A stretch of 64,000 nucleotides of DNA, from assembly GCF_004765785.1 (NCBI RefSeq), contig NZ_SBIT01000007.1, forward strand, positions 1-64,000. Reading direction: 5' to 3'. Shown piece by piece: positions 1 through 64,000 of this stretch. Each line of letters opens with the position of its first letter. The first letter of the stretch is position 1. Made by a program: the position numbers and the translations under genes. Under the pieces are notes generated by a model. The model searched no databases. It was not told where the DNA came from and saw only the letters and a program-made list of their open reading frames with translations. The stretch comes from Halorussus ruber. Its GTDB lineage: Archaea > Halobacteriota > Halobacteria > Halobacteriales > Haladaptataceae.

Positions 1-227
1 TCTTCCGCGAGGTAAAACGACGAACCTCATCGTTCAGTAACTGTTTTAGCCATGTCGAACCAGCAACTGCTGAAACATGGTTGCAAGCGTTCGCCGTCTG
101 GCACAATTCCACTAACTAAACACGATGAATCTAAGCCGACGGATATTAATCTTGTCCCCGGGTCGATACGAAACCGGCGAGCGGTACCGGCGAGAGTTTC
201 TTTACCACACGGTCCGTAGCCGTCCCT
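1..227. other. No recognisable gene
   Basis: Only very short open frames are present and none has a recognisable product or good start context. It is upstream DNA of the first gene; nothing else was seen. Confidence 0.5.
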
Positions 228-797
228 GTGTTGCCCGAATGGCTCGTGGTCGGCCTCTGGTTGTCGGTCGGCGTCGGCGTCCTCATCGGCGTCATCTTCG
301 TGGCCGGGGCGCGTCTCTACCCGAGCGAGACCCCCACCGCGACCCACGCGACCGGTGAGGGACGGCGGCGCATCGAAATCCGCCAGTACCTCTCGACAAT
401 CGGCGAGGAGTTCGCCGAGGACCACTTCGTCGAGGGCCAGCACGTCGCGTTCTATCTCCCCGAGCGCGACGTGGCCATCACCTTCGACGCGCGGGCCTAC
501 TTCCGCATCGAGCGCTCGTCCACCTTCGCGGTCCTCGTGGAACACGAGATGCCGGGGATGCATCTGGGCGACCGCCTGCCCTTCGAGACGCCCGATATTC
601 GGGACGACGAGGACCAACTCGACCCGACCGAGGCGGCGTTCGCCGTCCTCGGCGTGTCTCGGGGCGCGACCCTCTCGGAGGTCAAGCGCGCCTACCGCCA
701 GAAGGTCAAGGAGGTCCACCCGGACCACGGCGGCGACCGCGAGGAGTTCCAGCAGGTCCGCGAGGCCTACACCGCGGCGAAAAATCAGGTGAGCTAG
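228..797 (+). CDS. Membrane-anchored J-domain protein
   Basis: A 189-residue protein with one N-terminal membrane segment (about residues 5-28) and a C-terminal J domain (about 132-189) carrying the HPD motif at 164-166 that stimulates Hsp70 ATPase. The middle region (45-120) has no motif I recognise. It lacks the glycine-rich and zinc-finger parts of true DnaJ, which is encoded separately here at 31.8 kb. Inference: a co-chaperone recruiting DnaK to the membrane. The start is GTG at 228, immediately before the hydrophobic segment; no better upstream start is visible. A perfect 18-bp palindrome follows the stop codon. Confidence 0.85.
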   Translation: MLPEWLVVGLWLSVGVGVLIGVIFVAGARLYPSETPTATHATGEGRRRIEIRQYLSTIGEEFAEDHFVEGQHVAFYLPERDVAITFDARAYFRIERSSTFAVLVEHEMPGMHLGDRLPFETPDIRDDEDQLDPTEAAFAVLGVSRGATLSEVKRAYRQKVKEVHPDHGGDREEFQQVREAYTAAKNQVS

Positions 798-821
798 GCA
801 GTAATAAAAGAGACAAAGAAA

Positions 822-839
822 CGATTAGAATTCTAATCG
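822..839. terminator. Perfect 18-bp AT-rich palindrome
   Basis: CGATTAGAA followed directly by TTCTAATCG forms a perfect palindrome 25 bases after the J-domain gene. The missing loop makes a dyad operator or a cruciform as plausible as a terminator. Confidence 0.4.
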
Positions 840-931
840 AGAACGAGAAAACTATACAAAACGACTCGGACCATATTTCTGCCGTATTTCATACCGAATG
901 ACTATTAAACCACACATGGAAAAGAAGGGAC

Positions 932-1684
932 ATGTCGGACGACGACCGTTTAAAGAGGGCAAAGTTAGCTCGGGAGGAGGCACGCGAGACATTAAGCGAG
1001 CAAGCGGCAACTCTCTCAGATATTGACGAGAAGGCGATGCAAATATTTCGAGCGAACGTGGTACTTACTGGAATCATCGTTAGTGGGGTCTCTATTGCTG
1101 TTCAAGCTAACGAAGCTGATACGACGGCAATACTCAATCCGTTTACCAAATTCGGGGCGGTTCTTCTATTCACGGCGACGGTCCTAGCTTCGGCTACGTA
1201 CACTTCAACGAGCGAAGAGATAGGCGTGAGTTCCGACGATATTACAGAGAATATCCTGAACAGAGATTACAAATATACACTTGTAGAAGAAGGTCTGGCA
1301 GAGGAATACAGTTCGTGGATTTCTCAAAACTATCGGTCAAACGTCCAGAATGCCCTCTTGTTCACTCTTACGCTACTCGCAACTGTGATGGCTATTTGTT
1401 ACTTCTTTCTCGGTGCAATTGAGATCTACCGCAATTCGCTCCCGTGGTACACGAATTTGGGAGTAGGAGTGGTATTTGCCGTCATTGTAAAGATTAGTGG
1501 CTTACGAGGACAGTTAAAGCGGTGGTATCGGGAAACCAACCCACAAAAGCGATTTCTCGGTTGGCTCGGAGGGTTGTGTTCTCAGTTTTACCCTAACCGA
1601 GTGAGAGAAAAACTGAGTGAGGTATCCGATAGGTGTGGAAGTAAGGAGGACGGCGAGACTGATGATAGAGACAGTACCGACTAA
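932..1684 (+). CDS. Four-helix membrane protein of unknown function
   Basis: A 250-residue protein I do not recognise. It has a charged helical N terminus (about 5-38, coiled-coil-like), four probable membrane helices (about 42-58, 73-90, 140-163, 173-190) and a basic then acidic cytoplasmic tail. The start ATG follows a purine-rich stretch (GAAAAGAAGGGA). Base composition and third-codon positions are clearly more AT-rich than in neighbouring genes, which suggests relatively recent acquisition. It stands alone; the small gene at 1733 follows on the same strand. Confidence 0.7.
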   Translation: MSDDDRLKRAKLAREEARETLSEQAATLSDIDEKAMQIFRANVVLTGIIVSGVSIAVQANEADTTAILNPFTKFGAVLLFTATVLASATYTSTSEEIGVSSDDITENILNRDYKYTLVEEGLAEEYSSWISQNYRSNVQNALLFTLTLLATVMAICYFFLGAIEIYRNSLPWYTNLGVGVVFAVIVKISGLRGQLKRWYRETNPQKRFLGWLGGLCSQFYPNRVREKLSEVSDRCGSKEDGETDDRDSTD

Positions 1685-1732
1685 TGTAGATAGTACCCAA
1701 ATTATATCACTCACTCTACGCTACTAGCTCCC

Positions 1733-1837
1733 ATGAGCAAGAATACTGACGACGAAGAGAAACCTAGCTTCGAGGGACAGACGGTGTTCAAGGGTGACTT
1801 CGACGAGGACACCGACAAAGACGAAGGACGAGAATAG
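1733..1837 (+). CDS. Small acidic protein, 34 residues
   Basis: A short ATG-initiated frame in good codon context encodes a very acidic peptide beginning MSKNTDDEEKPSFEG and ending KDEGRE. Composition matches haloarchaeal cytoplasmic proteins. It lies 48 bases after the membrane-protein gene on the same strand and could be co-transcribed. No family is recognised. Confidence 0.45.
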   Translation: MSKNTDDEEKPSFEGQTVFKGDFDEDTDKDEGRE

Positions 1838-1889
1838 CGGACAGAAACCGGGGTGGACGACAGCAAAGAAACTACGCCTTCTCCTGAAA

Positions 1890-2675
1890 TCAGGGACCGA
1901 GTTCCGAGACCTCGTAGGTCACGTTGCAGTCCCGGAGCGCGTCGGTGACGCGGCCGACGATGTCCGCCGTGGCGACGACCACCGCGTCCAACCCCCGGCC
2001 CGCCGCCTCGGCGGCCACCTCGCCCGCGGCGAACGTCGTCGCGGGTTCGCACCCGACGTTTCGGAGCGCGACCACGGCTTCGACCCCTGTCGCGGCCACG
2101 AGGTCGGCCGACTCGCAGGCCTCGGCCAGCGTCTCCTCGTCGGCGGCACCCGACCCGCCGGACCGAACCGGCGGCACTTGATACACCGTGACGGTGCCGG
2201 GTTCGAACTCGATGATGCCCTCGAACCCGGTCACGCCCATGTCGGTGCCCGCCTCGGCGTCGGTGGTCGCCACGCCGGTCGCCGGACCCTCCTCGCCGGG
2301 CGTGGCGTGCAGGAGGCCGTCCCGAAGCGAGAGCGTGACGGCCTCGCCCTCCGCCACGTCGTCGGTGGCGATGGCGGCCTCCTCTTGGACGCTGCCGAGG
2401 ATGTCGTCGGTCACGTGGTCGGCGTACCGGCGCACGTCGCCCGCCGCCTGCAGGAGCCAATCGACGCCCTCCTTGGTGACGGTGTAGCGCGAGCGGCCCT
2501 CCTTCTCGACCAGTCCGTCCTCCACCAGCGCCCGGATGTACTCGCTGACGGCCTGACTGGTCACGCCGACCGCCTCTGCGATTTCGCCCTGACTCACCGC
2601 GGGTTGGCGGTCCGCGATTTCCGCGAGGATGCGAAATCTCGTCGCGGCCCGCTTGTTCTCCAGAACGTCGGCCAT
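1890..2675 (-). CDS. Winged-helix transcriptional regulator with C-terminal effector-like domain
   Basis: A 261-residue protein. Residues about 8-70 form a winged helix resembling MarR/ArsR domains (helix pair around VSQGEIAEAVGVTSQAVSEY, then the wing). The C-terminal two thirds form an alanine/valine-rich alpha/beta domain without a recognised ligand motif. The ATG at 2675 was chosen because the winged helix begins right after it; upstream in-frame codons lack regulator-like sequence. Its target is unknown. It diverges from the gene at 2793. Confidence 0.75.
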   Translation of the reverse strand: MADVLENKRAATRFRILAEIADRQPAVSQGEIAEAVGVTSQAVSEYIRALVEDGLVEKEGRSRYTVTKEGVDWLLQAAGDVRRYADHVTDDILGSVQEEAAIATDDVAEGEAVTLSLRDGLLHATPGEEGPATGVATTDAEAGTDMGVTGFEGIIEFEPGTVTVYQVPPVRSGGSGAADEETLAEACESADLVAATGVEAVVALRNVGCEPATTFAAGEVAAEAAGRGLDAVVVATADIVGRVTDALRDCNVTYEVSELGP

Positions 2676-2792
2676 GTGTTGACCTGTCGGGCGGCGCGTT
2701 AAAAACGTCGGCGTTCGGCGCGTGGGATGGGGTTCGGGTGAGACCCTCCGAATCGAACGCTTAATTCGGCTCGACTCCCTACTCGGCGATAG

Positions 2793-3128
2793 ATGAGTGG
2801 GGTCCACCCCGAGGCGACGGCCGCGCTGGTCGACCCGTGGCTGGCGGCCGTGCTGTCGGTCGCCGGACTCGCCACGGCGATTCTGGCGGGCCTCGCGCTC
2901 GCCGTGTTCGCGCGCCGCCGGTCGCGGTCGTACTTCCTCGTGGCGCTGGCGCTACTCGCGCTGTTCGCCCGGACGATTGTGGCCGCGCTCTCGATGACGG
3001 GCGTGCTGGCTGACTCCTCGCACCACCTGCTCGAACACGGACTCGACCTCGCAATGGCGTCGCTCGTCATCGGCGCGGTCTACTACGCCCGGAGCGTCGA
3101 ACGCCGCAGTACCTCGGAGGGAACCTGA
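2793..3128 (+). CDS. Three-helix membrane protein
   Basis: A 111-residue protein with three predicted membrane helices (about 17-42, 47-68, 85-103). It is followed after a single base by the regulator at 3130, so the two form an operon. Paired membrane-protein/winged-helix genes of this kind are common in haloarchaea. Function is unknown; a sensory or anchoring role for the regulator is only inference. Confidence 0.7.
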   Translation: MSGVHPEATAALVDPWLAAVLSVAGLATAILAGLALAVFARRRSRSYFLVALALLALFARTIVAALSMTGVLADSSHHLLEHGLDLAMASLVIGAVYYARSVERRSTSEGT

Positions 3129-3129
3129 C

Positions 3130-3651
3130 GTGACCACGACGACACGAGACACACTTCGCTCGCACATCGAACGCCACCCCGGCCAGCACTTCAACGCGCT
3201 GGTTCGGGACCTCGATCTGGCACCGGGACAGGTACAGTACCACCTCAGACGCCTCCGGAAGGCCGACTCGGTGGTCGAGGAGCAGTACTACGGCCAGACT
3301 CACTACTACCCGCCGGAACTGGACCCGTGGGAGCGGGGCCTCCTCGCGCTCGTCCGCCGGGAGACCTCCCGCGACGTGCTGTTCGACCTGCTCGAACACG
3401 GTCCCGACGGACCGAGCGCGGTCGCAGACCGGGTCGGCATCGCCAGAAGCACGCTGGAGTGGCACGTAGACCACCTCGTGGAACAGGACGTGGTCCGCAA
3501 GAAGCGCGACGACGCCAACCGGGTGACGCTCGAACTCACGAATCCCGAGCGCACCGTCGAACTGCTGGACGCGGTCGAACCCTCGCTCCCCGAGCGCCTC
3601 GTGGACCGCTTCGAGCGCCTGCTCGACGGCCTGTTCGCCGACGACGCGTAG
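3130..3651 (+). CDS. Double winged-helix transcriptional regulator
   Basis: A 173-residue protein starting with GTG. Two helix-turn-helix domains are visible: an N-terminal one (about 5-60, ending in a QVQYHLRRLRK recognition helix and a tyrosine-rich wing) and a second (about 78-130, AVADRVGIARSTLEWHVDHL). The arrangement is typical of haloarchaeal ArsR/MarR-like regulators. The stop of the upstream membrane-protein gene and this start are one base apart, which implies translational coupling. Confidence 0.85.
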   Translation: MTTTTRDTLRSHIERHPGQHFNALVRDLDLAPGQVQYHLRRLRKADSVVEEQYYGQTHYYPPELDPWERGLLALVRRETSRDVLFDLLEHGPDGPSAVADRVGIARSTLEWHVDHLVEQDVVRKKRDDANRVTLELTNPERTVELLDAVEPSLPERLVDRFERLLDGLFADDA

Positions 3652-3652
3652 C

Positions 3653-4120
3653 GTGGCGCGCGAATCGCTCCCTCCGGCCGCCCTCCCATCGCCGACCGTC
3701 GTCTTCGACACCAACGTTCTGGTCGCCGAACTCGCCTTCCCCGAGGAGCCACCGGTCTGCGTCGCGCTGGCCGAGGCCGATGCTCTCGAAGTCGCGGTCT
3801 CGCCCGCGCTCCTCGAAGAATTCGCGGCCGTCCTCGAATACGACCGACTGGCGCTCCCCGCCGAGAGCCGGGCCGAGGCAGTCGAACGCGTCGCGGAATT
3901 CGCCCGCGTGGTCGAACCTGCCGCCTCGGTGGACGCCGCCGAGGACCCGGACGACGACGCCGTTCTGGAGTGCGCGCTGGCGGTCGGGGCCGAGCGGGTG
4001 GTCTCGGACGACGCCCATCTCCGGGCGCTCGACGGGTTCGGCGGCATCGGGATTTCGAGCAGGGAGGCGTTTCTCGCCGAGTCTCTTCGGCGTGCCTCCT
4101 CGACCGGGCCAAACGACTAA
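3653..4120 (+). CDS. PIN-domain nuclease
   Basis: A 155-residue PIN fold. FDTNVLVAEL places the first metal-binding Asp at D19. An acidic residue in SPALLEEF, the D98-D102 cluster and VSDD (119-120) supply the rest of the Mg-binding site. PIN proteins cleave RNA and are often VapC-type toxins, but no antitoxin gene lies beside it. It follows the regulator by one base, so it may belong to that operon. The start is GTG. A housekeeping RNA-processing role is equally possible. Confidence 0.8.
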   Translation: MARESLPPAALPSPTVVFDTNVLVAELAFPEEPPVCVALAEADALEVAVSPALLEEFAAVLEYDRLALPAESRAEAVERVAEFARVVEPAASVDAAEDPDDDAVLECALAVGAERVVSDDAHLRALDGFGGIGISSREAFLAESLRRASSTGPND

Positions 4121-4145
4121 ACTCTCGTTTCTCGTTCGTGTGCCC

Positions 4146-4418
4146 GTGCCAACCGAGACAGACGACGTTCGCGTCTGGCTAGTCGAGCGCGGGTACAACA
4201 ACCGCGACCTCATCGTCCTCAAGTACGCGACGCCCGAGGGAGACCGACTCCTCCGGCGGGAACTCGCGTCGCAGGCCGTGGACGTGGACACCGTGACCGC
4301 CGCCAAAGACGTCTCGCCCGATGACCTCGAACGCGTGGACGAGTCGGACTTGCAAGAACGGTACGCTGACGAGGCCTCGCGGATGGCCGCGGAACACGAC
4401 CCCGAGGACACGATTTAG
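4146..4418 (+). CDS. Conserved-looking small acidic protein
   Basis: A 90-residue protein (MPTETDDVRVWLVERGYNN at the N terminus), with a second in-frame GTG two codons upstream at 4140. Composition is typical of soluble haloarchaeal proteins; there is no membrane segment and no recognised motif. It lies 25 bases after the PIN gene on the same strand and is convergent with the Xre regulator. Confidence 0.65.
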   Translation: MPTETDDVRVWLVERGYNNRDLIVLKYATPEGDRLLRRELASQAVDVDTVTAAKDVSPDDLERVDESDLQERYADEASRMAAEHDPEDTI

Positions 4419-4422
4419 GACG

Positions 4423-4641
4423 CTACGCTGACTCGCCGTTTTCGCCGCCGAGTTCCGGGTCGAACAGGTCCTCGATGTGACAGTCGAAGTGTCGGGCCAA
4501 CTTGAACGCGAGTTCGATGGAGGGGTCGTAGCGCTCGCGCTCGATGGCGTTGATGGTCTGGCGGGTCACGCCGACCGCTTCGGCGAGGTCGGCCTGACTC
4601 AACCCCGCGGCGTCTCGTCGCTCCCGAATCTCGTTCTTCAT
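4423..4641 (-). CDS. Xre-family HTH regulator
   Basis: A 72-residue regulator that is almost entirely one Cro/C1-type helix-turn-helix (LSQADLAEAVGVTRQTINAIE, then a tail matching the short YgzD-like group that usually accompanies DUF2178-type membrane proteins). Its start overlaps the stop of the upstream membrane-protein gene by four bases (ATGA), so the pair is one operon. The promoter contains two tandem palindromes, which probably bind this protein. Confidence 0.9.
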   Translation of the reverse strand: MKNEIRERRDAAGLSQADLAEAVGVTRQTINAIERERYDPSIELAFKLARHFDCHIEDLFDPELGGENGESA

Positions 4642-5057
4642 GGCCGGTAGCGGAGCGCGAGGTAGACGACGCCGAACGTGGCGTACAGCGCGACGAAGCC
4701 GTAGAGCGCGGGCCAGACTGCTTCGGGGACGGTGTAGGCCGTCACCTTCGGAACCACGCGGGCGGCCGACGCCGCGAGGACCAACACCGGCGCGAACAAC
4801 TTGAGGGTGAGCTGGCTCGCCTTCCGTTCGAGCGCGCGGTCCCGCTCGTCGAACAGCGTCAGCGAGGTGCCCTGCCAGACCGCGAGGAACCCGAGGATGC
4901 CGACCCAGTAGACGGCCTCGCTGACCAGCGGGTAGCCCAGCACCTCCCTGAGCAGGAGGGCGACGGCGACGCCCCCGAAGACGAACCCGTACATCAGTTG
5001 TCGATACCGGCGCTTCTGGTCGAGCGGACTCCGTCCGGAGGTTTGCGTTCGGGTCAT
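4638..5057 (-). CDS. Four-helix membrane protein paired with Xre regulator (DUF2178-like)
   Basis: A 139-residue protein with about four membrane helices in pairs (near residues 20-37, 45-63, 85-103, 112-133), separated by a charged loop containing FDERDRALERKASQ. That loop and the neighbouring short Xre gene resemble the DUF2178/YgzD arrangement. Function is unknown. The ATG at 5057 was chosen because 24 bases upstream lies a strong operator/promoter region, consistent with leaderless haloarchaeal transcription. Confidence 0.8.
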   Translation of the reverse strand: MTRTQTSGRSPLDQKRRYRQLMYGFVFGGVAVALLLREVLGYPLVSEAVYWVGILGFLAVWQGTSLTLFDERDRALERKASQLTLKLFAPVLVLAASAARVVPKVTAYTVPEAVWPALYGFVALYATFGVVYLALRYRP

Positions 5058-5080
5058 GGATGGTTTCGGGTGCGCGTGAC

Positions 5081-5113
5081 GTAAAGCACGCTTTACAGTA
5101 AAGTCTGCTTTAC
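5081..5113 (-). promoter_or_regulatory. Tandem palindromic operator over promoter
   Basis: Two 16-bp dyads, GTAAAGCACGCTTTAC (5081-5096) and GTAAAGTCTGCTTTAC (5098-5113), repeat with a 17-base period. The first has perfect 7-base arms; the second has one arm mismatch. They occupy the TATA region (about -24 to -56) of the membrane-protein/Xre operon. They probably bind the Xre protein and block TBP. Confidence 0.75.
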
Positions 5114-5313
5114 ACACGCACTTAGCTCTACCGACCAGTTGGCTCGCAGACGTGACTGGGATTTATCGAAGCTAGAAACGAAACGGTTTCTTTAGAATAA
5201 TGAAACCTGTTCTTAGAAATTGTAATTCTTTCTCTGCGGCTCGACCACTACCTTTCCGACCGCGCTCGCCCGGACCGCAACCGGCAAGGCCGCGGCGGTC
5301 CAACCCCGCGCCG

Positions 5314-6024
5314 ATGGACGCACAGTTCCGCGACCGGGCGGTCTACCTCCCGACCGAGGAGGCGCTGGTCGTCGCGGACCTCCACGTCGGCCGGGACGCC
5401 GAGTCGGCGGTCGAACTCCCGCTGGGCGAGCGCGCGGACCTGACCGAGCGACTCGCCGCGCTTCTGGCGGCGTTCTCCCCGGCGCAAGTCGTCGTCGCGG
5501 GCGACCTCCTCCACGCCTTCGACGGCGTGCCCGAGGGCGTCCGCGAGACGGTCGGCGCGCTGGTCGAGACCGCCGAGGAGGCGGGCGCGGACCTCGTCGT
5601 CGTCCGCGGAAATCACGATTCGATGCTCGACGCGGTGCTGGACGGCGGTGCAGTACCTTCGGGGTCGGTAACGACAGCCGAGGAGTACCGACTGGGCGAC
5701 ACCGTCGTCCACCACGGCCACGCCGACCCCGAGGCCGACGCCGACCGCTACGTCGTCGGCCACGACCACCCGGCCATCGAAATCGAGGGCAAGCGCCACC
5801 CCTGCCTGCTCTACGGGCCGGGTGCGTTTCGGGGTGCGGACGTGGTGATGCTCCCGGCGTTCAACCGCCTCGCGCCCGGCGCGACGGTCAACGGGATGTG
5901 GGCGCGGGACTTTCAGTCGCCGCTCGTGACGGACGCGGATGCGTTCCGGCCGGTCGTGTGGGATTCCGAGAGTGGGGACGCGCTTTCGTTTCCTCCTCTC
6001 GGCGAGTTTCGGCGGATGTTGTGA
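5314..6024 (+). CDS. Calcineurin-like metallophosphoesterase
   Basis: A 236-residue phosphoesterase with the canonical metal motifs in order: VADLHVGRD (DxH), VVAGDLLHAFD (GDxxHxxD), VVRGNHDSM (GNHD), VVHHGH and VVGHDHPAIE (GHxH). The layout matches the archaeal ICC-like/Mre11-related group often encoded beside repair helicases; substrate is unknown. The ATG at 5314 was preferred over 5200 because residues from the upstream start are Arg/Pro-rich and unlike the family. Confidence 0.88.
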   Translation: MDAQFRDRAVYLPTEEALVVADLHVGRDAESAVELPLGERADLTERLAALLAAFSPAQVVVAGDLLHAFDGVPEGVRETVGALVETAEEAGADLVVVRGNHDSMLDAVLDGGAVPSGSVTTAEEYRLGDTVVHHGHADPEADADRYVVGHDHPAIEIEGKRHPCLLYGPGAFRGADVVMLPAFNRLAPGATVNGMWARDFQSPLVTDADAFRPVVWDSESGDALSFPPLGEFRRML

Positions 6025-6404
6025 GTTGGAGGCGGAGACGCCCGCTTTTCTTCGGGGAGTTGTCAGGACGTTTGGCGGATTCAGAGTGTGAGGAGCGTTT
6101 GGCGGATTCTGCTCGGGAGAAGAGGAACCCGAGAGGAAGCTAGCTTCAGGCTTGAGCCGAGGAGTCTACCGCACAGCACCGCCACCGCTACCGCGGACCA
6201 CACCCTCCCCACCCGATTGCGTTGTCTGCGAACCACGTTCGCAGATCAGCGAGACGCAAAGCGTCTCGCAAGCCTCGTCGCTTTGCTCCTGCGCTACTCA
6301 TCCCTCGCGCGACGATGGCGTGCCACGGAGGGCACGCCAGCGCGCGCCGAAGTGAAGAAAGTGAGGCCGATTTCGAGAGGGTAGTTCGCTAGATTCTCAC
6401 GCCC
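6025..6404. repeat. Intergenic region with hairpins between convergent genes
   Basis: No gene was seen. It holds a duplicated GTTTGGCGGATTC motif (about 6069 and 6099). There is a 9-bp stem hairpin at 6249-6269 (GCGAGACGC, loop AAA, GCGTCTCGC) and an 8-bp stem at 6317-6338 (GGCGTGCC, six-base loop, GGCACGCC). Both flanking genes end here, so the hairpins may terminate transcription in both directions. Confidence 0.55.
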
Positions 6405-7700
6405 TCAGAAGTCCAAATCGAAGTCCTCGGCCACGCGCTTCGCCGCGGTCCGACCGCTCATCATCGCGGCGTTCAGCGAGGAGGCGTCGGTGTACTCGCC
6501 CGCGAGATAGACCGGGCCGTCGGGGGCGCGAACGTCGGGCAGGCGGTCGTGAATCCCCGGCGGTTGGGCGAACTGGGCGAACTCGACCCTGCTGGTGTGC
6601 AGGAGGTCTACGTCGAGTCGGCGCTCGGGGTACCACGAGTCGAGGGCGCGGACGGTCTGGGCGGCGAGGTCCTCGTCCGGGTCGTCGGGGACCCCGAGGA
6701 AAGTCGCGCTCAGGAGGTTGCGGTCGTCCGGCGCGTACTCCGGCGCGACCGACGAGAGCTGGGCGATTTGGTTCGGCGCGTCCTCCTCGGCGTTGAGCAG
6801 GAGGCGCTTGCCGCAGTCGAGTTCCGGCCCGTCGAACGCGAAGTACTGGGTGACACACCCCTTCGCCTCGGTCGGAATCGACTCGACGCCGGTCAGCTCG
6901 CGGGCCTGCTTGGGGTCGGTGGCGACTACCACCGCGTCTGCGCTCGCTGACTCTCGGCCGAGTTCGACCTCGGCTCTGCCCGAACCACCGGGTCCGGTGG
7001 CGTCGGGGCCGGTGGCGTCGAGGTCGGTCACGGTCTCGTCGGTCACGATTTCGACCCCGGCCTCGCGGGCGTTCTCGGCGAGTTGCTCGCTAATCGCCCC
7101 CATCCCGCGGGAGGGGACCGCGATGCGCCCGACCGTCAGCATCTTGAAGGTGAACTCGAAGACCTTCTTCGAGGTCTCCAGCCCCCTGTCGAGCGTGATG
7201 CCGCCGTAGAACGGCGCGGCGAAGTTTTGGAGGAACTTCTCGGAGAAGCCCCGCTCGCGGAGGTACTCGCGGGTCGATTGGTCGGACCCCCGGAAAATCT
7301 CGCGGTCGGATTTGTCGGCCAACTCCTGACGGAGTTCGTAGACCTTCAGCTTGTCCCGAAACGTCACGTCCCGGTTCAGGGCGGTCTCCAGCGCGGCGTC
7401 GACGTCCCTGAAGGGGTCGGCCAGCGTCGAGCGGTGGTCGGGCCGGGCCACGACCGCGCCGGGCTTGAAGTACCGCAGGTCCAGCGCGTCGAAGTCCAAC
7501 TCGCGCTCTGCCGCCGGATAGGCGGTGAACAGCACCTGAAACCCCCGGTCGAAGACGAACCCGTCCTGGCGGAGCGACCGCACGCGCCCCCCGAGGTCCC
7601 GGTGTCGCTCGAACAGTCGCACGTCAGCGCCCGCGTCGGCGAGGTGACGCGCCGCGACGAGTCCGGCCAGTCCACCGCCAGCGACGACGACTTCGGTCAT
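6405..7700 (-). CDS. FAD-dependent amine oxidase/phytoene desaturase-like protein
   Basis: A 431-residue flavoprotein. The N terminus VVVAGGGLAGLVAARHLADAG is the Rossmann dinucleotide motif, followed by LFERHRDLGGRVRSL (GG doublet). The C terminus YLAGEYTDASSLNAAMMSGRTAAKRV is the second FAD-contacting segment. This is the amine oxidase/carotenoid desaturase superfamily; the substrate cannot be read from sequence. The ATG at 7700 directly precedes the Rossmann strand. It is divergent from the gene at 7798. Confidence 0.85.
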   Translation of the reverse strand: MTEVVVAGGGLAGLVAARHLADAGADVRLFERHRDLGGRVRSLRQDGFVFDRGFQVLFTAYPAAERELDFDALDLRYFKPGAVVARPDHRSTLADPFRDVDAALETALNRDVTFRDKLKVYELRQELADKSDREIFRGSDQSTREYLRERGFSEKFLQNFAAPFYGGITLDRGLETSKKVFEFTFKMLTVGRIAVPSRGMGAISEQLAENAREAGVEIVTDETVTDLDATGPDATGPGGSGRAEVELGRESASADAVVVATDPKQARELTGVESIPTEAKGCVTQYFAFDGPELDCGKRLLLNAEEDAPNQIAQLSSVAPEYAPDDRNLLSATFLGVPDDPDEDLAAQTVRALDSWYPERRLDVDLLHTSRVEFAQFAQPPGIHDRLPDVRAPDGPVYLAGEYTDASSLNAAMMSGRTAAKRVAEDFDLDF

Positions 7701-7797
7701 ACCACCTGGTTCGGTCGCGCGCCACAAATTTTCTCTGCTCCGACCGCCCGAGAAACTGCCGACAACACCTAAGGTATGGTCCGTCGTACCGAATGCC

Positions 7798-8055
7798 ATG
7801 TCACGAGAAGTCAAACTCAGTAGACTCGACTCGGTCCTGACCGACCTCTCCTACCCGGTCGAGCGCGAGGTCGCCGCCGAGTCGTTCGAGGACACGACCG
7901 TAACCTTCGCCGACGGGGAGGCGAATCTGGGGGAACTGATTTCGGACACGCCCGCCGAGGAGTTCGACTCCTTCGAGGAGCTACGCGACGAGATCAACAA
8001 CACGCTCCCGCGAGAGGCGGTCGGCGAACCCTACCAGTCGGAGGGCGAGGGATAG
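7798..8055 (+). CDS. DUF5789-like small acidic protein
   Basis: An 85-residue acidic protein starting MSREVKLSRLDSVLTDLSYP, a pattern I associate with the haloarchaeal DUF5789 family. It has no membrane segment and no catalytic motif. Function is unknown. It is the first gene of a possible pair with the zinc-ribbon gene 64 bases downstream. Confidence 0.7.
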   Translation: MSREVKLSRLDSVLTDLSYPVEREVAAESFEDTTVTFADGEANLGELISDTPAEEFDSFEELRDEINNTLPREAVGEPYQSEGEG

Positions 8056-8119
8056 CGCGCCGAACCGAACCGACGAAACACCGTACTTAACTTGTCGCGT
8101 CGGCTACGCCGTGACAACA

Positions 8120-8254
8120 ATGGAGTTCTGTGACGAGTGCGGCAACGACCGCGCCCAGTGGTACATGCAACAGATTCGCGCCGCGGACGAGAGCGAGACG
8201 CGCTTTTTCATCTGTACCGAGTGCGAACACAAGTGGCGAGAGGACGACAACTAG
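8120..8254 (+). CDS. Stand-alone TFIIS/RPA12-type zinc ribbon
   Basis: A 44-residue protein below usual ORF length cut-offs. Cysteines at 4, 7, 32 and 35 (CDEC and CTEC) form a zinc ribbon. Between them, QIRAADESETRFFIC matches the C-terminal hairpin of TFIIS/archaeal TFS, with its acidic Asp-Glu pair at 23-24 and the aromatic FF before the second CxxC. In full-length TFS this hairpin reaches the RNA polymerase active site and stimulates transcript cleavage. The N-terminal RPB9-like ribbon is absent. ATG start; strong haloarchaeal codon use. Function as a cleavage factor or competitor is inference. Confidence 0.8.
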   Translation: MEFCDECGNDRAQWYMQQIRAADESETRFFICTECEHKWREDDN

Positions 8255-8260
8255 CCACTT

Positions 8261-8412
8261 TTTGCTGCGCTCGGTCGGCGAGCGCCGTAGGCGCTCGCCC
8301 TCCCTCGCTGGCAAAAACTTGGGGAAAAACCCTGCGTCACCCCCTCAGGCCGGGCCGGAGGCCCGGCCTTCGAGGGATTCCTTGGTCCGCTCGCTCACGT
8401 TCGTTCGCTCGC
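8261..8412 (+). repeat. Intergenic hairpin-mosaic element, copy A
   Basis: Conserved modules TTTGCTGCGCTCGGTCGG and CCTCCCTCGCTGG flank a 10-bp stem hairpin at 8277-8299 (loop GTA). A second hairpin with a 9-bp stem and loop GGA lies at 8348-8368. The module order matches copy B at 13.05 kb although the stem sequences differ. It lies between two convergent gene ends. Confidence 0.7.
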
Positions 8413-8495
8413 GGTAGAACTGCTAGCGTGACGGGAGACTAGTGCGCGAGCCTTCGGCTCGCTGTAGCGGTTTTTGGTTGAGGACTTGCGCCGCG

Positions 8496-9293
8496 CTACC
8501 CCACGACTTGCTGGACTCGGCCCTTGCCCTCCTTGACGACGTACTTCAGCACGTCGCCGCCTTCGGGGAGCGAGTAGAGGTCGCCGAGGTCGTCGGGCGA
8601 CTGGGGTTCGACGCCCTTGTGGACGTTTCTGATGCCCTTGACCAGCACGTCGTCCGAGACCGCGAAGAGGCGTCGCCGGACCGCCGTCCACGTCGGGGCG
8701 TCGGCGATGTCCACCGGTTCGTAGGCAACGATTTCCCCGCCGTCGAGGGTCTCCGAGAGGCGCTGGAGAGTCACGCCCGCGGTCTCCTCGTCGTGGAGGA
8801 ACTCCCAGAAGCCCGAGGGCATCCCGCGGTACTCCCGCAGGTCGCCGTGGTGAAAGCTCAGGACGCCGTGGTTCGGCGCGTCGAGCGCGTCGCCTTTCAG
8901 GATGCCGAACCCGAATCGGATGGCGACGTCGGCCTCGGAAATCGTCTCGACCGCGTGGTCGGGCAGGACGTTACCGAAGTCCGGGGCGGGTTCGGGTTCG
9001 ACCGCCAGCGTCTCGGGTTCGCCGAGGCCCGCGATGTCTTCGAGGTCCACCGGTTCGCGAAAGGCCGGGCGTTCGCCGAATCGGAAGGCCGCGCCGACCG
9101 GGGTCCAGAGGGGGTACTCGCGGACGCGCTGGAGGTAGTGGCCGAGACCGCCGGACCCGCCCGACTCGGCGTTCATCACGACGTGGGTCACGTCGGCGTC
9201 GGTCCGGGTAAGCATCGCTTCCACGGCGCTGGCCTGCCACGCGGGTACGTCGGTACCGCGAACGAGGAGTGCAACTGAAAGAGTCGCTGACAT
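8496..9293 (-). CDS. Formyltransferase-fold protein lacking the usual catalytic Asn
   Basis: A 265-residue protein. The second half shows the GART/Fmt formyltransferase pattern: RFGFGILKGDALDAPNHG, then FHHGDLREYRGMPSGFWEF, then GVTLQRLSETLDGGEIV. The His and the late Asp of the family catalytic triad are recognisable, but the Asn of the usual NxHxS signature is Ser here (LSFHHGD). It may act on a sugar nucleotide or have lost formyl transfer. The N-terminal half has no close match I recognise. Confidence 0.75.
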   Translation of the reverse strand: MSATLSVALLVRGTDVPAWQASAVEAMLTRTDADVTHVVMNAESGGSGGLGHYLQRVREYPLWTPVGAAFRFGERPAFREPVDLEDIAGLGEPETLAVEPEPAPDFGNVLPDHAVETISEADVAIRFGFGILKGDALDAPNHGVLSFHHGDLREYRGMPSGFWEFLHDEETAGVTLQRLSETLDGGEIVAYEPVDIADAPTWTAVRRRLFAVSDDVLVKGIRNVHKGVEPQSPDDLGDLYSLPEGGDVLKYVVKEGKGRVQQVVG

Positions 9294-9395
9294 GGGGGTG
9301 TCGTGGCGAAAACGACCGCTGTCGGCTTTGTTATGCCGTGGCTTCGCGCGACTTCGCGCTCCCTACGAGAGAACAGGTGGTGATTGACACCCGAT

Positions 9396-10136
9396 TCAGG
9401 GCCGACGCGCGAACGTCAGGTAGCCCGTGTGGCCGACGCCCGCGGTCGAGGGCCGCGAGCCTCGGTCGTCGAAGTCCATCCGGCGCTGGATGGTTTCGAG
9501 AGTCTCGATGTCGTCGAGTCCGGCCTCGCGTGCCGCCTCGACCACGTCGCGGGTGTGTTCCACGAAGGGCGAGTAGACCGCGAGGAAGCCGCCGCGGACC
9601 AGCAGGTCGGGGGCGCGGGCCACGACTGTCGGGGCGTCCTCGGTGTCGAGAGTCAGCACGTCGAACTGGCCGAGGTCGGTCCGAGCGTCGTCGTCCGTGA
9701 CCTCCTCGGTCACGTCGCCGGACCGCACGTCTACTCGGTCGGCCACGTCGGCCATCTCCATGTTCCCGCGAGCCACCTCGGCGAAGTCGGGGTCGCGCTC
9801 GTAGGTCGTGACCTCGGCACCCATCCGGCCCAGATAGGCCGAGAGGACGCCGGTTCCGGTCCCGGCGTCCAGCACGCGGTCGCCCGCGGCGATGCCGGTG
9901 TGGCCGACGATGAGGCCCACGTCGCGGGGCATCATCGGCGCGCCGGTGCGCTCGAAGTGGTTGAACAGGTCCGGGCCGCGCAGTCTGCGGACCTCGAACG
10001 GTTCGCCCAGATGGGTTTCGAGCGTCTGGCCGTGTTCGACGTCCTCGGGGACCTCCAGCACGCCGAGGTCGGTCTGTAGCTCCTCGCCGGGTTCCCGGAG
10101 GTACTCCCGGTCGCCGTGAACCAGCAGGACCGTCAC
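9396..10136 (-). CDS. trmI: tRNA (adenine-N1)-methyltransferase TrmI
   Basis: A 246-residue Rossmann methyltransferase. The SAM-binding motif I is [18 protein letters not shown] (about 91-108), followed by an acidic ribose-binding residue in TYERDPDF and the LTLDTEDAP motif. The N-terminal small domain and the [11 protein letters not shown] segment match archaeal TrmI, which makes m1A57/58 in tRNA. Its start overlaps the stop of the NAC gene by four bases, a NAC-TrmI pairing that couples translation-related functions. Confidence 0.9.
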
Positions 10137-10537
10137 TCTAACCGCTCGACTGCGGCCGCGAGGTCGCCGTCGGTCGCTTCGAGCGCCTCACGCGCGTCGT
10201 CTTCGGTCGAACCGGTCCGCTGGGCGACGATTTCCACGTCCTCGTCGGGAATGCCGGACGCTCCGGCGTCACTCGCCTCGTCGGACTCGCCCGACTCGAC
10301 CGCGCTGGCTCCGCCAGCACCGGCCTCGCGGGTCTCGGGTTCGCCGACGACCTGATAGGTCTCCTGACCGCGGGCGTCCATCACGGTGATGTCGGGGTTG
10401 TCGAAGACGAGCTGTTCGCCGTCGCTCTTCGTGATGACGACTTCCTCGGCGTCGAGTTCGTCCACGTCGATACCCATCTGCTTCATCATCTGCTTCATCT
10501 TGCGGGGGTCTAACCCTCCGCCGCCTCCTCCGAACAT
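10133..10537 (-). CDS. nac: Archaeal nascent polypeptide-associated complex protein
   Basis: A 134-residue protein with a glycine-rich start ([22 protein letters not shown]), the NAC beta-barrel domain (about 15-65, [18 protein letters not shown]), an acidic linker and a C-terminal UBA domain (about 92-134, [22 protein letters not shown]). NAC binds the ribosome exit site and shields emerging chains. The ATG at 10537 is used; a TTG two codons upstream is unlikely. Confidence 0.95.
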
Positions 10538-10687
10538 ACTCAACTCGTCGGAGCGTGAAGAAATAAGGTTGGCGGACCAGTCGCGTCCGGCCGGTCGAAT
10601 CGTCGCCCCGCGAAGCGACCTTCCCGCGACGCCACCGCCTCCCGAATCGCCGACAGGTTTCTTGTCGCGGCCGTCGAGAGAGACGGT

Positions 10688-11908
10688 ATGGCCCGACGAT
10701 GGGCCGCGACTGCGCTCGCGGTCTGGCTCGCGGTGCTGGTAGCGACCGCCGCCGTTCCCGCGCTGGAGATGAAGACGATGGGAGAGGAGGGAGCGATGGC
10801 GGAAGAGGAGGACGTCCGCGACCGACAGGGCACCATCGTCGGCCGACCGAACCTGTCGGTCGAGATTCCGGACAACCGGGTCGAGGCCGGGGAGACGGCG
10901 ACACTCTCGGCGTACCTCGTCAACGACGCCAGCGTGTTCCGGGGCGGCGACCCCCGCGACGAGGAGCGCGTCACGACCGCGTTCGACGTGTCGATTCGGC
11001 CCCGGACCGAGGAGTTCAGCGGGCGACTCGCAGGCGAACTCGAATTTCTGACCGAGCGCGTGTCGGTCGGCACCGTCCCGGCGGGCGTCACGGGGCCGGT
11101 CCAGTTCCGGATTGCGGTCGGCGACTCGCTCCCGCCCGGCCGGTACCGGGTCCCGTTCGCGGTGACCTACTCCTACGTCGGGTTCGTCCGACCGAACGAG
11201 TCGGTGGTCGTCCGGACTAGAACCGAGACGCTGGCCGCGACGCTCGTCGTGGAGGGTCGCCCGCGGCTCAGGCTCTCGGCCCTGCCGAACCAGTCGCTCT
11301 CGCCGGGCGAGAGCGAGGCGGTCCGCTTCGCGGTCGAGAACGTCGGGAGCGAGACGGCCTCGGAAGTGGGAGTCAGGCTCTCGGCGGACAACGGGTCGAT
11401 TTACTTCGGGACGCGACTCGACCGCCAGTCGGCGGCGGGATTCTACGTTCCGGCGCTCGCGCCCGGCGAGAGCGAGACGCTCGCGGTCCGGATGGGGGCC
11501 GACGACGCCGCGCTCGCGGGGACGTATCTGGTCTCGGGGAGCGCGACGTTTCGAGACGGGTCGGGAGAAGTGCGGGACGAATCGTGGCTCGCGGCCGGGA
11601 TACCGGTCGAGCGGAACGGCGCTCCGGCGGCGAGACCGAACTACTCGCCGTCCGCGCCCTCGCGGACCATCACGGCCATCCCGGTGTCGAAGTCGGCCAT
11701 CGCGTCGGCGGAGAGTTCCGCCCGGCCGACCCCGAGGAGCGCGCCCTCCTCGTGGACGATAGCGACCTCGTCGCCGGGCCGGATTTCCGGGCCGACCGCG
11801 GAGACGAACTTGGCGAAGACGTTCTTGCCCTCGCGGACGAACGGTTCGCTCTCGTCGCCGACCACGACCCGGCCCGCCGGGGCGTCGAGGGCGTCCGCGA
11901 CTCGCTGA
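10688..11908 (+). CDS. Secreted/membrane CARDB-like protein with anomalous 3' extension
   Basis: A signal peptide or anchor occupies about residues 3-26. After it come two beta-rich Ig-like modules: one near 55-185 starting [23 protein letters not shown], and one near 195-310 starting [21 protein letters not shown]. This is a CARDB/NEW3-like pattern common in haloarchaeal surface proteins. The recognisable protein ends near residue 317 (about 11640). From there the frame runs on without a stop across the convergent PUA gene. The last ~90 residues are Ser/Thr/Pro/Arg-rich antisense-like sequence. The true end is uncertain. Confidence 0.65.
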
Positions 11909-12132
11909 CCGCCAGCGAGACCGAGGGTGAACCGACCGTCGGTGCCGTAGGTGACGAGTCGGCCCTCGTCGGCGATGACCTGCTGGGGTCGGCCCGACGA
12001 GGACCGCTTGATTTCGAGGCGCTCGTCGTCGGGGAACAGCGCCGCGCCGACGCCCGCCCCGAACTGGTAGTCGGCCACGGTCCGGAGTCGCGGGAGGTCG
12101 TCCGGAACGCCGCCGTCGTCGCTCGTACTCAT
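11641..12132 (-). CDS. PUA-domain protein
   Basis: A 163-residue protein. The C-terminal half (about 80-155) has the PUA RNA-binding pattern: [23 protein letters not shown], then [25 protein letters not shown]. The N-terminal half resembles the pre-PUA segment found in archaeal tRNA-guanine transglycosylase-related proteins. It probably binds RNA; the target is unknown. The ATG at 12132 fits the conserved N terminus. Its 3' half lies antisense to the run-on of the gene at 10688. Confidence 0.8.
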
Positions 12133-12315
12133 TGCTCGGAGGTTGGCGTCGCCCGGCGAAAAGGCTTCGTTCTTCGGGTTGCGGTGTGAGGAACCGCAGT
12201 ATTGTGTGTTGATAACACTACCCCTGATACCGGGGAACAATTTAATGATTAATAATAAGATTCCTCGGCGGGTACGGTTTGATTTATAGTCTTGGAGTGA
12301 TTACGAACGACTACG

Positions 12316-12486
12316 ATGAAAGCAAACCTCGGCCTCGGCCTCGTCTTCGTGGCTGGCCTCGTCGTCTTCGCGCTCGCAACCGTCCAGACCTTCCCGACCT
12401 ACCTCGCGTCGGCCGTCGGCGTCCTCGTCATGGCGGCAGGCGCGCTCCTGAGCGGTACCGCGGACGAAGACGGCCGCCCGGTCTAA
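12316..12486 (+). CDS. Small two-helix membrane protein, 56 residues
   Basis: MKANLGLGLVFVAGLVVFAL begins a 56-residue protein with two hydrophobic helices (about 4-22 and 28-46) and an acidic tail ending EDGRPV. Codon use is strongly haloarchaeal. An AT-rich region just upstream (12240-12300) contains TTTAATGATTAATAATAAG, a plausible promoter. Function is unknown. Confidence 0.65.
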   Translation: MKANLGLGLVFVAGLVVFALATVQTFPTYLASAVGVLVMAAGALLSGTADEDGRPV

Positions 12487-12512
12487 GTCGCCGATTTCGC
12501 CGACTTCGCCGG

Positions 12513-13010
12513 TTAGAGCAGGAAGGTGTCGGGACGCTCGGACATGTCCACGAAGGCGTCGGCCGCCTGAATCAGTTCTTCGGACGTAGACTCCTCGAAA
12601 CTAGTGACTTCTGTCCGCACGCCCTCGTGGCGGAGGTGCGAACAGAGCCGCGAGAAGTCGCCGTCGCCGGTACAGAGGATAATCGTATCGACGTGGTTGG
12701 CAAGCGTCACGGCGTCTAGGCTCATCCCAACGTCCCAGTCGGCCTTCTTCGACCCGTCGCCGAACGTCTTGAGTTCCTTGATTTTGGTCTCGAATCCGAT
12801 GTCGCCGAGCGCGTCGAAAAAGCGCTCCTCGTCCGGGCTATCCGCCTGAATAACGTACGCGATGGCACGAGTCAACTCGCGGTCCTGAACCGACTTCTCC
12901 AGCAGGGCCGAATAGTCGATATTCCGACTGTAGACGCTCTGGGCCGTGTGATAGAGGTTTTGCGCGTCCGCGAGAACCGCGACCCGCTGATGCGGGTGTA
13001 TTTCCGTCAT
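12513..13010 (-). CDS. NYN-domain (LabA/DUF88) nuclease-like protein
   Basis: A 165-residue NYN domain of the PIN-like nuclease superfamily. Metal-site acidic residues are visible in VAVLADAQNLYH (Asp-Ala-Gln-Asn), KADWDVGMSLDA and CTGDGDFSRLCSHLR. NYN proteins are usually RNA nucleases. It has no fused partner domain and stands alone between two minus-strand genes; a hairpin element lies just upstream. Confidence 0.85.
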   Translation of the reverse strand: MTEIHPHQRVAVLADAQNLYHTAQSVYSRNIDYSALLEKSVQDRELTRAIAYVIQADSPDEERFFDALGDIGFETKIKELKTFGDGSKKADWDVGMSLDAVTLANHVDTIILCTGDGDFSRLCSHLRHEGVRTEVTSFEESTSEELIQAADAFVDMSERPDTFLL

Positions 13011-13051
13011 AACTGAAGCTTCGAACCTCCGATGATAAAAATGCCCACCAA

Positions 13052-13231
13052 CCTTTTGCTGCGCTCGCTCGGTCGAGAATCGAAGATTCTCGGCCTCCCT
13101 CGCTGGAAAACGTTGACGAAAACACCGTCAGAGCGCCGCTCTGACGAGCTGTCGGTCGTTTCGCTCCCGACAACCCGGCGTCACCGCCTCAGAAGCGCCG
13201 GAGGCGCGCTTGAGAGGGTTCCTCGGTCTAC
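13052..13231 (+). repeat. Intergenic hairpin-mosaic element, copy B
   Basis: The module order matches copy A. TTTTGCTGCGCTCGCTCGG precedes a hairpin at 13074-13092 (8-bp stem, loop GAA), then CCTCCCTCGCTGG. A hairpin at 13126-13146 (CGTCAGAGC, loop GCC, GCTCTGACG) follows. Last comes a short GCGCC-GGA-GGCGC hairpin flanked by GCGTCACCGCCTCA and GGGTTCCTCGGTC. It lies just past the 3' end of the phosphoesterase gene at 13232. Confidence 0.7.
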
Positions 13232-13867
13232 TCACTCCTTCGGCGTCGCGTAGTCGGTCAGCTCCAGCGTGTCGGAATCGAGTTCGTAGAACCGTTCCCA
13301 AACGGGCGCGAGGCTGACGACGCGGGTGTCGCCGTACTCGGCCTCGACGTGGCGCTCGTGGTGGCCGACCAGACAGAGGTCCGGATTCAGCGCGTCGAGG
13401 AGTTCGTCGATTCGCTCACAGCCAGCGTCGTAGCCGTAGTAGACGACGCCGTGAGGGGCCTCGTGGGTCAGGAGGACGTCCACGTCGTCCACCTGTTTCA
13501 GGCGTTCGACGTCCTCGCGGACGAAGTGTCGGCGGCGCTCGCCCGAGAGGTCCGCGCGGGACTCGTCGTACTGGGTCGGTGCGTAGTTGCCCGACAGACC
13601 GGCGATGCGCAGGCCCTCGACCTCTGCGACGGTGCTGGCGAGCAGATGGGCGTTCCGGACCCCCTCGGGGTCCTCGCCGCGCCGGAGCGCGTCGATGGCG
13701 TCGAACTCCTCGTTGTTGCCCGCGACGAAGTAGGTGGGAACCGGCAGGTCGTAGTAGAGCAGGTCGCCGGTGTGGAGCGCGACCGAGGCATTCGATTCCC
13801 GGTAGGCGGCCAACAGCGACTGGCGGTGGTCGGCGTCGTCGGCGTGGGCGTCTCCGAGGACGAGCAT
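13232..13867 (-). CDS. Metallophosphoesterase, tandem paralogue 1
   Basis: A 211-residue calcineurin-like phosphoesterase: LGDAHADD (DxH), LHTGDLLYYD (GD), FVAGNNEEFD (GNNE rather than GNHE), LLTHEAPHG and LVGHHERHVE (GHH). It is closely similar along its whole length to the next gene (13983), so the two arose by tandem duplication. Substrate is unknown; the short domain without an insert resembles phosphodiesterases of the YfcE/MJ0936 type. Confidence 0.88.
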   Translation of the reverse strand: MLVLGDAHADDADHRQSLLAAYRESNASVALHTGDLLYYDLPVPTYFVAGNNEEFDAIDALRRGEDPEGVRNAHLLASTVAEVEGLRIAGLSGNYAPTQYDESRADLSGERRRHFVREDVERLKQVDDVDVLLTHEAPHGVVYYGYDAGCERIDELLDALNPDLCLVGHHERHVEAEYGDTRVVSLAPVWERFYELDSDTLELTDYATPKE

Positions 13868-13925
13868 CGGCGGAGAACCGACGGGAATCGAGGTAAGGGC
13901 TGTGGCTCGCCAGAATACTCCCTAG

Positions 13926-13962
13926 GCAATCAAACCAATTTCTAAGAAAACGTTTTGATTGC
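13926..13962 (-). terminator. Inverted repeat between tandem phosphoesterase genes
   Basis: GCAATCAAA (13926-13934) and TTTGATTGC (13954-13962) are perfect 9-base complements separated by 19 AT-rich bases. The repeat follows the stop of the second phosphoesterase and precedes the start of the first. It may be a terminator or the operator/promoter of the downstream copy. Confidence 0.45.
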
Positions 13963-13982
13963 TCAAGGAAACGTGGAGTTGT

Positions 13983-14624
13983 CTATGACGGCGGCGTCGA
14001 GTACGAATCCAACGCCAGCGTCTCGGGATCGAGACGGTAGTACCGCTCCTGAACCGGCGCGAGGCTGACGACGCGCGTGTCGTCGTAGGCCATCTCGGCG
14101 TGCTGGTGGTGGTGGCCGACCAGACAGAGGCGCGGTTCGACCGCCTCGAGGAGTTCGTCGATGTACTCACAGCCGACCTCGTAGTCCTCCGAGACCGGCA
14201 GGCCGTGAGGAGCTTCGTGGGTCAGCAGTACGTCCACCTCCTCCAGTTGCTTGACCGCCTCCACGTCGTCGCGGACGAAGTGTCGCCTGCGTTCGCCGTG
14301 GAGGTTGGGTCGGGGGCGTTCGTACTGGGTCGGCGCGTAGTTGCCCGACAGACCGGCGATGCGCAGGCCCTCGACTTCGACGGCCTCGCCGACGATGAGG
14401 CGGGCGTTCGTGACGCCGGAACTCTCGACGCGGCCGTGTCGCAGGGCGTCGATGGTGTCGAAGTCCTCGTTGTTGCCCGCGATGAAGTAGGTAGGAATCG
14501 GCAGGTCGTAGTGAAGCAAATCGCCTAACTGCAACGCCACGTCCGCGTCGGCGGCCCGATAGGCGGCGAACAGCGCGCGCCGGTTGTCGGGGTCGTCGGC
14601 GTGAGCGTCTCCGAGAACGAGCAT
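13983..14624 (-). CDS. Metallophosphoesterase, tandem paralogue 2
   Basis: A 213-residue paralogue of the preceding gene with the same motifs: LGDAHADD, LQLGDLLHYD, FIAGNNEDFD, LLTHEAPHG and LVGHHHQHAE. Differences cluster in the loop after the THEAPHG motif (PVSEDYE here, VVYYGYD in paralogue 1), which could change substrate choice. Transcription probably starts just upstream of the ATG at 14624. Confidence 0.88.
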   Translation of the reverse strand: MLVLGDAHADDPDNRRALFAAYRAADADVALQLGDLLHYDLPIPTYFIAGNNEDFDTIDALRHGRVESSGVTNARLIVGEAVEVEGLRIAGLSGNYAPTQYERPRPNLHGERRRHFVRDDVEAVKQLEEVDVLLTHEAPHGLPVSEDYEVGCEYIDELLEAVEPRLCLVGHHHQHAEMAYDDTRVVSLAPVQERYYRLDPETLALDSYSTPPS

Positions 14625-14759
14625 TAATCACGCGTTCGACCGGCGGAAAGATAAAACCGCGGTTCAGACGGCGCTTCAGCGACGGGGAGATAGTGCTATA
14701 CTCGACATCGTAACGTAAAGATACAGTCCCAAACGTTTATCCGCCCGAAAGAAAGAACC

Positions 14760-15818
14760 GTGTCAGACACAGCGAACTCCTCCGTTAGTGTGCTAAATCC
14801 GCGATGCGATTGCAGCGACCACACAGACTACGAGACCGAGTACGGACTAGACCTCACCGAAGTGGAATCGCTACCGTATCGTGCAGAGTTCTGCGACACT
14901 AACGGCCGGGAGGAGTACGAGGTGCTGTCCTTCGCCGAAGAGTGCCGTCTCCTGAGTGCGCTCGGCGAGGTTCACGACCACGAGAACGTCTGTCGAGTCC
15001 TCGACCCCCACTACCGCTGGAAGGTCTCATCGAACCCGAAAGAGTACGACTATCCACAGCATCACGAACACCTGTTCAAGTACACGTTCGAGGTCGAGTG
15101 TGAAGTTCGCGGAGAGGAGCCGCCGACGTACCAACCCAATCCCGACGATTGTGCAGTCGCCCGAGACCTCTACTGCGTGACACAGGCGTTTCTCGATCAG
15201 CAGGAGGGCTCGGAATTGACCGTGTATCGCGGACTCTCGCGGCACGCGTCGAAGTTCGTCGCTCGGACGCTCCGTGCAGAGTCACGACCGAAGTACGAAA
15301 TGCCTGCAAACGTCCTCAAGAATTTCACGGCCTCGGAGTCGTTCGGGTCGTTTTACAGTTCGCTCGTCTTTCGACTCGACGTTCCGCGCACCGCTATCGC
15401 CATCGCGGCCGACCATCTTGCCAAGCACCGACAGGGCGGAACCCCTGCCGAGCGTGACGCCGAATACCGCGTCTTCGGCGACGAGTTCGGGACCGTCTCA
15501 CCGGACGACATCTACCTGTACGTCGATGGAGAACGAACGCCGCTGTTCGATTTTGTCGCCGTCAAAGAGACGTTCACGAGGCCCGAGCATCTCTGTTACG
15601 TCGATTCGATACGACAATTGGCGAAAGACGACGAACGCATCACGAGCGACCCCGGCGTCTCTCGTGTCGCCGACTGGTACGAGACGCTCGCCGAGGACGA
15701 GTACGAACTCGCCGAGACGATAGAACCGATCGTCCACTATGTCGTCGGAGAAGCGAGCGAACTGCCGAACGACTGGGAGGACGACTTAGAGAGCAAGATT
15801 GGAAAGAGCCGAATCTGA
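14760..15818 (+). CDS. Unrecognised protein with ADP-ribosyltransferase-like features
   Basis: A 352-residue soluble acidic protein, GTG start. The N-terminal third is cysteine-containing and unrecognised. From about residue 155 it resembles R-S-E ADP-ribosyltransferases: LTVYRGLSRHASKF (YRG, motif-1 Arg), then LKNFTASESFGSF (position of the Ser-Thr-Ser strand), then a hydrophobic strand, then AEYRVFGDEFGTV where the [E/Q]xE-V-hydrophobic motif is expected. The terminal catalytic Glu is not clearly in place (E-Y-R), so activity is uncertain. TTTATC near 14737 may be its TATA box. This reading is inference from motif spacing. Confidence 0.4.
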   Translation: MSDTANSSVSVLNPRCDCSDHTDYETEYGLDLTEVESLPYRAEFCDTNGREEYEVLSFAEECRLLSALGEVHDHENVCRVLDPHYRWKVSSNPKEYDYPQHHEHLFKYTFEVECEVRGEEPPTYQPNPDDCAVARDLYCVTQAFLDQQEGSELTVYRGLSRHASKFVARTLRAESRPKYEMPANVLKNFTASESFGSFYSSLVFRLDVPRTAIAIAADHLAKHRQGGTPAERDAEYRVFGDEFGTVSPDDIYLYVDGERTPLFDFVAVKETFTRPEHLCYVDSIRQLAKDDERITSDPGVSRVADWYETLAEDEYELAETIEPIVHYVVGEASELPNDWEDDLESKIGKSRI

Positions 15819-15842
15819 GCAAAACCTATAAGACTACACGAG

Positions 15843-15851
15843 AGATATATT
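15843..15851 (+). promoter_or_regulatory. TATA-like box for gene at 15870
   Basis: GATATATTA sits 19-27 bases before the ATG, close to the usual position for a leaderless haloarchaeal transcript. Confidence 0.4.
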
Positions 15852-15869
15852 ACGGTAAGAGACCCACTC

Positions 15870-16370
15870 ATGCCCGACGAGCAATCCTCCGTTACGGTCG
15901 ATCTTCGGGACGAAAACGAAGAGTGGGTGCAGTACGCGCGAAACCAAGGACGGCCTCGCTCGGATTCGGAAATCGACGACCAGTCGCTCGAAGCCGCGTC
16001 GAACCGAAAGCTTCGGCGGGCCGTGTATCAGTATCTCGAAAATCTGGAGCATAATACGCTCGATATAGCGACTCTCTTCGAACTCTCTCGACGCCAACTT
16101 CTGGACGAACTGGCGGGTCTCGTCGTCCATCGCGTACAGAACGTTGAATCGATTCGAAGAGAAATTCGAGGTCGACTCCGCTCCGAGGAAGACGTTTCGG
16201 CGTTCGAGTTACCACAGCGAACCCGAGAGGAGACGGCGAAGTATCTCGCCGAGGCGGTCGGAAAAGCCGAGATTCGGCGGATGGCCCGTTTGCTACTCGA
16301 CAGAGAATCCAGTCTCGATACCGACGACCCTCTAGAATGCGTTCCGGGACCTCGTACGACGAGCGATTGA
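15870..16370 (+). CDS. Unrecognised helical protein next to ART-like gene
   Basis: A 166-residue charged protein, mostly predicted helix, with no membrane segment or known motif. The segment ELSRRQLLDELAGLVVHRVQN and the arginine-rich stretch after it suggest nucleic-acid or protein binding. It starts 51 bases after the ART-like gene, but a TATA-like GATATATTA (about 15843) lies about 25 bases before the ATG, so it can also be transcribed alone as a leaderless message. A partner or immunity role is speculation. Confidence 0.6.
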   Translation: MPDEQSSVTVDLRDENEEWVQYARNQGRPRSDSEIDDQSLEAASNRKLRRAVYQYLENLEHNTLDIATLFELSRRQLLDELAGLVVHRVQNVESIRREIRGRLRSEEDVSAFELPQRTREETAKYLAEAVGKAEIRRMARLLLDRESSLDTDDPLECVPGPRTTSD

Positions 16371-16709
16371 GAAGCAGTAACTACTGGGGTTCTGTACTTT
16401 TCTGCGACTAAACAAATTCTCGCCGACGTTCGGCAGGTATCGCGCTCGGCGCAAAGATTAAGTCCGAGTGAGTGTGTTGGTCGCATATGCACTCCGACCA
16501 CACCGCGGCCGCGCTCGTCTCGTCGGCCAGCGGTGGGTCGGTCGGTTTTGCGGGGCTGAAACGCACAAAACGCGATTACCGACAGGCTTGAGGCGGGCGT
16601 AGCACACCCGTCGCGGGCCGCACTCGTTTTTCGGATTTCACCGTTCAGCCTCGAATCGACAACCGGCGCGAAAGCACGTATCCGACCACCAACCGACCGA
16701 CCACCCACC
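16371..16709. other. Leader region upstream of the dap operon
   Basis: Apart from a possible 34-codon frame at 16487-16591, no gene was seen. GATTAAG near 16456 lies about 28 bases before that small frame and could be its TATA box and that of the dap transcript. Confidence 0.45.
16487..16591 (+). CDS. Possible leader peptide, 34 residues
   Basis: An ATG frame encodes a 34-residue peptide beginning MHSDHTAAALVSSASGG and ending basic (KRTKRDYRQA). Its first half uses GC-ending codons like real genes. A TATA-like element sits about 28 bases upstream. Its place before the lysine operon suggests an upstream reading frame, but it is not lysine-rich and no clear attenuator hairpin was seen. Confidence 0.3.
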   Translation: MHSDHTAAALVSSASGGSVGFAGLKRTKRDYRQA

Positions 16710-17618
16710 ATGACACAGCCTACCGAACCTTTCAGCGGGGTCTACCCGGCGATGACGACCCCCTTCGAATCCGACGACAGCATCGACTTCGAACAGCTCC
16801 GAACAGACGCCCGGCGACTCGCAGACGCGGGAGTGGACGGCCTCCTCGCGGTCGGCTCGACCGGCGAGAGCGCGACCCTGAGCCACGACGAACACGTCGA
16901 AGTCGTGGAAGCGGTCGTGGACGCGGTAGACGTGCCCGTCATCGCAGGTTCCGGCAGCAACTCGACCCGCGAGGCGCTCGAACTCTCCCGGCGCTCGGCC
17001 GACGCCGGGGCCGACGCTCTGCTGCTCATCTCGCCGTACTACAACAAGCCCGAGCCCGAGGGGATGGAGCGCCACTATCGGACCATCGCCGACGAGGTGG
17101 ACGTGCCCCAAATCGTCTACAACGTCCCGTCGCGCACGGGCCGAAACATCGCGGTCGAGACCGCGGCCTCGCTCGCCGAACACGAGAACATTCAGGGCTA
17201 CAAGGCCGCCAGCGGCGACTTGAACCGAATCGGCGAGGTCATCGAGCGCACCCGAGACGAGGAGTTCTCGGTCCTCTCGGGCGACGACTTCCTCACGCTC
17301 CCGTTGCTCTCCATCGGCGCGACCGGGACCATCAGCGTGGCCGCGAACGTCGAACCGGAGCGCATGTCCGCGATGGTCGAGGCCGCGCTGGCCGACGAGG
17401 TCGGCGAGGCCCGCGAGATTCACGAGGACCTCGCGCCGCTGTTCCGCGCGCTGTTCGCCGAGACCAACCCCATCCCGGTGAAGGAGGCGATGGAGATTCG
17501 GGAGTACGGCCCGGCGCACCTGCGCTCGCCGCTGACGCGCCTCTCGGAAGCGCCTCGCGCAGAACTTGCGGGTATCCTCGGAGAGTTAGAAGAGCACGAG
17601 ATTGGAGTACACCAATGA
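16710..17618 (+). CDS. dapA: 4-hydroxy-tetrahydrodipicolinate synthase
   Basis: A 302-residue TIM barrel. GSTGESATL (about 50-58) is the pyruvate/semialdehyde binding signature, Tyr137 in VYNVPSRTG is the catalytic tyrosine, and Lys165 in GYKAASGD forms the Schiff base with pyruvate. It condenses pyruvate with aspartate semialdehyde, the first committed step to lysine. First gene of the dapA-B-D-lysA-dapF-dapE operon; its stop overlaps dapB by four bases. Confidence 0.96.
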   Translation: MTQPTEPFSGVYPAMTTPFESDDSIDFEQLRTDARRLADAGVDGLLAVGSTGESATLSHDEHVEVVEAVVDAVDVPVIAGSGSNSTREALELSRRSADAGADALLLISPYYNKPEPEGMERHYRTIADEVDVPQIVYNVPSRTGRNIAVETAASLAEHENIQGYKAASGDLNRIGEVIERTRDEEFSVLSGDDFLTLPLLSIGATGTISVAANVEPERMSAMVEAALADEVGEAREIHEDLAPLFRALFAETNPIPVKEAMEIREYGPAHLRSPLTRLSEAPRAELAGILGELEEHEIGVHQ

Positions 17619-18439
17619 GCGTCTCAGTCGCAGTCACGGGGGCGACCGGCCAGATGGGTCGGGCAGTCCTCGACGCGGCCGATTCCCGCGAGGACGTGGA
17701 GGCCGCGTTCGCGGTCAACCGCGGCGCGCCCGACGACCTCGAAGCGCGCGAGGAGATTGCGGGCGTCCCCGTCGAACCGGCCCGCGAGTTCGACCGACTC
17801 CTCGCCGACCACAATCCCGACGCGCTCGTGGACTTCACCGGTCCCGCGAGCAGCCAGAACTACGTCGCGGTCGCCACCGAGGCCGGAGTCGCCAGCGTGG
17901 TCGGCACGACCGGGTTCGACGACGAGAGCGAGCAGGCCCTCCGCGAACTCGCCGAGTACGCCCCGGTCCTCAAGGCCTCGAACTTCGGCCGAGGCGTTCA
18001 GGCCCTCCTCTCGGCGGTCGAGTCGGCGGTCGCCGACCTGCCGGGCTACGACGTGGAGGTCACCGAGACCCACCACAACCGGAAGCGAGACGCTCCCAGC
18101 GGGACCGCCAAGACCATCCTCGAAACCATCGAGAACGCGAGAGAAGACGCCAGCGCCGACTCCGGCCAGCGCGTCCACGGTAGAGAGGGCGAGGCCCCCC
18201 GAGAGCAGGGCGAAATCGGCGTCCACGCCCGCCGGGCGGGGACCATCACCGGCGAACACGAAATTCTGCTGGCTGGCAACCACGAGGAGGTCCGACTGAC
18301 CCACCGCGCCGAGGACCGCGGCGTCTTCGCCGAGGGGGCCTTGGACGCGGCGGTCTGGCTCGCAGACCGGGAACCTGGCTGGTACGACTTCGAGCAAGTC
18401 GTCGCAGGCGAGCAGGTGGCCGAGGGAGGTGGCCAGTAG
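17615..18439 (+). CDS. dapB: 4-hydroxy-tetrahydrodipicolinate reductase
   Basis: A 274-residue reductase. VAVTGATGQMGRAVLD is the N-terminal NAD(P)-binding motif. VTETHHNRKRDAPSGTAK is the family signature with the catalytic His-His and the substrate-binding Lys. It reduces hydroxy-tetrahydrodipicolinate to tetrahydrodipicolinate. It is somewhat longer than short bacterial versions because of an acidic insert near 170-200. The stop is immediately followed by the dapD start. Confidence 0.96.
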   Translation: MSVSVAVTGATGQMGRAVLDAADSREDVEAAFAVNRGAPDDLEAREEIAGVPVEPAREFDRLLADHNPDALVDFTGPASSQNYVAVATEAGVASVVGTTGFDDESEQALRELAEYAPVLKASNFGRGVQALLSAVESAVADLPGYDVEVTETHHNRKRDAPSGTAKTILETIENAREDASADSGQRVHGREGEAPREQGEIGVHARRAGTITGEHEILLAGNHEEVRLTHRAEDRGVFAEGALDAAVWLADREPGWYDFEQVVAGEQVAEGGGQ

Positions 18440-19273
18440 ATGAGCCTTCAGTCCGAAATCGAGGACCTGTGGAACCGATACGACGAAGGGAACATCACCG
18501 CAGACTCGGCGGGCCGCGACGAACTGGACGCTCTCGAGGCCTTCCTCGACGCGCTCGAATCCGGCGAGGTCCGGGCCGCCGAGAAGCGGGACGGCGAGTG
18601 GGTCGCCAACGAGTGGGTCAAGCAGGGCATCCTCCTGAACTTCGGCCTCAGGGAAATCGAAGGGCGGGAGTACGGCGACGTGACCTACCACGACGTGCTT
18701 CCCCTGCGCGAGACCGGCGACCTGCCCGACCGCGGCACCCGAAACACCCCCGACGGCACCGTCCTGCGCCGAGGAGCCTACGTCGGGTCCGACTGTATCA
18801 TGATGAGTCCGAGTTTCGTCAACGTCGGCGCGCACGTCGGCGACGGGACGCTCGTGGACTCCTGCGACACCGTCGGGTCGTGCGCCCAAATCGGCGCGGA
18901 CGTGAAACTGGGCGCGAACACCCTCATCGGCGGCGTGCTGGAACCGGTCGAGGACGCCCCGGTGGTCGTCGAGGACGGGGCCTCACTCGGCGCGGGGTGC
19001 CGAGTCACCTCGGGGTTCGTCGTGGGCGAGAACTCGATAGTCGGGGAAAACACCCTCCTCACGCCCCGAATCCCGGTCTACGACCTCGTGGACGAGGAGA
19101 TTCACTACGGCCGCCTCCCGCCCGAGCGCCGGGCGTTCACCCGGTTCGTGGAGTCGTCGGTCGGCGACCACGACCTGTTCGAGGGCGGGGCGTACAAGCC
19201 CGCGGTGGTGGCGATGGACGTGGAGGCCGAGACGCTGGAAGCGACCGAGCGCGAGGAGGCCCTGCGAGAATGA
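18440..19273 (+). CDS. dapD: Tetrahydrodipicolinate N-succinyltransferase
   Basis: A 277-residue acyltransferase. The C-terminal half is a left-handed beta helix of hexapeptide repeats (VGAHVGDGTLVDSCDTVG, IGADVKLGANTLIGG) and matches DapD. It uses succinyl-CoA to acylate tetrahydrodipicolinate. Its presence, with dapE downstream and no DAP dehydrogenase or acetylase, assigns the pathway to the succinylase branch. The start codon abuts the dapB stop; its stop overlaps the lysA start. Confidence 0.93.
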   Translation: MSLQSEIEDLWNRYDEGNITADSAGRDELDALEAFLDALESGEVRAAEKRDGEWVANEWVKQGILLNFGLREIEGREYGDVTYHDVLPLRETGDLPDRGTRNTPDGTVLRRGAYVGSDCIMMSPSFVNVGAHVGDGTLVDSCDTVGSCAQIGADVKLGANTLIGGVLEPVEDAPVVVEDGASLGAGCRVTSGFVVGENSIVGENTLLTPRIPVYDLVDEEIHYGRLPPERRAFTRFVESSVGDHDLFEGGAYKPAVVAMDVEAETLEATEREEALRE

Positions 19274-20544
19274 GCGCCGCGCAGGTCCGAAATCCGCCGG
19301 TCCGCCGACTCGCCGACTGGTCGGCGAGTCGGCTCCGTGACCTCGCGGACGAACACGGAACGCCCCTCTACGTGCTGGATTTGGACCGCGTGCGCCAGAA
19401 CTACCGGCGAATGGCCGCGGCCTTCCCCGAGGCCGAAATCTACTACGCCGCGAAGGCCAACACCGCCAGACCGGTCCTGCAAGCCCTCGCCGACGAGGGT
19501 GCCGGAATCGAGTGCGCCTCGGCGGGCGAGTTGGCGCGAGCCCTCGACGCGGGCGTCGAGAGTTCTCGGGTCCACTACACCGCGGTCAACCCACCGGCCC
19601 GCGACCTCGACGTCGCGGTCCAACTCGCCGCGGACCACCCCGACCTGACCATCACCGCGGGCGCTGAGGACACCCTCGACAGACTCGCCGACCGGGGCTA
19701 CTCGGGTCGGGTCTGCCTGCGCGTCAACCCCGGCGTCGGCGCGGGCCACCACGAGAAGGTGGCGACCGGCGCGGACGCCAAGTTCGGAGTGCCCTTCGAC
19801 CGGGCCGCTGACCTCGCCGAAGACGCCGCCGAGGAGTTCTCCGTGGTCGGTATCCACGCCCACGCCGGGAGCGGCATCTCCGGCGAGGACCTCTCGGCCC
19901 ACCGGGAACTCGTCGGTCGGATGGGCGAGTTGGCTCGGGAAGTCGAGTCGCGGGGCCTCGACCTCGAATTCGTGGACGTGGGCGGCGGCTTCGGCGTTCC
20001 CTACTCCCCCGACGAGGAGCCACTCGACTTGGACGCGGTCGCCGAGGCGACCCGCGAGGCCCTCGGCGAGACCGCGGCCGACCTCGCGGTCGAACCCGGT
20101 CGGTACCTCGTGGCCGACGCGGGGGTCCTGCTGACCGAGGTCAACACGGTCAAGGAAACGCCCTCGGGCGTCGTGGTCGGCGTCGGCGCGGGAATGACCG
20201 CCCTCGCCCGGCCCGCCATCTACGGCGCACACCACGAGATTCGAAACCTCTCGGCCGACGGCGGTCCCGGCGACTGCGAACCTCGTCCCGAGCGCGAGGT
20301 GACGGTCGCCGGACCTGTCTGCGAGAGCGGCGACTCCTTCGGCGACTACTGGCTTCCCGACCCGGCCCGCGGCGACCTGCTCGCGGTGGGCAACGCGGGG
20401 GCCTACGGCTACGAGATGGCGAGTCAGTACAACTCCCGTCCCCGCCCGGCCTCGGTCGTCCTCTCGGGCGACGAGGCCAGTCTGGCGCGGCGACGCGAAA
20501 CGATTGCGGACGTGACGGCGGTCGAACTGGAGCGACACCAATGA
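19270..20544 (+). CDS. lysA: Diaminopimelate decarboxylase
   Basis: A 424-residue fold-III PLP enzyme. YYAAKANTARPVL carries the PLP lysine. HAHAGSGISGED, FVDVGGGFGVPY and EPGRYLVADAG bind phosphate and cofactor. The CESGDSFGDYW segment supplies the active-site Cys from the partner subunit. It makes lysine from meso-diaminopimelate. The ATG at 19270 overlaps the dapD stop by four bases, which fixes the start. Confidence 0.96.
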   Translation: MSAAQVRNPPVRRLADWSASRLRDLADEHGTPLYVLDLDRVRQNYRRMAAAFPEAEIYYAAKANTARPVLQALADEGAGIECASAGELARALDAGVESSRVHYTAVNPPARDLDVAVQLAADHPDLTITAGAEDTLDRLADRGYSGRVCLRVNPGVGAGHHEKVATGADAKFGVPFDRAADLAEDAAEEFSVVGIHAHAGSGISGEDLSAHRELVGRMGELAREVESRGLDLEFVDVGGGFGVPYSPDEEPLDLDAVAEATREALGETAADLAVEPGRYLVADAGVLLTEVNTVKETPSGVVVGVGAGMTALARPAIYGAHHEIRNLSADGGPGDCEPRPEREVTVAGPVCESGDSFGDYWLPDPARGDLLAVGNAGAYGYEMASQYNSRPRPASVVLSGDEASLARRRETIADVTAVELERHQ

Positions 20545-21416
20545 GCATCGAATTCGAGAAGTACCACGGCACCGGCAACGATTTCGTAGTAGTAGACGCA
20601 GACGAGTACGTCCCAGACCGGGGCGCGTTCGCCAGAACAGTGTGCGACCGACGCGACGGCGTCAGCGAGCGAGACGAACAGACCGAATCGGTCGGGGCGG
20701 ACGGAACACTCTTTCTTGCGCTCGAACCCGAATTCTCGCCGCCTCGCGTAGTAATGACGCTGGTCCAGCCCGACGGTTCGACCGCGGCGATGTGCGGCAA
20801 CGGCGCGAGATGCGCGGCCAAGTGGGCCGCCGAGCAGACCGGCGCGGACGCCATCATGCTCGACACGCAGGCGGGAACCCGCCGGGCCGAACTCCGCGAC
20901 GGCGAGGTCACCATCGAGATGGGCTCCCCCTCGTTCTCGCCGGGCGACGTGCCGCTCGCGCCGGGCCGCGAGGACCCGCTGGTCGAGGAGACCGTGGAGG
21001 GACTGGAAGTCACCGCGGTGAACACGGGCGTCCCCCACGCAGTCGCGTTCGTCGAGGACGTGAACGACGTGGACCTCGAAGCGGTCGCGCCCGCAGTCCG
21101 ACGCGCCGAGGTCTTCCCCGAGGGCGCGAACGTCACCTTCGCTTCCCCGCGCGACGACGGCGGGTACGACCAGCGAACCTACGAGCGCGGCGTCGAGGGC
21201 GAGACCCAGTCCTGCGGCACCGGCGCGGTCGCAATCGGGGTCGCGGCCCGGCGACTCGGCCGGACGACCGACGAGGAGATTCCGGTCTACCCGCCGGGCG
21301 GGCGACTCGACGTGGGATTCCGAGACGGCCGCGCGACCCTGACCGGCCCGGTCGAGCGCGAGTTCGAGGGCGAGTTGGCCTCGACGCCGGACCCGTGGCA
21401 CGTGAGCGAAGCGTGA
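20541..21416 (+). CDS. dapF: Diaminopimelate epimerase
   Basis: A 291-residue cofactor-independent epimerase. FEKYHGTGNDFVVVD is the N-terminal signature. The two catalytic cysteines are in MCGNGARCAA and TQSCGTGAVA. It converts LL- to meso-diaminopimelate, the substrate of LysA. It overlaps lysA by four bases (ATGA). Confidence 0.96.
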   Translation: MSIEFEKYHGTGNDFVVVDADEYVPDRGAFARTVCDRRDGVSERDEQTESVGADGTLFLALEPEFSPPRVVMTLVQPDGSTAAMCGNGARCAAKWAAEQTGADAIMLDTQAGTRRAELRDGEVTIEMGSPSFSPGDVPLAPGREDPLVEETVEGLEVTAVNTGVPHAVAFVEDVNDVDLEAVAPAVRRAEVFPEGANVTFASPRDDGGYDQRTYERGVEGETQSCGTGAVAIGVAARRLGRTTDEEIPVYPPGGRLDVGFRDGRATLTGPVEREFEGELASTPDPWHVSEA

Positions 21417-21435
21417 CACCGCAAGTCAGTTCAGC

Positions 21436-22593
21436 ATGAGCTTCGACCCCATCGCCTTCCTCGAACGCGCGGTTCAGACGCCCTCCCACGAGGACGTCGG
21501 CGAGATGCGCGACCTGCTGGTGGAGACGCTGGAGGGGGCAGACGCAGACGCCGAGGACGACGAGAGCGGAATCTCGGTCGAGGTGGACGACGCCGGAAAC
21601 ACCGTCGCGGTTCGGGACTCGGGCCGCGTGGGACCCCACGTCGTCCTGAACACCCACATCGACACCGTGCCGCCCCACGTCCCCTTCGAGCGCGACGAAT
21701 CCTCCGGAGAAATTCGCGGCCGAGGCTCCTGCGACGCGAAAGGACCGCTCGCCGCCATGCTCGCGGCGTTTCTCTCCTCGCCGCCCGAACGCGGTCGGGT
21801 GACGCTGGCGATTACGCCCGACGAGGAGACCGACTCGACCGGCGCGGCCGCCCTCGAACTGACCCCCGACCCCGACGCAGTCATCGTGGGCGAACCCACC
21901 GAACTCGACGTTTGCAACGCCGCCAAGGGGCGATTTCAGGCGACAGTCGCAGTCCGGGGGGCGAACGCCCACGCCGCCGAACCCGAGTCCGGGGTCAACG
22001 CGGTCCGGGCCGCGGGAGACTTACTCCGCGAGGCGTCGGAGACGCCTCGAACGAGCGGTGCAACCGCGAGTGCGCTCGACTCCTTCGACGACCGCAAGGA
22101 CCGGCCCGACCCCAGCGAGTTGCTCGGCGACTCGACGCTGGTCCCGACCACAATCGAGGGCGGAACCGCGACGAATCAGGTGCCCGCGGAGTGTTCGTTC
22201 GTGGTTGACCGGCGGTCGATTCCGCCGGAGACCGCCGAGGGCTTCCGGGAGGCGCTGGCGGCCCATCTCCGCGACCACGCGCCGGAGGGCGTCGAAGTCG
22301 AGGTGACGCTGGCCGAGCGCGAGACGCCGTTTCTGGCGGCGTTCGAGACGCCTGCCGACTCTGCCGCGGTCCGGGAACTCCGCGAGGCCAGCGGCGGCGA
22401 GGTCCGGCCCTTCGGTGCCGCGACGGAGGCCTCGTACTTCGCCGAGACGGCTCCGACCGTCGTGTTCGGGCCGGGCGCGCTGGCCGACGACGAGGGCGCG
22501 GTGGCGCACGCTCCTCGGGAGTACGTCCGGATTTCGGAAGTCGAGGCGGCCGCCGAGGCGCTCGAAACGACGCTCTCGCGGCTCTGCGGCTGA
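21436..22593 (+). CDS. dapE: Succinyl-diaminopimelate desuccinylase (M20 family)
   Basis: A 385-residue M20 metallopeptidase. LNTHIDTVPPH gives the first metal His and catalytic Asp. GRGSCDAKGP gives the bridging Asp, and TPDEETDSTG the Glu-Glu pair. The dimerisation domain follows (RGANAHAAEPESGVNA). Last gene of the dap operon, 19 bases after dapF, which supports DapE over other M20 functions. The aminotransferase step (DapC) is not encoded here. Confidence 0.88.
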   Translation: MSFDPIAFLERAVQTPSHEDVGEMRDLLVETLEGADADAEDDESGISVEVDDAGNTVAVRDSGRVGPHVVLNTHIDTVPPHVPFERDESSGEIRGRGSCDAKGPLAAMLAAFLSSPPERGRVTLAITPDEETDSTGAAALELTPDPDAVIVGEPTELDVCNAAKGRFQATVAVRGANAHAAEPESGVNAVRAAGDLLREASETPRTSGATASALDSFDDRKDRPDPSELLGDSTLVPTTIEGGTATNQVPAECSFVVDRRSIPPETAEGFREALAAHLRDHAPEGVEVEVTLAERETPFLAAFETPADSAAVRELREASGGEVRPFGAATEASYFAETAPTVVFGPGALADDEGAVAHAPREYVRISEVEAAAEALETTLSRLCG

Positions 22594-22698
22594 GTAGGGC
22601 CGAGGTTCCGAACGCGGGGGCGTCGTGAGGCCGGTCGCTGTTCCAACAGATTCGACCCGAACCCGAATTTTAAGCGACCGGCGCGAGTCGGTCCCGAT

Positions 22699-23280
22699 AT
22701 GACAACCGACGGCGTTTCTGTCGTCAGAACCGGCCTGAACGGCCACGAACCGGAGTTACGCAATCTCCTCGTCGAGTACTACGAGTTCGCCGACGAGTTG
22801 GCGGTCGAGCATTTCGACGCGCTCGACGGACTCGACGCGGCGGAGGCCGCCCAGTCGGACCTCGACCGACTCGCCGACGCGAAAATCGGCGACCCGCTGT
22901 TTCTGGCGCTCGAAGAGAGCCGAACCGGCAAAGAGGGCCAAAACAGCGACGAGAGCCGAAACAGCGACGAGGACCGAATCGTCGGCACCGTCCAGTTGAA
23001 GCGACTGGACGAGACGACCGCCGAGGTCAAGCGCCTCTACGTCGTCCCGTCGCGGCAGGGCGAGGGCCTCGGTCGGCGACTGATGGAGCGGGTCCTCGAC
23101 GGGGCGCGAGCGGACGGATTCGAGACGCTGCTCCTCGGCGTGGGACCGTATCTGGAGGCGGCGCGGGCGCTCTACGAGGACCTCGGCTTCGAGTACATCC
23201 CGCCCTACGACCAGAGCCAAGCGCCGCCGGAAATCCGCGACGAGTGGAAGTTCATGGAGTACTCGCTGGACGATAGCTGA
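22699..23280 (+). CDS. GNAT-family acetyltransferase
   Basis: A 193-residue GNAT. The acetyl-CoA motif is VKRLYVVPSRQGEGLGRRLMERVL (QGxGxG-like), followed by the hydrophobic strand ETLLLGVGPYLEAARALYEDLGFEY. A short acidic repeat, EGQNSDESRNSDED (about 78-91), interrupts the domain. Substrate is unknown. It follows the dap operon after about 100 bases and appears to be a separate unit. Confidence 0.85.
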   Translation: MTTDGVSVVRTGLNGHEPELRNLLVEYYEFADELAVEHFDALDGLDAAEAAQSDLDRLADAKIGDPLFLALEESRTGKEGQNSDESRNSDEDRIVGTVQLKRLDETTAEVKRLYVVPSRQGEGLGRRLMERVLDGARADGFETLLLGVGPYLEAARALYEDLGFEYIPPYDQSQAPPEIRDEWKFMEYSLDDS

Positions 23281-23358
23281 GAGCGCAGGGAATTGTTCTG
23301 TTGTCGTAAACGTATATCTATATTTCTTTACCGATTTAAAAGATGTCTCTGACTGTCC

Positions 23359-23386
23359 GCGCGCTCGCGGCGCGCCGCGAGCGCGC
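23359..23386. repeat. Perfect 28-bp GC palindrome
   Basis: The 14-base half GCGCGCTCGCGGCG is followed immediately by its exact complement CGCCGCGAGCGCGC. It lies about 160 bases before the rhomboid gene in a 262-base gap. Similar GC dyads occur at 38779 and 51498. Confidence 0.6.
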
Positions 23387-23542
23387 TGGCCGCGGCGACG
23401 CGGCCCGAGTGGAACCTTCGGGAGAACTCACGGGAGCGTTCATGAGTCGCTCTGCCGACAGATACGGTTCCGGGTTCCGTCACCGCGGAGCGGCCGCCAA
23501 GGACCCAAATCCCTTTCAGGTCCGGACCCCAAGGAACCGACA

Positions 23543-24472
23543 ATGGCGCAGTGCGACGAGTGTGGCGAACACGAGAACATGCCGTACAACTGCCGACGTT
23601 GCGGCGGCACTTACTGCTCGTCCCACCGACTCCCCGAAAGTCACGACTGCCCGGGACTCAACCAGTGGAACGACCCGGACGGCGTGTTCGACAGCGGCTT
23701 CGACGACAACGTGGACCAGAGCGGCGGCTCCGGCGGCATCGCCAGCTCGCTCGGCGTGAACACCGGCGCGGGCGGTCCGCTGGGCTACTTCCGCGGGAAC
23801 ATGACCTACGTGTTCCTCGGCCTGATGTGGCTGACCTTCCTCGCGGAGGTGATAGTCCTGCACGTCCTCCAGAACGCCCAGCTCTTCCAGATGCTGTTCG
23901 TCCTCGAAGCCAGCAACGTCGAGTACGTCTGGACGTGGGTCACGTCGGTGTTCTCCCACAGTCCGTTCGGCTTCTTCCACATCGCCGGTAACAGCATCGC
24001 GCTGTACTTCTTCGGCCCGCCGGTCGAGCGATACATCGGCTCGAAGAAGTTCGCCGCCCTGTTCGTCGTGAGCGGGATGGTGGCGGGCCTGAGCCAAATC
24101 GGGACCGCGATGGCGCTGGGCACCGCTGGCGGCGGCGTCCTCGGCGCGAGCGGTGCCGTGATGGCCATCATGGGCGTGCTGACCATCCTGAACCCGAACC
24201 TCCGGGTGATGCTCATCTTCCCGCCGATTCCGATGCCCATCTGGGTGCTGACCGGCGGCTACGCCCTGCTGTCGGTTATCGGCGGCCTCGGCCCGGTCTC
24301 GGGCGGTATCGCCCACTTCGCGCACCTCTCGGGCCTCCTCATCGGCTTCGCCTACGGCAAGCACGTCAAGGGCAAACGCCGCGCCCCCCAGCAACTCGGC
24401 TCCGGCGGCGGGTTCGGCGGCCGCGGGCCGGGCGGTCCCGGTGGCCCGGGTGGTCCGGGCGGACGATTCTAA
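23543..24472 (+). CDS. Rhomboid intramembrane protease with N-terminal AN1 zinc finger
   Basis: A 309-residue protein. An AN1-type zinc finger covers about 1-42 (CDECGEHENMPYNCRRCGGTYC, then HRLPESHDC). A six-helix rhomboid domain spans about 85-280. The catalytic Ser is in GASGAVMAIMG and the His in GGIAHFAHLSG. The tail is Gly/Pro-rich. It cleaves membrane substrates inside the bilayer; the zinc finger may bind ubiquitin-like or misfolded proteins (inference). Confidence 0.9.
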   Translation: MAQCDECGEHENMPYNCRRCGGTYCSSHRLPESHDCPGLNQWNDPDGVFDSGFDDNVDQSGGSGGIASSLGVNTGAGGPLGYFRGNMTYVFLGLMWLTFLAEVIVLHVLQNAQLFQMLFVLEASNVEYVWTWVTSVFSHSPFGFFHIAGNSIALYFFGPPVERYIGSKKFAALFVVSGMVAGLSQIGTAMALGTAGGGVLGASGAVMAIMGVLTILNPNLRVMLIFPPIPMPIWVLTGGYALLSVIGGLGPVSGGIAHFAHLSGLLIGFAYGKHVKGKRRAPQQLGSGGGFGGRGPGGPGGPGGPGGRF

Positions 24473-24503
24473 TTCCTCGCGCTCTTCTTCCCTTCCATCG
24501 ACA

Positions 24504-25340
24504 ATGACACCAGTCCATCCGGAGTTCGCGCCCGACCCCGCGCTCTCTCGCGCGGAGATGGAACAGTTGCAACTCGACCTCGCCGAGGAGGCCCGTTTCG
24601 AGGACGACTTCGCGTTCGACCCCCGAGCGATTGGTGGCTCCTCCGGCGGAACCCAGACCACGCTCGGCGAGGAGGCCAATCTCGGCGAAGACACCGATTC
24701 CGAACCCGGAGACGCCGAACCCCCAGTCGTCGCTGGCGTGGACCAAGCGTTCACCGCCGACGGCGAGAAGGCAGTCAGCGCCATCGTCGCCACGCGCGGC
24801 GACGAGGTAGTAGAGCGCGTTCACGCCGTCGAACCGACCGACATCCCCTACATTCCGGGCCTGCTCTCCTTCCGCGAGGGCGGGGCCATCCTCTCGGCCT
24901 TCGAGGCACTCTCGGTCGAGCCGGACCTCGCGGTCGTGGACGGGAGCGGGCGCATCCACTTCCGGCAGGCGGGCATCGCCACCCATATCGGCGTCATGCT
25001 CGACGTGCCCGCAATCGGCGTCGCCAAGAACCTGCTCTGCGGTCGGCCCCGCGAGTCGCTCGCCGACCCCCTGCCCGAAGGCGGGCGGGTCGCCATCGAG
25101 GCCGACGACAGCGTGACCGCGCCGGAGGGCACCGTCATCGGCTACGCCTACCAGTCCCGCCAGTACGACAACCCACAGATCCGCCACGTCAACCCCCTCT
25201 ACGTGAGTCCGGGCCACCGCGTCGGTGCCGAGACCACGACTGACCTCGTGGGCCTCCTCTGCGCTGGCTACAAGCTTCCGGAACCCACCCGCCGGGCCGA
25301 CAGCTACGCCGACCAAGTCAAGGCCGAAGTCGGGGATTGA
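24504..25340 (+). CDS. nfi: Endonuclease V
   Basis: A 278-residue repair enzyme that nicks DNA near deoxyinosine. VAGVDQAFTADG carries the first metal Asp. YIPGLLSFREG is the PYxPGxLxFRE signature with the catalytic Glu and wedge residues. VVDGSGRIHFRQAGIATHIGV carries the third acidic residue. An N-terminal extension of about 75 residues is acidic and variable. The start ATG at 24504 lies 31 bases after the rhomboid stop. Confidence 0.93.
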   Translation: MTPVHPEFAPDPALSRAEMEQLQLDLAEEARFEDDFAFDPRAIGGSSGGTQTTLGEEANLGEDTDSEPGDAEPPVVAGVDQAFTADGEKAVSAIVATRGDEVVERVHAVEPTDIPYIPGLLSFREGGAILSAFEALSVEPDLAVVDGSGRIHFRQAGIATHIGVMLDVPAIGVAKNLLCGRPRESLADPLPEGGRVAIEADDSVTAPEGTVIGYAYQSRQYDNPQIRHVNPLYVSPGHRVGAETTTDLVGLLCAGYKLPEPTRRADSYADQVKAEVGD

Positions 25341-25445
25341 GCCTCCGACAGGAAGGCCGAGGACGGACGGAGACTCAGTCCGCGAACAGGTCGTTGAGCA
25401 AATTACTTGGCAGACCCCGCCAATTTTTGCGAACAGGAGGACATC

Positions 25446-27455
25446 ATGGATACACTCGAAGACGTAGACGAGGTCGTTCACGAGCCGACCGAGGAGTTCG
25501 TGGAATCGACCAACGTCTACCAGTTCATGCAGGAACACGACATCGAGGACTACGACGAGTTAATCGAGCGCACCACCTCGGAGGTCGAAGGCGTCGAGGC
25601 GTCCGGCGTCGAGTGGTTCTGGGACGAACTCGTGGACTACCTCGGCATCGACTTCTACGAGGACTACGACAGTATCCGAGATAACAGCGACGGACCCCAG
25701 TTCTCGGAGTGGTACGAGGGCGGCGAGTTGAACATCGCCCACAACGTCGTGGACCGCCACGCGGAACCCGACAGCGAGACCCGCAACAAGGTCGCCACCA
25801 TCTGGGAGGGCGAGGACGGCGAGGTCCGAGAAATCACCTACCACGAACTCGCGCGCCAGTCCAACAAGGTCGCCAACGCACTCGAAGAGCGCGGCGTCGA
25901 GGCGGGCGACTCGGTCGGTCTCTACATGCCGATGGTGCCGGAGGTCGTCTCCATCCTCTACGGCGCGTTCAAGGTCGGCGCAATCGTCGTACCCATCTTC
26001 TCCGGGTTCGGCGTGGACGCGACCGCGACCCGAATCGAGGACCCCGAGTGCGAGGTGCTGTTCACGGCCGATGGCTTCTATCGGCGGGGCGACGAGGTCC
26101 TGCTGAAGGACGCCGCCGACGAGGCCATCGACCAAGCGGGCCACGTCGAACACACCATCGTCTACGAGCGACTCGGCCACATCTCCAGCGACGAGGTGTC
26201 GATGAAGTGGCGGAGCCGAGACGAGTCGTGGGACGAGGCGGTCGAGACCCAGTCCGACGAGTACGACACCAAGTCGATGGATTCCAGCGACGAGTCGATG
26301 CTGCTGTACTCGTCGGGGACCACCGGCAAGCCCAAGGGCATCGTCCACACCCACGCCGGAGCCTTGATGCAGGCCGCCAAGGAGATTTACTTCGGCTTCG
26401 ACCACAAGCCCAGCGACCGCTTCTTCTGGGTCAGCGACATCGGGTGGATGATGGGGCCGTGGACGCTCATCGGCAACCACGCCTTCGGCGGCACTATCTT
26501 CATGTACGAAGGTGCGCCCGACCACCCCGAACCCGACCGCTTCTGGGAGATGATAGACCGCCACGGCATCTCGACGTTCGGCATCTCGCCGACCGCGATT
26601 CGCGCCCTCCGGAAGTACGGCGACGAGTACGTCGAGAAACACGACCTCTCGACCCTGCGCCTGCTGGGTTCGACCGGCGAACCGTGGGACCCCGAGAGCT
26701 GGATGTGGTTCTACGAGAAGGTCGGCGGAAGCGAGGCACCAATCATCAACATCTCCGGCGGGACCGAAATCATGGGTTGCTTCCTCATGCCGATGCCAAC
26801 CCAGTCGCTCAAGCCCTGCACCCTCGGCGGGCCGGGACTCGGCATGGACATCGACATCGTGAACTCCCAGGGCGAGTCCATCGCCGACACCCACGAGCGG
26901 GGCTTCCTCGTGGCCCGCGACTCCTGTCCCTCGATGACCAAATCGCTCTGGTCGGGCGACGAGCGCTATCTGGACGAGTACTGGTCGTCCTTCGAGGACC
27001 CGCCGCTGTGGGACCACGGCGACTGGGCGCAGAAGGACGCCGAGGGCTTCTGGTTCCTCCACGGCCGGGCCGACGACGCCATCAACGTGGCGGGCCGGAA
27101 GGTCGGTCCCGCCGAGGTCGAGGGCGCGCTCATCGACCACGAGGCCGTGAATCAGGCCGCCGCGGTCGGCGTGCCCGACGACACCACCGGGCAGGCCGTG
27201 GTGAGCTACGTCATCCTCGAAGACGGCTTCGAGGTCAGCGACTCGCTCCGCGAGGAGTTGCGCGAGCAGGTCGGCGAGGAACTCGGCAAGCCCTTCAAGC
27301 CCCGCGAGGTCCTGTTCGTCTCCGAGTTCCCCAAGACCCAGTCGGGCAAAATCATCCGGCGGGCCATCGAGGCGACCTACACGGGCGAGGACCTCGGGGA
27401 CATGTCCTCCATCGAGAATCCCGAGGCGCTCGACAAGTTGGAGAACGCCGAGTAA
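25446..27455 (+). CDS. AMP-forming acyl-CoA synthetase (acetyl/propionyl-CoA synthetase-like)
   Basis: A 669-residue ANL-superfamily enzyme. The P-loop motif YSSGTTGKPKGIVHTHAG is at about 290-307. It also has ISGGTEIMG, HGRADDAINVAGRKVGPAEVE (hinge) and the C-terminal catalytic lysine in PKTQSGKIIRR. Length fits acetyl-CoA synthetase relatives; the exact acid is not determined. The ATG at 25446 was chosen for its Shine-Dalgarno-like AGGAGG seven bases upstream; an in-frame TTG at 25407 is the alternative. Confidence 0.88.
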   Translation: MDTLEDVDEVVHEPTEEFVESTNVYQFMQEHDIEDYDELIERTTSEVEGVEASGVEWFWDELVDYLGIDFYEDYDSIRDNSDGPQFSEWYEGGELNIAHNVVDRHAEPDSETRNKVATIWEGEDGEVREITYHELARQSNKVANALEERGVEAGDSVGLYMPMVPEVVSILYGAFKVGAIVVPIFSGFGVDATATRIEDPECEVLFTADGFYRRGDEVLLKDAADEAIDQAGHVEHTIVYERLGHISSDEVSMKWRSRDESWDEAVETQSDEYDTKSMDSSDESMLLYSSGTTGKPKGIVHTHAGALMQAAKEIYFGFDHKPSDRFFWVSDIGWMMGPWTLIGNHAFGGTIFMYEGAPDHPEPDRFWEMIDRHGISTFGISPTAIRALRKYGDEYVEKHDLSTLRLLGSTGEPWDPESWMWFYEKVGGSEAPIINISGGTEIMGCFLMPMPTQSLKPCTLGGPGLGMDIDIVNSQGESIADTHERGFLVARDSCPSMTKSLWSGDERYLDEYWSSFEDPPLWDHGDWAQKDAEGFWFLHGRADDAINVAGRKVGPAEVEGALIDHEAVNQAAAVGVPDDTTGQAVVSYVILEDGFEVSDSLREELREQVGEELGKPFKPREVLFVSEFPKTQSGKIIRRAIEATYTGEDLGDMSSIENPEALDKLENAE

Positions 27456-27501
27456 TCCGATTGTCTGGCTCTTCTTCTTCCTCTCTTTCGCTCTTTCTCG
27501 C

Positions 27502-27930
27502 TCAGGTGCATCCTCTCCAGACATCTGCCGTCGCGTTCGATTCGACCTGAACGATTGTCGCACATCGCCGGTCGGGTCCGACTATCTCGAACGATTCGGG
27601 TTCGCGGCCGTCTACTGCGACGAGGAGTCTGTACGTCTCGTCGCGCTCGGTCGTCTCGGCGAACGAGCGGCGTTCGTCGGGCGTGAGCGTCACGTTCGCC
27701 TCGAAGGCCGCAGATTCGCCGGACCCGTTCGCCGGGAAGACGGCGACCCGAACGGTACGATTCGCGTCGTCCTCGTTCGAGACGAGGAGGTCGTCTATCG
27801 GCGGCGGAGTGCGAGTGACATCGAGGACTCCGAACGCCACGACGCCGCCGACGACACCGACAGCGAGAGCGAGCGTTCCGAGTCCCGCGAACCGGAGCGT
27901 CGAACCTTTCCAGAACGCTCGGTCGGTCAT
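27502..27930 (-). CDS. Single-span membrane/secreted protein
   Basis: A 142-residue protein with one hydrophobic helix (about 13-37) and a beta-rich exterior domain containing several N-glycosylation-type sites (NRT, NGS, NVT, NAT). Two cysteines near the C terminus (RRCATIV and WRGC) may pair. No family is recognised. Its start overlaps the stop of the upstream GNAT gene by four bases. Confidence 0.65.
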   Translation of the reverse strand: MTDRAFWKGSTLRFAGLGTLALAVGVVGGVVAFGVLDVTRTPPPIDDLLVSNEDDANRTVRVAVFPANGSGESAAFEANVTLTPDERRSFAETTERDETYRLLVAVDGREPESFEIVGPDRRCATIVQVESNATADVWRGCT

Positions 27931-28514
27931 CGCTCGTCCGCTCGTCTCTCCTCGACCCACTCCTCGCGGAGGAGGCCGTAGACGTACTCGTCGCGGTACT
28001 CGCCCTCCACGAACCGGTTCTCTCGGAGTTCGCCCTCGCGGGTGAACCCGAGGCGGTCGAGCAGGGCCTGCGAGGCGTCGTTGTGCGAGAAGACGCGGGC
28101 CTCGACGCCGCGGGCGTCGTGAGTGTCGAAGACGTGGTCGAGCAGGAGCGACAGGGCCTCGGTGGCGTACCCCTCGCCGTGGTAGTCGGGGAAGAGCCAG
28201 TATGCGACCTCGGGGCGAGTCAGGTGGATGTCCTTGGCGGTCACCACGCCGATTGGCGTCGGGTCGGCGTCTGAATCCTCGGGGTCCGAATCCTCGTCGT
28301 CGGACTCCAGACAGGCCAGCAGACCGACGCCCTCGTCGGTCTCGAACCACTCCTCGATGGTCTCCTCGACCTGCGTGGCGTTCGTGGGGTCGGCCAGACC
28401 GAGAGGACCGCGGACGACCGGGTGGTTGCGACCGCGCTGGAGGAACTCGGTGTCCTCGCGCTCGATTGTGTAGAGGGCGACGCGCTCGCCGCGAGAGAAG
28501 GCTACGCCGGGCAT
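27927..28514 (-). CDS. GNAT acetyltransferase, RimJ/RimL-like
   Basis: A 195-residue GNAT. EVAYWLFPDYHGEGYATEALSLLLDHVF is the RimJ/RimL-type acetyl-CoA motif, followed by VFSHNDASQALLDRLGFTREGE. An acidic insert (ESDDEDSDPEDSDADP) lies at about 69-84. It probably acetylates protein N termini or small amines. It forms a two-gene operon with the membrane protein downstream. Confidence 0.85.
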   Translation of the reverse strand: MPGVAFSRGERVALYTIEREDTEFLQRGRNHPVVRGPLGLADPTNATQVEETIEEWFETDEGVGLLACLESDDEDSDPEDSDADPTPIGVVTAKDIHLTRPEVAYWLFPDYHGEGYATEALSLLLDHVFDTHDARGVEARVFSHNDASQALLDRLGFTREGELRENRFVEGEYRDEYVYGLLREEWVEERRADER

Positions 28515-28897
28515 ACGCTTAGCGACGGACGGTCGAATTAAAGCGATTTCCCTCTGGTTCGATTACAGGACGTCGGAGATGCGATGGCGGGCGGAAACGC
28601 CACCGAGCGACGGCCTGCCGACTAACCGACTGCAGACGCTCGGCCAAATAACCGACGGGTGGGATGAAGGGGCCGCCCGGTCGCGCAACGCTTGGTCGCT
28701 GGTCGGCCCCTATCCGAGGTCGGGTTGTGCGGAGAGACCGAGGATATGCCGACCAGCGACCGCCGGGAGACAAACCGCGTCTCCCGAGGTCACGTTCGCT
28801 TCGCTCACGTGACCGCGACCGGGCGGGGGCTTCGAGAAACGTTCACCACGACAGTTCGACGGTTCACTCTGTCTGGACCAGCAATACCCTCACGCCC
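28515..28897. repeat. Intergenic region with hairpin element, copy D
   Basis: No gene was seen. At 28764-28786 a hairpin CGGGAGA-CAAACCGCG-TCTCCCG is followed by a second one (GTCACGT, 11-base loop TCGCTTCGCTC, ACGTGAC). The same pair of loops with different stems occurs in copy C at 57.2 kb. The region lies 3' of the minus-strand gene at 28898. Confidence 0.65.
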
Positions 28898-29635
28898 TCA
28901 AATCACCGCAGACGCCTCGACAGTCTCCGACTCCGGAACTCCTCCGTCCGAATCTCCGGACCCCGCCACGACCCCGAAATCACCGACCGAATCCTCGTCC
29001 GGAAGCAGAATCGCCGCGCCAGCGAGGAGCGGCGCAACGATTCCGGCGACCACGGTACCGGGGTCCGCGAGCGGCGCGCGGACCGCCACCTCGTCGCCCG
29101 GTTCGAGCCCCCAGTCGTCGGCGACCTCGCGCGCGGCGGAGAGCAAGTCGGCGTGGGAAAATTCAGCTTCTCCAGCGACCAGCGCGACCGTCCCGGGGTC
29201 GATGGGCGTCTCGGGGAAGGAGGGGTTCTCGCTCCACACGTCGCGCTCGAAGTGGGCGACCGCGGGGTCGTCGGGCGGGCCGCCGTAGCCGACGCGCTGG
29301 GTGCCCGGCGGGACCTCGTAGTCGCCGATTTCGTCGGCGGGCGCGACCGCGATGCGGGCGTCGAGGTCCTCGGCGGCGGGGTCGGGCAGGCCGAACCGGG
29401 TCCGCGCGCCCAGCAGGGCCGCCCCGAAGAAGGAGAAGACGACCTCGGGTTCGGGGTCGTCGGCGACCGCGACGGTGGCCTCGTCGTGGACTCCTCGCCG
29501 CCGCCAGAAGTTGCCGGTCTTCCACGCCGTCGTGCAGAACCGGTGGTAGTCGTAGGTCCGGTTCTCGCCGGGCGCGAGCAGTGCGGACTCCTCCGAGCGC
29601 CGACTCCGGGCCACGAGGTCGCCGAGTGCGTCCAT
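28898..29635 (-). CDS. Truncated ANL-superfamily-like protein
   Basis: A 245-residue protein whose N-terminal half resembles the start of AMP-binding enzymes (YDYHRFCTTAWKTGNFWRRRGV, then VAVADDPEPEVVFSFFGAALLGA). The C-terminal half repeats the pattern (FSHADLLSAAREVADDWGLEPGDEVAVRAPL). It lacks the SGTTGxPKG phosphate loop and the C-terminal lysine domain, so it cannot be an active adenylate-forming enzyme. A regulatory or degenerate relative is likely. Confidence 0.65.
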   Translation of the reverse strand: MDALGDLVARSRRSEESALLAPGENRTYDYHRFCTTAWKTGNFWRRRGVHDEATVAVADDPEPEVVFSFFGAALLGARTRFGLPDPAAEDLDARIAVAPADEIGDYEVPPGTQRVGYGGPPDDPAVAHFERDVWSENPSFPETPIDPGTVALVAGEAEFSHADLLSAAREVADDWGLEPGDEVAVRAPLADPGTVVAGIVAPLLAGAAILLPDEDSVGDFGVVAGSGDSDGGVPESETVEASAVI

Positions 29636-29745
29636 GCGCGGGGGTTAGGAAGGCGTCGGAAAAGTCGCGTCGGTTCGGCGCTCAGAAACAGGTTTAGGTG
29701 TGCTTAAAATATCCCTACAATTTCTAAAGCAATCAAAATATTTCT

Positions 29746-30639
29746 CTACTGCTCGCGCGGCAGGTACTCGCCGAGCGCCGCGGCGATTTCTTCCGGGTCC
29801 GCTACCTCCTCGACTTCGACGGGGTTCCGGCGCACGTCGAGGAGGCCCCACGCCGACCACCCCGAGCGCCGGACCACGATGGCCTCGTCGGTCACGTCGT
29901 AGCTCTCGAAGGCCGACCACGGCCGGACGGTCCGCTGGACCGCGTTGCCGACCAGCAGGCCCGCGTCTGTCACGGCCACCCGGCGCTCGGTGGTCGTGCC
30001 GAACAGCCCGCTGGCCATCGGCGCGACCAGTTGGAAGAACCACCGGAGCGGGGCGAACTCGACGGCCAGCGAGACGCCGAAGCCGACGACGCTCACCGCG
30101 AGGAGTCCCGCGGCCGCTCGCTTGAGGAGGCGGGCGTCGCGCTCCGGGGCCGGGGCGCTGAACCGGACCAGCGTCTCGGCGTCGGCCAGCACGGCGTCGG
30201 CGTAGCGGTTCCGCGCGGCGACGGCGAGGCCGACGCTCGAAATCGTCCCCGCCACCACGCCGACGACCGCGACGCCCGCAATCGGTCCCGTGACGGCCGC
30301 TCCCCGAGCGACCCCCGCGGCGACCAGTCCACCGAGGTAGCCGAACGGGAGCGCCATCGCGGCCCAAATCCAGCGCGAACTGCCGAGTCGGACCGCCAGC
30401 GACCGGTGGCGGGCGAGCAAGCCGACGCCTCCCACCGCGGCGACTGCGGTCCCGAGGAGGACGAAAAAGAGCGCGCCGGGGTCGGTGGTTCCGCCGAGCG
30501 CGACCGCGATTGCGACCGTCGGTGCCGCGACGGCCGCCGCGTAGAGGCCCGCGACGAAGCCGAAGAAGCCGTCGGTCCCGCTGGCATCGTCCGCGTTGCC
30601 GCGACCGCCTGCGCTGTCCGGAAGCGAGTCGTCGGCCAT
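29746..30639 (-). CDS. Multi-helix membrane protein with C-terminal PH-like domain
   Basis: A 297-residue protein with about six membrane helices (between residues 27 and 225). The soluble C-terminal domain (RRVAVTDAGLLVGNAVQRTVRPWSAFESYDVTDEAIVV) resembles bacterial PH-like domains of haloarchaeal membrane proteins. No catalytic residues are apparent. Function is unknown. Confidence 0.7.
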   Translation of the reverse strand: MADDSLPDSAGGRGNADDASGTDGFFGFVAGLYAAAVAAPTVAIAVALGGTTDPGALFFVLLGTAVAAVGGVGLLARHRSLAVRLGSSRWIWAAMALPFGYLGGLVAAGVARGAAVTGPIAGVAVVGVVAGTISSVGLAVAARNRYADAVLADAETLVRFSAPAPERDARLLKRAAAGLLAVSVVGFGVSLAVEFAPLRWFFQLVAPMASGLFGTTTERRVAVTDAGLLVGNAVQRTVRPWSAFESYDVTDEAIVVRRSGWSAWGLLDVRRNPVEVEEVADPEEIAAALGEYLPREQ

Positions 30640-30681
30640 CCCTACTCGGAAGCTTACCTATCGAATCGCAAAAAGGTTGTC

Positions 30682-31680
30682 TCAGGCCCACTCGATGTCC
30701 AAGCCCTCGTGGACCACGAACTCCAGCGCGTTGACCAGATAGTGGGCGACGACCACGACCAGCAGGCTCCCCGTGAGGACGAACGCCGCGGCCAGCGCGA
30801 ACCCCAGCAGGCCCGTCACCGCGACGCCGCCCGGCCCCTGCGCGCCGTGGCCGATGGCGAACGCGACGGTCGAGAACACCGCCAGAATCCACGGCGAGAC
30901 GCCGAATCCGGCCGCGAACACGCCGACCAGCGCGGCCCGGAAGAGCAACTCCTCGAACCCGGCGATGACCGGGAGGACGACCCCGAGGAGAATCGCCCAC
31001 CCGGCGAGCGAGTCGGGAGCGAGCGCCTCGCGCAGGCCCTCCGAGTAGTCCACGCCCGCCACGTCGGCGACTTTCGCGGAGAGTTCGTTGGCGACGTAGA
31101 GCGCGACGCCGAAGGCGACGCCGACCGCGACCGCCGGGAGGCCGAGGCTCCACGGGTCGGCGGGGTTCACGCCGAGCGCGACCGGCGGGATGCCCGCAAT
31201 CCACACCGCGCCGAGGAGGGCCACGCCGAAGACGCCCTGACTGAACGCCACGTTCGCCAGCAAGGCCCCCGTCGAGAAGTCGAGTTCGCCCTGCTCGCGC
31301 CGGTCCGGCGTCTCGTCTCGCGCTCGTCGGGCCTGCTCCTCGGCCTCGTTTTCGCCCCACGGGCCGTCGCCCTCGTCGCTCCACCGGTTGCTCTCGTCAC
31401 TCTCGTCGGGCCACGGATTGCCCCCGCTCTCGTCCAGAACGCGGCGCTCGTGGCGGCCCGTTCCGGTGTCGGTGTGTCGCTCGATTCGGGCCGCGCCGGT
31501 CGCGGGAATCTGGGACTCGCTCGCGCCCCACTCGCTTTCGTCTCCGGTACCAGCCTCGTCCTCGTCCCGGTCGTCTGACTCCTCGAACATCGCCTGGGAG
31601 GCCCGAGCGAGCATGACGAGCAGGCCGAGGACGAGCATCGTGACGGCGGCGAACGACTCGTATTGGGGCGCTGGCGGCAT
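30682..31680 (-). CDS. CPBP-family intramembrane metalloprotease
   Basis: A 332-residue protein. After an N-terminal helix and a long acidic linker (about 28-130), a polytopic domain carries the CPBP/Abi motifs. These are EELLFRAALVGVF (EExxxR), AIGHGAQG (first His region) and VVVAHYLVNALEF (final His). The family includes Rce1-type CAAX proteases and bacteriocin self-immunity proteins. The charged linker is unusually long and may tether the protease. Confidence 0.85.
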   Translation of the reverse strand: MPPAPQYESFAAVTMLVLGLLVMLARASQAMFEESDDRDEDEAGTGDESEWGASESQIPATGAARIERHTDTGTGRHERRVLDESGGNPWPDESDESNRWSDEGDGPWGENEAEEQARRARDETPDRREQGELDFSTGALLANVAFSQGVFGVALLGAVWIAGIPPVALGVNPADPWSLGLPAVAVGVAFGVALYVANELSAKVADVAGVDYSEGLREALAPDSLAGWAILLGVVLPVIAGFEELLFRAALVGVFAAGFGVSPWILAVFSTVAFAIGHGAQGPGGVAVTGLLGFALAAAFVLTGSLLVVVVAHYLVNALEFVVHEGLDIEWA

Positions 31681-31792
31681 CGATTCGAAGTAGGAACCCC
31701 GCGGGCAAAAAGTTCGTCTCCCCGGCCTCGATTCCCGCGACGCTACCGAACTCCGCGACGATTCGCTCGGGTAAAACGGTGGGAGCGTGGTC

Positions 31793-32965
31793 TCAAAAGC
31801 TGTTCTTAATCTTCTCGAAGAAGCCCTCGTCGACGCTGACCTCCTCGCCGCCCGCCTCGGCGAACTGCTGGAGGGCTTCCTTCTGCTCGTCGTTGAGGTT
31901 CTCGGGCGTGACGACCTGCACTTTCACGTAGAGGTCGCCGTGACCGCGCCGCCGGAGGCGAGGCATCCCCTTGTCCTTCAGGCGGAAGGTCTCGCCGCTC
32001 TGGGTGCCCGCGGGCACGTCCATCTCGACGCTCCCGTCTATCGTCGGAATCTCGATGGTGTCGCCGAAGGTGGCCTGCGGGAAGGAGATGGGTTCCTGTC
32101 GCCGGAGGTCGTCGCCGTCGCGCTCGAAGTCCGGGTGGTCCTCGATTTCGACTTCGATGAGGAGGTCGCCGTTCGGGCCGCCGTTCTCGCCGGGCGCGCC
32201 CTCGCGCTCCATCTGGAGGGTCTGGCCCGACTGGATGCCCGCCGGGACCTCGACCGAGAGAGTGGCCTCCTTGCGGACCGTGCCGTCGCCGCCGCAGGTC
32301 GAACACGTCTCGGCGTAGATTTCGCCCTCGCCGCCACAGCGTCGGCAGGTCTGGGTCTGCTGGACGCGACCGAGCGGGGTCTGCTGGACCTGCGTGACCT
32401 GCCCGCGACCGTTACACTCCTCGCAGGTGTGGGAATCGGTGCCCGGCGGGTGGCCCTCGCCGTCGCAGTCGTCGCAGGTCTCGGGTCGGCGGACGCTGAC
32501 CTGCTTCTGGACGCCCTCGTAGGCGTCTTCGAGGTCGATGGTCAGGCGCGTCCGGAGGTCTTGGCCCTTCTGCGGGCGGTTGGACTGGCGACCGCCGCCA
32601 CCGCCGCCGAAGAACTGCTCGAAGATGTCGCCCATGCCGCCGCCCATGTTGCCGCCGCCCGTGCCGCCGCCGAAGGGACCGCCGCCCATGCCCCCGGCAC
32701 CGCCAGCGCCGCGACCGCCGTCGAAGCCGCCGCGCTTCTCGGCCTGCTCGAAGCGCTCGTGGCCCATCTGGTCGTAGGCTTGGCGCTTCTCGTCGTCGGT
32801 CAGCACTTCCTTGGCCTTCTTTACCTTCTTGAACTTCTCCTCGGCGTTCGGGTCGTCGCTCACGTCGGGGTGGTACTCGGTCGCCTTCTCGCGGTAGGCG
32901 TCCTTGATCTCCTCTTCGTCGGCGTCCCTGCTCACGCCGAGCACGTCGTAGAAGTCCTCGCTCAT
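31793..32965 (-). CDS. dnaJ: Chaperone protein DnaJ
   Basis: A 390-residue type-I DnaJ. The J domain is at 1-70 with HPD in EYHPDVSDD. A long Gly/Phe-rich linker (about 75-130) follows. The zinc finger has four CxxCxGxG units (CDDCDGEG, CEECNGRG, CRRCGGEG, CSTCGGDG), then the substrate-binding C-terminal domains. It delivers clients to DnaK. It is downstream of dnaK on the minus strand with a 144-base gap, so it may have its own promoter. Confidence 0.97.
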   Translation of the reverse strand: MSEDFYDVLGVSRDADEEEIKDAYREKATEYHPDVSDDPNAEEKFKKVKKAKEVLTDDEKRQAYDQMGHERFEQAEKRGGFDGGRGAGGAGGMGGGPFGGGTGGGNMGGGMGDIFEQFFGGGGGGRQSNRPQKGQDLRTRLTIDLEDAYEGVQKQVSVRRPETCDDCDGEGHPPGTDSHTCEECNGRGQVTQVQQTPLGRVQQTQTCRRCGGEGEIYAETCSTCGGDGTVRKEATLSVEVPAGIQSGQTLQMEREGAPGENGGPNGDLLIEVEIEDHPDFERDGDDLRRQEPISFPQATFGDTIEIPTIDGSVEMDVPAGTQSGETFRLKDKGMPRLRRRGHGDLYVKVQVVTPENLNDEQKEALQQFAEAGGEEVSVDEGFFEKIKNSF

Positions 32966-33069
32966 TCGTTGTGAGTCGATAAAAGACGGAGTTACTTCAA
33001 GGGTCCGTTGCTGTGACGAGCCGATTTCGGACGGTCGAGGAGCGTACTCGTCGTCCTCGTCGTCAACAC

Positions 33070-33090
33070 CGTCAGAGGCAAGCTCTGACG
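33070..33090 (+). repeat. Hairpin module E near dnaK 3' end
   Basis: CGTCAGAG, loop GCAAG, CTCTGACG, preceded by AACAC and followed by AGC. It is the same module seen in copies B and C, here 20 bases beyond the dnaK stop. Confidence 0.55.
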
Positions 33091-33109
33091 AGCAGACGAC
33101 TCGTCGTCG

Positions 33110-35029
33110 CTATTGCTCTTCCTCGTCGTCAACGTCTTCGAAGTCGGCGTCTACGTACTCGTCGCCGTCGCCGCCAGCGCCGCCCGGTCCGGCCTGACCG
33201 CCCATGCCGCCGGGGCCAGCGCCCGCCGCGCCGCCGGGTCCTGCGCCAGCGCCGCCCGGTCCGGCACCGCCAGCACCGGCTTGGGCCTGCTGCTGGTACA
33301 TCTGCTTGCCGATTTCCTGAAGCTCCTCCGAGAGCGCCTCGGTGGCTTCCTCGAGTTTCTCCTTCGAAGCGTCCTCGTCTTCGAGGACCTCCTTGACTGT
33401 CTCGATTTCGACCTCGATGTCGTTGCGGAGGTCGTCGTCGATGTTCTCCTCGTTCTCGTCCAGCAGGGTCTCGGCGCGCTGGACCGCGCTCTCGGCCTCG
33501 TTGCGGGCCTCGATGCGCTCGCGGCGCTTCTGGTCTTCTTCCTGGTGCTTCTCTGCCTCTTCCTGCATCTCCTCGATCTGCTCGTCCGAGAGACCAGCGC
33601 CGCCCTCGATGGTAATCTCTTCCTGATTACCGGAGCCTTGGTCCTCGGCGGAGACGTTGACGATGCCGTTCTCGTCGATGTTGAACGAGACCTCGATTTG
33701 CGGGGTTCCGGCCGGGGCGGGCGGGATGCCCGTCAGCTGGAACTCGCCGAGGAGTTCGTTCTCCTCGGCGATTTCGCGCTCGCCCTGGAAGACACGGACC
33801 TGCACCGAGGTCTGGTTGTCCGCCGCGGTGGTGAACACCTTCGACTCCTCGGTCGGGATGGTGGTGTTCTTGTCGATGAGGCGCTCGAAGAGGCCGCCCT
33901 TGACCTCGATACCGAGCGAGAGGGGCGTCACGTCGAGCAGGACGATGTCGTCCACGTCGCCCGAGAGGACGCCGCCCTGAATCGCCGCGCCGAGCGCGAC
34001 CGCCTCGTCGGGGTTGACGTTCTTCTTCGGCTCCTGGCCGGTCATCTCCTCGACCTTCTCCTGTACTTGGGGCATCCGAGTCGAGCCACCCACGAGGATG
34101 ACCTCGTCGATGTCGCTCTTCGAGTAGCCCGCGTCTTCGAGCGCCTGCTCGGTCGGGCCGACGGTGCGCTCGATGAGGTCGGAGGTCAGACTCTCGAACT
34201 TCGCGCGAGTCAGGCTGTCTTCGAGGTGGACCGGCCCCTCGTCGGTCGCCGTGATGAACGGGAGGTTGATGTCGGTCTCCTTGCGCGAGGAGAGTTCGAT
34301 TTTGGCCTCCTCCGCGGCGTCCTTCAGGCGCTGGAGGGCCTGTCGGTCCTCGCGGAGGTCGATGCCGTGGTCGTTCTCGAACTCGTCGGCCAGGTAGTCG
34401 ATGATGGCCTCGTCCCAGTCGTCGCCCCCGAGGTCGTTGTCACCGTTCGTGGCGACGACCTCGTAGACGCCGCCACCCAAATCGAGGATGGAGACGTCGA
34501 AGGTGCCACCGCCGAGGTCGTACACGAGGACGGTCTGGTCGGACTCGTCGTCCAGCCCGTAGGCCATCGAGGCCGCGGTCGGCTCGTTGACGATGCGCTC
34601 GACCTCGAAGCCAGCGATTTCCCCGGCGTCCTTGGTCGCCTGGCGCTGTTTGTCGTTGAAGTAGGCGGGGACCGTGATGACCGCCTTCTCGATGTCGTCA
34701 CCGAGATACTCCTCTGCGTCTCGCTTGATCTTCTGGAGGATCATCGCCGAGATTTGCTCGGGCGTGTACTCCTCGTCGTCGATTTCGACGGTGTAGTCGT
34801 CCTCGCCCATGTGGCGCTTGATGGACTGAATCGTGTGGTCGGGGTTCTGGACCGCCTGATTCTTGGCGGGTTTCCCGACGAGACGCTCACCGTCGTCGAA
34901 GGCGACGACCGAGGGCGTGGTGCGGTCGCCCTCGCTGTTGACGATAATCTCCGGGTCGCCGCCCTCCATGACCGCGAACGCGCTGTTCGTGGTGCCGAGG
35001 TCGATGCCCAGAATCTTGTTGCTCGCCAT
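33110..35029 (-). CDS. dnaK: Hsp70 chaperone DnaK
   Basis: A 639-residue Hsp70. The ATPase domain starts with [19 protein letters not shown] and includes [19 protein letters not shown] and [13 protein letters not shown]. The substrate-binding domain follows ([14 protein letters not shown]). The C terminus is Gly/Ala/Pro-rich and ends in an acidic cluster. It works with DnaJ and GrpE encoded on either side. GTTTAAGCC at 35057-35065 (minus strand GGCTTAAAC) lies about 28-36 bases upstream of the ATG and may be the TATA box. Confidence 0.98.
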
Positions 35030-35340
35030 CTTGTTCGATACGTTGCGGGTTCTGCCGTTTAAGCCTTGCTAGTCTCGGCGTACAGGCTCGCAGAACAATC
35101 CTCTCGCTGTCTTGCGGTTTTGGAAATGTCCTGTGCCCGTGAATGACATACTTATATATCGGACCGCAATTCTACCGGTTCTCGACCGGTCGAAATAATC
35201 TGCAGAATTCAGACACGAATCGGTTCTGCTCGGCGACTCGTCTGCCGGCGAACGCTCAACTACAGAGTCCACTGGCGGACGCTCGACCAACAGACCGCCA
35301 GTTTGGGTGGACTGAAAGGGGCACGCGCTCGCGTTCATTT

Positions 35341-35400
35341 TAGTTGTCTCAGACAGGCACTATTTCGCGGTAGTCGTCTCAGACAGGCACTATTTCGCGG
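35341..35400. repeat. 30-bp tandem duplication
   Basis: Two adjacent 30-base units beginning TAGTTGTCTCAGACAGGCAC and TAGTCGTCTCAGACAGGCAC, each ending TATTTCGCGG, differ at a single base. The second unit provides the left arm of the hairpin that follows. Confidence 0.85.
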
Positions 35401-35424
35401 GCGCAAAACTGCGCCCGCGAAATA
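35391..35424 (-). terminator. Perfect 15-bp stem hairpin after grpE
   Basis: TATTTCGCGGGCGCA and TGCGCCCGCGAAATA pair perfectly around a four-base loop (AAAC). It lies about 125 bases past the grpE stop, before dnaK, and may end grpE transcripts. Confidence 0.55.
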
Positions 35425-35548
35425 TCCTGCTGAGCGACCGCGAGCGTGTGGGGGCTTTCTAAACCGACTCTGCCGACTTCTCCGTTACTGCTCAGCAAGG
35501 TAGTCGAAGCCTTCTAAGCTCGAAACCCAAAAATCGACTCAAACGGTT

Positions 35549-36181
35549 TTACTCCTCGCCGTCGCTGACGGTCACCTGCGCGGCCCGGAGGACCTTCTCG
35601 CCCATCTCGTAGCCGGGTTGGTACACGTCGGCCACCGTCCCCTCCGGCTGGTCGCTCTCGACTTGCATCATGACCTCGTGGCGCTGGGGGTCGGTCTCGG
35701 TGCCGGGTTCGGGCGCTATCTCCTCGACGTTCTCGTCCTCGAAGACATGGTCGAGTTCTTTCAGCGTCATCTCGACGCCCTCCTGCAGGCTCTCGACGTT
35801 CTCGTGGTTGTCCTCGACGGCGCGCTTGAGGTTGTCGCGCACGTCGAGCAGGTTCTCCACGAGGTCCTCGGTCGCGCGCTCTTTCATCTGCTCTTGGCGC
35901 TTCTTGGCGCGCTTCTTGTAGTTCTGGAAGTCCGCGCGGTTGCGCTTGAGCTTGGATTCGAGGTCCTCGGCGCGCTCCTCGGCCTCCTGCTTGTCGGCCT
36001 CCAGTTCCGCGAGGTGTGCTTCGAGGTCCGTGGCGAGTTGGGCGTCCTGCGTTGCGACCTCGGCGACGAGTTGGGTGCTTTCCGGGCCGAGAACGTCCCC
36101 GGATTCGTCTTCGACTTCCTCCTCGGCGGCCTCGTTGTCGGCGTCCTTCCGCACCTGCTCGGTAGTCTCCTCGTCGGTCAT
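35549..36181 (-). CDS. grpE: Nucleotide exchange factor GrpE
   Basis: A 210-residue GrpE. A long acidic N-terminal tail and coiled coil (about 40-105, LEADKQEAEERAEDLESKLKR) lead into the beta-domain signature VEEIAPEPGTETDPQRHEVM and the GYEMGEKVLRAAQVTVSDG C terminus. It releases ADP from DnaK. It precedes dnaK on the same strand but is separated by about 520 bases with a strong hairpin, so it is probably a separate transcript. Confidence 0.96.
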   Translation of the reverse strand: MTDEETTEQVRKDADNEAAEEEVEDESGDVLGPESTQLVAEVATQDAQLATDLEAHLAELEADKQEAEERAEDLESKLKRNRADFQNYKKRAKKRQEQMKERATEDLVENLLDVRDNLKRAVEDNHENVESLQEGVEMTLKELDHVFEDENVEEIAPEPGTETDPQRHEVMMQVESDQPEGTVADVYQPGYEMGEKVLRAAQVTVSDGEE

Positions 36182-36324
36182 ATGCGGTACAAACGGTTGG
36201 GCGCGTTTAAGGATTCAGAAAACGGGCGGGCTAGTGGTCGCACTACCGTCGCACACTGAACAGTGTCTGGTACCCTTGACAGCGTCTGTCGCAACGCATT
36301 CCGAGCGGGAGACGAAGACACCAG

Positions 36325-36714
36325 TCAGCCGCACTCGTAGAACAGTTCGATGGTCTGCTCCGCACTGATTCCGATACCGAGTACGTTCGCGTCCGGTTGA
36401 CACTCGGTGTCCGATTGATACTCGAGCGTTTCGTCTACCCCACCCTCGACCGCTACGCGTACCGTCGCGGGTTTGCCGGAGAACTCCCGAGACTCGTCCA
36501 CTTTTTGTGGATCGAGGCGATACTCGTGACGAAAGAGTCGCTCACCTTCCGCGTTCGTGACCGTGACCGTCAGGAGTTGCCTCTCGTCGGTTTCGTTCAC
36601 TACGAGTACCTCGTGAGTTTGTTCGTTACCGGAATCGAGATACTCGGAGAGACATCCGGATAGGCCAGCAACTCCTACGGTTGCGACGAGAGCCCCAAAC
36701 GAACGTCGGTTCAT
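36325..36714 (-). CDS. Tat-exported lipoprotein
   Basis: A 129-residue protein. MNRRSFGALVATVGVAGLSGC combines a twin-arginine signal with a lipobox ending at Cys21, so it is exported folded and lipid-anchored outside the cell. The mature part is a beta-rich domain (HEVLVVNETDERQLLTVTVTN) of the kind found in many haloarchaeal lipoproteins. Function is unknown. It diverges from the gene at 36818. Confidence 0.8.
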   Translation of the reverse strand: MNRRSFGALVATVGVAGLSGCLSEYLDSGNEQTHEVLVVNETDERQLLTVTVTNAEGERLFRHEYRLDPQKVDESREFSGKPATVRVAVEGGVDETLEYQSDTECQPDANVLGIGISAEQTIELFYECG

Positions 36715-36783
36715 AGCCCTCCCTTCCATCAACAGAAAGAAATAACTTCTCCATAACTTATCTTATATAAAAATACGTTAGAA

Positions 36784-36797
36784 ATATATATATTATA
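36784..36797 (+). promoter_or_regulatory. TATA box of secreted-protein gene
   Basis: ATATATATTATACT lies about 21-34 bases before the ATG at 36818 in a strongly AT-rich stretch, typical of a leaderless haloarchaeal promoter. Confidence 0.55.
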
Positions 36798-36817
36798 CTG
36801 CTTTGATTGGAAATTGT

Positions 36818-37843
36818 ATGCCAGGAAATAACGGAAGTAATGGCAGAAATAGCAGAAGAGACGTGCTAAAGACCATCGGAGCGGGCGTCGGCGTCGCCGG
36901 TATCGGTACCTCGTTGACCGCCGCACGTCACGAACCGAGTCAGTTCAAGAAAGACGTCAGGCGGGCCATAGAAATCCGACGAGAAGCCGACGAGAAAGCT
37001 GCGAAGGTGGCCGAAAACATTCGACAGAGTGGAAAGCCGAACGCGAAAGAGCGTGCTCGAAACTATCGCGTTCGGAAGCCAAAACAGGCGTGGGAGACCT
37101 ATCTTCGTTCCAAGGGTTACGGCGTCGTTCAGCAGACGCAACGCTACGCTTTCGATGACAAGGATAATTCCGACGGGCCGTCGGCCCAAAAGGTCGACAG
37201 CGTGGATACGATGGGAATCGACGCCACACTTTCGATGACGACAGATGGATACGAGTATTGCGCAAGTCTGGCCTTCCAGTTGTACTTCTCGATTAACTAC
37301 GAGTACGACTCCGGGCTAGTCGGCAACTGCTACAATACGAGCTACGGCGAGGATCCGCTGGACACCTGCGGCATGGGCTGGAAGGGAGAGTGCTGGAAGT
37401 ACAACACCGATAATCTGGCAGAGATGTCCGAATCCTCGGACAACGTCACCTACGAGGACAGCGCCTACTCCCTCAGCGGCTTCGGCTGGGAGGTCGACGA
37501 CGCCCAGATATTCCAGGACTGGAAAAACGACGGCAACGACTGCAGTTCGTCCCGGTCGGACGAGGAGGGGTACTCGGCACTCGAAGACGCTAACTTGTTC
37601 CTCTACGAGGAGGACGACCCCAACTGCAACGGGAACGACGACACCTACATCCTCGGCGTCTACGACCACACCTGGAAGGGGACGTACAACAACTTCTCGG
37701 TCGGGGTGTCGTACCCGTACGCCGTCAGCGTCTCCTATTCGCAGACCAGTTCGTTGAAACACGAGAGTACAAAGACCGAGAAGGACGGCGAAACCGCGTT
37801 GCAGGTCTCCCGAGACGAGGCGGTGGACGTCGGGAACCTGTAA
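36818..37843 (+). CDS. Tat-exported cysteine-containing protein of unknown function
   Basis: A 341-residue protein. The Tat signal is NSRRDVLKTIGAGVGVAGIG followed by an Ala-rich cleavage region. A basic helical segment (about 45-95) precedes an acidic Tyr/Asn/Ser-rich domain with about seven cysteines (CYNTSY, DTCGMGWKGECW, NDCSSS, DPNCNG). The fold looks beta-rich and disulphide-stabilised. The first 300 bases are more AT-rich than the rest. A secreted toxin or halocin-like precursor, an adhesin or an enzyme all remain possible; none is proven. Confidence 0.7.
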   Translation: MPGNNGSNGRNSRRDVLKTIGAGVGVAGIGTSLTAARHEPSQFKKDVRRAIEIRREADEKAAKVAENIRQSGKPNAKERARNYRVRKPKQAWETYLRSKGYGVVQQTQRYAFDDKDNSDGPSAQKVDSVDTMGIDATLSMTTDGYEYCASLAFQLYFSINYEYDSGLVGNCYNTSYGEDPLDTCGMGWKGECWKYNTDNLAEMSESSDNVTYEDSAYSLSGFGWEVDDAQIFQDWKNDGNDCSSSRSDEEGYSALEDANLFLYEEDDPNCNGNDDTYILGVYDHTWKGTYNNFSVGVSYPYAVSVSYSQTSSLKHESTKTEKDGETALQVSRDEAVDVGNL

Positions 37844-37858
37844 GGGTCCCCGCCGCGC

Positions 37859-38320
37859 TCAGGGCGTCGAGTGTAGTCCCCGGCGCTCGAACGCCGCCCG
37901 AACCTCCTCGCTAATGTCTAACTCCTCTAACTCCGCCGGAACGTCCACGTTCTCGAACTTCTCGGCTCCCGCGGGCGTCTTCTTCAAGTTGTTGACGTGA
38001 TAGAGGTACGACAGCCGGAGGAGCCAAATCCCGCGCGCGACGTCGCTTTCGTCTTGGATGAAGAGCGTGGTCCACCCCGACTCCGGGACGACGTGGTGTT
38101 CTTCGGTCCTCCCTTCGGCGACGAGCGCGTCGCGCAGGCCCTTCGTGAACGGCACGTCCACGATACCCCAGCGGTGGACGTGGCCCACCTCGCGCGGTCC
38201 GAGGGTGAACTCTCGGCCCTCGAAGCGGTGTTCCTCGGTGTTGACGTTCGGCCACGCCGCTACCTCCTCGATGACGCGGTCCACGTGCCGGGCCGCTTCT
38301 CGCTTGGTCTGGTCCCCCAT
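37859..38320 (-). CDS. DUF5519 (luciferase-like) family protein
   Basis: A 153-residue protein with the DUF5519 pattern: WPNVNTEEHRFEGREFTLGPREVGHVHRWG, then VDVPFTKGLRDALVAEG, then HHVVPESGWTTLFI. Members are often labelled luciferase family without evidence of light production. Function is unknown. It converges with the secreted protein, ending only 15 bases from its stop. Confidence 0.8.
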   Translation of the reverse strand: MGDQTKREAARHVDRVIEEVAAWPNVNTEEHRFEGREFTLGPREVGHVHRWGIVDVPFTKGLRDALVAEGRTEEHHVVPESGWTTLFIQDESDVARGIWLLRLSYLYHVNNLKKTPAGAEKFENVDVPAELEELDISEEVRAAFERRGLHSTP

Positions 38321-38953
38321 GTGTGCATCGGCACAACGCCATCTGGCAACTTAATCTCCGTGCCTAATTTGAAGTAGAATTCCGTCAGAGAACGACCGTT
38401 TTAGCGTCGAACTGTGGCGTAGCGGTGGGTTTCGGTTGGCGAGTTTCTGTTTTGGGTGCGAGCGAGCGTTGGTAGAACGGACTTGGGAGCAGAATCGTAG
38501 TGATGGACGCTTTTTGAAGCCCTCGCCCAACTGTTCCTGTCTGGATGTGATCGTGACTGCGAACAGTAAGGTGGTGTTGTCTTCTTGAAGCCCCGGTCGA
38601 TTTTTTCTCGACAGAACGGTGAACCGCAGAACAGACGATATTTTGTTTTTCCTGAAGCCCCGCCCTTCATCCTCCCTGTCGGTTGGCCGGTCGAGCGTTT
38701 GCCTGTGGACCGTTGCGTCGGGCGCGCTGGTGGATGAGCCACCGAGCGTTCGCCGGTGGAAAACTCACCGAGCGTCCGCGAGCGCCCGCCGCGGCGGGCG
38801 CTCGCTCGCATATCCCTTCGACCATCTTGATGCATTCTTAGGAAATAAAAACAATAACTAAAGAAATTATTTGCTATGTCTGCTCCCCTCCGACCGTCCA
38901 CCGACCGACGGCAATCCGCTTATGTCGCGCGGGCACCGAGAACCCACTAATCC
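38321..38953. other. Long intergenic region
   Basis: No convincing gene in 633 bases. It contains three loosely similar units ending T(T)GAAGC at 38520, 38591 and 38658, spaced 71 and 67 bases. A 28-bp perfect GC palindrome is at 38779-38806, followed by an AT-rich stretch (38840-38875) that could serve as promoter for the helicase. Confidence 0.5.
38779..38806. repeat. Perfect 28-bp GC palindrome
   Basis: GCGAGCGCCCGCCG is followed directly by its complement CGGCGGGCGCTCGC. It lies 148 bases before the XPB gene, similar in length and position to the palindrome before the rhomboid gene. Confidence 0.6.
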
Positions 38954-40297
38954 GTGTCCGACGCGACGCTCACCTTCGAGGAGGGGACCATCCGAGTCGA
39001 GGCCGACCCCGATCTCGACCCCCCGTACACCGAGGCCGACGCCCGGTCGAAGACACGCCGAGCGCCCGCCTTCCGGTACGCCGCCCTGCGCGGGTGGTTG
39101 GACGACCGAGGACTCTCCGTCGAGGACCGAGTTCTCGACGCGCCCGACCTGCCGAATCTCTCCTCGACCTACGAACTCCGCGAGTACCAGCGGGAGGCCC
39201 TCGCGGCGTGGGAGGCGGAAAATCGCCGAGGAGTCCTCGAACTCCCGACCGGGAGCGGCAAGACCGTCATCGGCCTGAAGGCAATCGAGGACCACCAGAC
39301 TGCGACCATCGTCGTCGTCCCGACCATCGACCTGCTGGAGCAGTGGCGGCGCGAGTTGGAAGCCGAGTTCGGCGTCCCGGTCGGCCAGTTGGGCGGCGGC
39401 GAGCAGAACGTCGAGGCGCTGACGGTCTCGACCTACGACTCGGCGTACCTCCGGGCCGACGAACTGGGCGACCGGTTCGGACTGGCAATCTTCGACGAGG
39501 TTCACCACCTCGGCGGCGAGGGGTATCGGGACATCGCTCGACTGCTGGCCGCACCGGCCCGGATGGGCCTGACCGCGACGTTCGAGCGCCCCGACGGCGC
39601 ACACGAAGTCGTCGCCGAGTTGGTGGGCGGGAAAGTCTACGCCATCGACCCCGAGGAACTCGCGGGCGAACACCTCGCGCCCTACGACATCAAGCGCCTC
39701 GAAGTCGCGCTGACCGACGACGAGCGCCAGCGCTACGAGGAAGCGAACGAGGTGTTCACGAACTACCTCGCCAAGTCCAACATCCAGATGCGGAGCGGGA
39801 GCGACTATCAGGAACTCGTCAAGCGCTCGGGGTCGGACCCCGAGGCCCGCGAGGCGCTGCTGGCCAAACAACGCGCCCGAGAAGTCATGATGAACAGCGA
39901 GGCGAAGGTCGAGGCCCTCCAGTCCGTCCTCGCCGACCACCGCGACGACCGGGTCATCGTCTTCACGGCCCACAACGACCTCGTGTATCGCCTCTCGGAG
40001 CGATTCCTGCTCCCCGCCGTCACCCACCAGACCCCGACCGCCGAGCGCAGAGAAATCCTGAGTCGGTTCCGCGAGGGCGAGTACTCCCGCATCGTGACCT
40101 CGAACGTGCTGGACGAGGGCGTGGACGTGCCCGACGCCAACGTCGCGGTCGTCCTCTCGGGGAGCGGGAGCGAACGCGAGTTCACCCAGCGACTCGGTCG
40201 CATCCTCCGCCCGAAAGACGACGGGCGGCCCGCCCTCCTCTACGAGGTCGTCAGCGCCGAGACCGCCGAGGAGCGCGTGGCCGAGCGCAGAAGATAG
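38954..40297 (+). CDS. XPB-family DNA repair helicase
   Basis: A 447-residue SF2 helicase. Motif I LPTGSGKT (97-104), DEVHHLG as the DEAH-type box, GLTATFE (motif III) and QRLGRILR (motif VI) are all present. An N-terminal damage-recognition-like region precedes the helicase core. Archaeal XPB (Rad25) works with the nuclease Bax1, which is encoded just downstream at 40883. The start is GTG at 38954. Confidence 0.93.
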   Translation: MSDATLTFEEGTIRVEADPDLDPPYTEADARSKTRRAPAFRYAALRGWLDDRGLSVEDRVLDAPDLPNLSSTYELREYQREALAAWEAENRRGVLELPTGSGKTVIGLKAIEDHQTATIVVVPTIDLLEQWRRELEAEFGVPVGQLGGGEQNVEALTVSTYDSAYLRADELGDRFGLAIFDEVHHLGGEGYRDIARLLAAPARMGLTATFERPDGAHEVVAELVGGKVYAIDPEELAGEHLAPYDIKRLEVALTDDERQRYEEANEVFTNYLAKSNIQMRSGSDYQELVKRSGSDPEAREALLAKQRAREVMMNSEAKVEALQSVLADHRDDRVIVFTAHNDLVYRLSERFLLPAVTHQTPTAERREILSRFREGEYSRIVTSNVLDEGVDVPDANVAVVLSGSGSEREFTQRLGRILRPKDDGRPALLYEVVSAETAEERVAERRR

Positions 40298-40312
40298 CCG
40301 CCAACCTCACAA

Positions 40313-40744
40313 CTACGCCCGGAGGTCCACTTCCAGCGACCCGTCTTGCTCGAACTGCTCGACGGTGAACTCGAAGGGCACCTCGACGGTTTTGGTCTCG
40401 CCCGCGGGCACCGTCACGTCGAGCGATTCGCGGGCCGCGGTGGTGTCGTCGCCGTCGTCCGTGGTTTCGGTCTTCGCGGTCGGCTCCGCCGCGCTCACGG
40501 TCACGTAGAGTTTTCCGGAGGCCGAAGAATCGCCCGCGTTCGTCACCGAGACGGTGACCACCAGTGCGCCGTCGTCGCCCTCCTCGTAGTTGAAGGTCTC
40601 GACCGACAGCGACGACTCCGCCGATTCGTCCCCGCCGCCACTTCCGCCGTCTCCGCCGCCTCCTCCCGAGCAACCCGCGAGGAGCGCGAGGCCGCCGGTC
40701 GCACCGAGGACCGCACACCTCCGGAGCGTGTCACGTCTGCGCAT
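40313..40744 (-). CDS. Tat lipoprotein inserted between XPB and Bax1 genes
   Basis: A 143-residue protein. MRRRDTLRRCAVLGATGGLALLAGC has a twin-arginine-like start and lipobox, followed by a Gly/Ser/Asp-rich linker and one Ig-like domain (LSVETFNYEEGDDGALVVTVSVTN to the C terminus). It lies on the opposite strand between two genes whose products act together. Its function is unknown and it ends 16 bases from the helicase stop. Confidence 0.75.
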   Translation of the reverse strand: MRRRDTLRRCAVLGATGGLALLAGCSGGGGGDGGSGGGDESAESSLSVETFNYEEGDDGALVVTVSVTNAGDSSASGKLYVTVSAAEPTAKTETTDDGDDTTAARESLDVTVPAGETKTVEVPFEFTVEQFEQDGSLEVDLRA

Positions 40745-40882
40745 AGCCGAGGGTCCCAGTCCAGCACAATGGGTCTTCTGCTTGGCCCTGCGCTTCCGAC
40801 CCTGTTCTGCCGACCCTGCGCTTCCGACCCCGCGCTTCCGAGGTTCCGACTGCTTTTGTACGCGCCGACCCCAGAGACAGGT

Positions 40883-42424
40883 ATGCTGACGAAGGACCTG
40901 CTCCGCGTCTCCCGGGCGGGCGGTGGCTACCACCCGCAGTTCGCGGGCCGGGAGCATCGCCCGCTGGCCGCGCGGGTCCTCGGCACGTATCAGGGCCACG
41001 TCGGCGAACCTCGGAGCGACCTCGACGCCGCGCTCAAGGAGTTGGAAGCCGACGCGGACCACTTCAAACTCGTCCGGGGATTCGCCAAACTGCTGGACCG
41101 CGAGGCCGTCTTCGAGACCGAGGCCGCGGTCCCCCCGGAGCGCGCCCGCCGGGCCGCCTTCGAGGAGGCCGAGGCGGTCGGCGTGGTCTCGGAGGCGGAG
41201 CGCGCCGAGGCCCTCCAGCGGGCGGGCCAGCGGCTCGCGGCCGACCCCGAGGCGGTCGCCGACTCCCTCTACGCCGACTTGGACGAGCGACAGGTACTTG
41301 CCGAGTTCGACGCCCGGTGGAGTCCCGACGAACTGCTGGCGCAGTACAACCTCTCACTCGCCCAGACAGCCCTTTTCGATGCGACCGAACTCCGAGTCCG
41401 GACCGCCGACCCGAAGGCGCTGGTCTCGGCGGTCAAGCGCCTGCGACTGATGTACGAGATTCGGAAGTCTGGAGGCGGGGCAGACGGAGGGGGCGACAAG
41501 AAATCCCTCTCGGACCGCGAGGTCGTCGTCACCGGGCCGGACGCCCTCTTCCGCTCGACGCGCCGGTACGGGACCCGGTTCGCGCGCCTCCTCCGGACCG
41601 TCGCCAAGGCCGACTCGTGGACGCTCTCGGCGACTATCGACGACTACGGCACCGAGCGAACCCTCTCGCTGTCGGACGCCGACCCGATCCGCGTCCCCGG
41701 CACCGAACCGGTCGCGGACGTGACCTTCGACAGCGGCGTCGAGGCCGACTTCGCCGCCCGGTTCGAGTCCCTGGACTTGGACTGGGAACTCACCCGCGAA
41801 CCCGAACCCCTCGAAACCGGCGCGCGGGTCATGATTCCGGACTTCGCGTTCGACTATCAGCACGGCGACTTCCGCGCGTTCTTCGAGGTCATGGGCTTCT
41901 GGACGCCCGAGTACGTCGAGAAGAAACTGAGCCAACTCGAAACTGTCGAGGACGTGGAACTGCTGGTCGCGGTGGACGAGAGTCTCGGCGTCGGCGAGGA
42001 CATCGAGGCACGCGACCACCGCGCGATTCCCTACTCGGGGACGATTCGAATTAAGGACGTGCGCGACGCCCTCCGGCGCTACGAGGAGGAACTGGTCGCC
42101 GAGAACGCCGCCGACCTCCCCGACGAAATCGTCCCCGAGGCCGACGCAATCACGCTCGAAGCCCTCGCCGAGGAGCGCGGCGTCAGCGAGGACGCTATCG
42201 AGGCCAAGTCCTTCCCCGACCACGAGCGCGTCGGTCGGATCCTCGTCCGGCCGTCGGTCCTCGCCGACCTCGCCGACGAAATCGAGGACGGGATGGCGTT
42301 CTCGACGGTCGAAGACGCGCTGGCCGAGCGCGGGATTGGAGACGCCAGCGCGCTCCTCTCGGAGTTAGGATTCGCAGTCGAGTGGGAGGGACTGAGCGGC
42401 GGGACGGTCCGGAAGAGAAATTAA
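40883..42424 (+). CDS. Bax1-type nuclease (DUF790), XPB partner
   Basis: A 513-residue protein of the DUF790/Bax1 family. N-terminal MLTKDLLRVSRAGGGYHPQF and DHFKLVRGFAKLLDR are characteristic. The nuclease core is visible in MIPDFAFDYQHGDFRAFFEVMGFWTPEYVEKKL, with Asp and Glu of a RecB-like metal site. Archaeal Bax1 cuts DNA bubbles opened by XPB. A Gly-rich linker near 195-203 is lineage-specific. Confidence 0.92.
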   Translation: MLTKDLLRVSRAGGGYHPQFAGREHRPLAARVLGTYQGHVGEPRSDLDAALKELEADADHFKLVRGFAKLLDREAVFETEAAVPPERARRAAFEEAEAVGVVSEAERAEALQRAGQRLAADPEAVADSLYADLDERQVLAEFDARWSPDELLAQYNLSLAQTALFDATELRVRTADPKALVSAVKRLRLMYEIRKSGGGADGGGDKKSLSDREVVVTGPDALFRSTRRYGTRFARLLRTVAKADSWTLSATIDDYGTERTLSLSDADPIRVPGTEPVADVTFDSGVEADFAARFESLDLDWELTREPEPLETGARVMIPDFAFDYQHGDFRAFFEVMGFWTPEYVEKKLSQLETVEDVELLVAVDESLGVGEDIEARDHRAIPYSGTIRIKDVRDALRRYEEELVAENAADLPDEIVPEADAITLEALAEERGVSEDAIEAKSFPDHERVGRILVRPSVLADLADEIEDGMAFSTVEDALAERGIGDASALLSELGFAVEWEGLSGGTVRKRN

Positions 42425-42957
42425 AGGTCCCGCTGGCGGCCCTTCGGCACGGGACTCCGGAGTTCCCCGTGAACGTAGAGGCCGACGCCGAGGGGTTCGG
42501 GGTCCCCGGCGAGGTCGTGGCTCACGACCAGGTAGCCCCAGTCGCCGTCCCAGTCCAACTCTTGGTCCTCGCCGCGGACGAAGCGCCGGGCCTGCTCGCG
42601 GGTGACTTCCACGACGTTCTTGCTCGCCTCGCGGCCGAACCGCTGGACCGCGTTGGTCGTCGGCTTCCAGTGTTCTTGGCGAGTGCGGAGGAACTTCATC
42701 CCGAGGGCCTCGATTCGGAGGGGCGAGGAGATGTCGCCGTGAAGAATCCAGATTTTGCCCTTGCCCTTCTCCCAGAAGGTGTACTCCTCGAAGGTCTCGG
42801 GCGGAATCTCGAATCGCTGGTCCCACCAGTCCAGCACCTCTTGTCGGGTCGCCCGCCCCTCGACTTCGCGCTCCTCGGCGGTGGCGGGCAGGCGGTCGAA
42901 CTGCTGGCCGTCGTTCGTGGGGGTTTCGTCTGTCGGGTCGTTCGATTGCTCTGTCAT
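42421..42957 (-). CDS. Accessory RNA-binding protein of the m5C methyltransferase (DUF7122-like)
   Basis: A 178-residue protein. After an acidic tail, a compact domain (about 38-178; EVLDWWDQRFEIPPETFEEYTFWEKGKGKIWILH) resembles the PUA-like C-terminal part of RsmF/NSUN methyltransferases. It overlaps the methyltransferase gene by four bases, which suggests a split two-subunit RNA-modifying enzyme. Its 3' end overlaps the end of Bax1 by four bases. Confidence 0.75.
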   Translation of the reverse strand: MTEQSNDPTDETPTNDGQQFDRLPATAEEREVEGRATRQEVLDWWDQRFEIPPETFEEYTFWEKGKGKIWILHGDISSPLRIEALGMKFLRTRQEHWKPTTNAVQRFGREASKNVVEVTREQARRFVRGEDQELDWDGDWGYLVVSHDLAGDPEPLGVGLYVHGELRSPVPKGRQRDL

Positions 42958-43862
42958 CCCTCCACCTCCAGTTTCGCGCAGAAGAACCCGCCCGTGTCGT
43001 TGTGGTGCGGGTAGAACCGCTTGGCCTTCCGGACGCTCTCGTCGTACTCCTCGCCCTCGAACTCGGTGACGCCGGGCCGGGAGTCGAGGCCGAGGTCGAA
43101 CTCGACCAGTCGGCAGTCCTCCTCGTCGAGGACGTAATCGAGGACGGCCTCGTTCTCCTCGGGCGCGAAGGTGCAGGTCGAGTAGACCACGGTGCCGCCC
43201 TCTCCGGTCGCCTGAACCGCGCGCCGGAGGATGCCCTTCTGGACGCCCGCGACGCTCCGGACGTGGTCCATCGTCCAGTCGTCCAGCGCGGTCGGGTTCT
43301 TCCGGATGGTGCCCTCACACGAGCAGGGCACGTCCACCAGCGCCTTGTCGAAGGCCGAGAAGTCGAAGGGCTTGAGCGAGAAGTTCCGCGAGTCGGTGTT
43401 GGTGACCGCGGTGTTGGTGACGCCCAGTCGCTCGGTGTTGAACCGCAGGGCCGAGAGCCTCCCGAGGTTGTTGTCGTTGGCGACGACCAGTCCCTCGTCG
43501 TCCATCAGCGCCGAGAGCTGGGTGGTCTTGCTCCCCGGCGCGGCGCAGGCGTCCCAGACGCGCTCGCCGGGTTCCGGCGCGAGGACTTCGGCCGGAATCG
43601 CCGAGACCTCCTCTTGGCCGTGAATCCAGCCGTGATAGGACGCCCACGTGCTTCCGGGGTTGTCGGTGTCCAACTCCAAGACCGTCTCGGACCACTCGCG
43701 GTCGGTCCACCCGACGCCCTCCTCGTCCAGCGCCGCCTTCGCGCGCTCCGGGGTCGCCTTGATGGTGTTGACCCGGACGACCGAGGGAAGCGTGCGCTGG
43801 CAGGCTTCGAGGAAAGCGTCGAACTCCTCGACCAGCGGTTCGTACCGCTCCAGTTTCTCCAT
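42954..43862 (-). CDS. RNA cytosine-C5 methyltransferase (NOL1/NOP2/Sun family)
   Basis: A 302-residue enzyme. RVWDACAAPGSKTTQLSALM is the SAM motif, VDVPCSCEGTIRKNP the motif with the releasing Cys, and VYSTCTFAPEENE the catalytic TC motif. It methylates C5 of cytosine in tRNA or rRNA. It lacks a C-terminal PUA domain; the overlapping downstream gene probably supplies it. The ATG at 43862 fits the family N terminus; upstream codons belong to the intergenic region. Confidence 0.9.
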   Translation of the reverse strand: MEKLERYEPLVEEFDAFLEACQRTLPSVVRVNTIKATPERAKAALDEEGVGWTDREWSETVLELDTDNPGSTWASYHGWIHGQEEVSAIPAEVLAPEPGERVWDACAAPGSKTTQLSALMDDEGLVVANDNNLGRLSALRFNTERLGVTNTAVTNTDSRNFSLKPFDFSAFDKALVDVPCSCEGTIRKNPTALDDWTMDHVRSVAGVQKGILRRAVQATGEGGTVVYSTCTFAPEENEAVLDYVLDEEDCRLVEFDLGLDSRPGVTEFEGEEYDESVRKAKRFYPHHNDTGGFFCAKLEVEG

Positions 43863-43974
43863 TGGCGGTGGCTTGGTGCGAGCGGCGTTTGTGGGTTTCG
43901 GAAGGCGAGCGACCAGCCCTGACGCCTGCTCGCTGGCCGTAGGCGTTACCCGTCTCTCCACCGTCAACTGACCC

Positions 43975-44253
43975 ATGGCGAACGCAAACGCGCCCGACGA
44001 CGTGGACTGGGACGAGGCCGCGCGGATGGAACTCGAACCCGACGCCATCCACGAGAGCAACGACGGCTACTACTTCGACTGCCCGGAGTGCGGGTCTCCG
44101 GCGACCATCGAGAACATCATCGAGAAGGGCCGGTGCAACGGCTTCCTGAACGAGCAGGTCGAGGGCATCGACGTCGACGTGGAGAACGTCTCCTGCTCGG
44201 CGCTCCTCCAGCTCGAACTGGCCTACACCGCCGACTCCGAACCAGAGACGTAG
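43975..44253 (+). CDS. Small putative zinc-binding protein
   Basis: A 92-residue acidic protein with CPECGSPATIENI (CxxC) and two further cysteines (GRCNGF and VSCSALL) that could complete a zinc site. It has no membrane segment. Divergent from the methyltransferase gene. Function is unknown. Confidence 0.7.
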   Translation: MANANAPDDVDWDEAARMELEPDAIHESNDGYYFDCPECGSPATIENIIEKGRCNGFLNEQVEGIDVDVENVSCSALLQLELAYTADSEPET

Positions 44254-44318
44254 AATCGCTAACAGGAGCGTAGCGGCGATTAGCAACCGTTTTAGGGCCG
44301 TCCCGTCTGGGGTCGTGC

Positions 44319-44687
44319 ATGGACCCGATGGGTGGGAGAGAGGGGACCCGAACGCAGTTGCTTCGGAGTATCGCACTTCTGGTCGCAGTCGTCGGGATGC
44401 TCACAGTCGGCACGCTCGGCCCGGGCGCATTCACGCTCGAATCGGCCGTCGCGGCCGCCGCCGCGGTCAGCACCGCGAGTCAGTCGGCGTCGCCAGCGCC
44501 GCTGGTCGCCGCCGGGCTGTTCGTCGGCGGCGTCCTGCTGGCGGTTCACGCCGAGTTCGGACTCTTCGGTCCCGTCAACCCGAACTCTTCCGGGAGATGG
44601 GCGTCCTGCCGCATCTGCGACCACCGAATCGACGCCGGACGAAGCGAGTGCCCCTACTGCCGCACCAGCGACCCGGTAGAGGAGTAG
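44319..44687 (+). CDS. Membrane protein with C-terminal zinc ribbon
   Basis: A 122-residue protein with two hydrophobic helices (about 15-35 and 58-80) and a cytoplasmic zinc ribbon (CRICDHRIDAGRSECPYC, two CxxC pairs). Function is unknown. The ribbon suggests an adaptor or a regulatory metal site. Confidence 0.7.
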   Translation: MDPMGGREGTRTQLLRSIALLVAVVGMLTVGTLGPGAFTLESAVAAAAAVSTASQSASPAPLVAAGLFVGGVLLAVHAEFGLFGPVNPNSSGRWASCRICDHRIDAGRSECPYCRTSDPVEE

Positions 44688-44825
44688 CGCACCGGACTGC
44701 GGAGCGCGCTCGACTGAACTCACCACTGCCAAACAGAGCCTCCTCTCCGATACGATTCAGAAAGACAACTGTCTCCCAGTCAATAACTCGACAATACTTT
44801 CACTCGTCCAGAGAACCACAGCAAC

Positions 44826-45083
44826 GTGAACAAACGCTGGCTCGCGGTCTCGCTCGCCCTCGTCGCGGTCGGGATTCCACTCGTCTACGTCGGTTGGACC
44901 AGCCGAGGATGCACGCTCGCCGGATGTCCCGAGTCCGCGAAGCACGCCCCGCGACTGGTCGTCCGGTGGTACGGAATCGGCTTCTCCGACGGGTGCAACG
45001 TCTGCATGCTCAACACGCCCGCACTACTGGGTGGCCTCGCGGCCCTTCTCGGAAGCTACTGGACCGGGAGAAAGGCCCTCTAA
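44826..45083 (+). CDS. Two-helix membrane protein with paired cysteines
   Basis: An 85-residue protein, GTG start, with helices at about 5-23 and 60-78. The exterior loop holds four cysteines (GCTLAGC and GCNVCML), which could form disulphides or bind metal. Convergent with nadM, with a four-base stop overlap. Confidence 0.65.
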   Translation: MNKRWLAVSLALVAVGIPLVYVGWTSRGCTLAGCPESAKHAPRLVVRWYGIGFSDGCNVCMLNTPALLGGLAALLGSYWTGRKAL

Positions 45084-45607
45084 GACGGAGTCGCCCCGTT
45101 CGAGTCCGAATCGCTCACGCGCCGAATTCGCTCCAGACCGCCGGTCTCCTCGACGACTTCGACGACCGCGTCCGGGACCAGCGACTCCCAGTCGTCGCCC
45201 GCTATCATCCGGTCGCGGACCTCGGTGCCCTCCAGCACGTCGCGGTTGTACATCGGCGACTGGCGCACCTCGACGCCCGCCTCCTCGAACAGTTGGATGA
45301 CGAGGGGATTGTTCGAGTAGGCCACGTCGAAGTCCGGACTCATGCTCTGGACGTGACTGACCCACACCGAGTTTCGGTCCAAGTCCTCGATTGGGACCGC
45401 GTAGGTCACGAGGTCCTCGTCCACGAGCGACTTGGTTATCATCATGATGCGCTCGCCAGCGGTGAAGGGGTCGTGTCGCGTGTGGGAGTCGCCCGCGCTC
45501 CCGATGCCGAGGACCAACTCGTCTACCTCCTCGGCGATGCTCTGGACCACGTTGTGGTGGCCGTTGTGGTAGGGCTGAAACCGCCCGATGTAAAATCCGC
45601 GAGTCAT
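45080..45607 (-). CDS. nadM: Nicotinamide-nucleotide adenylyltransferase
   Basis: A 175-residue nucleotidyltransferase. RGFYIGRFQPYHNGHHNVV contains the HxGH motif. The GIGSAGDSHTRHDPFTAGERIMMI segment and the C-terminal GTEVRDRM motif (ISxxxxR equivalent) are those of archaeal NadM. It makes NAD from NMN and ATP. The extra C-terminal tail is polar. Confidence 0.95.
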   Translation of the reverse strand: MTRGFYIGRFQPYHNGHHNVVQSIAEEVDELVLGIGSAGDSHTRHDPFTAGERIMMITKSLVDEDLVTYAVPIEDLDRNSVWVSHVQSMSPDFDVAYSNNPLVIQLFEEAGVEVRQSPMYNRDVLEGTEVRDRMIAGDDWESLVPDAVVEVVEETGGLERIRRVSDSDSNGATPS

Positions 45608-45777
45608 ACGTACCGTTGCACGGCGCGGTTTTATAAGGGTGGCGAGTCTCCGCGTCCAGAGAAAACGGCGGTTTCGGCCGGTTTCTCCGGAAGTCTGACG
45701 TAGCCGCCTCGGGCGAATCGAGGGAGAAAGTATATCAATTCTCCAGCCCTCAATTCAGACACGTACAGGACAGTTCT

Positions 45778-47790
45778 ATGAGCAAGGACACCGATAACGA
45801 GGCTCCGCCGCCGGAGCAAACGACCGAGCAGGGGGGCTCGGAGTTCGAGGACCTCGGCAGCGACGTCGAACCCGATATCGCAGACGACGCCGCAGTCGAG
45901 GCCGATTTGCTCGGCGGTCTGGAGATCGAGACTACCGACGAGATAGATATTCCCGACCGACTGGTGGACCAGGTCATCGGGCAGGACCACGCCCGCGACG
46001 TGGTCCAGAAGGCGGCCAAGCAGCGCCGCCACGTCATGATGATCGGCACGCCCGGTACGGGCAAGTCGATGCTGGCGAAGGCGATGAGCGAACTCCTCCC
46101 GAAGGAGGACCTTCAGGACGTACTCGTCTACCACAACCCCGACGACGGCAACGAACCGAAGGTTCGGACCGTCCCCGCGGGCAAGGGCGACCAGATTATC
46201 GAGGCCCACAAGGAGGAGGCCCGCAAGCGCAACCAGATGCGCTCGTTCCTGATGTGGGTCATCATCGCCATCGTGGTGGGCTACTCGCTGCTCATCGCAA
46301 CCCGGCCGCTGCTGGGCATCCTCGCGGCTGGCGTCATCTACCTCGCGTTCCGCTACGGCTCGCGGGGCAACGACGCGATGATTCCCAACCTGCTGGTCAA
46401 CCACGCCGACCAGACCACCGCGCCCTTCGAGGACGCCACCGGTGCCCACGCCGGTGCGCTGCTGGGCGACGTTCGCCACGACCCCTTCCAGTCCGGCGGG
46501 ATGGAGACCCCGAGCCACGACCGCGTGGAGCCGGGTGCCATCCACAAGGCCAACAAGGGCGTGCTGTTCGTGGACGAGATCAACACCCTCGACATCCGGT
46601 CCCAGCAGAAGCTGATGACCGCGATTCAGGAGGGCGAGTTCTCCATCACGGGCCAGTCCGAGCGCTCCTCGGGCGCGATGGTCCAGACCGAACCCGTCCC
46701 CTGTGACTTCATCATGATCGCCGCGGGGAACATGGACGCGATGGAGAACATGCACCCCGCCCTGCGCTCGCGTATCAAGGGATACGGGTACGAGGTCTAC
46801 ATGGACGACACCATCGAGGACACCCCGGAGATGCGCCGGAAGTACACCCGGTTCATCGCCCAAGAGGTCGAGAAGGACGGCCGCCTCCCGCACTTCAACG
46901 AGGAGGCCGTCGAGGAGGTCATCCTCGAAGCCCAGCGCCGGTCGGGCCGCAAGGACCACCTCACCCTCAAACTGCGTGACCTCGGCGGACTCGTTCGCGT
47001 CGCGGGCGACATCGCTCGCGCCGAGAACAAAGACCAGACCGAGCGCGAGGACGTCTTGCAGGCCAAGCGCCGGAGTCGCTCCATCGAGCAGCAGGTCGCC
47101 GACGAGTACATCGAACGCCGCAAGGACTACGAACTCACCGTCAACGCGGGCGACGTGGTCGGCCGCGTCAACGGACTCGCAGTCATGGGCGAGGACTCCG
47201 GTATCGTCCTCCCCGTGATGGCGGAGGTCACGCCCTCGCAGGGGCCGGGCGAAGTCATCGCCACCGGGCAACTCAAGGACATGGCCGCCGAGGCAGTCCA
47301 GAACGTCTCTGCCATCATCAAGAAGTTCAGCGACGAGGACATCTCCGAGAAGGACGTTCACATCCAGTTCGTGCAAGCGGGCCAGCAGGGCGTGGACGGC
47401 GACTCGGCGTCGATTACGGTCGCCACCGCGGTCATCTCCGCGCTGGAGGACATCTCCGTCGAGCAGGACCTCGCCATGACCGGTTCGCTGTCGGTCCGGG
47501 GCGACGTGCTTCCGGTCGGCGGCGTCACCCACAAAATCGAGGCCGCCGCGAAGGCGGGTCTCGACCGGGTCATCATCCCGAAGGCCAACGAGGACGACGT
47601 GATGATAGAAGAGGAGTACGAGGAGCAGATCGAAATCATCCCCGTCTCCCACATCAGCGAAGTGCTGGAAGTCGCCCTCGCGGGCGAGGCCGAGAAGGAC
47701 AGTCTCGTGGACCGCCTGAAGAACATCACCGGGTCGGCGCTCGACCGACAGGTCGGTCGTCAGGGCACCGGCAGTCCGAGCCCGCAGTAA
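45778..47790 (+). CDS. lonB: Membrane-bound Lon protease LonB
   Basis: A 670-residue archaeal LonB. Walker A GTPGTGKS is at 90-97. Two membrane helices lie at about 157-190, inserted in the AAA+ domain, then the Walker B region LFVDEIN. The proteolytic domain carries the Ser543-Lys586 dyad (GDSASIT and VTHKIEAA). It degrades misfolded and regulatory membrane-associated proteins, including carotenoid-pathway enzymes in other haloarchaea. GTATATCAAT about 45 bases upstream is a likely TATA box. Confidence 0.97.
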   Translation: MSKDTDNEAPPPEQTTEQGGSEFEDLGSDVEPDIADDAAVEADLLGGLEIETTDEIDIPDRLVDQVIGQDHARDVVQKAAKQRRHVMMIGTPGTGKSMLAKAMSELLPKEDLQDVLVYHNPDDGNEPKVRTVPAGKGDQIIEAHKEEARKRNQMRSFLMWVIIAIVVGYSLLIATRPLLGILAAGVIYLAFRYGSRGNDAMIPNLLVNHADQTTAPFEDATGAHAGALLGDVRHDPFQSGGMETPSHDRVEPGAIHKANKGVLFVDEINTLDIRSQQKLMTAIQEGEFSITGQSERSSGAMVQTEPVPCDFIMIAAGNMDAMENMHPALRSRIKGYGYEVYMDDTIEDTPEMRRKYTRFIAQEVEKDGRLPHFNEEAVEEVILEAQRRSGRKDHLTLKLRDLGGLVRVAGDIARAENKDQTEREDVLQAKRRSRSIEQQVADEYIERRKDYELTVNAGDVVGRVNGLAVMGEDSGIVLPVMAEVTPSQGPGEVIATGQLKDMAAEAVQNVSAIIKKFSDEDISEKDVHIQFVQAGQQGVDGDSASITVATAVISALEDISVEQDLAMTGSLSVRGDVLPVGGVTHKIEAAAKAGLDRVIIPKANEDDVMIEEEYEEQIEIIPVSHISEVLEVALAGEAEKDSLVDRLKNITGSALDRQVGRQGTGSPSPQ

Positions 47791-47903
47791 CTCGGACAGT
47801 CTTCTTTCACTTGCGATTCGAGGACGGCGAGCGTCCCGTCTGCCGTTTTCGCCGACCGGGAACGATAGATGCTTATTTTAACAGACCTATCGTATCGAAG
47901 GAC

Positions 47904-48095
47904 ATGGGACTCAAAAAGAGCCTCCTGAACGGTATCGTCGCGTTCGTCGTCGCAACGCTGGCCGCGCGAGCGGTCGGCGGCGACGGCACGAAGACCGGCC
48001 TGATGACCGGTAGTTCGGTGGCGATTGCGTCACTGCTGTCCGGCGGGTCCGACAGCACCGAAATCGAGTTCGAAGACGACGCCGCCGCCGAGTAG
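47904..48095 (+). CDS. Small membrane protein, 63 residues
   Basis: MGLKKSLLNGIVAFVVATLA starts a 63-residue protein with two short hydrophobic segments (about 9-23 and 35-48) and an acidic tail. The upstream TTATTTTAACAG (about 47872) may be its promoter. Function is unknown. Confidence 0.65.
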   Translation: MGLKKSLLNGIVAFVVATLAARAVGGDGTKTGLMTGSSVAIASLLSGGSDSTEIEFEDDAAAE

Positions 48096-48107
48096 ATTCG
48101 ACCCCGG

Positions 48108-48695
48108 TCAGAAATCGTCCTCTTTTGCGTAGGGTTGACTCCAGAGGGTCACCTGTAGCACCACCGACTTGAACCACGCGTCGTGCATCTTTCGGACCGT
48201 CTCGTCGTCGTGGTCGCTGTTCTCGAGGAACTGGCGAATCGTCGCGGTAATCGGGTAGACGAACGCTATCATGTACCGAAGGTGGACGATGGGAACTGAG
48301 TCCACCTCGTCGGTCTGGTTCTTCTTGTCGCGGTGCCGGAGCGCGATTTCGTGCTGGTAGTCGAGCCACTCCTCGTCGTAAGGCGGGTTGCAGGTGTCAC
48401 GAATCCACTGGCCGAATCGCTCGCGCACCCGGTCGAGGTACTCCTCGATGGGTTCGCCCTCGGGCGTGGCGAAGTACTTAAGCAGGAAGTCGTGGTCGCC
48501 GACGAACCCGTACCACACCTCAAGCACGTCGTCGATTTGGTCCTCCAGCACGTCGCCCGCCATCCGGAGGTGTTTCTCGTCCTCGTCGGACCACATCACC
48601 GTCTGCTGTAACTTCTCGAACTCCTCGGCCGTCACGGGCGATTCGGCCACCGACTCCTCGCCGTAGGTGTAGCCCGGAATGTCGCTCTCGCTCAT
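48108..48695 (-). CDS. Protoglobin
   Basis: A 195-residue single-domain globin of the protoglobin family: IPGYTYGEESVAESPVTAEEFEKL at the N terminus, and LDYQHEIALRHRDKKN with the probable proximal haem ligand His121. Protoglobins bind O2, CO or NO; here there is no fused signalling domain. It may sense or scavenge gases. It is convergent with the small membrane-protein gene. Confidence 0.92.
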   Translation of the reverse strand: MSESDIPGYTYGEESVAESPVTAEEFEKLQQTVMWSDEDEKHLRMAGDVLEDQIDDVLEVWYGFVGDHDFLLKYFATPEGEPIEEYLDRVRERFGQWIRDTCNPPYDEEWLDYQHEIALRHRDKKNQTDEVDSVPIVHLRYMIAFVYPITATIRQFLENSDHDDETVRKMHDAWFKSVVLQVTLWSQPYAKEDDF

Positions 48696-48930
48696 GGGTA
48701 TCCCGGTGACACCACACCACGAGAGCTGTTAACAATTATCTAGGATAAGGGAGGGGTCAGGTTCGGAAAACGCCTTCCGAGTCTCCCAGCCGGTCGGAGT
48801 TGGGGAGGGTCACGTGCGCGCAGTCCTGCGCGTACGAGATGAAAATATTATACTTCCGGGGCAGACACCCGTCTCTACCTCCGCGCTATACCCGCGGAGC
48901 GACGAAACTTAACTGTCCCCGCCCCGACGT

Positions 48931-49770
48931 GTGAGTGTGACCGAAACCGTTCTCATCACTGGTTGCTCGTCGGGCATCGGACGCGAGACGGCCCACGTCT
49001 TCCTCGAAGACGGGTGGGAAGTCTACGCGACCGCCCGGAACCCCGCCGACATCCAAGCGCTCGGCGAGGCCGGGGCCAACATCGGGACCCTCGACGTGAC
49101 CGACGAAGACGACGTGGAGCGCACGGTCGAACGTATCATCGACGAGCAGGGCCGCATCGACTGTCTGGTCAACAACGCCGGGTACGCGCAGGTCGGCCCC
49201 GTCGAGGACGTGCCCGTAGAGCGCGTCGAGGAGCAGTTCGAGGTCAACGTCTTCGGCCCGCACCGCCTCGCCCGCGAGGTCCTGCCCCACATGCGAGAGC
49301 GCCGGACCGGCACCATCGTCAACGTCTCCAGCGTCGCCGGTCGGGTCGCCACGCCCGGCATCGGCATCTACAACGGGTCGAAGTTCGCCATGGAGGGGAT
49401 TTCGGACGCGCTCCGGCCCGAAGTGGACGAGTACGGCATCGACGTGGTGCTGGTCGAACCCGGCCCGGTCGACACCGCCTTCGCCGAGCGCGCGAACGAC
49501 GAAATCGATGGGCTGGAGCGGTCCGGAGCCTACGACTCGCTGTACTCCGTACTGGAGGACACCGAGGCCATCGGCGGCGGCGGTCCCGGCGCGGTCGAAC
49601 CCCGGCGCGTGGCCGAGACGATTCTCGACGCCGCGAACCTGACCGACCCCGCGGCGCGCTATCCGGTCGGGCAGGTGGCCAAGGTGTCGCTGCTCGCGCG
49701 GTTCCTCCCCGCGAAGTTGCAGGACAAGCTCTACGGACTCCTGATCTCGTTCGCCGGACGAGTCCGCTGA
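48931..49770 (+). CDS. Short-chain dehydrogenase/reductase
   Basis: A 279-residue classical SDR. LITGCSSGIGRETA is the cofactor motif, VNNAGYA the structural motif, the catalytic Ser lies in NVSSVAGRV, and YNGSK is the YxxxK pair. An Asp at the end of strand 3 (LDVTDEDDV) is present. Substrate is unknown. A second GTG two codons inside (48937) is an alternative start. Confidence 0.9.
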   Translation: MSVTETVLITGCSSGIGRETAHVFLEDGWEVYATARNPADIQALGEAGANIGTLDVTDEDDVERTVERIIDEQGRIDCLVNNAGYAQVGPVEDVPVERVEEQFEVNVFGPHRLAREVLPHMRERRTGTIVNVSSVAGRVATPGIGIYNGSKFAMEGISDALRPEVDEYGIDVVLVEPGPVDTAFAERANDEIDGLERSGAYDSLYSVLEDTEAIGGGGPGAVEPRRVAETILDAANLTDPAARYPVGQVAKVSLLARFLPAKLQDKLYGLLISFAGRVR

Positions 49771-49771
49771 A

Positions 49772-50878
49772 TCAGTCTAAGCAGTTCGCCACGAGCGCGA
49801 GCATCCGCTCGCCCCGCACCTCGTCGGCCAGCAGGGGCACGCGCTTGACGTCGTGGCCGCGGAAGACCTCCTGAGCTTCCTTGAGGGCGTCCTGCTGGAC
49901 CTCCCAGCGGCGCTGGCAGAACTCGCAGGTGTCGAGGTTCGGCGAGACGAAGGCGTCGGTGTCGGTCTCCTCGCCCGCCACGTCGGTCAAGTCCTCCATC
50001 ACCTTGTTGACCACGACGGTCCCGACGGGGACCTCGAACTCCGCGAGTTGACCCAGCAGGCGCTTGGACTCGAAGACGCTCATCTCCTCGGGCACCATCA
50101 CGACCCGGAAGTCGGTCTTCGAGGGGTCCCGCAGGGTCGCCCGCAGGCGCTCGATGCGGTCGCTGAGTTCTTCGAGGTCGTCGAGCCCCTGTTCGGGGTC
50201 GGCCTCCTCGCCGCCGAACATCCCCTTGACGCCCTCCATCATGCCCTGGAACTTCTGTTTCATCTTCATGATGCGCCCGACCATCGAGTCCATGAGTTCC
50301 GGCAGTTCCAGCAGTCGCAGGGTGTGGCCGGTCGGCGCGGTGTCCACGACGACGCGCTCGAACCGCTCGTCGTCCATGAACTCCAGCAGCTTCTGCATCG
50401 CGGCGGCCTCGTCCGCGCCGGGCATCGGCCCGCCCAGCATCGACTCCATCGGGTTCTCGCCGCCCAGCATCCCGCCGAGGCCGCCCATCGGGCCGCTGTC
50501 GTCGCCCATCGGTCCGGATGCAGGGTCTACTTCGTCGGCACTCCCGTCGCCCGCGGCTCCGCCGAACATCGCGTCGCCCTCCTCCATCGCCGCCTCGGGG
50601 TCGATTTCCGCGGCGTAGAGCGGCACGTCCTCGCGGATGCGCTCGGGACTCGCCGGGATGTCGGTCTCGAAGGTGTCCGACAGCGAGTGGGCCGGGTCGG
50701 TCGAGACCACCAGTGTCGAAGTACCGTCGCGGGCGCTGGCCAGTCCCGTCGCGGCCGCCATCGTGGTCTTGCCGACGCCGCCCTTCCCGCCGTAGAGGAC
50801 GTACTCGGGCGCGTCTACCCCTTTCGGCACGTCGCTCTCGTCGATACGTTCGACCGCCTCGACGTCGAGTTCGCTCAT
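49772..50878 (-). CDS. ArsA/Get3-type ATPase
   Basis: A 368-residue P-loop ATPase. YGGKGGVGKTTMAAATG is the deviant Walker A, STDPAHSLSDTFETD is switch I and VVDTAPTGHTLRLL is switch II. A Gly/Met-rich helical insert (about 115-165 and 190-215) is the place of the hydrophobic client-binding groove. CxxC in DTCEFCQRRW fits the zinc site of Get3/TRC40. It probably targets tail-anchored proteins rather than pumping arsenite, as no arsenic genes are nearby. Confidence 0.88.
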   Translation of the reverse strand: MSELDVEAVERIDESDVPKGVDAPEYVLYGGKGGVGKTTMAAATGLASARDGTSTLVVSTDPAHSLSDTFETDIPASPERIREDVPLYAAEIDPEAAMEEGDAMFGGAAGDGSADEVDPASGPMGDDSGPMGGLGGMLGGENPMESMLGGPMPGADEAAAMQKLLEFMDDERFERVVVDTAPTGHTLRLLELPELMDSMVGRIMKMKQKFQGMMEGVKGMFGGEEADPEQGLDDLEELSDRIERLRATLRDPSKTDFRVVMVPEEMSVFESKRLLGQLAEFEVPVGTVVVNKVMEDLTDVAGEETDTDAFVSPNLDTCEFCQRRWEVQQDALKEAQEVFRGHDVKRVPLLADEVRGERMLALVANCLD

Positions 50879-51221
50879 TGCCGGAGGGTAGTCAGTCGGG
50901 ACTTACGTACCCGTCGGTCTGGGGTATCGCGGCGGCGTCGCGGCGTCGGAACCGGCTTCCGTCCGAGCGCGGCGAGTGCCGAGAGAGCCGGTCCGGTCGC
51001 CCCGAAATAACTCTGTATTTCTAAAAGCATTGCTTCTATTGTCTTAGCGATTGTCTGCATTTGTCTCTGGAGCAACAGACGGTTGTATCGATGTGTATCC
51101 GAGGCCCGCGGAAGAAACCGCTACTCCTCGTCACGCTCGGCAGAACGCCCGCGATTCCGACGGTCGAGAAACAGCGACCCCGACGCGACTCGCCGAAAAA
51201 CTAGATTGCCGGACGTTCTCC
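50879..51221. other. Intergenic region upstream of the ArsA/Get3 gene
   Basis: No gene was seen. An AT-richer stretch (51010-51070) could carry a promoter for the minus-strand ATPase; nothing else stands out. Confidence 0.4.
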
Positions 51222-51443
51222 CTACCCGTCGTTCTCCTCGTTCGCCTCGGTGTGTTTGCCCTGCACCCGGTCGTGGTCGCCCTCCTCGTCGTCGGGGAGC
51301 GTCGCGGCGTCGGACTGGTCGGTCTGCTCGGGGTCCATCTCCTCGTCCACGCGCTCCATCTCCTCCTCGACTTCCTGTTCGCGCTCGGCCTCCATCTCCT
51401 CGCGTCGGTCGCTCTCGCTCTCGGCGGTCTCCTCGTCTACCAT
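51222..51443 (-). CDS. Small Glu/Asp-rich protein
   Basis: A 73-residue protein made largely of Glu, Asp, Met and Arg, with heptad-like spacing (REEMEAEREQEVEEEMERVDEEMD), probably a helical or disordered peptide. The composition is typical of haloarchaeal small acidic proteins, but it could be a chance frame in GC-rich DNA. Function is unknown. Confidence 0.5.
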   Translation of the reverse strand: MVDEETAESESDRREEMEAEREQEVEEEMERVDEEMDPEQTDQSDAATLPDDEEGDHDRVQGKHTEANEENDG

Positions 51444-51497
51444 GGCTAAATCGTGGGCCGCGATAGCCTTTGACTTGGTGGCCTCCCGTCGAAAAGC

Positions 51498-51529
51498 GCC
51501 GCGCGCGCGCGGGACCGCGAGCGCGCGGC
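51498..51529. repeat. GC near-palindrome
   Basis: GCCGCGCGCGCGCGG, spacer GA, CCGCGAGCGCGCGGC: 15-base arms with a single mismatch, about 90 bases before the flavin reductase gene. It resembles the palindromes at 23359 and 38779. Confidence 0.5.
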
Positions 51530-51619
51530 CCTTTCAACAGACGGAGACGCGGCGATTCAGAGACGCCGCGATTCGCCGCAAGCGCAACTACTTCCCCCGC
51601 GGGACCCTCACGCGACGAC

Positions 51620-52213
51620 ATGGAACTCGACCCCGACGAAGTCGGGTCGCTGTACCGGACCCTCGCTGGCGCGGTCGTCCCCCGGCCTATCGCGTGGGTC
51701 AGCACGACCAACCCCGACGGAATCGACAACCTCGCGCCCTACAGCTTCTTCAACGTCGTCGCCTACGACCCGCCGGTCGTGATGTTCGCGCCGGTGGACG
51801 ACGACGACGCCCCCGGCGGCCTGAAGGACACGCCCCGGAACGTTCGGGAGACCGAGGAGTTCGTCGTCAACGTCGTCACCGAGTCGGTCGCCGAGGCGAT
51901 GAACCAGACCAGCGCGACCCTCCCGGCGGGCGAGAGCGAGTTCGACCGCGCCGACCTCACCCGCGCCGACTCGACCGCGGTCACGCCGCCGCGAGTCGCC
52001 GAGTCGCCCGTCGCCTTCGAGTGTTCGCTCTACGAGATGGTGGACGTCGGCGAGTCCACGATGGTGCTGGGCGAAGTCGAGTGGGTCCACGTGGACGACG
52101 AGGTGACGACCGACGGAAAAATGGACGTGGAGAAACTGGATGCTGTCGGGCGACTGTCGGGAAGTTTATACGCGACGACGGAAAACCGATTCTCGATGGA
52201 GCGTCCCCCATGA
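51620..52213 (+). CDS. Flavin reductase-like FMN-binding protein
   Basis: A 197-residue split-barrel flavoprotein. AGAVVPRPIAWVSTTNPDGIDNLAPYSFFNVVAYDPPVVMF is split across the conserved FMN-binding strands, and a later LGEVEWVHVDD strand completes the barrel. It probably reduces or binds FMN. Its stop overlaps the AAC(3)-like gene by four bases, so the two are co-expressed. Confidence 0.88.
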   Translation: MELDPDEVGSLYRTLAGAVVPRPIAWVSTTNPDGIDNLAPYSFFNVVAYDPPVVMFAPVDDDDAPGGLKDTPRNVRETEEFVVNVVTESVAEAMNQTSATLPAGESEFDRADLTRADSTAVTPPRVAESPVAFECSLYEMVDVGESTMVLGEVEWVHVDDEVTTDGKMDVEKLDAVGRLSGSLYATTENRFSMERPP

Positions 52214-53136
52214 CTGACGAGAGCGCAGAAACCCACGATGACGAGACGACAGAAGACGAGAAGCCAGCAGACGAGAAGCCAGCAGACGCCGAACTCGAAT
52301 CCGACGACGTGGACGTGCAGGGCGAAGCGAAGGCCATCGAGCGCACGGACGCCCCGCTGACGGTCGAGCGACTCGCCGAGGAGTTCCGGAATCTCGGCGT
52401 CGAAGCGGGCGACACCCTGCTGGTCCACTCCTCGATGTCGTCGCTCGGGTGGGTCGCGGTCGGCCCGACGACCGTGGTGGACGCGCTGATGGAAGTCGTC
52501 ACCACCGACGGGACGCTCGTGATGCCCGCCCACTCGGGCCAGTACACCGACCCCGAGGGCTGGGAACACCCGCCCGTCCCCGACGACTGGGTCGAGGAGA
52601 TTCGGGCCTCGCGGCCGCCCTTCCGCCCCGCCGTCACGCCGACCCGCGGAATGGGCGCGATTGGCGAGACCTTCCGGACCTACCCCGAGGCCCGACGAAG
52701 CCGCCACCCGATTTACTCCTTCTCGGCGTGGGGCGCGGACGCCGAGGAGATTGTCGCCGACCACGCCTACGACCACGGCCTCGGCGAGAAGTCGCCCCTC
52801 GCAGCGGTCTACGACCGCGAGGGGACCATCCTGATGCTCGGCACCGGCCACGAGACCAACACCTCGCTCCACCTCGCGGAACACCGCGCCGACCGCGAGC
52901 AGGAAATCGTGACCCAGTCCGCGCCGGTGCTGGACGAGAACGGCGAGCGCGTGATGAGAGAGTTCGAGGAGTTAGACTACAACTCCGACGACTTCCCCGA
53001 GGCAGGGCAGGACTTCGAAGAGGAGTATCCGGAGGCGGTCACTCGGGGGCGGGTCGGGTCCGGCGCGGCCAAACTCCTCGACCAGCGCGCCATCGTGGAC
53101 TACGGCGCGGAGTGGTTCGAGACGAATCGGGAGTAG
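52210..53136 (+). CDS. AAC(3)-family N-acetyltransferase
   Basis: A 308-residue protein. An acidic leader (about 1-45, with repeated EKPADEKPAD) precedes the antibiotic N-acetyltransferase domain: DTLLVHSSMSSLGWVAVGPTTVVDAL, VMPAHSGQYTDPEGW and GTGHETNTSLHLAEHRA. The family acetylates aminoglycosides using acetyl-CoA, but many members have other substrates; resistance cannot be inferred. Translationally coupled to the flavin reductase. Confidence 0.85.
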   Translation: MTDESAETHDDETTEDEKPADEKPADAELESDDVDVQGEAKAIERTDAPLTVERLAEEFRNLGVEAGDTLLVHSSMSSLGWVAVGPTTVVDALMEVVTTDGTLVMPAHSGQYTDPEGWEHPPVPDDWVEEIRASRPPFRPAVTPTRGMGAIGETFRTYPEARRSRHPIYSFSAWGADAEEIVADHAYDHGLGEKSPLAAVYDREGTILMLGTGHETNTSLHLAEHRADREQEIVTQSAPVLDENGERVMREFEELDYNSDDFPEAGQDFEEEYPEAVTRGRVGSGAAKLLDQRAIVDYGAEWFETNRE

Positions 53137-53235
53137 TCGGGGACCTCCCATCTAGTTCTCTCATCATGGCTCGGGTGATAGCCCTGTATTTTACAGAATC
53201 AACTAGTATTCATTCCGATAATATTTTAACGGTTC

Positions 53236-53253
53236 GTAGTCTAATACGACTAC
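53236..53253 (+). promoter_or_regulatory. Inverted repeat at start of membrane-GAF gene
   Basis: GTAGTC, spacer TAATAC, GACTAC, directly before the GTG start at 53255, with ATATTTTAAC (53221-53230) at TATA distance. A regulator or DNA-binding dimer could act here. Confidence 0.35.
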
Positions 53254-53254
53254 C

Positions 53255-53974
53255 GTGGAGCGCTGGATTCCATACATCCCACCTGGTTGGGCCGTGATAC
53301 TCGACGGTGTAATCACTGCGATAGCGGTGGGGGTTTCGCTCTATATTCAGAATCCGAGTCAGAAGCTTATTAGACCAGTTCCAATAGGCGTCACTCTCGT
53401 CGTTGTTGCATTCCTAATAAGTAGCTTGGTCTCTTATGCGACACAGTATCAGGCGACGATGCGAGTCCAAGAAGATACTCAGCGGACGATTCTTGACATC
53501 GCACTAGAGCAACTTCTTTCCAAGTACCGGGACGAGATTGCAGACTGCGACCTTCGTGCAAACGTCATGTTGGTAAACCACCGTTGGGAATTCGCCATCC
53601 CACCGCATCGAAAGCGATATCTCAATTTTCAGGAAACACATGGCGGATACAGCGAAGCGGAACTCGAACAGGAGTACCCGTCTGGTGCAGGGTGTGCAGG
53701 GACTGCGTTGGAAAATGACAACCCGACATACTACGATTCTCAACAAAGAGATGGATTATCTCGGAGTTTAAGTCATACCCAGCAGGAGATAACATCACAC
53801 GTGAATTCCATTCTAAGCGTTCCGATCTACCCGGATAGTGATCCTTCCAGACGGCCAATCGGTGTCTTAAGCATTGACAGTTCCGGAAATATAAGTGACA
53901 CGAAGCTTGATGAGGAACAAGCACAAAGGCTTATGATGAAGTATGCTGGCGTTATTGGTGATGTGGTAAGCTGA
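53255..53974 (+). CDS. Two-helix membrane protein with GAF-like domain
   Basis: A 239-residue protein. Two membrane helices (about 11-30 and 44-62) are followed by a soluble domain with GAF-like pattern: LRANVMLVNHRWEF, GCAGTALENDNPTYYD, HVNSILSVPIYPDSDPSRRPIGVLSIDSSG. GAF domains bind small ligands or chromophores. The gene is clearly AT-richer than its neighbours, as is the adjacent small gene, which suggests an acquired two-gene unit. It may be a ligand sensor whose effector is missing or separate. Confidence 0.65.
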   Translation: MERWIPYIPPGWAVILDGVITAIAVGVSLYIQNPSQKLIRPVPIGVTLVVVAFLISSLVSYATQYQATMRVQEDTQRTILDIALEQLLSKYRDEIADCDLRANVMLVNHRWEFAIPPHRKRYLNFQETHGGYSEAELEQEYPSGAGCAGTALENDNPTYYDSQQRDGLSRSLSHTQQEITSHVNSILSVPIYPDSDPSRRPIGVLSIDSSGNISDTKLDEEQAQRLMMKYAGVIGDVVS

Positions 53975-53986
53975 GGTGGCCATCTC

Positions 53987-54157
53987 ATGCCAGAACTCCA
54001 CTCCAACACCGAACGGGACGACGCTGACGGTTGTACGACTGTCGAGTATACCGAACAGGAAAAGCGAGAACTATACAGAGTCACCGAGGAGGACATCCCT
54101 GAAATGACCGACTCACAGAGCTTCCGCGAACTCCTCGCCTCGATTATCCGCAAATAA
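53987..54157 (+). CDS. Small acidic protein after the membrane-GAF gene
   Basis: A 56-residue protein, ATG 13 bases after the upstream stop, beginning MPELHSNTERDDADGC and ending in a short amphipathic helix (RELLASIIRK). It is probably co-transcribed with the GAF gene and shares its AT-rich codon use. A partner or regulator role is inference only. Confidence 0.55.
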   Translation: MPELHSNTERDDADGCTTVEYTEQEKRELYRVTEEDIPEMTDSQSFRELLASIIRK

Positions 54158-54200
54158 CTCTTGTTCTACGTGTCAGAAACTCGTTCTAGCAGTTCGTGGC

Positions 54201-54533
54201 TTAGTCGTCGGCCGCGGCGGGTTCGCTCTCCATCGCGGTGGCGTCGTCCTCGATGCTCGGCGGGTACTTCCCGCGGTCCAGCTTGAGGTCGCTGTTGGGC
54301 CGGGCCATGCAGGTCAGCGCGTAGTCCTCGGCCTCCTCCTCGGTCAGACCGCGGGCCGCGGGCTGGGTCACGTCGCCCTCCACGATTTCGGCCGAGCAGG
54401 CCAGACACATCCCGACGCGACAGGAGTACTCCTGCGCGATGCCCTCCTCGATGCACTTGCTCAGGATGGTCTCTTTGTCCGAGACTTCGATGGTCTCGCC
54501 CGTGCCGACGAACTCGACGGTGTACTCGGTCAT
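54201..54533 (-). CDS. [2Fe-2S] ferredoxin, plant type
   Basis: A 110-residue ferredoxin. The cluster ligands are in SCRVGMCLACSAEI (Cys-x4-Cys-x2-Cys) and ALTCMARP (fourth Cys). It lacks the large acidic N-terminal insertion of the main halophilic ferredoxins. It is divergent from the geranylgeranyl reductase gene and could supply electrons to it (inference). Confidence 0.92.
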   Translation of the reverse strand: MTEYTVEFVGTGETIEVSDKETILSKCIEEGIAQEYSCRVGMCLACSAEIVEGDVTQPAARGLTEEEAEDYALTCMARPNSDLKLDRGKYPPSIEDDATAMESEPAAADD

Positions 54534-54652
54534 GCCTCGTGCTACGAAACTCCCTCACTAAACTCTTTATCGCCGAGGCTATCCCCTGATCGCCAACAGA
54601 ATCCCAGTTCGCGTATAAAGAGTTTTGCCCCCTCCGTCTCGTAGCCGAATGC

Positions 54653-56023
54653 ATGGCTACGCACGAGTACGACATCGTCGTCGTCGGGGCGGGGACGGCG
54701 GGTTGTTACGCCGCCGCGACCGCCTCGAAGGCAGGGTACGATGTCGTCGTAGTGGAGCGAAAGAACGAGGAGGAAGCTGGCCACATCGCCTGTGGAGACG
54801 CGCTGAAGGGTGCGGACGCCTTTCCCGAGGCCATCCCCAAGTCCCAGTTAGAGCCGTCCTTTACGAACACGGGCGTCGACCACGGCCGGTTCGAGATACC
54901 GCAGGAGAACACGGTGCTGGAAATCCCGGTGCCCGGCGAGCTGGCGGTCATCGACCGCTGGGAGTACGGCCGCCGCATCATCGAGGGCGCGGAGAACGCG
55001 GGCGTCGAGTTCCACTACGACACGGTGGTCAAGGACGTGACCCAGCGCGAGGACGGCCGAGTCACCGGCGTTCGGGGCAAGCGCAAGGGCGACATCCACC
55101 GGTACGACGCCGACGTGGTCGTGGACGCCGCGGGGTCGCTGTCGATTCTGCAAGACAAGGCGAACCTCGAAGACGCCACCTTCGACACCAATGTCAACTA
55201 CTCGCAGTTCTGTTCTGCCTACCGCGAAATCGTGGAAGTCGAGGAGCCGGTGCCGTGGGACGACGCGCTGGTGTTCAAGCCGACCGAGCGCGCGGCGGGC
55301 TACCTCTGGTACTTCCCGCGGACCGACACCGAGATTAACGCGGGCCTCGGCTTCCAGATGACCGAGGAGCCGATGCATCTGGTGGACGACCTCAAGCGCG
55401 ACCTCCAGCAGCGTCCGGAGTTCGAGAACGCGACGGTCGAGGACAAACTGGGCGCGGCCCTGCCGACGCGCCGACCCTACGACTCGGCGACCGCGCCGGG
55501 ATTCATGTCGGTGGGTGACGCCGCGGGTCACGTCAACCCGACCACGGGCGGCGGCATCGCTGGCGCGGCCTACGCCGGAAAGTACGCCGCCGAGGCCGCC
55601 ATCGACGCCATCGAGCAGGGCGACGTGACCGAGGCCGCCCTCTGGGAGTACAACGAGCGCGTGATGGACCACTTCGGCGCGCGCTACGCCGGACTGGACG
55701 TGTACAACATCTTCTCGACCGCGGTGGACGTGGACGACCTGATGGGCCTGCTGGGCGCGCTCCCGGCGAGCAAGCTGGCGGAAGCCCTCTACTCGGGGTC
55801 GGCCAACGTCGGCTGGTGGCTCAAGATTCAGACCGCCATCAAGTCGGTCGGCCACTGGGACCTCATCTACGACCTCTACCAGACCAAGAACCTCGCCGAC
55901 GACCTCATCGACCACTACGAGACCTACCCCAGCGACCCGCGGGGCCTCTCGGCGTGGCAGGAGAAGCGCGATTCGATTATGGACGACATCTACGCGACCA
56001 CGGGCGCTGACCCGAAGTATTAA
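54653..56023 (+). CDS. Geranylgeranyl reductase-family flavoprotein
   Basis: A 456-residue FAD enzyme. IVVVGAGTAGCYAAATASKAG is the N-terminal Rossmann motif, CGDALKGADAFP contains the family Cys, and MSVGDAAGHVNPTTGGGIAGAAYAGKYAAE is the C-terminal FAD motif of digeranylgeranyl-glycerophospholipid reductases. It probably saturates the isoprenoid chains of archaeal lipids or quinones. The ferredoxin gene upstream is a plausible electron donor. Confidence 0.88.
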   Translation: MATHEYDIVVVGAGTAGCYAAATASKAGYDVVVVERKNEEEAGHIACGDALKGADAFPEAIPKSQLEPSFTNTGVDHGRFEIPQENTVLEIPVPGELAVIDRWEYGRRIIEGAENAGVEFHYDTVVKDVTQREDGRVTGVRGKRKGDIHRYDADVVVDAAGSLSILQDKANLEDATFDTNVNYSQFCSAYREIVEVEEPVPWDDALVFKPTERAAGYLWYFPRTDTEINAGLGFQMTEEPMHLVDDLKRDLQQRPEFENATVEDKLGAALPTRRPYDSATAPGFMSVGDAAGHVNPTTGGGIAGAAYAGKYAAEAAIDAIEQGDVTEAALWEYNERVMDHFGARYAGLDVYNIFSTAVDVDDLMGLLGALPASKLAEALYSGSANVGWWLKIQTAIKSVGHWDLIYDLYQTKNLADDLIDHYETYPSDPRGLSAWQEKRDSIMDDIYATTGADPKY

Positions 56024-56096
56024 CCACGGTCTTTTCACTGCGAGAGCAGTCGCTCACGGCGATTGCTCTCGACGAAAAACTCGACTATGCAGTTGG

Positions 56097-56249
56097 TTAC
56101 TCCGACTCGGCTTTCTCGCGGAGGTCCTCGACCTCCTTCTGGATGCGACTCAGCGCGGCGTCGGCGTCCATGTAGCCCTTGTCGTACTCGCGGTAGACGG
56201 TGTCTGTCTCGCTCAGGAACTCCGAAACTGCGTCTTCGAGGTCGGTCAT
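56097..56249 (-). CDS. Small helical acidic protein, 50 residues
   Basis: ATG-initiated frame: MTDLEDAVSEFLSETDTVYRE with a C-terminal helical segment (LSRIQKEVEDLREKAESE). Codon use is strongly haloarchaeal. It resembles short helical accessory proteins; no family is recognised. It ends 74 bases beyond the convergent reductase stop. Confidence 0.65.
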   Translation of the reverse strand: MTDLEDAVSEFLSETDTVYREYDKGYMDADAALSRIQKEVEDLREKAESE

Positions 56250-56356
56250 GGTCGAGATGAGTCACCGCGGGAGCAAAACACCGACGCTTTCGACTCCAGC
56301 GCGCGAGGAGTAGTTGATTCCGCAACAACTTTCCGGCCCGTCTCGGAGATTCGGAT

Positions 56357-57010
56357 ATGAACCGGCGCGCGGTGCTTCGAGTGGTCGGACTGAGCGCGAC
56401 GGGAATCGCCGGATGTGTCGGATTCGGGTCCGAGGAGTCCGGTCCGACCACGGAAGCCACGACCTCGACCACCAGAGCGACAGCACGAACCACGACCGAG
56501 GGCGCGGCGTCGACAACGACGGACGGGACAACCCCAGCGACAGTCGAGACGACCGAAGACACGGGCGCATCGAGGACCGACAACTGTCCGCCGTCGGCGA
56601 TTCCTGCGCGTCGGCGGCACGTCCGCAGCGATTACGGCCTCGGACTCGTCCGCGAGTCCGGACATCGTCCGGCGGTCACGGTCGTCGGCGATGAGTGGCG
56701 CTCGACGCTCCGAACGGACGAGGTGACCGACGCCGACGACGCCTTCCTGACCGAAACTGACTTCGAGCGATTCGCGGTGCTGGTCGTCCAGTACACGAAG
56801 AGCAGCGGCGGTCACGACCTCCGCGTGACTGACCTCGGAATCGACGGCCGAACCGTCCGCGCCGAGGTCTGCGTCGTCGCCGACGGTGCCACGAACGACG
56901 CGCCGACAGCGAACCTCCTCGTTCGCGTGCCCTACGAGGAGTCTCTACCAACTCGCGCAGAAGTCGAGATACGGACGCCGACCGGGCCTGTCACCGTCGC
57001 CAGCGAGTAG
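56357..57010 (+). CDS. Lipoprotein with Thr-rich stalk
   Basis: A 217-residue protein. MNRRAVLRVVGLSATGIAGC is a twin-arginine-type signal with lipobox Cys20. A Thr/Ser-rich stalk (about 30-75) that may be glycosylated follows. A soluble domain (HVRSDYGLGLVRESGHRPAVTVVGDEW to the end) completes it. The same general plan is common in haloarchaeal surface lipoproteins. Function is unknown. Confidence 0.75.
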   Translation: MNRRAVLRVVGLSATGIAGCVGFGSEESGPTTEATTSTTRATARTTTEGAASTTTDGTTPATVETTEDTGASRTDNCPPSAIPARRRHVRSDYGLGLVRESGHRPAVTVVGDEWRSTLRTDEVTDADDAFLTETDFERFAVLVVQYTKSSGGHDLRVTDLGIDGRTVRAEVCVVADGATNDAPTANLLVRVPYEESLPTRAEVEIRTPTGPVTVASE

Positions 57011-57117
57011 GTTAGACAAACCCGAAGATTCCCCTAAACAATCTATTTATTTCCTAAATATACAAAAATATTTCTTGGATGGGGCTGCGTTACCACCGGC
57101 GCATCGCACCAGCATCC

Positions 57118-57298
57118 GCGCGAGCGGAGCGAACGACGGCTCGTCAGAGCTTCGCTCTGACGGTGTTCTCCGTGAAAGTTTTGCCAGGGAGAAATCGCGG
57201 CGGAGCCGCGATTTCGACCGCACCGGAAGACAAACCGCGTCTTCCGAGCCTTTGCTCGCTACGCTCGCAAAGACAGCAAACGTTTCACTGGAACATCC
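57118..57298 (-). repeat. Intergenic hairpin-mosaic element, copy C
   Basis: It contains hairpins CGTCAGAGC-TTC-GCTCTGACG (57142-57162), an 11-bp stem with loop GGA (57191-57215), CGGAAGA-CAAACCGCG-TCTTCCG (57224-57246) and CTTTGC-11 bases-GCAAAG. It lies between two convergent gene ends and reads in the minus orientation relative to copies A and B. Its last bases overlap the 3' end of the PAC2 gene. Confidence 0.7.
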
Positions 57299-58031
57299 GA
57301 AGCGGCTGGGCCTGCGAACTCTCGTCGGACTCGGCTTCCTGCATGCGCTGGGCGAGCTGCTCTTTCTGCTCGCTGATCTCCTCGGCGCGCTCCACGAGGT
57401 CACTGCTGTCGACTTCGACGCCGGTCAGGGGCGCAATCCCGCGTTCGATGAGGATGCGGGCGGCCTCGGGGTCGGGGAACTGCGGGTCGCTCTCCACGAT
57501 GAGACCGAGCGCGTCGAGGTCTCGCGCGCCTGCCTCGTGGAGGAGCGCCCCTGTCGGACCGCTAATCGCGCCCTTGTCGCCGGGCGTGTCGATGTCCTGC
57601 TCGTCGAGGCGGTCGGCCACGTCGCCGGTTGCGACCCCGTAGAGCGACGGGATTTCGTCGGCCTCCTTCTTGTTGGGAAGCCCGCTCATGTAGATGGCGG
57701 TGGCGTCGTGGTCTTCGAGCCAGTTACTGATGCACGAGGAGAACTCCGAGGCCGCCGACGCCGAGACCGGCACGTCGCTCTGGAGGGCGACGAGATTGCG
57801 CTCCTCGTCGGCGTAGAGGCGGACCGGCGGTTGGAGTTCGCGGCTTCCGTCCTCGTAGACCGCGATTCGGGGCAGGCCCTCGCAGTCGATGCTGGCGAAG
57901 TACGTCATGTCGAACGTCTCCACGAGGTGGTCGGTTGCGATTTTCCCGACCAGTCCGATGCCCGGCAGTCCCTCGACCAGCGTGGGTCGGTCCAGTTCCA
58001 CGTCCTCGGCGACGACCGTGACGTTTGCCAT
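57285..58031 (-). CDS. PAC2-family (proteasome assembly chaperone-like) protein
   Basis: A 248-residue protein of the PAC2/PbaB group. LVEGLPGIGLVGKIATDHLVETFDM is the N-terminal signature, with IYMSGLPNKKEADEIPSLYGVATG in the middle and a coiled-coil C terminus (about 218-245, DLVERAEEISEQKEQLAQRMQEAE). Archaeal relatives are linked to proteasome assembly. The ATG at 58031 begins the conserved domain. Confidence 0.9.
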   Translation of the reverse strand: MANVTVVAEDVELDRPTLVEGLPGIGLVGKIATDHLVETFDMTYFASIDCEGLPRIAVYEDGSRELQPPVRLYADEERNLVALQSDVPVSASAASEFSSCISNWLEDHDATAIYMSGLPNKKEADEIPSLYGVATGDVADRLDEQDIDTPGDKGAISGPTGALLHEAGARDLDALGLIVESDPQFPDPEAARILIERGIAPLTGVEVDSSDLVERAEEISEQKEQLAQRMQEAESDESSQAQPLRMFQ

Positions 58032-58220
58032 GTCCGGATTGTCGGGCAGAGAGCGCATAAAGGTCCGGGCTACGGGGCGTGTTTTGAGCGGCACGTTGGG
58101 GCGTGTTTTGGGCGGTGCGTCGTTTCGGTGTCTTTCGAAACGTCACTCCCGTCCGACTTCGCACCGCCGACCGCTCTGGAACGGGTGCGTTTTAGACGCA
58201 GGGGGCCGAACCCTTCGCGT

Positions 58221-58979
58221 ATGATAACGCTCGCCTCAGACTTCGGCACGCCCTACCCCGCCGCGATGAAGGGCGTCGTGCTCCAGCGAACCGACGCGCG
58301 ACTGGTGGACGTGGCCCACGATTTCCCCCGGCAAGACCTCCGCGCCGCCGGATTCTGGCTCCGCGAGGTCCTGCCGTACTTCCCCGCCGCGGTCCACCTC
58401 GTCGTCGTGGACCCCGGCGTCGGCACCGACCGGGCCGCGCTGGCGATTCGGGCGGGCGACCACGCCTTGGTCGGTCCGGACAACGGCGTCCTCCTCCCGG
58501 CGGCCCGCGAGCTGGCGGCCCGCGAGGGGGCCGACGTGGAGGTCTTCGAAGTCGAGTACGCCGACCCCGCGAGTTCCACCTTCCACGGTCGGGACGTGTT
58601 CGCGCCCGCCGCGGCCGCAATCCACGAGGAGGGCGTCGAGAACCTCCACGAGCGCGACGACGTGGTGCCCGTCGAGGAGTACCAGAACCTCCGATTCCCC
58701 GAACCGGAAATCGAGGACGGCACCGCGGTCGGCGAGGTCCTCGTCGTGGACGGGTTCGGCAACGTCGTGACCAACCTCCCCGGGGACCTCCTCGACGACC
58801 GCGAGGAAGTCGTCGTCAACGGCGAGTCCGCGCCGGTCGCGCAGGCCTACGACGAGGTCGGGCCGAACCAGCGCCTCGTCACGGTCGGAAGCCACGGCAA
58901 CGTCGAACTCGCGGTCAACCGCGGCCGCGGCGACGAGGAATTCGGCGTCTCGGTCGGCGACGAGATTCGAATCGAGTGA
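58221..58979 (+). CDS. SAM hydroxide adenosyltransferase (DUF62 family)
   Basis: A 252-residue protein. ITLASDFGTPYPAAMKGVVLQ, VHLVVVDPGVGTDRAALAIRAGDHALVGPDNG and STFHGRDVFAPAAAAI are the family motifs, including the Asp that binds the ribose of SAM and the Arg-Asp-His type catalytic set. It hydrolyses S-adenosylmethionine to adenosine and methionine. The related fluorinase/chlorinase activity is not expected without its specificity loop. Confidence 0.93.
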   Translation: MITLASDFGTPYPAAMKGVVLQRTDARLVDVAHDFPRQDLRAAGFWLREVLPYFPAAVHLVVVDPGVGTDRAALAIRAGDHALVGPDNGVLLPAARELAAREGADVEVFEVEYADPASSTFHGRDVFAPAAAAIHEEGVENLHERDDVVPVEEYQNLRFPEPEIEDGTAVGEVLVVDGFGNVVTNLPGDLLDDREEVVVNGESAPVAQAYDEVGPNQRLVTVGSHGNVELAVNRGRGDEEFGVSVGDEIRIE

Positions 58980-59021
58980 AAACGAGCGAGCGGAATCGAG
59001 CAGTTCACTCGTATGTCACTT

Positions 59022-59441
59022 CTACAGCTCCGTCTCTACGACGTGTCCCCATCGCTCCATCCCCTCGGACTCGTAGAACCGGAGCGCGTCGTCGTTGCCG
59101 CCTCTGACGGCGAGCGCGACGTACTCGCAGTCTCGGTCCTCGGCCCACGACTCCACGAAGCCGAGCAGTTCCGCGCCGTGGCCTTGCCCGCGGTGGGCCT
59201 CGGCGACCACGAAGTCGTGAATCCACGCGTGGCGAGCGTGGTGGAGGACGCGCTGAATCGAGACTCCGGCGACCGCGACGAGATTCCCGCCTGCGAGCAG
59301 GCCGAACAGCCGATAGTCGTCCTCGTCGGCCCACGACCGGACGAACTCCTCGTCGGCGTCGGTCCAGAGTTGGCGCAGAATCGGGAGCGCGGCCGTCCAC
59401 TCGGCCTCGGTCGTCAACTCCTGCACTCGGGTGTCGGTCAT
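59022..59441 (-). CDS. GNAT acetyltransferase
   Basis: A 139-residue single-domain GNAT. DFVVAEAHRGQGHGAELLGFVESWAEDRDC contains the QGxGxE-type acetyl-CoA motif, followed by GNDDALRFYESEGMERWG. Substrate is unknown. It is convergent with the SAM adenosyltransferase gene. Confidence 0.88.
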   Translation of the reverse strand: MTDTRVQELTTEAEWTAALPILRQLWTDADEEFVRSWADEDDYRLFGLLAGGNLVAVAGVSIQRVLHHARHAWIHDFVVAEAHRGQGHGAELLGFVESWAEDRDCEYVALAVRGGNDDALRFYESEGMERWGHVVETEL

Positions 59442-59510
59442 GCGAGACTCGTCGGAGGGCGGGTAAAAGGGCGTTTCGCCGACAGTTCTCCTACGGTCGT
59501 TCGTCCGTTT

Positions 59511-59783
59511 CTACGCTCGCTCGCCGGTCTGGTCGTCGTACCGGGCGGCCACGCTGACGAGGCCGAACAGGAGCGCCAGCACGCTCGCCGTCACGACCAT
59601 CCCGAACGCGGCCATCGAGACCGGCGTCATCTGGAAGGAGACGACGCCCAGCAGGTCCATCGACACCGCTCGGTTCTGCCCGGACGCGCCGACGATTGCG
59701 CCGATACCGCCCGCCACGAGGACGACGATGACTGCGACCGCGGCGAAAATCGGTCGGCTGGAAATCGTCTCGTCAGTACTCAC
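59511..59783 (-). CDS. Two-helix membrane protein
   Basis: A 90-residue protein with helices at about 11-34 and 53-78 and a charged C-terminal tail. No motif is recognised. It follows pyrF on the minus strand after about 30 bases and may be co-transcribed. Confidence 0.7.
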   Translation of the reverse strand: MSTDETISSRPIFAAVAVIVVLVAGGIGAIVGASGQNRAVSMDLLGVVSFQMTPVSMAAFGMVVTASVLALLFGLVSVAARYDDQTGERA

Positions 59784-59814
59784 GCCCGGAGGTTAGGGTC
59801 GGTGGCGATTAGGG

Positions 59815-60618
59815 CTATCGGTACTGGTTCAGGCGCTCTTTCAGGTCCTTCGCGGCGTCTCCGGCGGCCTCGTCGAAGGCTGACTCGGAGTCCTCGCCCG
59901 AGAAGATGATGCCCCGAGTCGAGTTGACCAGTCCCGCGCCGTTCTCGGCGGTGGCGTGAGTCGCGGCGGCCTCCGCGTCGCCGCCCTGCGCGCCGACGCC
60001 GGGGACGAGGAAGGGGAGGTCCGGCACGCGCTCGCGGACTGCTCGGAGTTCCTCCGGCGTGGTCGCGCCGACGACGAGGCCGACGTTGTCGTTGGTGTTC
60101 CACTCGCTGGCGAGGTCAGCGACGCGCTCGTAGACCAGATTTCCGTCGGCGAGTTCGAGTTCCTGTACGTCCGCGCCGCCGGGGTTCGAGGTCCGACAGA
60201 GGAGGAAGCACCCGGCCTCCTCGCGGTCGAGGAAGGGGGCGAGCGCGTCCCGACCGAGGAAGGGGTTGAGTGTGATGGCGTCCACCGAGTCCAGCACCTT
60301 GGCGTACTGCCGGGAGGTATTGCCGATGTCGGCGCGCTTGGCGTCGAGCAGGACCGGGACGCCCTTCTCTTGAGCGTGTTCGACGGTCTTCTCCAGAGCT
60401 TGCCACCCATCAGAATCCTCGTAGAACGCGGCGTTGGGCTTGAACACCGCGGCGTGTTCGTGGGTCGCGTCGATGATTCGGCGGTTGAACTCCCAGCGCG
60501 GCAGGTCGGCGTCGCGGACCGCCTCGGGCAGGCGGTCGGTGTCAGGGTCGAGACCGACCGAGACGATGCTGTCGATGTCGGCGATGCGGTCGGCGAGTCG
60601 GTCGAAGAACGTCGTCAT
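59815..60618 (-). CDS. pyrF: Orotidine 5'-phosphate decarboxylase
   Basis: A 267-residue TIM barrel. SVGLDPDTDRLPE and VLLDAKRADIGNTSRQYAK (Asp-x-Lys-x-x-Asp catalytic signature) are diagnostic, and LVPGVGAQGGD binds the phosphate. Length and motifs match the longer type-2 OMP decarboxylases. It makes UMP. The ATG at 60618 was chosen; an upstream GTG at 60648 encodes non-conserved residues. Confidence 0.95.
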   Translation of the reverse strand: MTTFFDRLADRIADIDSIVSVGLDPDTDRLPEAVRDADLPRWEFNRRIIDATHEHAAVFKPNAAFYEDSDGWQALEKTVEHAQEKGVPVLLDAKRADIGNTSRQYAKVLDSVDAITLNPFLGRDALAPFLDREEAGCFLLCRTSNPGGADVQELELADGNLVYERVADLASEWNTNDNVGLVVGATTPEELRAVRERVPDLPFLVPGVGAQGGDAEAAATHATAENGAGLVNSTRGIIFSGEDSESAFDEAAGDAAKDLKERLNQYR

Positions 60619-60937
60619 TGCTCCGGATTTCCGGGGGCGTGGATACAAAGGTTGCTACTCGTCGGGAACAGGCGAGGAGCCACCCTCGGGAGCGAGCGAC
60701 CCCGGATGTCGAAAGCTGACCTCCGGACGAAGTCGGATGGCTACCAGCCTTTTCTACCTCTGGCCCGAAAACGCGGTGAATGTCTCTGACTCGTTTACCG
60801 CTCTCCCTCGGACGTAACCCCGAAAAGCCGGCGCAGGTCCCGACGACCGCTCCGCGTCGGTCGTCGTCGCGTAACGACCGTTCGAGGTCTCGCAACGGCC
60901 ATTCGGGAGTCCCCGAAATCCCAGCGGAGACCCGGCG
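60619..60937. other. Intergenic region between pyrF and antiporter
   Basis: Divergent promoter region of 319 bases. No gene, tRNA or clear repeat was seen. Confidence 0.4.
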
Positions 60938-62194
60938 GTGAGCGACCTCGTCGTCTTGGTCGGCGAACTCATGCTGGTTTTGGGCATCGCCGCCGTCGTC
61001 CGAGCGTTGGCGACTCGCGTTCGCATTCCGTTCACGGTCGTCCTCGTGGTCGTCGGGTTCGCCATCTCGGTCTCCCAACTCCAAGTCAGTCTCGACCTCT
61101 CGCCGGACCTCGTGATGAAGGTGCTGTTGCCGACGATTATCTTTCAGGGTGCCGAGGAGACCAAGCCCGGACACTTCGGCGACGTGCTCCCCGAGGCGAT
61201 TCTGATGGTCGTCCTCGGACTCCCGTTCGCCGTGTTGCTCCTCGGTCTTGCGGGGAGCTACGCGTTCGGCGTCCCCCTCGTCATCGCGCTGCTGTACGCC
61301 GTTATCGTCTACCCTATCGACCCGGTCGCCGTGCTGGCTATCTTCCGCGACACGGAGGCCCCGGTGCGACTCGGCGTCCTCGCCGAGACCGAGAGCCACC
61401 TGAGCGAAGGGTTCGCCATCGTGACGTTCTCGACGCTTCTGGCGCTGGTCTGGGAACAGGTCCAGACCGGCCAGTCCATCGAGGGACTCGTCACCGTCCC
61501 GGAACTCGTGAATTTGGCCGTCGAGATAACGTGGGTGAGCCTCGGGGGTCTCGCCGTCGGACTCGTCACGGGCGGGCTCGTCTTGCTCGTCCTGCGGTAC
61601 GCCGTCGAGGAGATGGCCCAACTGCTGTTCCTGATCATCCTCCCGTACGGTAGCTATCTGCTCGCCGAGGAACTGTTGCACCTGAGCGGCGTTCTCGCGG
61701 TCGTCTCGGCGGGACTCCTGATCGGCACCTACGGGAAGGCGAAGGTGATCCGCGCCGAGACCGTGGAGTTCGTCGAAGAAATCTGGCGGACCGCGGCCTT
61801 CCTCGCAACGACCGTCCTCTTCGTGCTGGTCGGTATCCGCGTGCCGGTGGACCATCTGCTCAACTTCATGCCGCTCATCCTCGTCGCCGCGGTGTTGGTG
61901 TTCCTCGTCCGGGCCCTCTCGGTGTACCCGGTCATCAAGCTCGTGAACCGGTCGAGTACCGGACGGATTCCGCTGGACTACCAGCACGTCCTCGTCTGGG
62001 GCGGGATGCACACGGTCGTCCCGATAGCGCTCTTCCTGTCGGTTCCCGACGCGCTCCCGTACCACGACAAACTCGGCGCGATGGTGTTCGGGGTGGCCGT
62101 CCTGAGCATCGTCGTTCAGGGAATCCTGATGCCGTACGTCCTCCAGACCACCGAGACGATGGACTCGATGGAGGGGGCCATCGACTCGGACTGA
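60938..62194 (+). CDS. CPA1-type Na+/H+ antiporter
   Basis: A 418-residue integral membrane protein with about 12 helices and no long cytoplasmic tail. VYPIDPVAVLAIFRD carries the Asp in the transport-site motif of CPA1 (NhaP-type) exchangers. ETESHLSEGFAIV corresponds to the ExxxNDG-like segment, with changes. It probably exports Na+ or K+ in exchange for H+, a central need of a halophile. The start is GTG. The stop codon lies in an 18-bp tandem repeat. Confidence 0.88.
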   Translation: MSDLVVLVGELMLVLGIAAVVRALATRVRIPFTVVLVVVGFAISVSQLQVSLDLSPDLVMKVLLPTIIFQGAEETKPGHFGDVLPEAILMVVLGLPFAVLLLGLAGSYAFGVPLVIALLYAVIVYPIDPVAVLAIFRDTEAPVRLGVLAETESHLSEGFAIVTFSTLLALVWEQVQTGQSIEGLVTVPELVNLAVEITWVSLGGLAVGLVTGGLVLLVLRYAVEEMAQLLFLIILPYGSYLLAEELLHLSGVLAVVSAGLLIGTYGKAKVIRAETVEFVEEIWRTAAFLATTVLFVLVGIRVPVDHLLNFMPLILVAAVLVFLVRALSVYPVIKLVNRSSTGRIPLDYQHVLVWGGMHTVVPIALFLSVPDALPYHDKLGAMVFGVAVLSIVVQGILMPYVLQTTETMDSMEGAIDSD

Positions 62195-62261
62195 GTCATC
62201 CACTTAGACTGAGTCATCCACTTGGACTGAGTCATCCACTTGGACTGAGTCATCCACCCGG
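62190..62261 (+). repeat. Four tandem 18-bp repeats over the antiporter stop codon
   Basis: The unit ACTGAGTCATCCACTTGG is present four times at 62190, 62208, 62226 and 62244, with one change in unit 1 and two in unit 4. The antiporter TGA is in the first unit, and the 18-base period keeps a TGA in frame in every copy. Confidence 0.9.
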
Positions 62262-62291
62262 ACCGAGCGGTCCGCCGAGGGCTTCGCGGCG

Positions 62292-63305
62292 CTACTCGGC
62301 CCGGACCAGCGAAATCTTCCCGACGTGATTGCCCTCCTCGGCGTAGCGGTGGGCGTCGGCGACGCCCTCGGCGGTCAGCTCGAACTGCTCGTCATCCAGC
62401 ACGGGTTCGAGGCCGCCTTCCGAAACTACGTCGTTGATTTTCCGGAATCGCTCGCCGACGCGCTCGCGGCCCTGCTGTCGGAGGACCGGCAGGATGGAGA
62501 GGACGACGCCGAGCGAGAGGGCCTTCTGGTGCATCTGGCCGAGGTTCTGGGTCGAACTCGACTCGGTGGTGACGACTCGCTGGAAGGGCGCGACGGCCTC
62601 GAACGCGGTCTGGAGGTGGTCGTCGCCCACGGGGTCGAACACCACGTCGAAGCCCGCGCCGTCGGTGTACTCGGCGACGTACTCCTCGGGGTCGCTCGCG
62701 GTGTAGTCGATGGTCGCGGACGCGCCCAACGCCTCGGCGAGGTCGCGCTTGCGCTCGGTCGAGCCGGTGGCGTACACGTCCGCGCCGAGCCAGTCGGCGA
62801 GTTGGACGCCGACGTGGCCCACGCCGCCAGCGCCGCCGTAGACCAGCGTCGAGTCCTCCTCGCCCGCGTCTGCCTTGTCCACGAGCATCTCCCACGCGGT
62901 GAGCGCGACGACGGGGAGCGCGGCGGCCTCGGCGAACGACAGCGAGTCCGGCACGGGCGCGAGGAGTTTCTCGTGAGCGGGGACGTACTCGGCGTAGGCT
63001 CCCTGTGCGCCGGTGACGCCGCCGACCATGCCGTAGACCGCCTCGCCCTCCTCGAAGGCCGTCACGTCGTCGCCGACCGCCTCGACTACGCCCGCGGCGT
63101 CACAGCCCAGAATCGCGGGGAAGTCGGGCGCGAACGGCGGCAGGTCGCCCGAGCGAATCTTGTACTCGACGGGGTTGACGCTGGAGGCCTCGACTCGGAG
63201 CAGGACCTCCTCCGGGTCGGGTTCGGGTCGGTCGAACTCCCTGTCCTCGAAGACGTCCGGGTCACCGTACTCCTCGATAGCGACGGCGTGCATCGTGTCG
63301 GTCAC
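62292..63305 (-). CDS. NADPH:quinone oxidoreductase (zinc-independent MDR family)
   Basis: A 337-residue medium-chain dehydrogenase/reductase. GDPDVFEDREFDRPEPDPEEVLLRVEASSVNPVEYKIRSG is split over the N-terminal domain, and LVYGGAGGVGHVGVQLADWLGA is the Rossmann motif. The structural and catalytic zinc cysteines are absent, as in quinone oxidoreductases. Start is GTG at 63305 or ATG at 63293 (four codons later). Confidence 0.9.
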   Translation of the reverse strand: MTDTMHAVAIEEYGDPDVFEDREFDRPEPDPEEVLLRVEASSVNPVEYKIRSGDLPPFAPDFPAILGCDAAGVVEAVGDDVTAFEEGEAVYGMVGGVTGAQGAYAEYVPAHEKLLAPVPDSLSFAEAAALPVVALTAWEMLVDKADAGEEDSTLVYGGAGGVGHVGVQLADWLGADVYATGSTERKRDLAEALGASATIDYTASDPEEYVAEYTDGAGFDVVFDPVGDDHLQTAFEAVAPFQRVVTTESSSTQNLGQMHQKALSLGVVLSILPVLRQQGRERVGERFRKINDVVSEGGLEPVLDDEQFELTAEGVADAHRYAEEGNHVGKISLVRAE

Positions 63306-63781
63306 GCCGGAGGGTATCGGCTTCAGCAGGGAAAGCGCGGTGGCCGCGGGGCGACGAGAGAAGTATCGATCTACGCAGACGACAGTATATTTATTTATAA
63401 AATATTATAATAGGGATATTCCGCTACCGAACGACGACTCGTCGGGGGATTTGGTCGGCGAGAAACTCGGCGTCTTCCGCATGGGCATCGGTCTAGGCTA
63501 CCTCGTCGCTATCGGGGCCGCGGTCAGCACCACCGGCGAGTGAGTTACGTCGGTCTCGTCACGATTACGCTCGGCATTCTCGTCTCGTCGTACTTCCGTC
63601 GGCAGAGCGAGTGACGGTCCTCTCTCACTCGGAGAACCAAAATTCAGCCTTTATAAATTGTATTTATTTTTTTTAACATAGGTTTTATTGTCTCTACTGT
63701 GGACGCAGTGACGAACGATTCCGGCGATTCCCGCCGACTGCCTCCCGAGGGTTCAAAAGGGATTCCGACCAATCACCGACT
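63306..63781. other. Intergenic region with gene remnant
   Basis: It holds a very AT-rich block (63384-63415), a probable frameshifted small membrane-protein remnant (63436-63614) and a second AT-rich block near 63650-63690 that could be the pantoate kinase promoter. Confidence 0.45.
63436..63614 (+). pseudogene. Frameshifted remnant of a small two-helix membrane protein
   Basis: One frame reads FRMGIGLGYLVAIGAAVSTTGE then stops at 63541. The next frame starts GTG at 63540 and reads SYVGLVTITLGILVSSYFRRQSE to 63614. Joined by a one-base shift they give two hydrophobic helices and a basic end typical of a small integral membrane protein. No neighbour explains it. Confidence 0.4.
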
Positions 63782-64000
63782 GTGAGAGCCTTCGCCCCCG
63801 GAAGCGTCACCGCCGTCTTCGCGCCGGGCGAGACGGCCGACCAGTCGAAGGGCGCGAGCGTCGCCATCGCCGACGGCGTCGTCGCGGACGTGACTCTCGC
63901 CGAGGGACCAGACGCCGGTAGCTCGACCACTGACGAACCGGACGCCGAGCGCCCGACCGCCGACGACCACGTCGTCACGGTCGGCGGTGAACCCACCGAC
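63782..64000 (+). CDS. Pantoate kinase, 5' part (runs off the window)
   Basis: The first 73 codons of a GHMP-type kinase, starting GTG: RAFAPGSVTAVFAPG and KGASVAIADGVVADVTL match the N terminus of archaeal pantoate kinase of the archaeal coenzyme A pathway. An acidic insertion follows (GSSTTDEPDAERPTADD). The ATP-binding glycine-rich motif is beyond the window edge. Confidence 0.8.
   Translation, partial: MRAFAPGSVTAVFAPGETADQSKGASVAIADGVVADVTLAEGPDAGSSTTDEPDAERPTADDHVVTVGGEPTD

Follow-up and report, generated by a model that had tools for sequence, protein, structure and literature searches.

The DraT-DraG pair controls nitrogenase by ADP-ribosylation. In TAC systems, the chaperone binds a C-terminal extension of the antitoxin of about 45 residues (ChAD), and this extension defines TAC antitoxins (PMC5105189, PMC6377645), the tails displaying no significant similarity among one another (PMC5105189). 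The T4 capsid protein frees the CmdTAC system by outcompeting its antitoxin (PMC11618068), and with this system ADP-ribosyltransferase (ART) toxins restrained by SecB-like chaperones emerged recently as a principle of phage defense in bacteria. The TAC descriptions in PMC5105189 and PMC9519451 concern bacteria as well; no description of an archaeal TA or TAC system with an ART was found in the open literature, which does not prove its absence.

Here we analyze a pair of adjacent genes, A and B, from Halorussus ruber. We consider it likely that they constitute a haloarchaeal TA-type conflict module, which is of the TAC type in most Halorussus carriers, with A as an R-S-E ART toxin, B as its antitoxin and a chaperone-less copy in the genome studied.

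Gene layout and distribution of the module

The window, i.e., the whole stretch of 64,000 nucleotides of H. ruber DNA that was analyzed, contains the two genes together with two putative control elements:

14706..14724, + strand: upstream element CATCGTAACGTAAAGATAC, putative promoter region of gene A (presumed function); conserved block in 5/5 Halorussus loci
14760..15818, + strand: gene A, predicted R-S-E ADP-ribosyltransferase (toxin/effector), 352 aa; assigned by conservation and by homologues beside ADP-ribosylglycohydrolase genes
15821..15835, + strand: TATA-like element AAAACCTATAAGACT of gene B; nearly unchanged between A and B in five genomes
15870..16370, + strand: gene B, predicted antitoxin/partner, 166 aa, without the C-terminal extension of its relatives; assigned by its occurrence only beside A, by alignment and by a partner-profile test

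The original prediction had described here two ORFs separated by 51 bases, possibly forming an effector and partner pair outside any recognized family. Both ORFs were found at these positions with an intergenic gap of 51 nt, and the pair is conserved, A and B co-occurring in other genomes; the GTG start of A lies at a position common to all five close homologues. Both genes are coding and under purifying selection, since the close homologues share 63-71% identity with the window genes at dN/dS of about 0.1-0.46 for A and B alike. Gene B probably possesses its own promoter, because the TATA-like box, already ascribed to it in the original prediction, is nearly invariant in the A-B gap. A scan for bacterial sigma-70 promoters was discarded as inapplicable to archaea. 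The gene order, whose conservation across haloarchaea was proposed earlier as a check, turned out to be conserved, and in the other Halorussus carriers B is followed by a third gene, designated C. Searches of A, B and C against Pfam, NCBIfam and PADLOC revealed no family above threshold, so the pair is still undescribed as far as these collections reach; the PADLOC models of the release used, which may or may not include CmdTAC, gave no match at E<=1, and a comparison by sequence with PDB chains returned no match for any of the three proteins.

The A-B pair was detected in 5/18 Halorussus genomes, among them Halorussus aquaticus XZYJ18 (G004), always at one shared site, flanked by dapA and a metallophosphoesterase gene. 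Most other Halorussus genomes have these two genes as direct neighbors, separated by a few hundred bases and with nothing in between. Since carriers and empty sites have the same flanking genes, the module is a patchily distributed insertion at a stable locus. Beyond the genus, a profile of A found homologues in 15/392 Halobacteriales genomes, and no carriers outside this order were found among the 295 genomes of the phylum searched. The family member on the Halorubrum BOL3-1 plasmid p163 (L065) adjoins a site-specific integrase.

Two further observations concern the surroundings of the module and the genome of the window (G000). Upstream of the module (13232-14624, − strand), two tandem homologous calcineurin-like phosphoesterase genes lie beside an NYN-domain gene. 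The same genome encodes at C11:62583-63524 a distant paralogue of A (321 aa) with a 79-aa partner bearing the VDL motif described below; its neighbors are cysK-like and HAD-hydrolase-like genes, and it is also conserved in G008 within this context.

Gene A as a predicted ADP-ribosyltransferase

The tentative assignment of A to the R-S-E ARTs in the original prediction relied on YRG, FTAS and E-x-R-V-F segments occurring in this order. In the window protein Y156-R157-G158 is indeed followed by F189-T190-A191-S192 and then by E235-Y-R-V-F. R157, T/S190 and E235 are present without exception in 16 divergent haloarchaeal homologues sharing 19-70% identity, and the further invariant residues of this set are K88, R117, A216, D218 and W306. 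Position 233 is occupied by D or E in 15/16 homologues and by S in one; in R-S-E mono-ADP-ribosyltransferases the catalytic Glu is usually located within (Q/E)-x-E. Judging from the alignment, R157-T/S190-E235 corresponds to the R-S-E triad of these enzymes, with E235 as the predicted catalytic Glu. The original prediction had found this Glu unclear; it is now placed at E235. The codons of the triad are as follows:

15228..15230, + strand: codon of R157 (triad R; in YRG, first core strand); 16/16 homologues, DSSP strand 152-158
15327..15329, + strand: codon of T190 (triad S/T; in N-F-T-A-S); T/S in 16/16, DSSP strand 186-190
15462..15464, + strand: codon of E235 (predicted catalytic Glu; D/E-x-E context); 16/16, DSSP strand 235-239

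The AlphaFold2 model of A has high confidence (pLDDT 87, pTM 0.85), and the triad lies in it on consecutive core strands (152-158, 186-190 and 235-239 according to DSSP). When this model was compared with the PDB by Foldseek, the ART toxin Plx2a ranked first without reaching significance (E 0.51, prob 0.38); other R-S-E ARTs recurring in the same list are C3larvin, C3bot and VahC. Among viral models, the best matches, the only significant ones, were uncharacterized proteins of archaeal viruses and tailed phages, four of them with E <1e-3 (best 8e-6), and annotated ARTs appeared lower in the list with E 0.1-0.2.

The strongest support for A being an ART is provided by the gene context. In the operons L064:5881-8201 and L065:6123-8229, an A homologue and a small partner gene are followed by a gene of ADP-ribosylglycohydrolase (PF03747 matches with E 7e-66 and E 6e-61, respectively). 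The hydrolase of L065 is annotated as ADP-ribosylglycohydrolase in the record of the plasmid p163, and the A protein of this plasmid matches another family member with E 1e-14. One could suppose that A is catalytically dead or no ART at all and that the R-S-E pattern is coincidental, as the non-significant PDB fold match and the lack of a Pfam family above threshold would allow; yet it is exactly R157, T/S190 and E235 that are invariant in 16 sequences, they reside on core strands of the model, and ADP-ribosylglycohydrolases are co-operonic with A homologues, so that we regard a coincidence as highly improbable. The original assignment of A is thus upheld by the identifiable E235, by the rank, if not the significance, of an ART in the fold search and by the co-occurrence with the hydrolase.

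The only Pfam family recurring among A proteins is DRAT (PF07357), matched by 4/16 members and always below the threshold (15.1 bits for the window protein at a cut-off of 25). As the best Pfam match of A, albeit a sub-threshold one, and together with the ADP-ribosylglycohydrolase partners in two loci, it is in line with another explanation, namely that A is a DraT-like regulatory mono-ART acting reversibly on a host metabolic protein, with B as its activator or modulator, the hydrolase, where present, as the eraser, and no conflict role. At the genome level, such an enzyme with its modulator would look much like a TA module. However, the loci examined contain no nif genes, the DRAT cut-off is reached by no member of the family, and the presence of A is patchy both in the genus (5/18) and in the order (15/392); the plasmid and integrase context, the SecB-like third gene and the homologous domain in a toxin-bearing viral protein (see below) also argue against a DraT-like role, which we therefore consider rather unlikely. 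The TA-type reading, preferred here, assigns the role of antitoxin to the product of gene B.

Gene B and the partner family

Among 195 relatives, B is present only beside A, and in 11/11 distant A loci an ORF on the same strand begins 21-189 nt downstream of A. Most of these partners share with B a short motif, which in B is N-terminal:

15891..15926, + strand: N-terminal partner motif VTVDLRDENEEW of B; VDL-x3-9-W in 11/16 partners, 1/317 background

The pattern [VI]DL-x(3-9)-W was detected in 11/16 partner sequences against 1/317 background proteins, which is given as an enrichment and not as a formal test, since the pattern was defined after the partners had been seen and these include several close relatives, amounting to about five lineages. 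The partners in L061 and L067 do not contain the VDL motif. A profile of eight short partners, from which B had been left out, placed the window B first among the non-training proteins of a 344-protein set (E 6e-4), the other B proteins ranking after it; the first picks of the B profile among the partners were, in turn, those of L066, L062, L060 and L067. These profiles suggest that B is weakly related to the short partners. No relation of B to known antitoxins, no DNA-binding domain above threshold and no match to macrodomain or NADAR families were revealed. We consider B to be a dedicated partner of A, most likely its antitoxin; this label may be too simple, because the antitoxin of CmdTAC also aids the folding of its toxin (PMC11618068).

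SecB-like gene C and its absence from the window

Gene C encodes a protein of 158-160 aa. In 4/5 Halorussus loci, i.e., in all except the window, it lies downstream of B, either directly adjoining it or at a distance of about 50 nt. Its model (pLDDT 80, pTM 0.72) consists of a four-stranded sheet followed by helices, and the top ten PDB matches of this model are all SecB proteins (E 1e-3 to 1e-2). The first of them, 5mtw_C, is Rv1957 of Mycobacterium tuberculosis with the antitoxin ChAD peptide (E 1.1e-3, prob 1.0). C is thus predicted to be SecB-like by its modeled fold, because sequence profiles do not reach SecB (PF02556 misses C, and hhalign against six SecBs gave prob 0.1).

In the four genomes that possess C, the B protein comprises 192 aa and ends with a conserved extension of about 43 residues, whereas the window B (166 aa) has no such extension. 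The tail reads ...TETSW.SDRV...ENRTRLNSRG in three of the four; that of G002 is somewhat different and has the same RTRLNSRG end. A likeness between TRLNSRG at the end of the tail and the ChAD peptide EVPTWHRLSSYRG was weighed but left unused because of the mutual dissimilarity of TAC tails (PMC5105189).

The region where the relatives have the end of B and gene C is reduced in the window to a junction:

16329..16422, + strand: junction at which relatives have the B end (about 43-aa extension) and SecB-like gene C; homology resumes at 16423

The window DNA ceases to be homologous to its relatives near 16328; from 16423 on it is homologous again, here to what G002 has downstream of C. No homologue of C was found anywhere in the window genome, nor any remnant of it in the window; the tail and C are jointly absent. 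Loss of C appears more likely than its late gain, since in the tree of the dapA region (FastTree) the window groups with the C-bearing G002 with a support of 0.95; the tree of A alone leaves loss versus gain undecided. The window copy seems to be a chaperone-less derivative, which lost C together with the tail that probably depended on it.

A second association of SecB-like proteins was observed in haloarchaea, which may represent a further candidate TAC module. Here the SecB-like gene is overlapped or abutted in most loci by a gene of a winged-helix protein with a C-terminal tail (HxlR-like in L070), and in 5/6 loci a divergent gene encodes a protein of 183-238 aa with an H-I-x-G-P-Y motif.

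Loci of the second SecB-like association: L070:5917-7738, L071:5935-7832, L072:4801-6723, L073:5174-6494, L108:1040-2869, L107:2016-2965

A homologous domain in a viral protein

Residues 745-945 of gp115 of the virus HVTV-1 are homologous to A (A profile, E 2e-22). This protein of 1313 aa is encoded in the viral head-gene region (L101:957-4898) and also contains a zeta-toxin domain (145-317) and a canonical ART domain, ADPrib_exo_Tox (1148-1297); it may be a multi-toxin protein delivered with the virion. The stretch VIDLTSEAGWL at position 1036, about 90 residues past the A-like domain, may represent the B-partner motif fused in one chain, which is only a lead, because the short-partner profile gave no significant detection there. 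Scans of IMG/VR yielded no match with A, and with the viral A-like domain only HVTV-1 itself.

The location of a viral A homologue within a head-region protein, like the service of SecB family proteins in export, could be expected if A were an ART effector directed against viruses or rivals, with B assisting its delivery or folding instead of inhibiting it and the SecB-like protein acting as a secretion chaperone. Delivery of this kind is very unlikely in our opinion, as a domain scan recognized no trafficking domain in A, archaea have no SecA (stated in PMC4361572), B is conserved beside A even without C, and the top structural match of C is a SecB of the TA type.

Proposed mechanism

Returning to the TA-type module, we infer an enzymatic activity and toxicity of A, its neutralization by B, a dependence on the chaperone and an antiviral role. 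A would act as a mono-ADP-ribosyltransferase using NAD+ to modify a cellular target, with harmful effect, and B would dock on A via its N-terminal VDL..W segment and restrain it. In carriers of C, this SecB-like protein would hold the extension of B, as in TAC systems, and A would be freed once C is lost or diverted, e.g., upon viral infection. The hydrolase-bearing versions would erase the modification instead, and the window copy would represent a two-gene, chaperone-independent version. What the sequences themselves show is the triad, the gene order, the partner motif, the SecB-like fold prediction for C and the joint absence of the tail and C.

To a broader claim we assign roughly even chances: that this is the first TAC-type family of archaea to have an R-S-E ART at its core, combined with an antitoxin of a new class and an interchangeable third part (SecB-like chaperone or ADP-ribosylglycohydrolase), and that the window displays a chaperone 'de-addiction', in which the tail and the chaperone were lost in one deletion. 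The joint absence of both offers a natural experiment on losing chaperone addiction, and R157, E235, the partner motif and the chaperone tail are concrete points for tests in genetically tractable haloarchaea.

Comparison with known systems

Like DraT-DraG, the module combines, in two homologous loci, an ART and an ADP-ribosylglycohydrolase, and it shows a weak DRAT match; it differs from that pair in scoring below the DRAT cut-off, in the lack of a visible nif context and in the extra small partner. With DarT-DarG and other ART/immunity pairs it shares an ART toxin with a cognate antitoxin, the hydrolase being a possible eraser; unlike in these pairs, B has no macrodomain or NADAR match, and the hydrolase is encoded, in the loci that have one, by a third gene of the ARH/DraG type. 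HVTV-1 gp115 has the A-homologous domain and the VIDLTSEAGWL stretch as well, but fused in a 1313-aa viral head-region protein.

The TAC system of M. tuberculosis (HigB1-HigA1-Rv1957) is similar in having an antitoxin with a C-terminal extension of about 45 residues beside a TA-associated SecB (PMC5105189 / PMC6377645), and its SecB provides the best match of the C model (5mtw_C). Its toxin and antitoxin are of the HigB/HigA type, unrelated to the ART and the new helical partner of the haloarchaeal module.

The nearest known system in design is CmdTAC (PD-T4-9) of Escherichia coli, with the same order of ART toxin, antitoxin and SecB-like chaperone and a variable antitoxin sequence (PMC11618068 / PMC9519451). 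In contrast to A with its R-S-E triad, CmdT is exotoxin-A-like with an inferred catalytic Y41 (PMC11618068), the two being set apart by description; furthermore, the module is haloarchaeal, and its window copy has no chaperone. An independent and catalytically different archaeal version, if true, would suggest that the TAC design was assembled with ARTs more than once.
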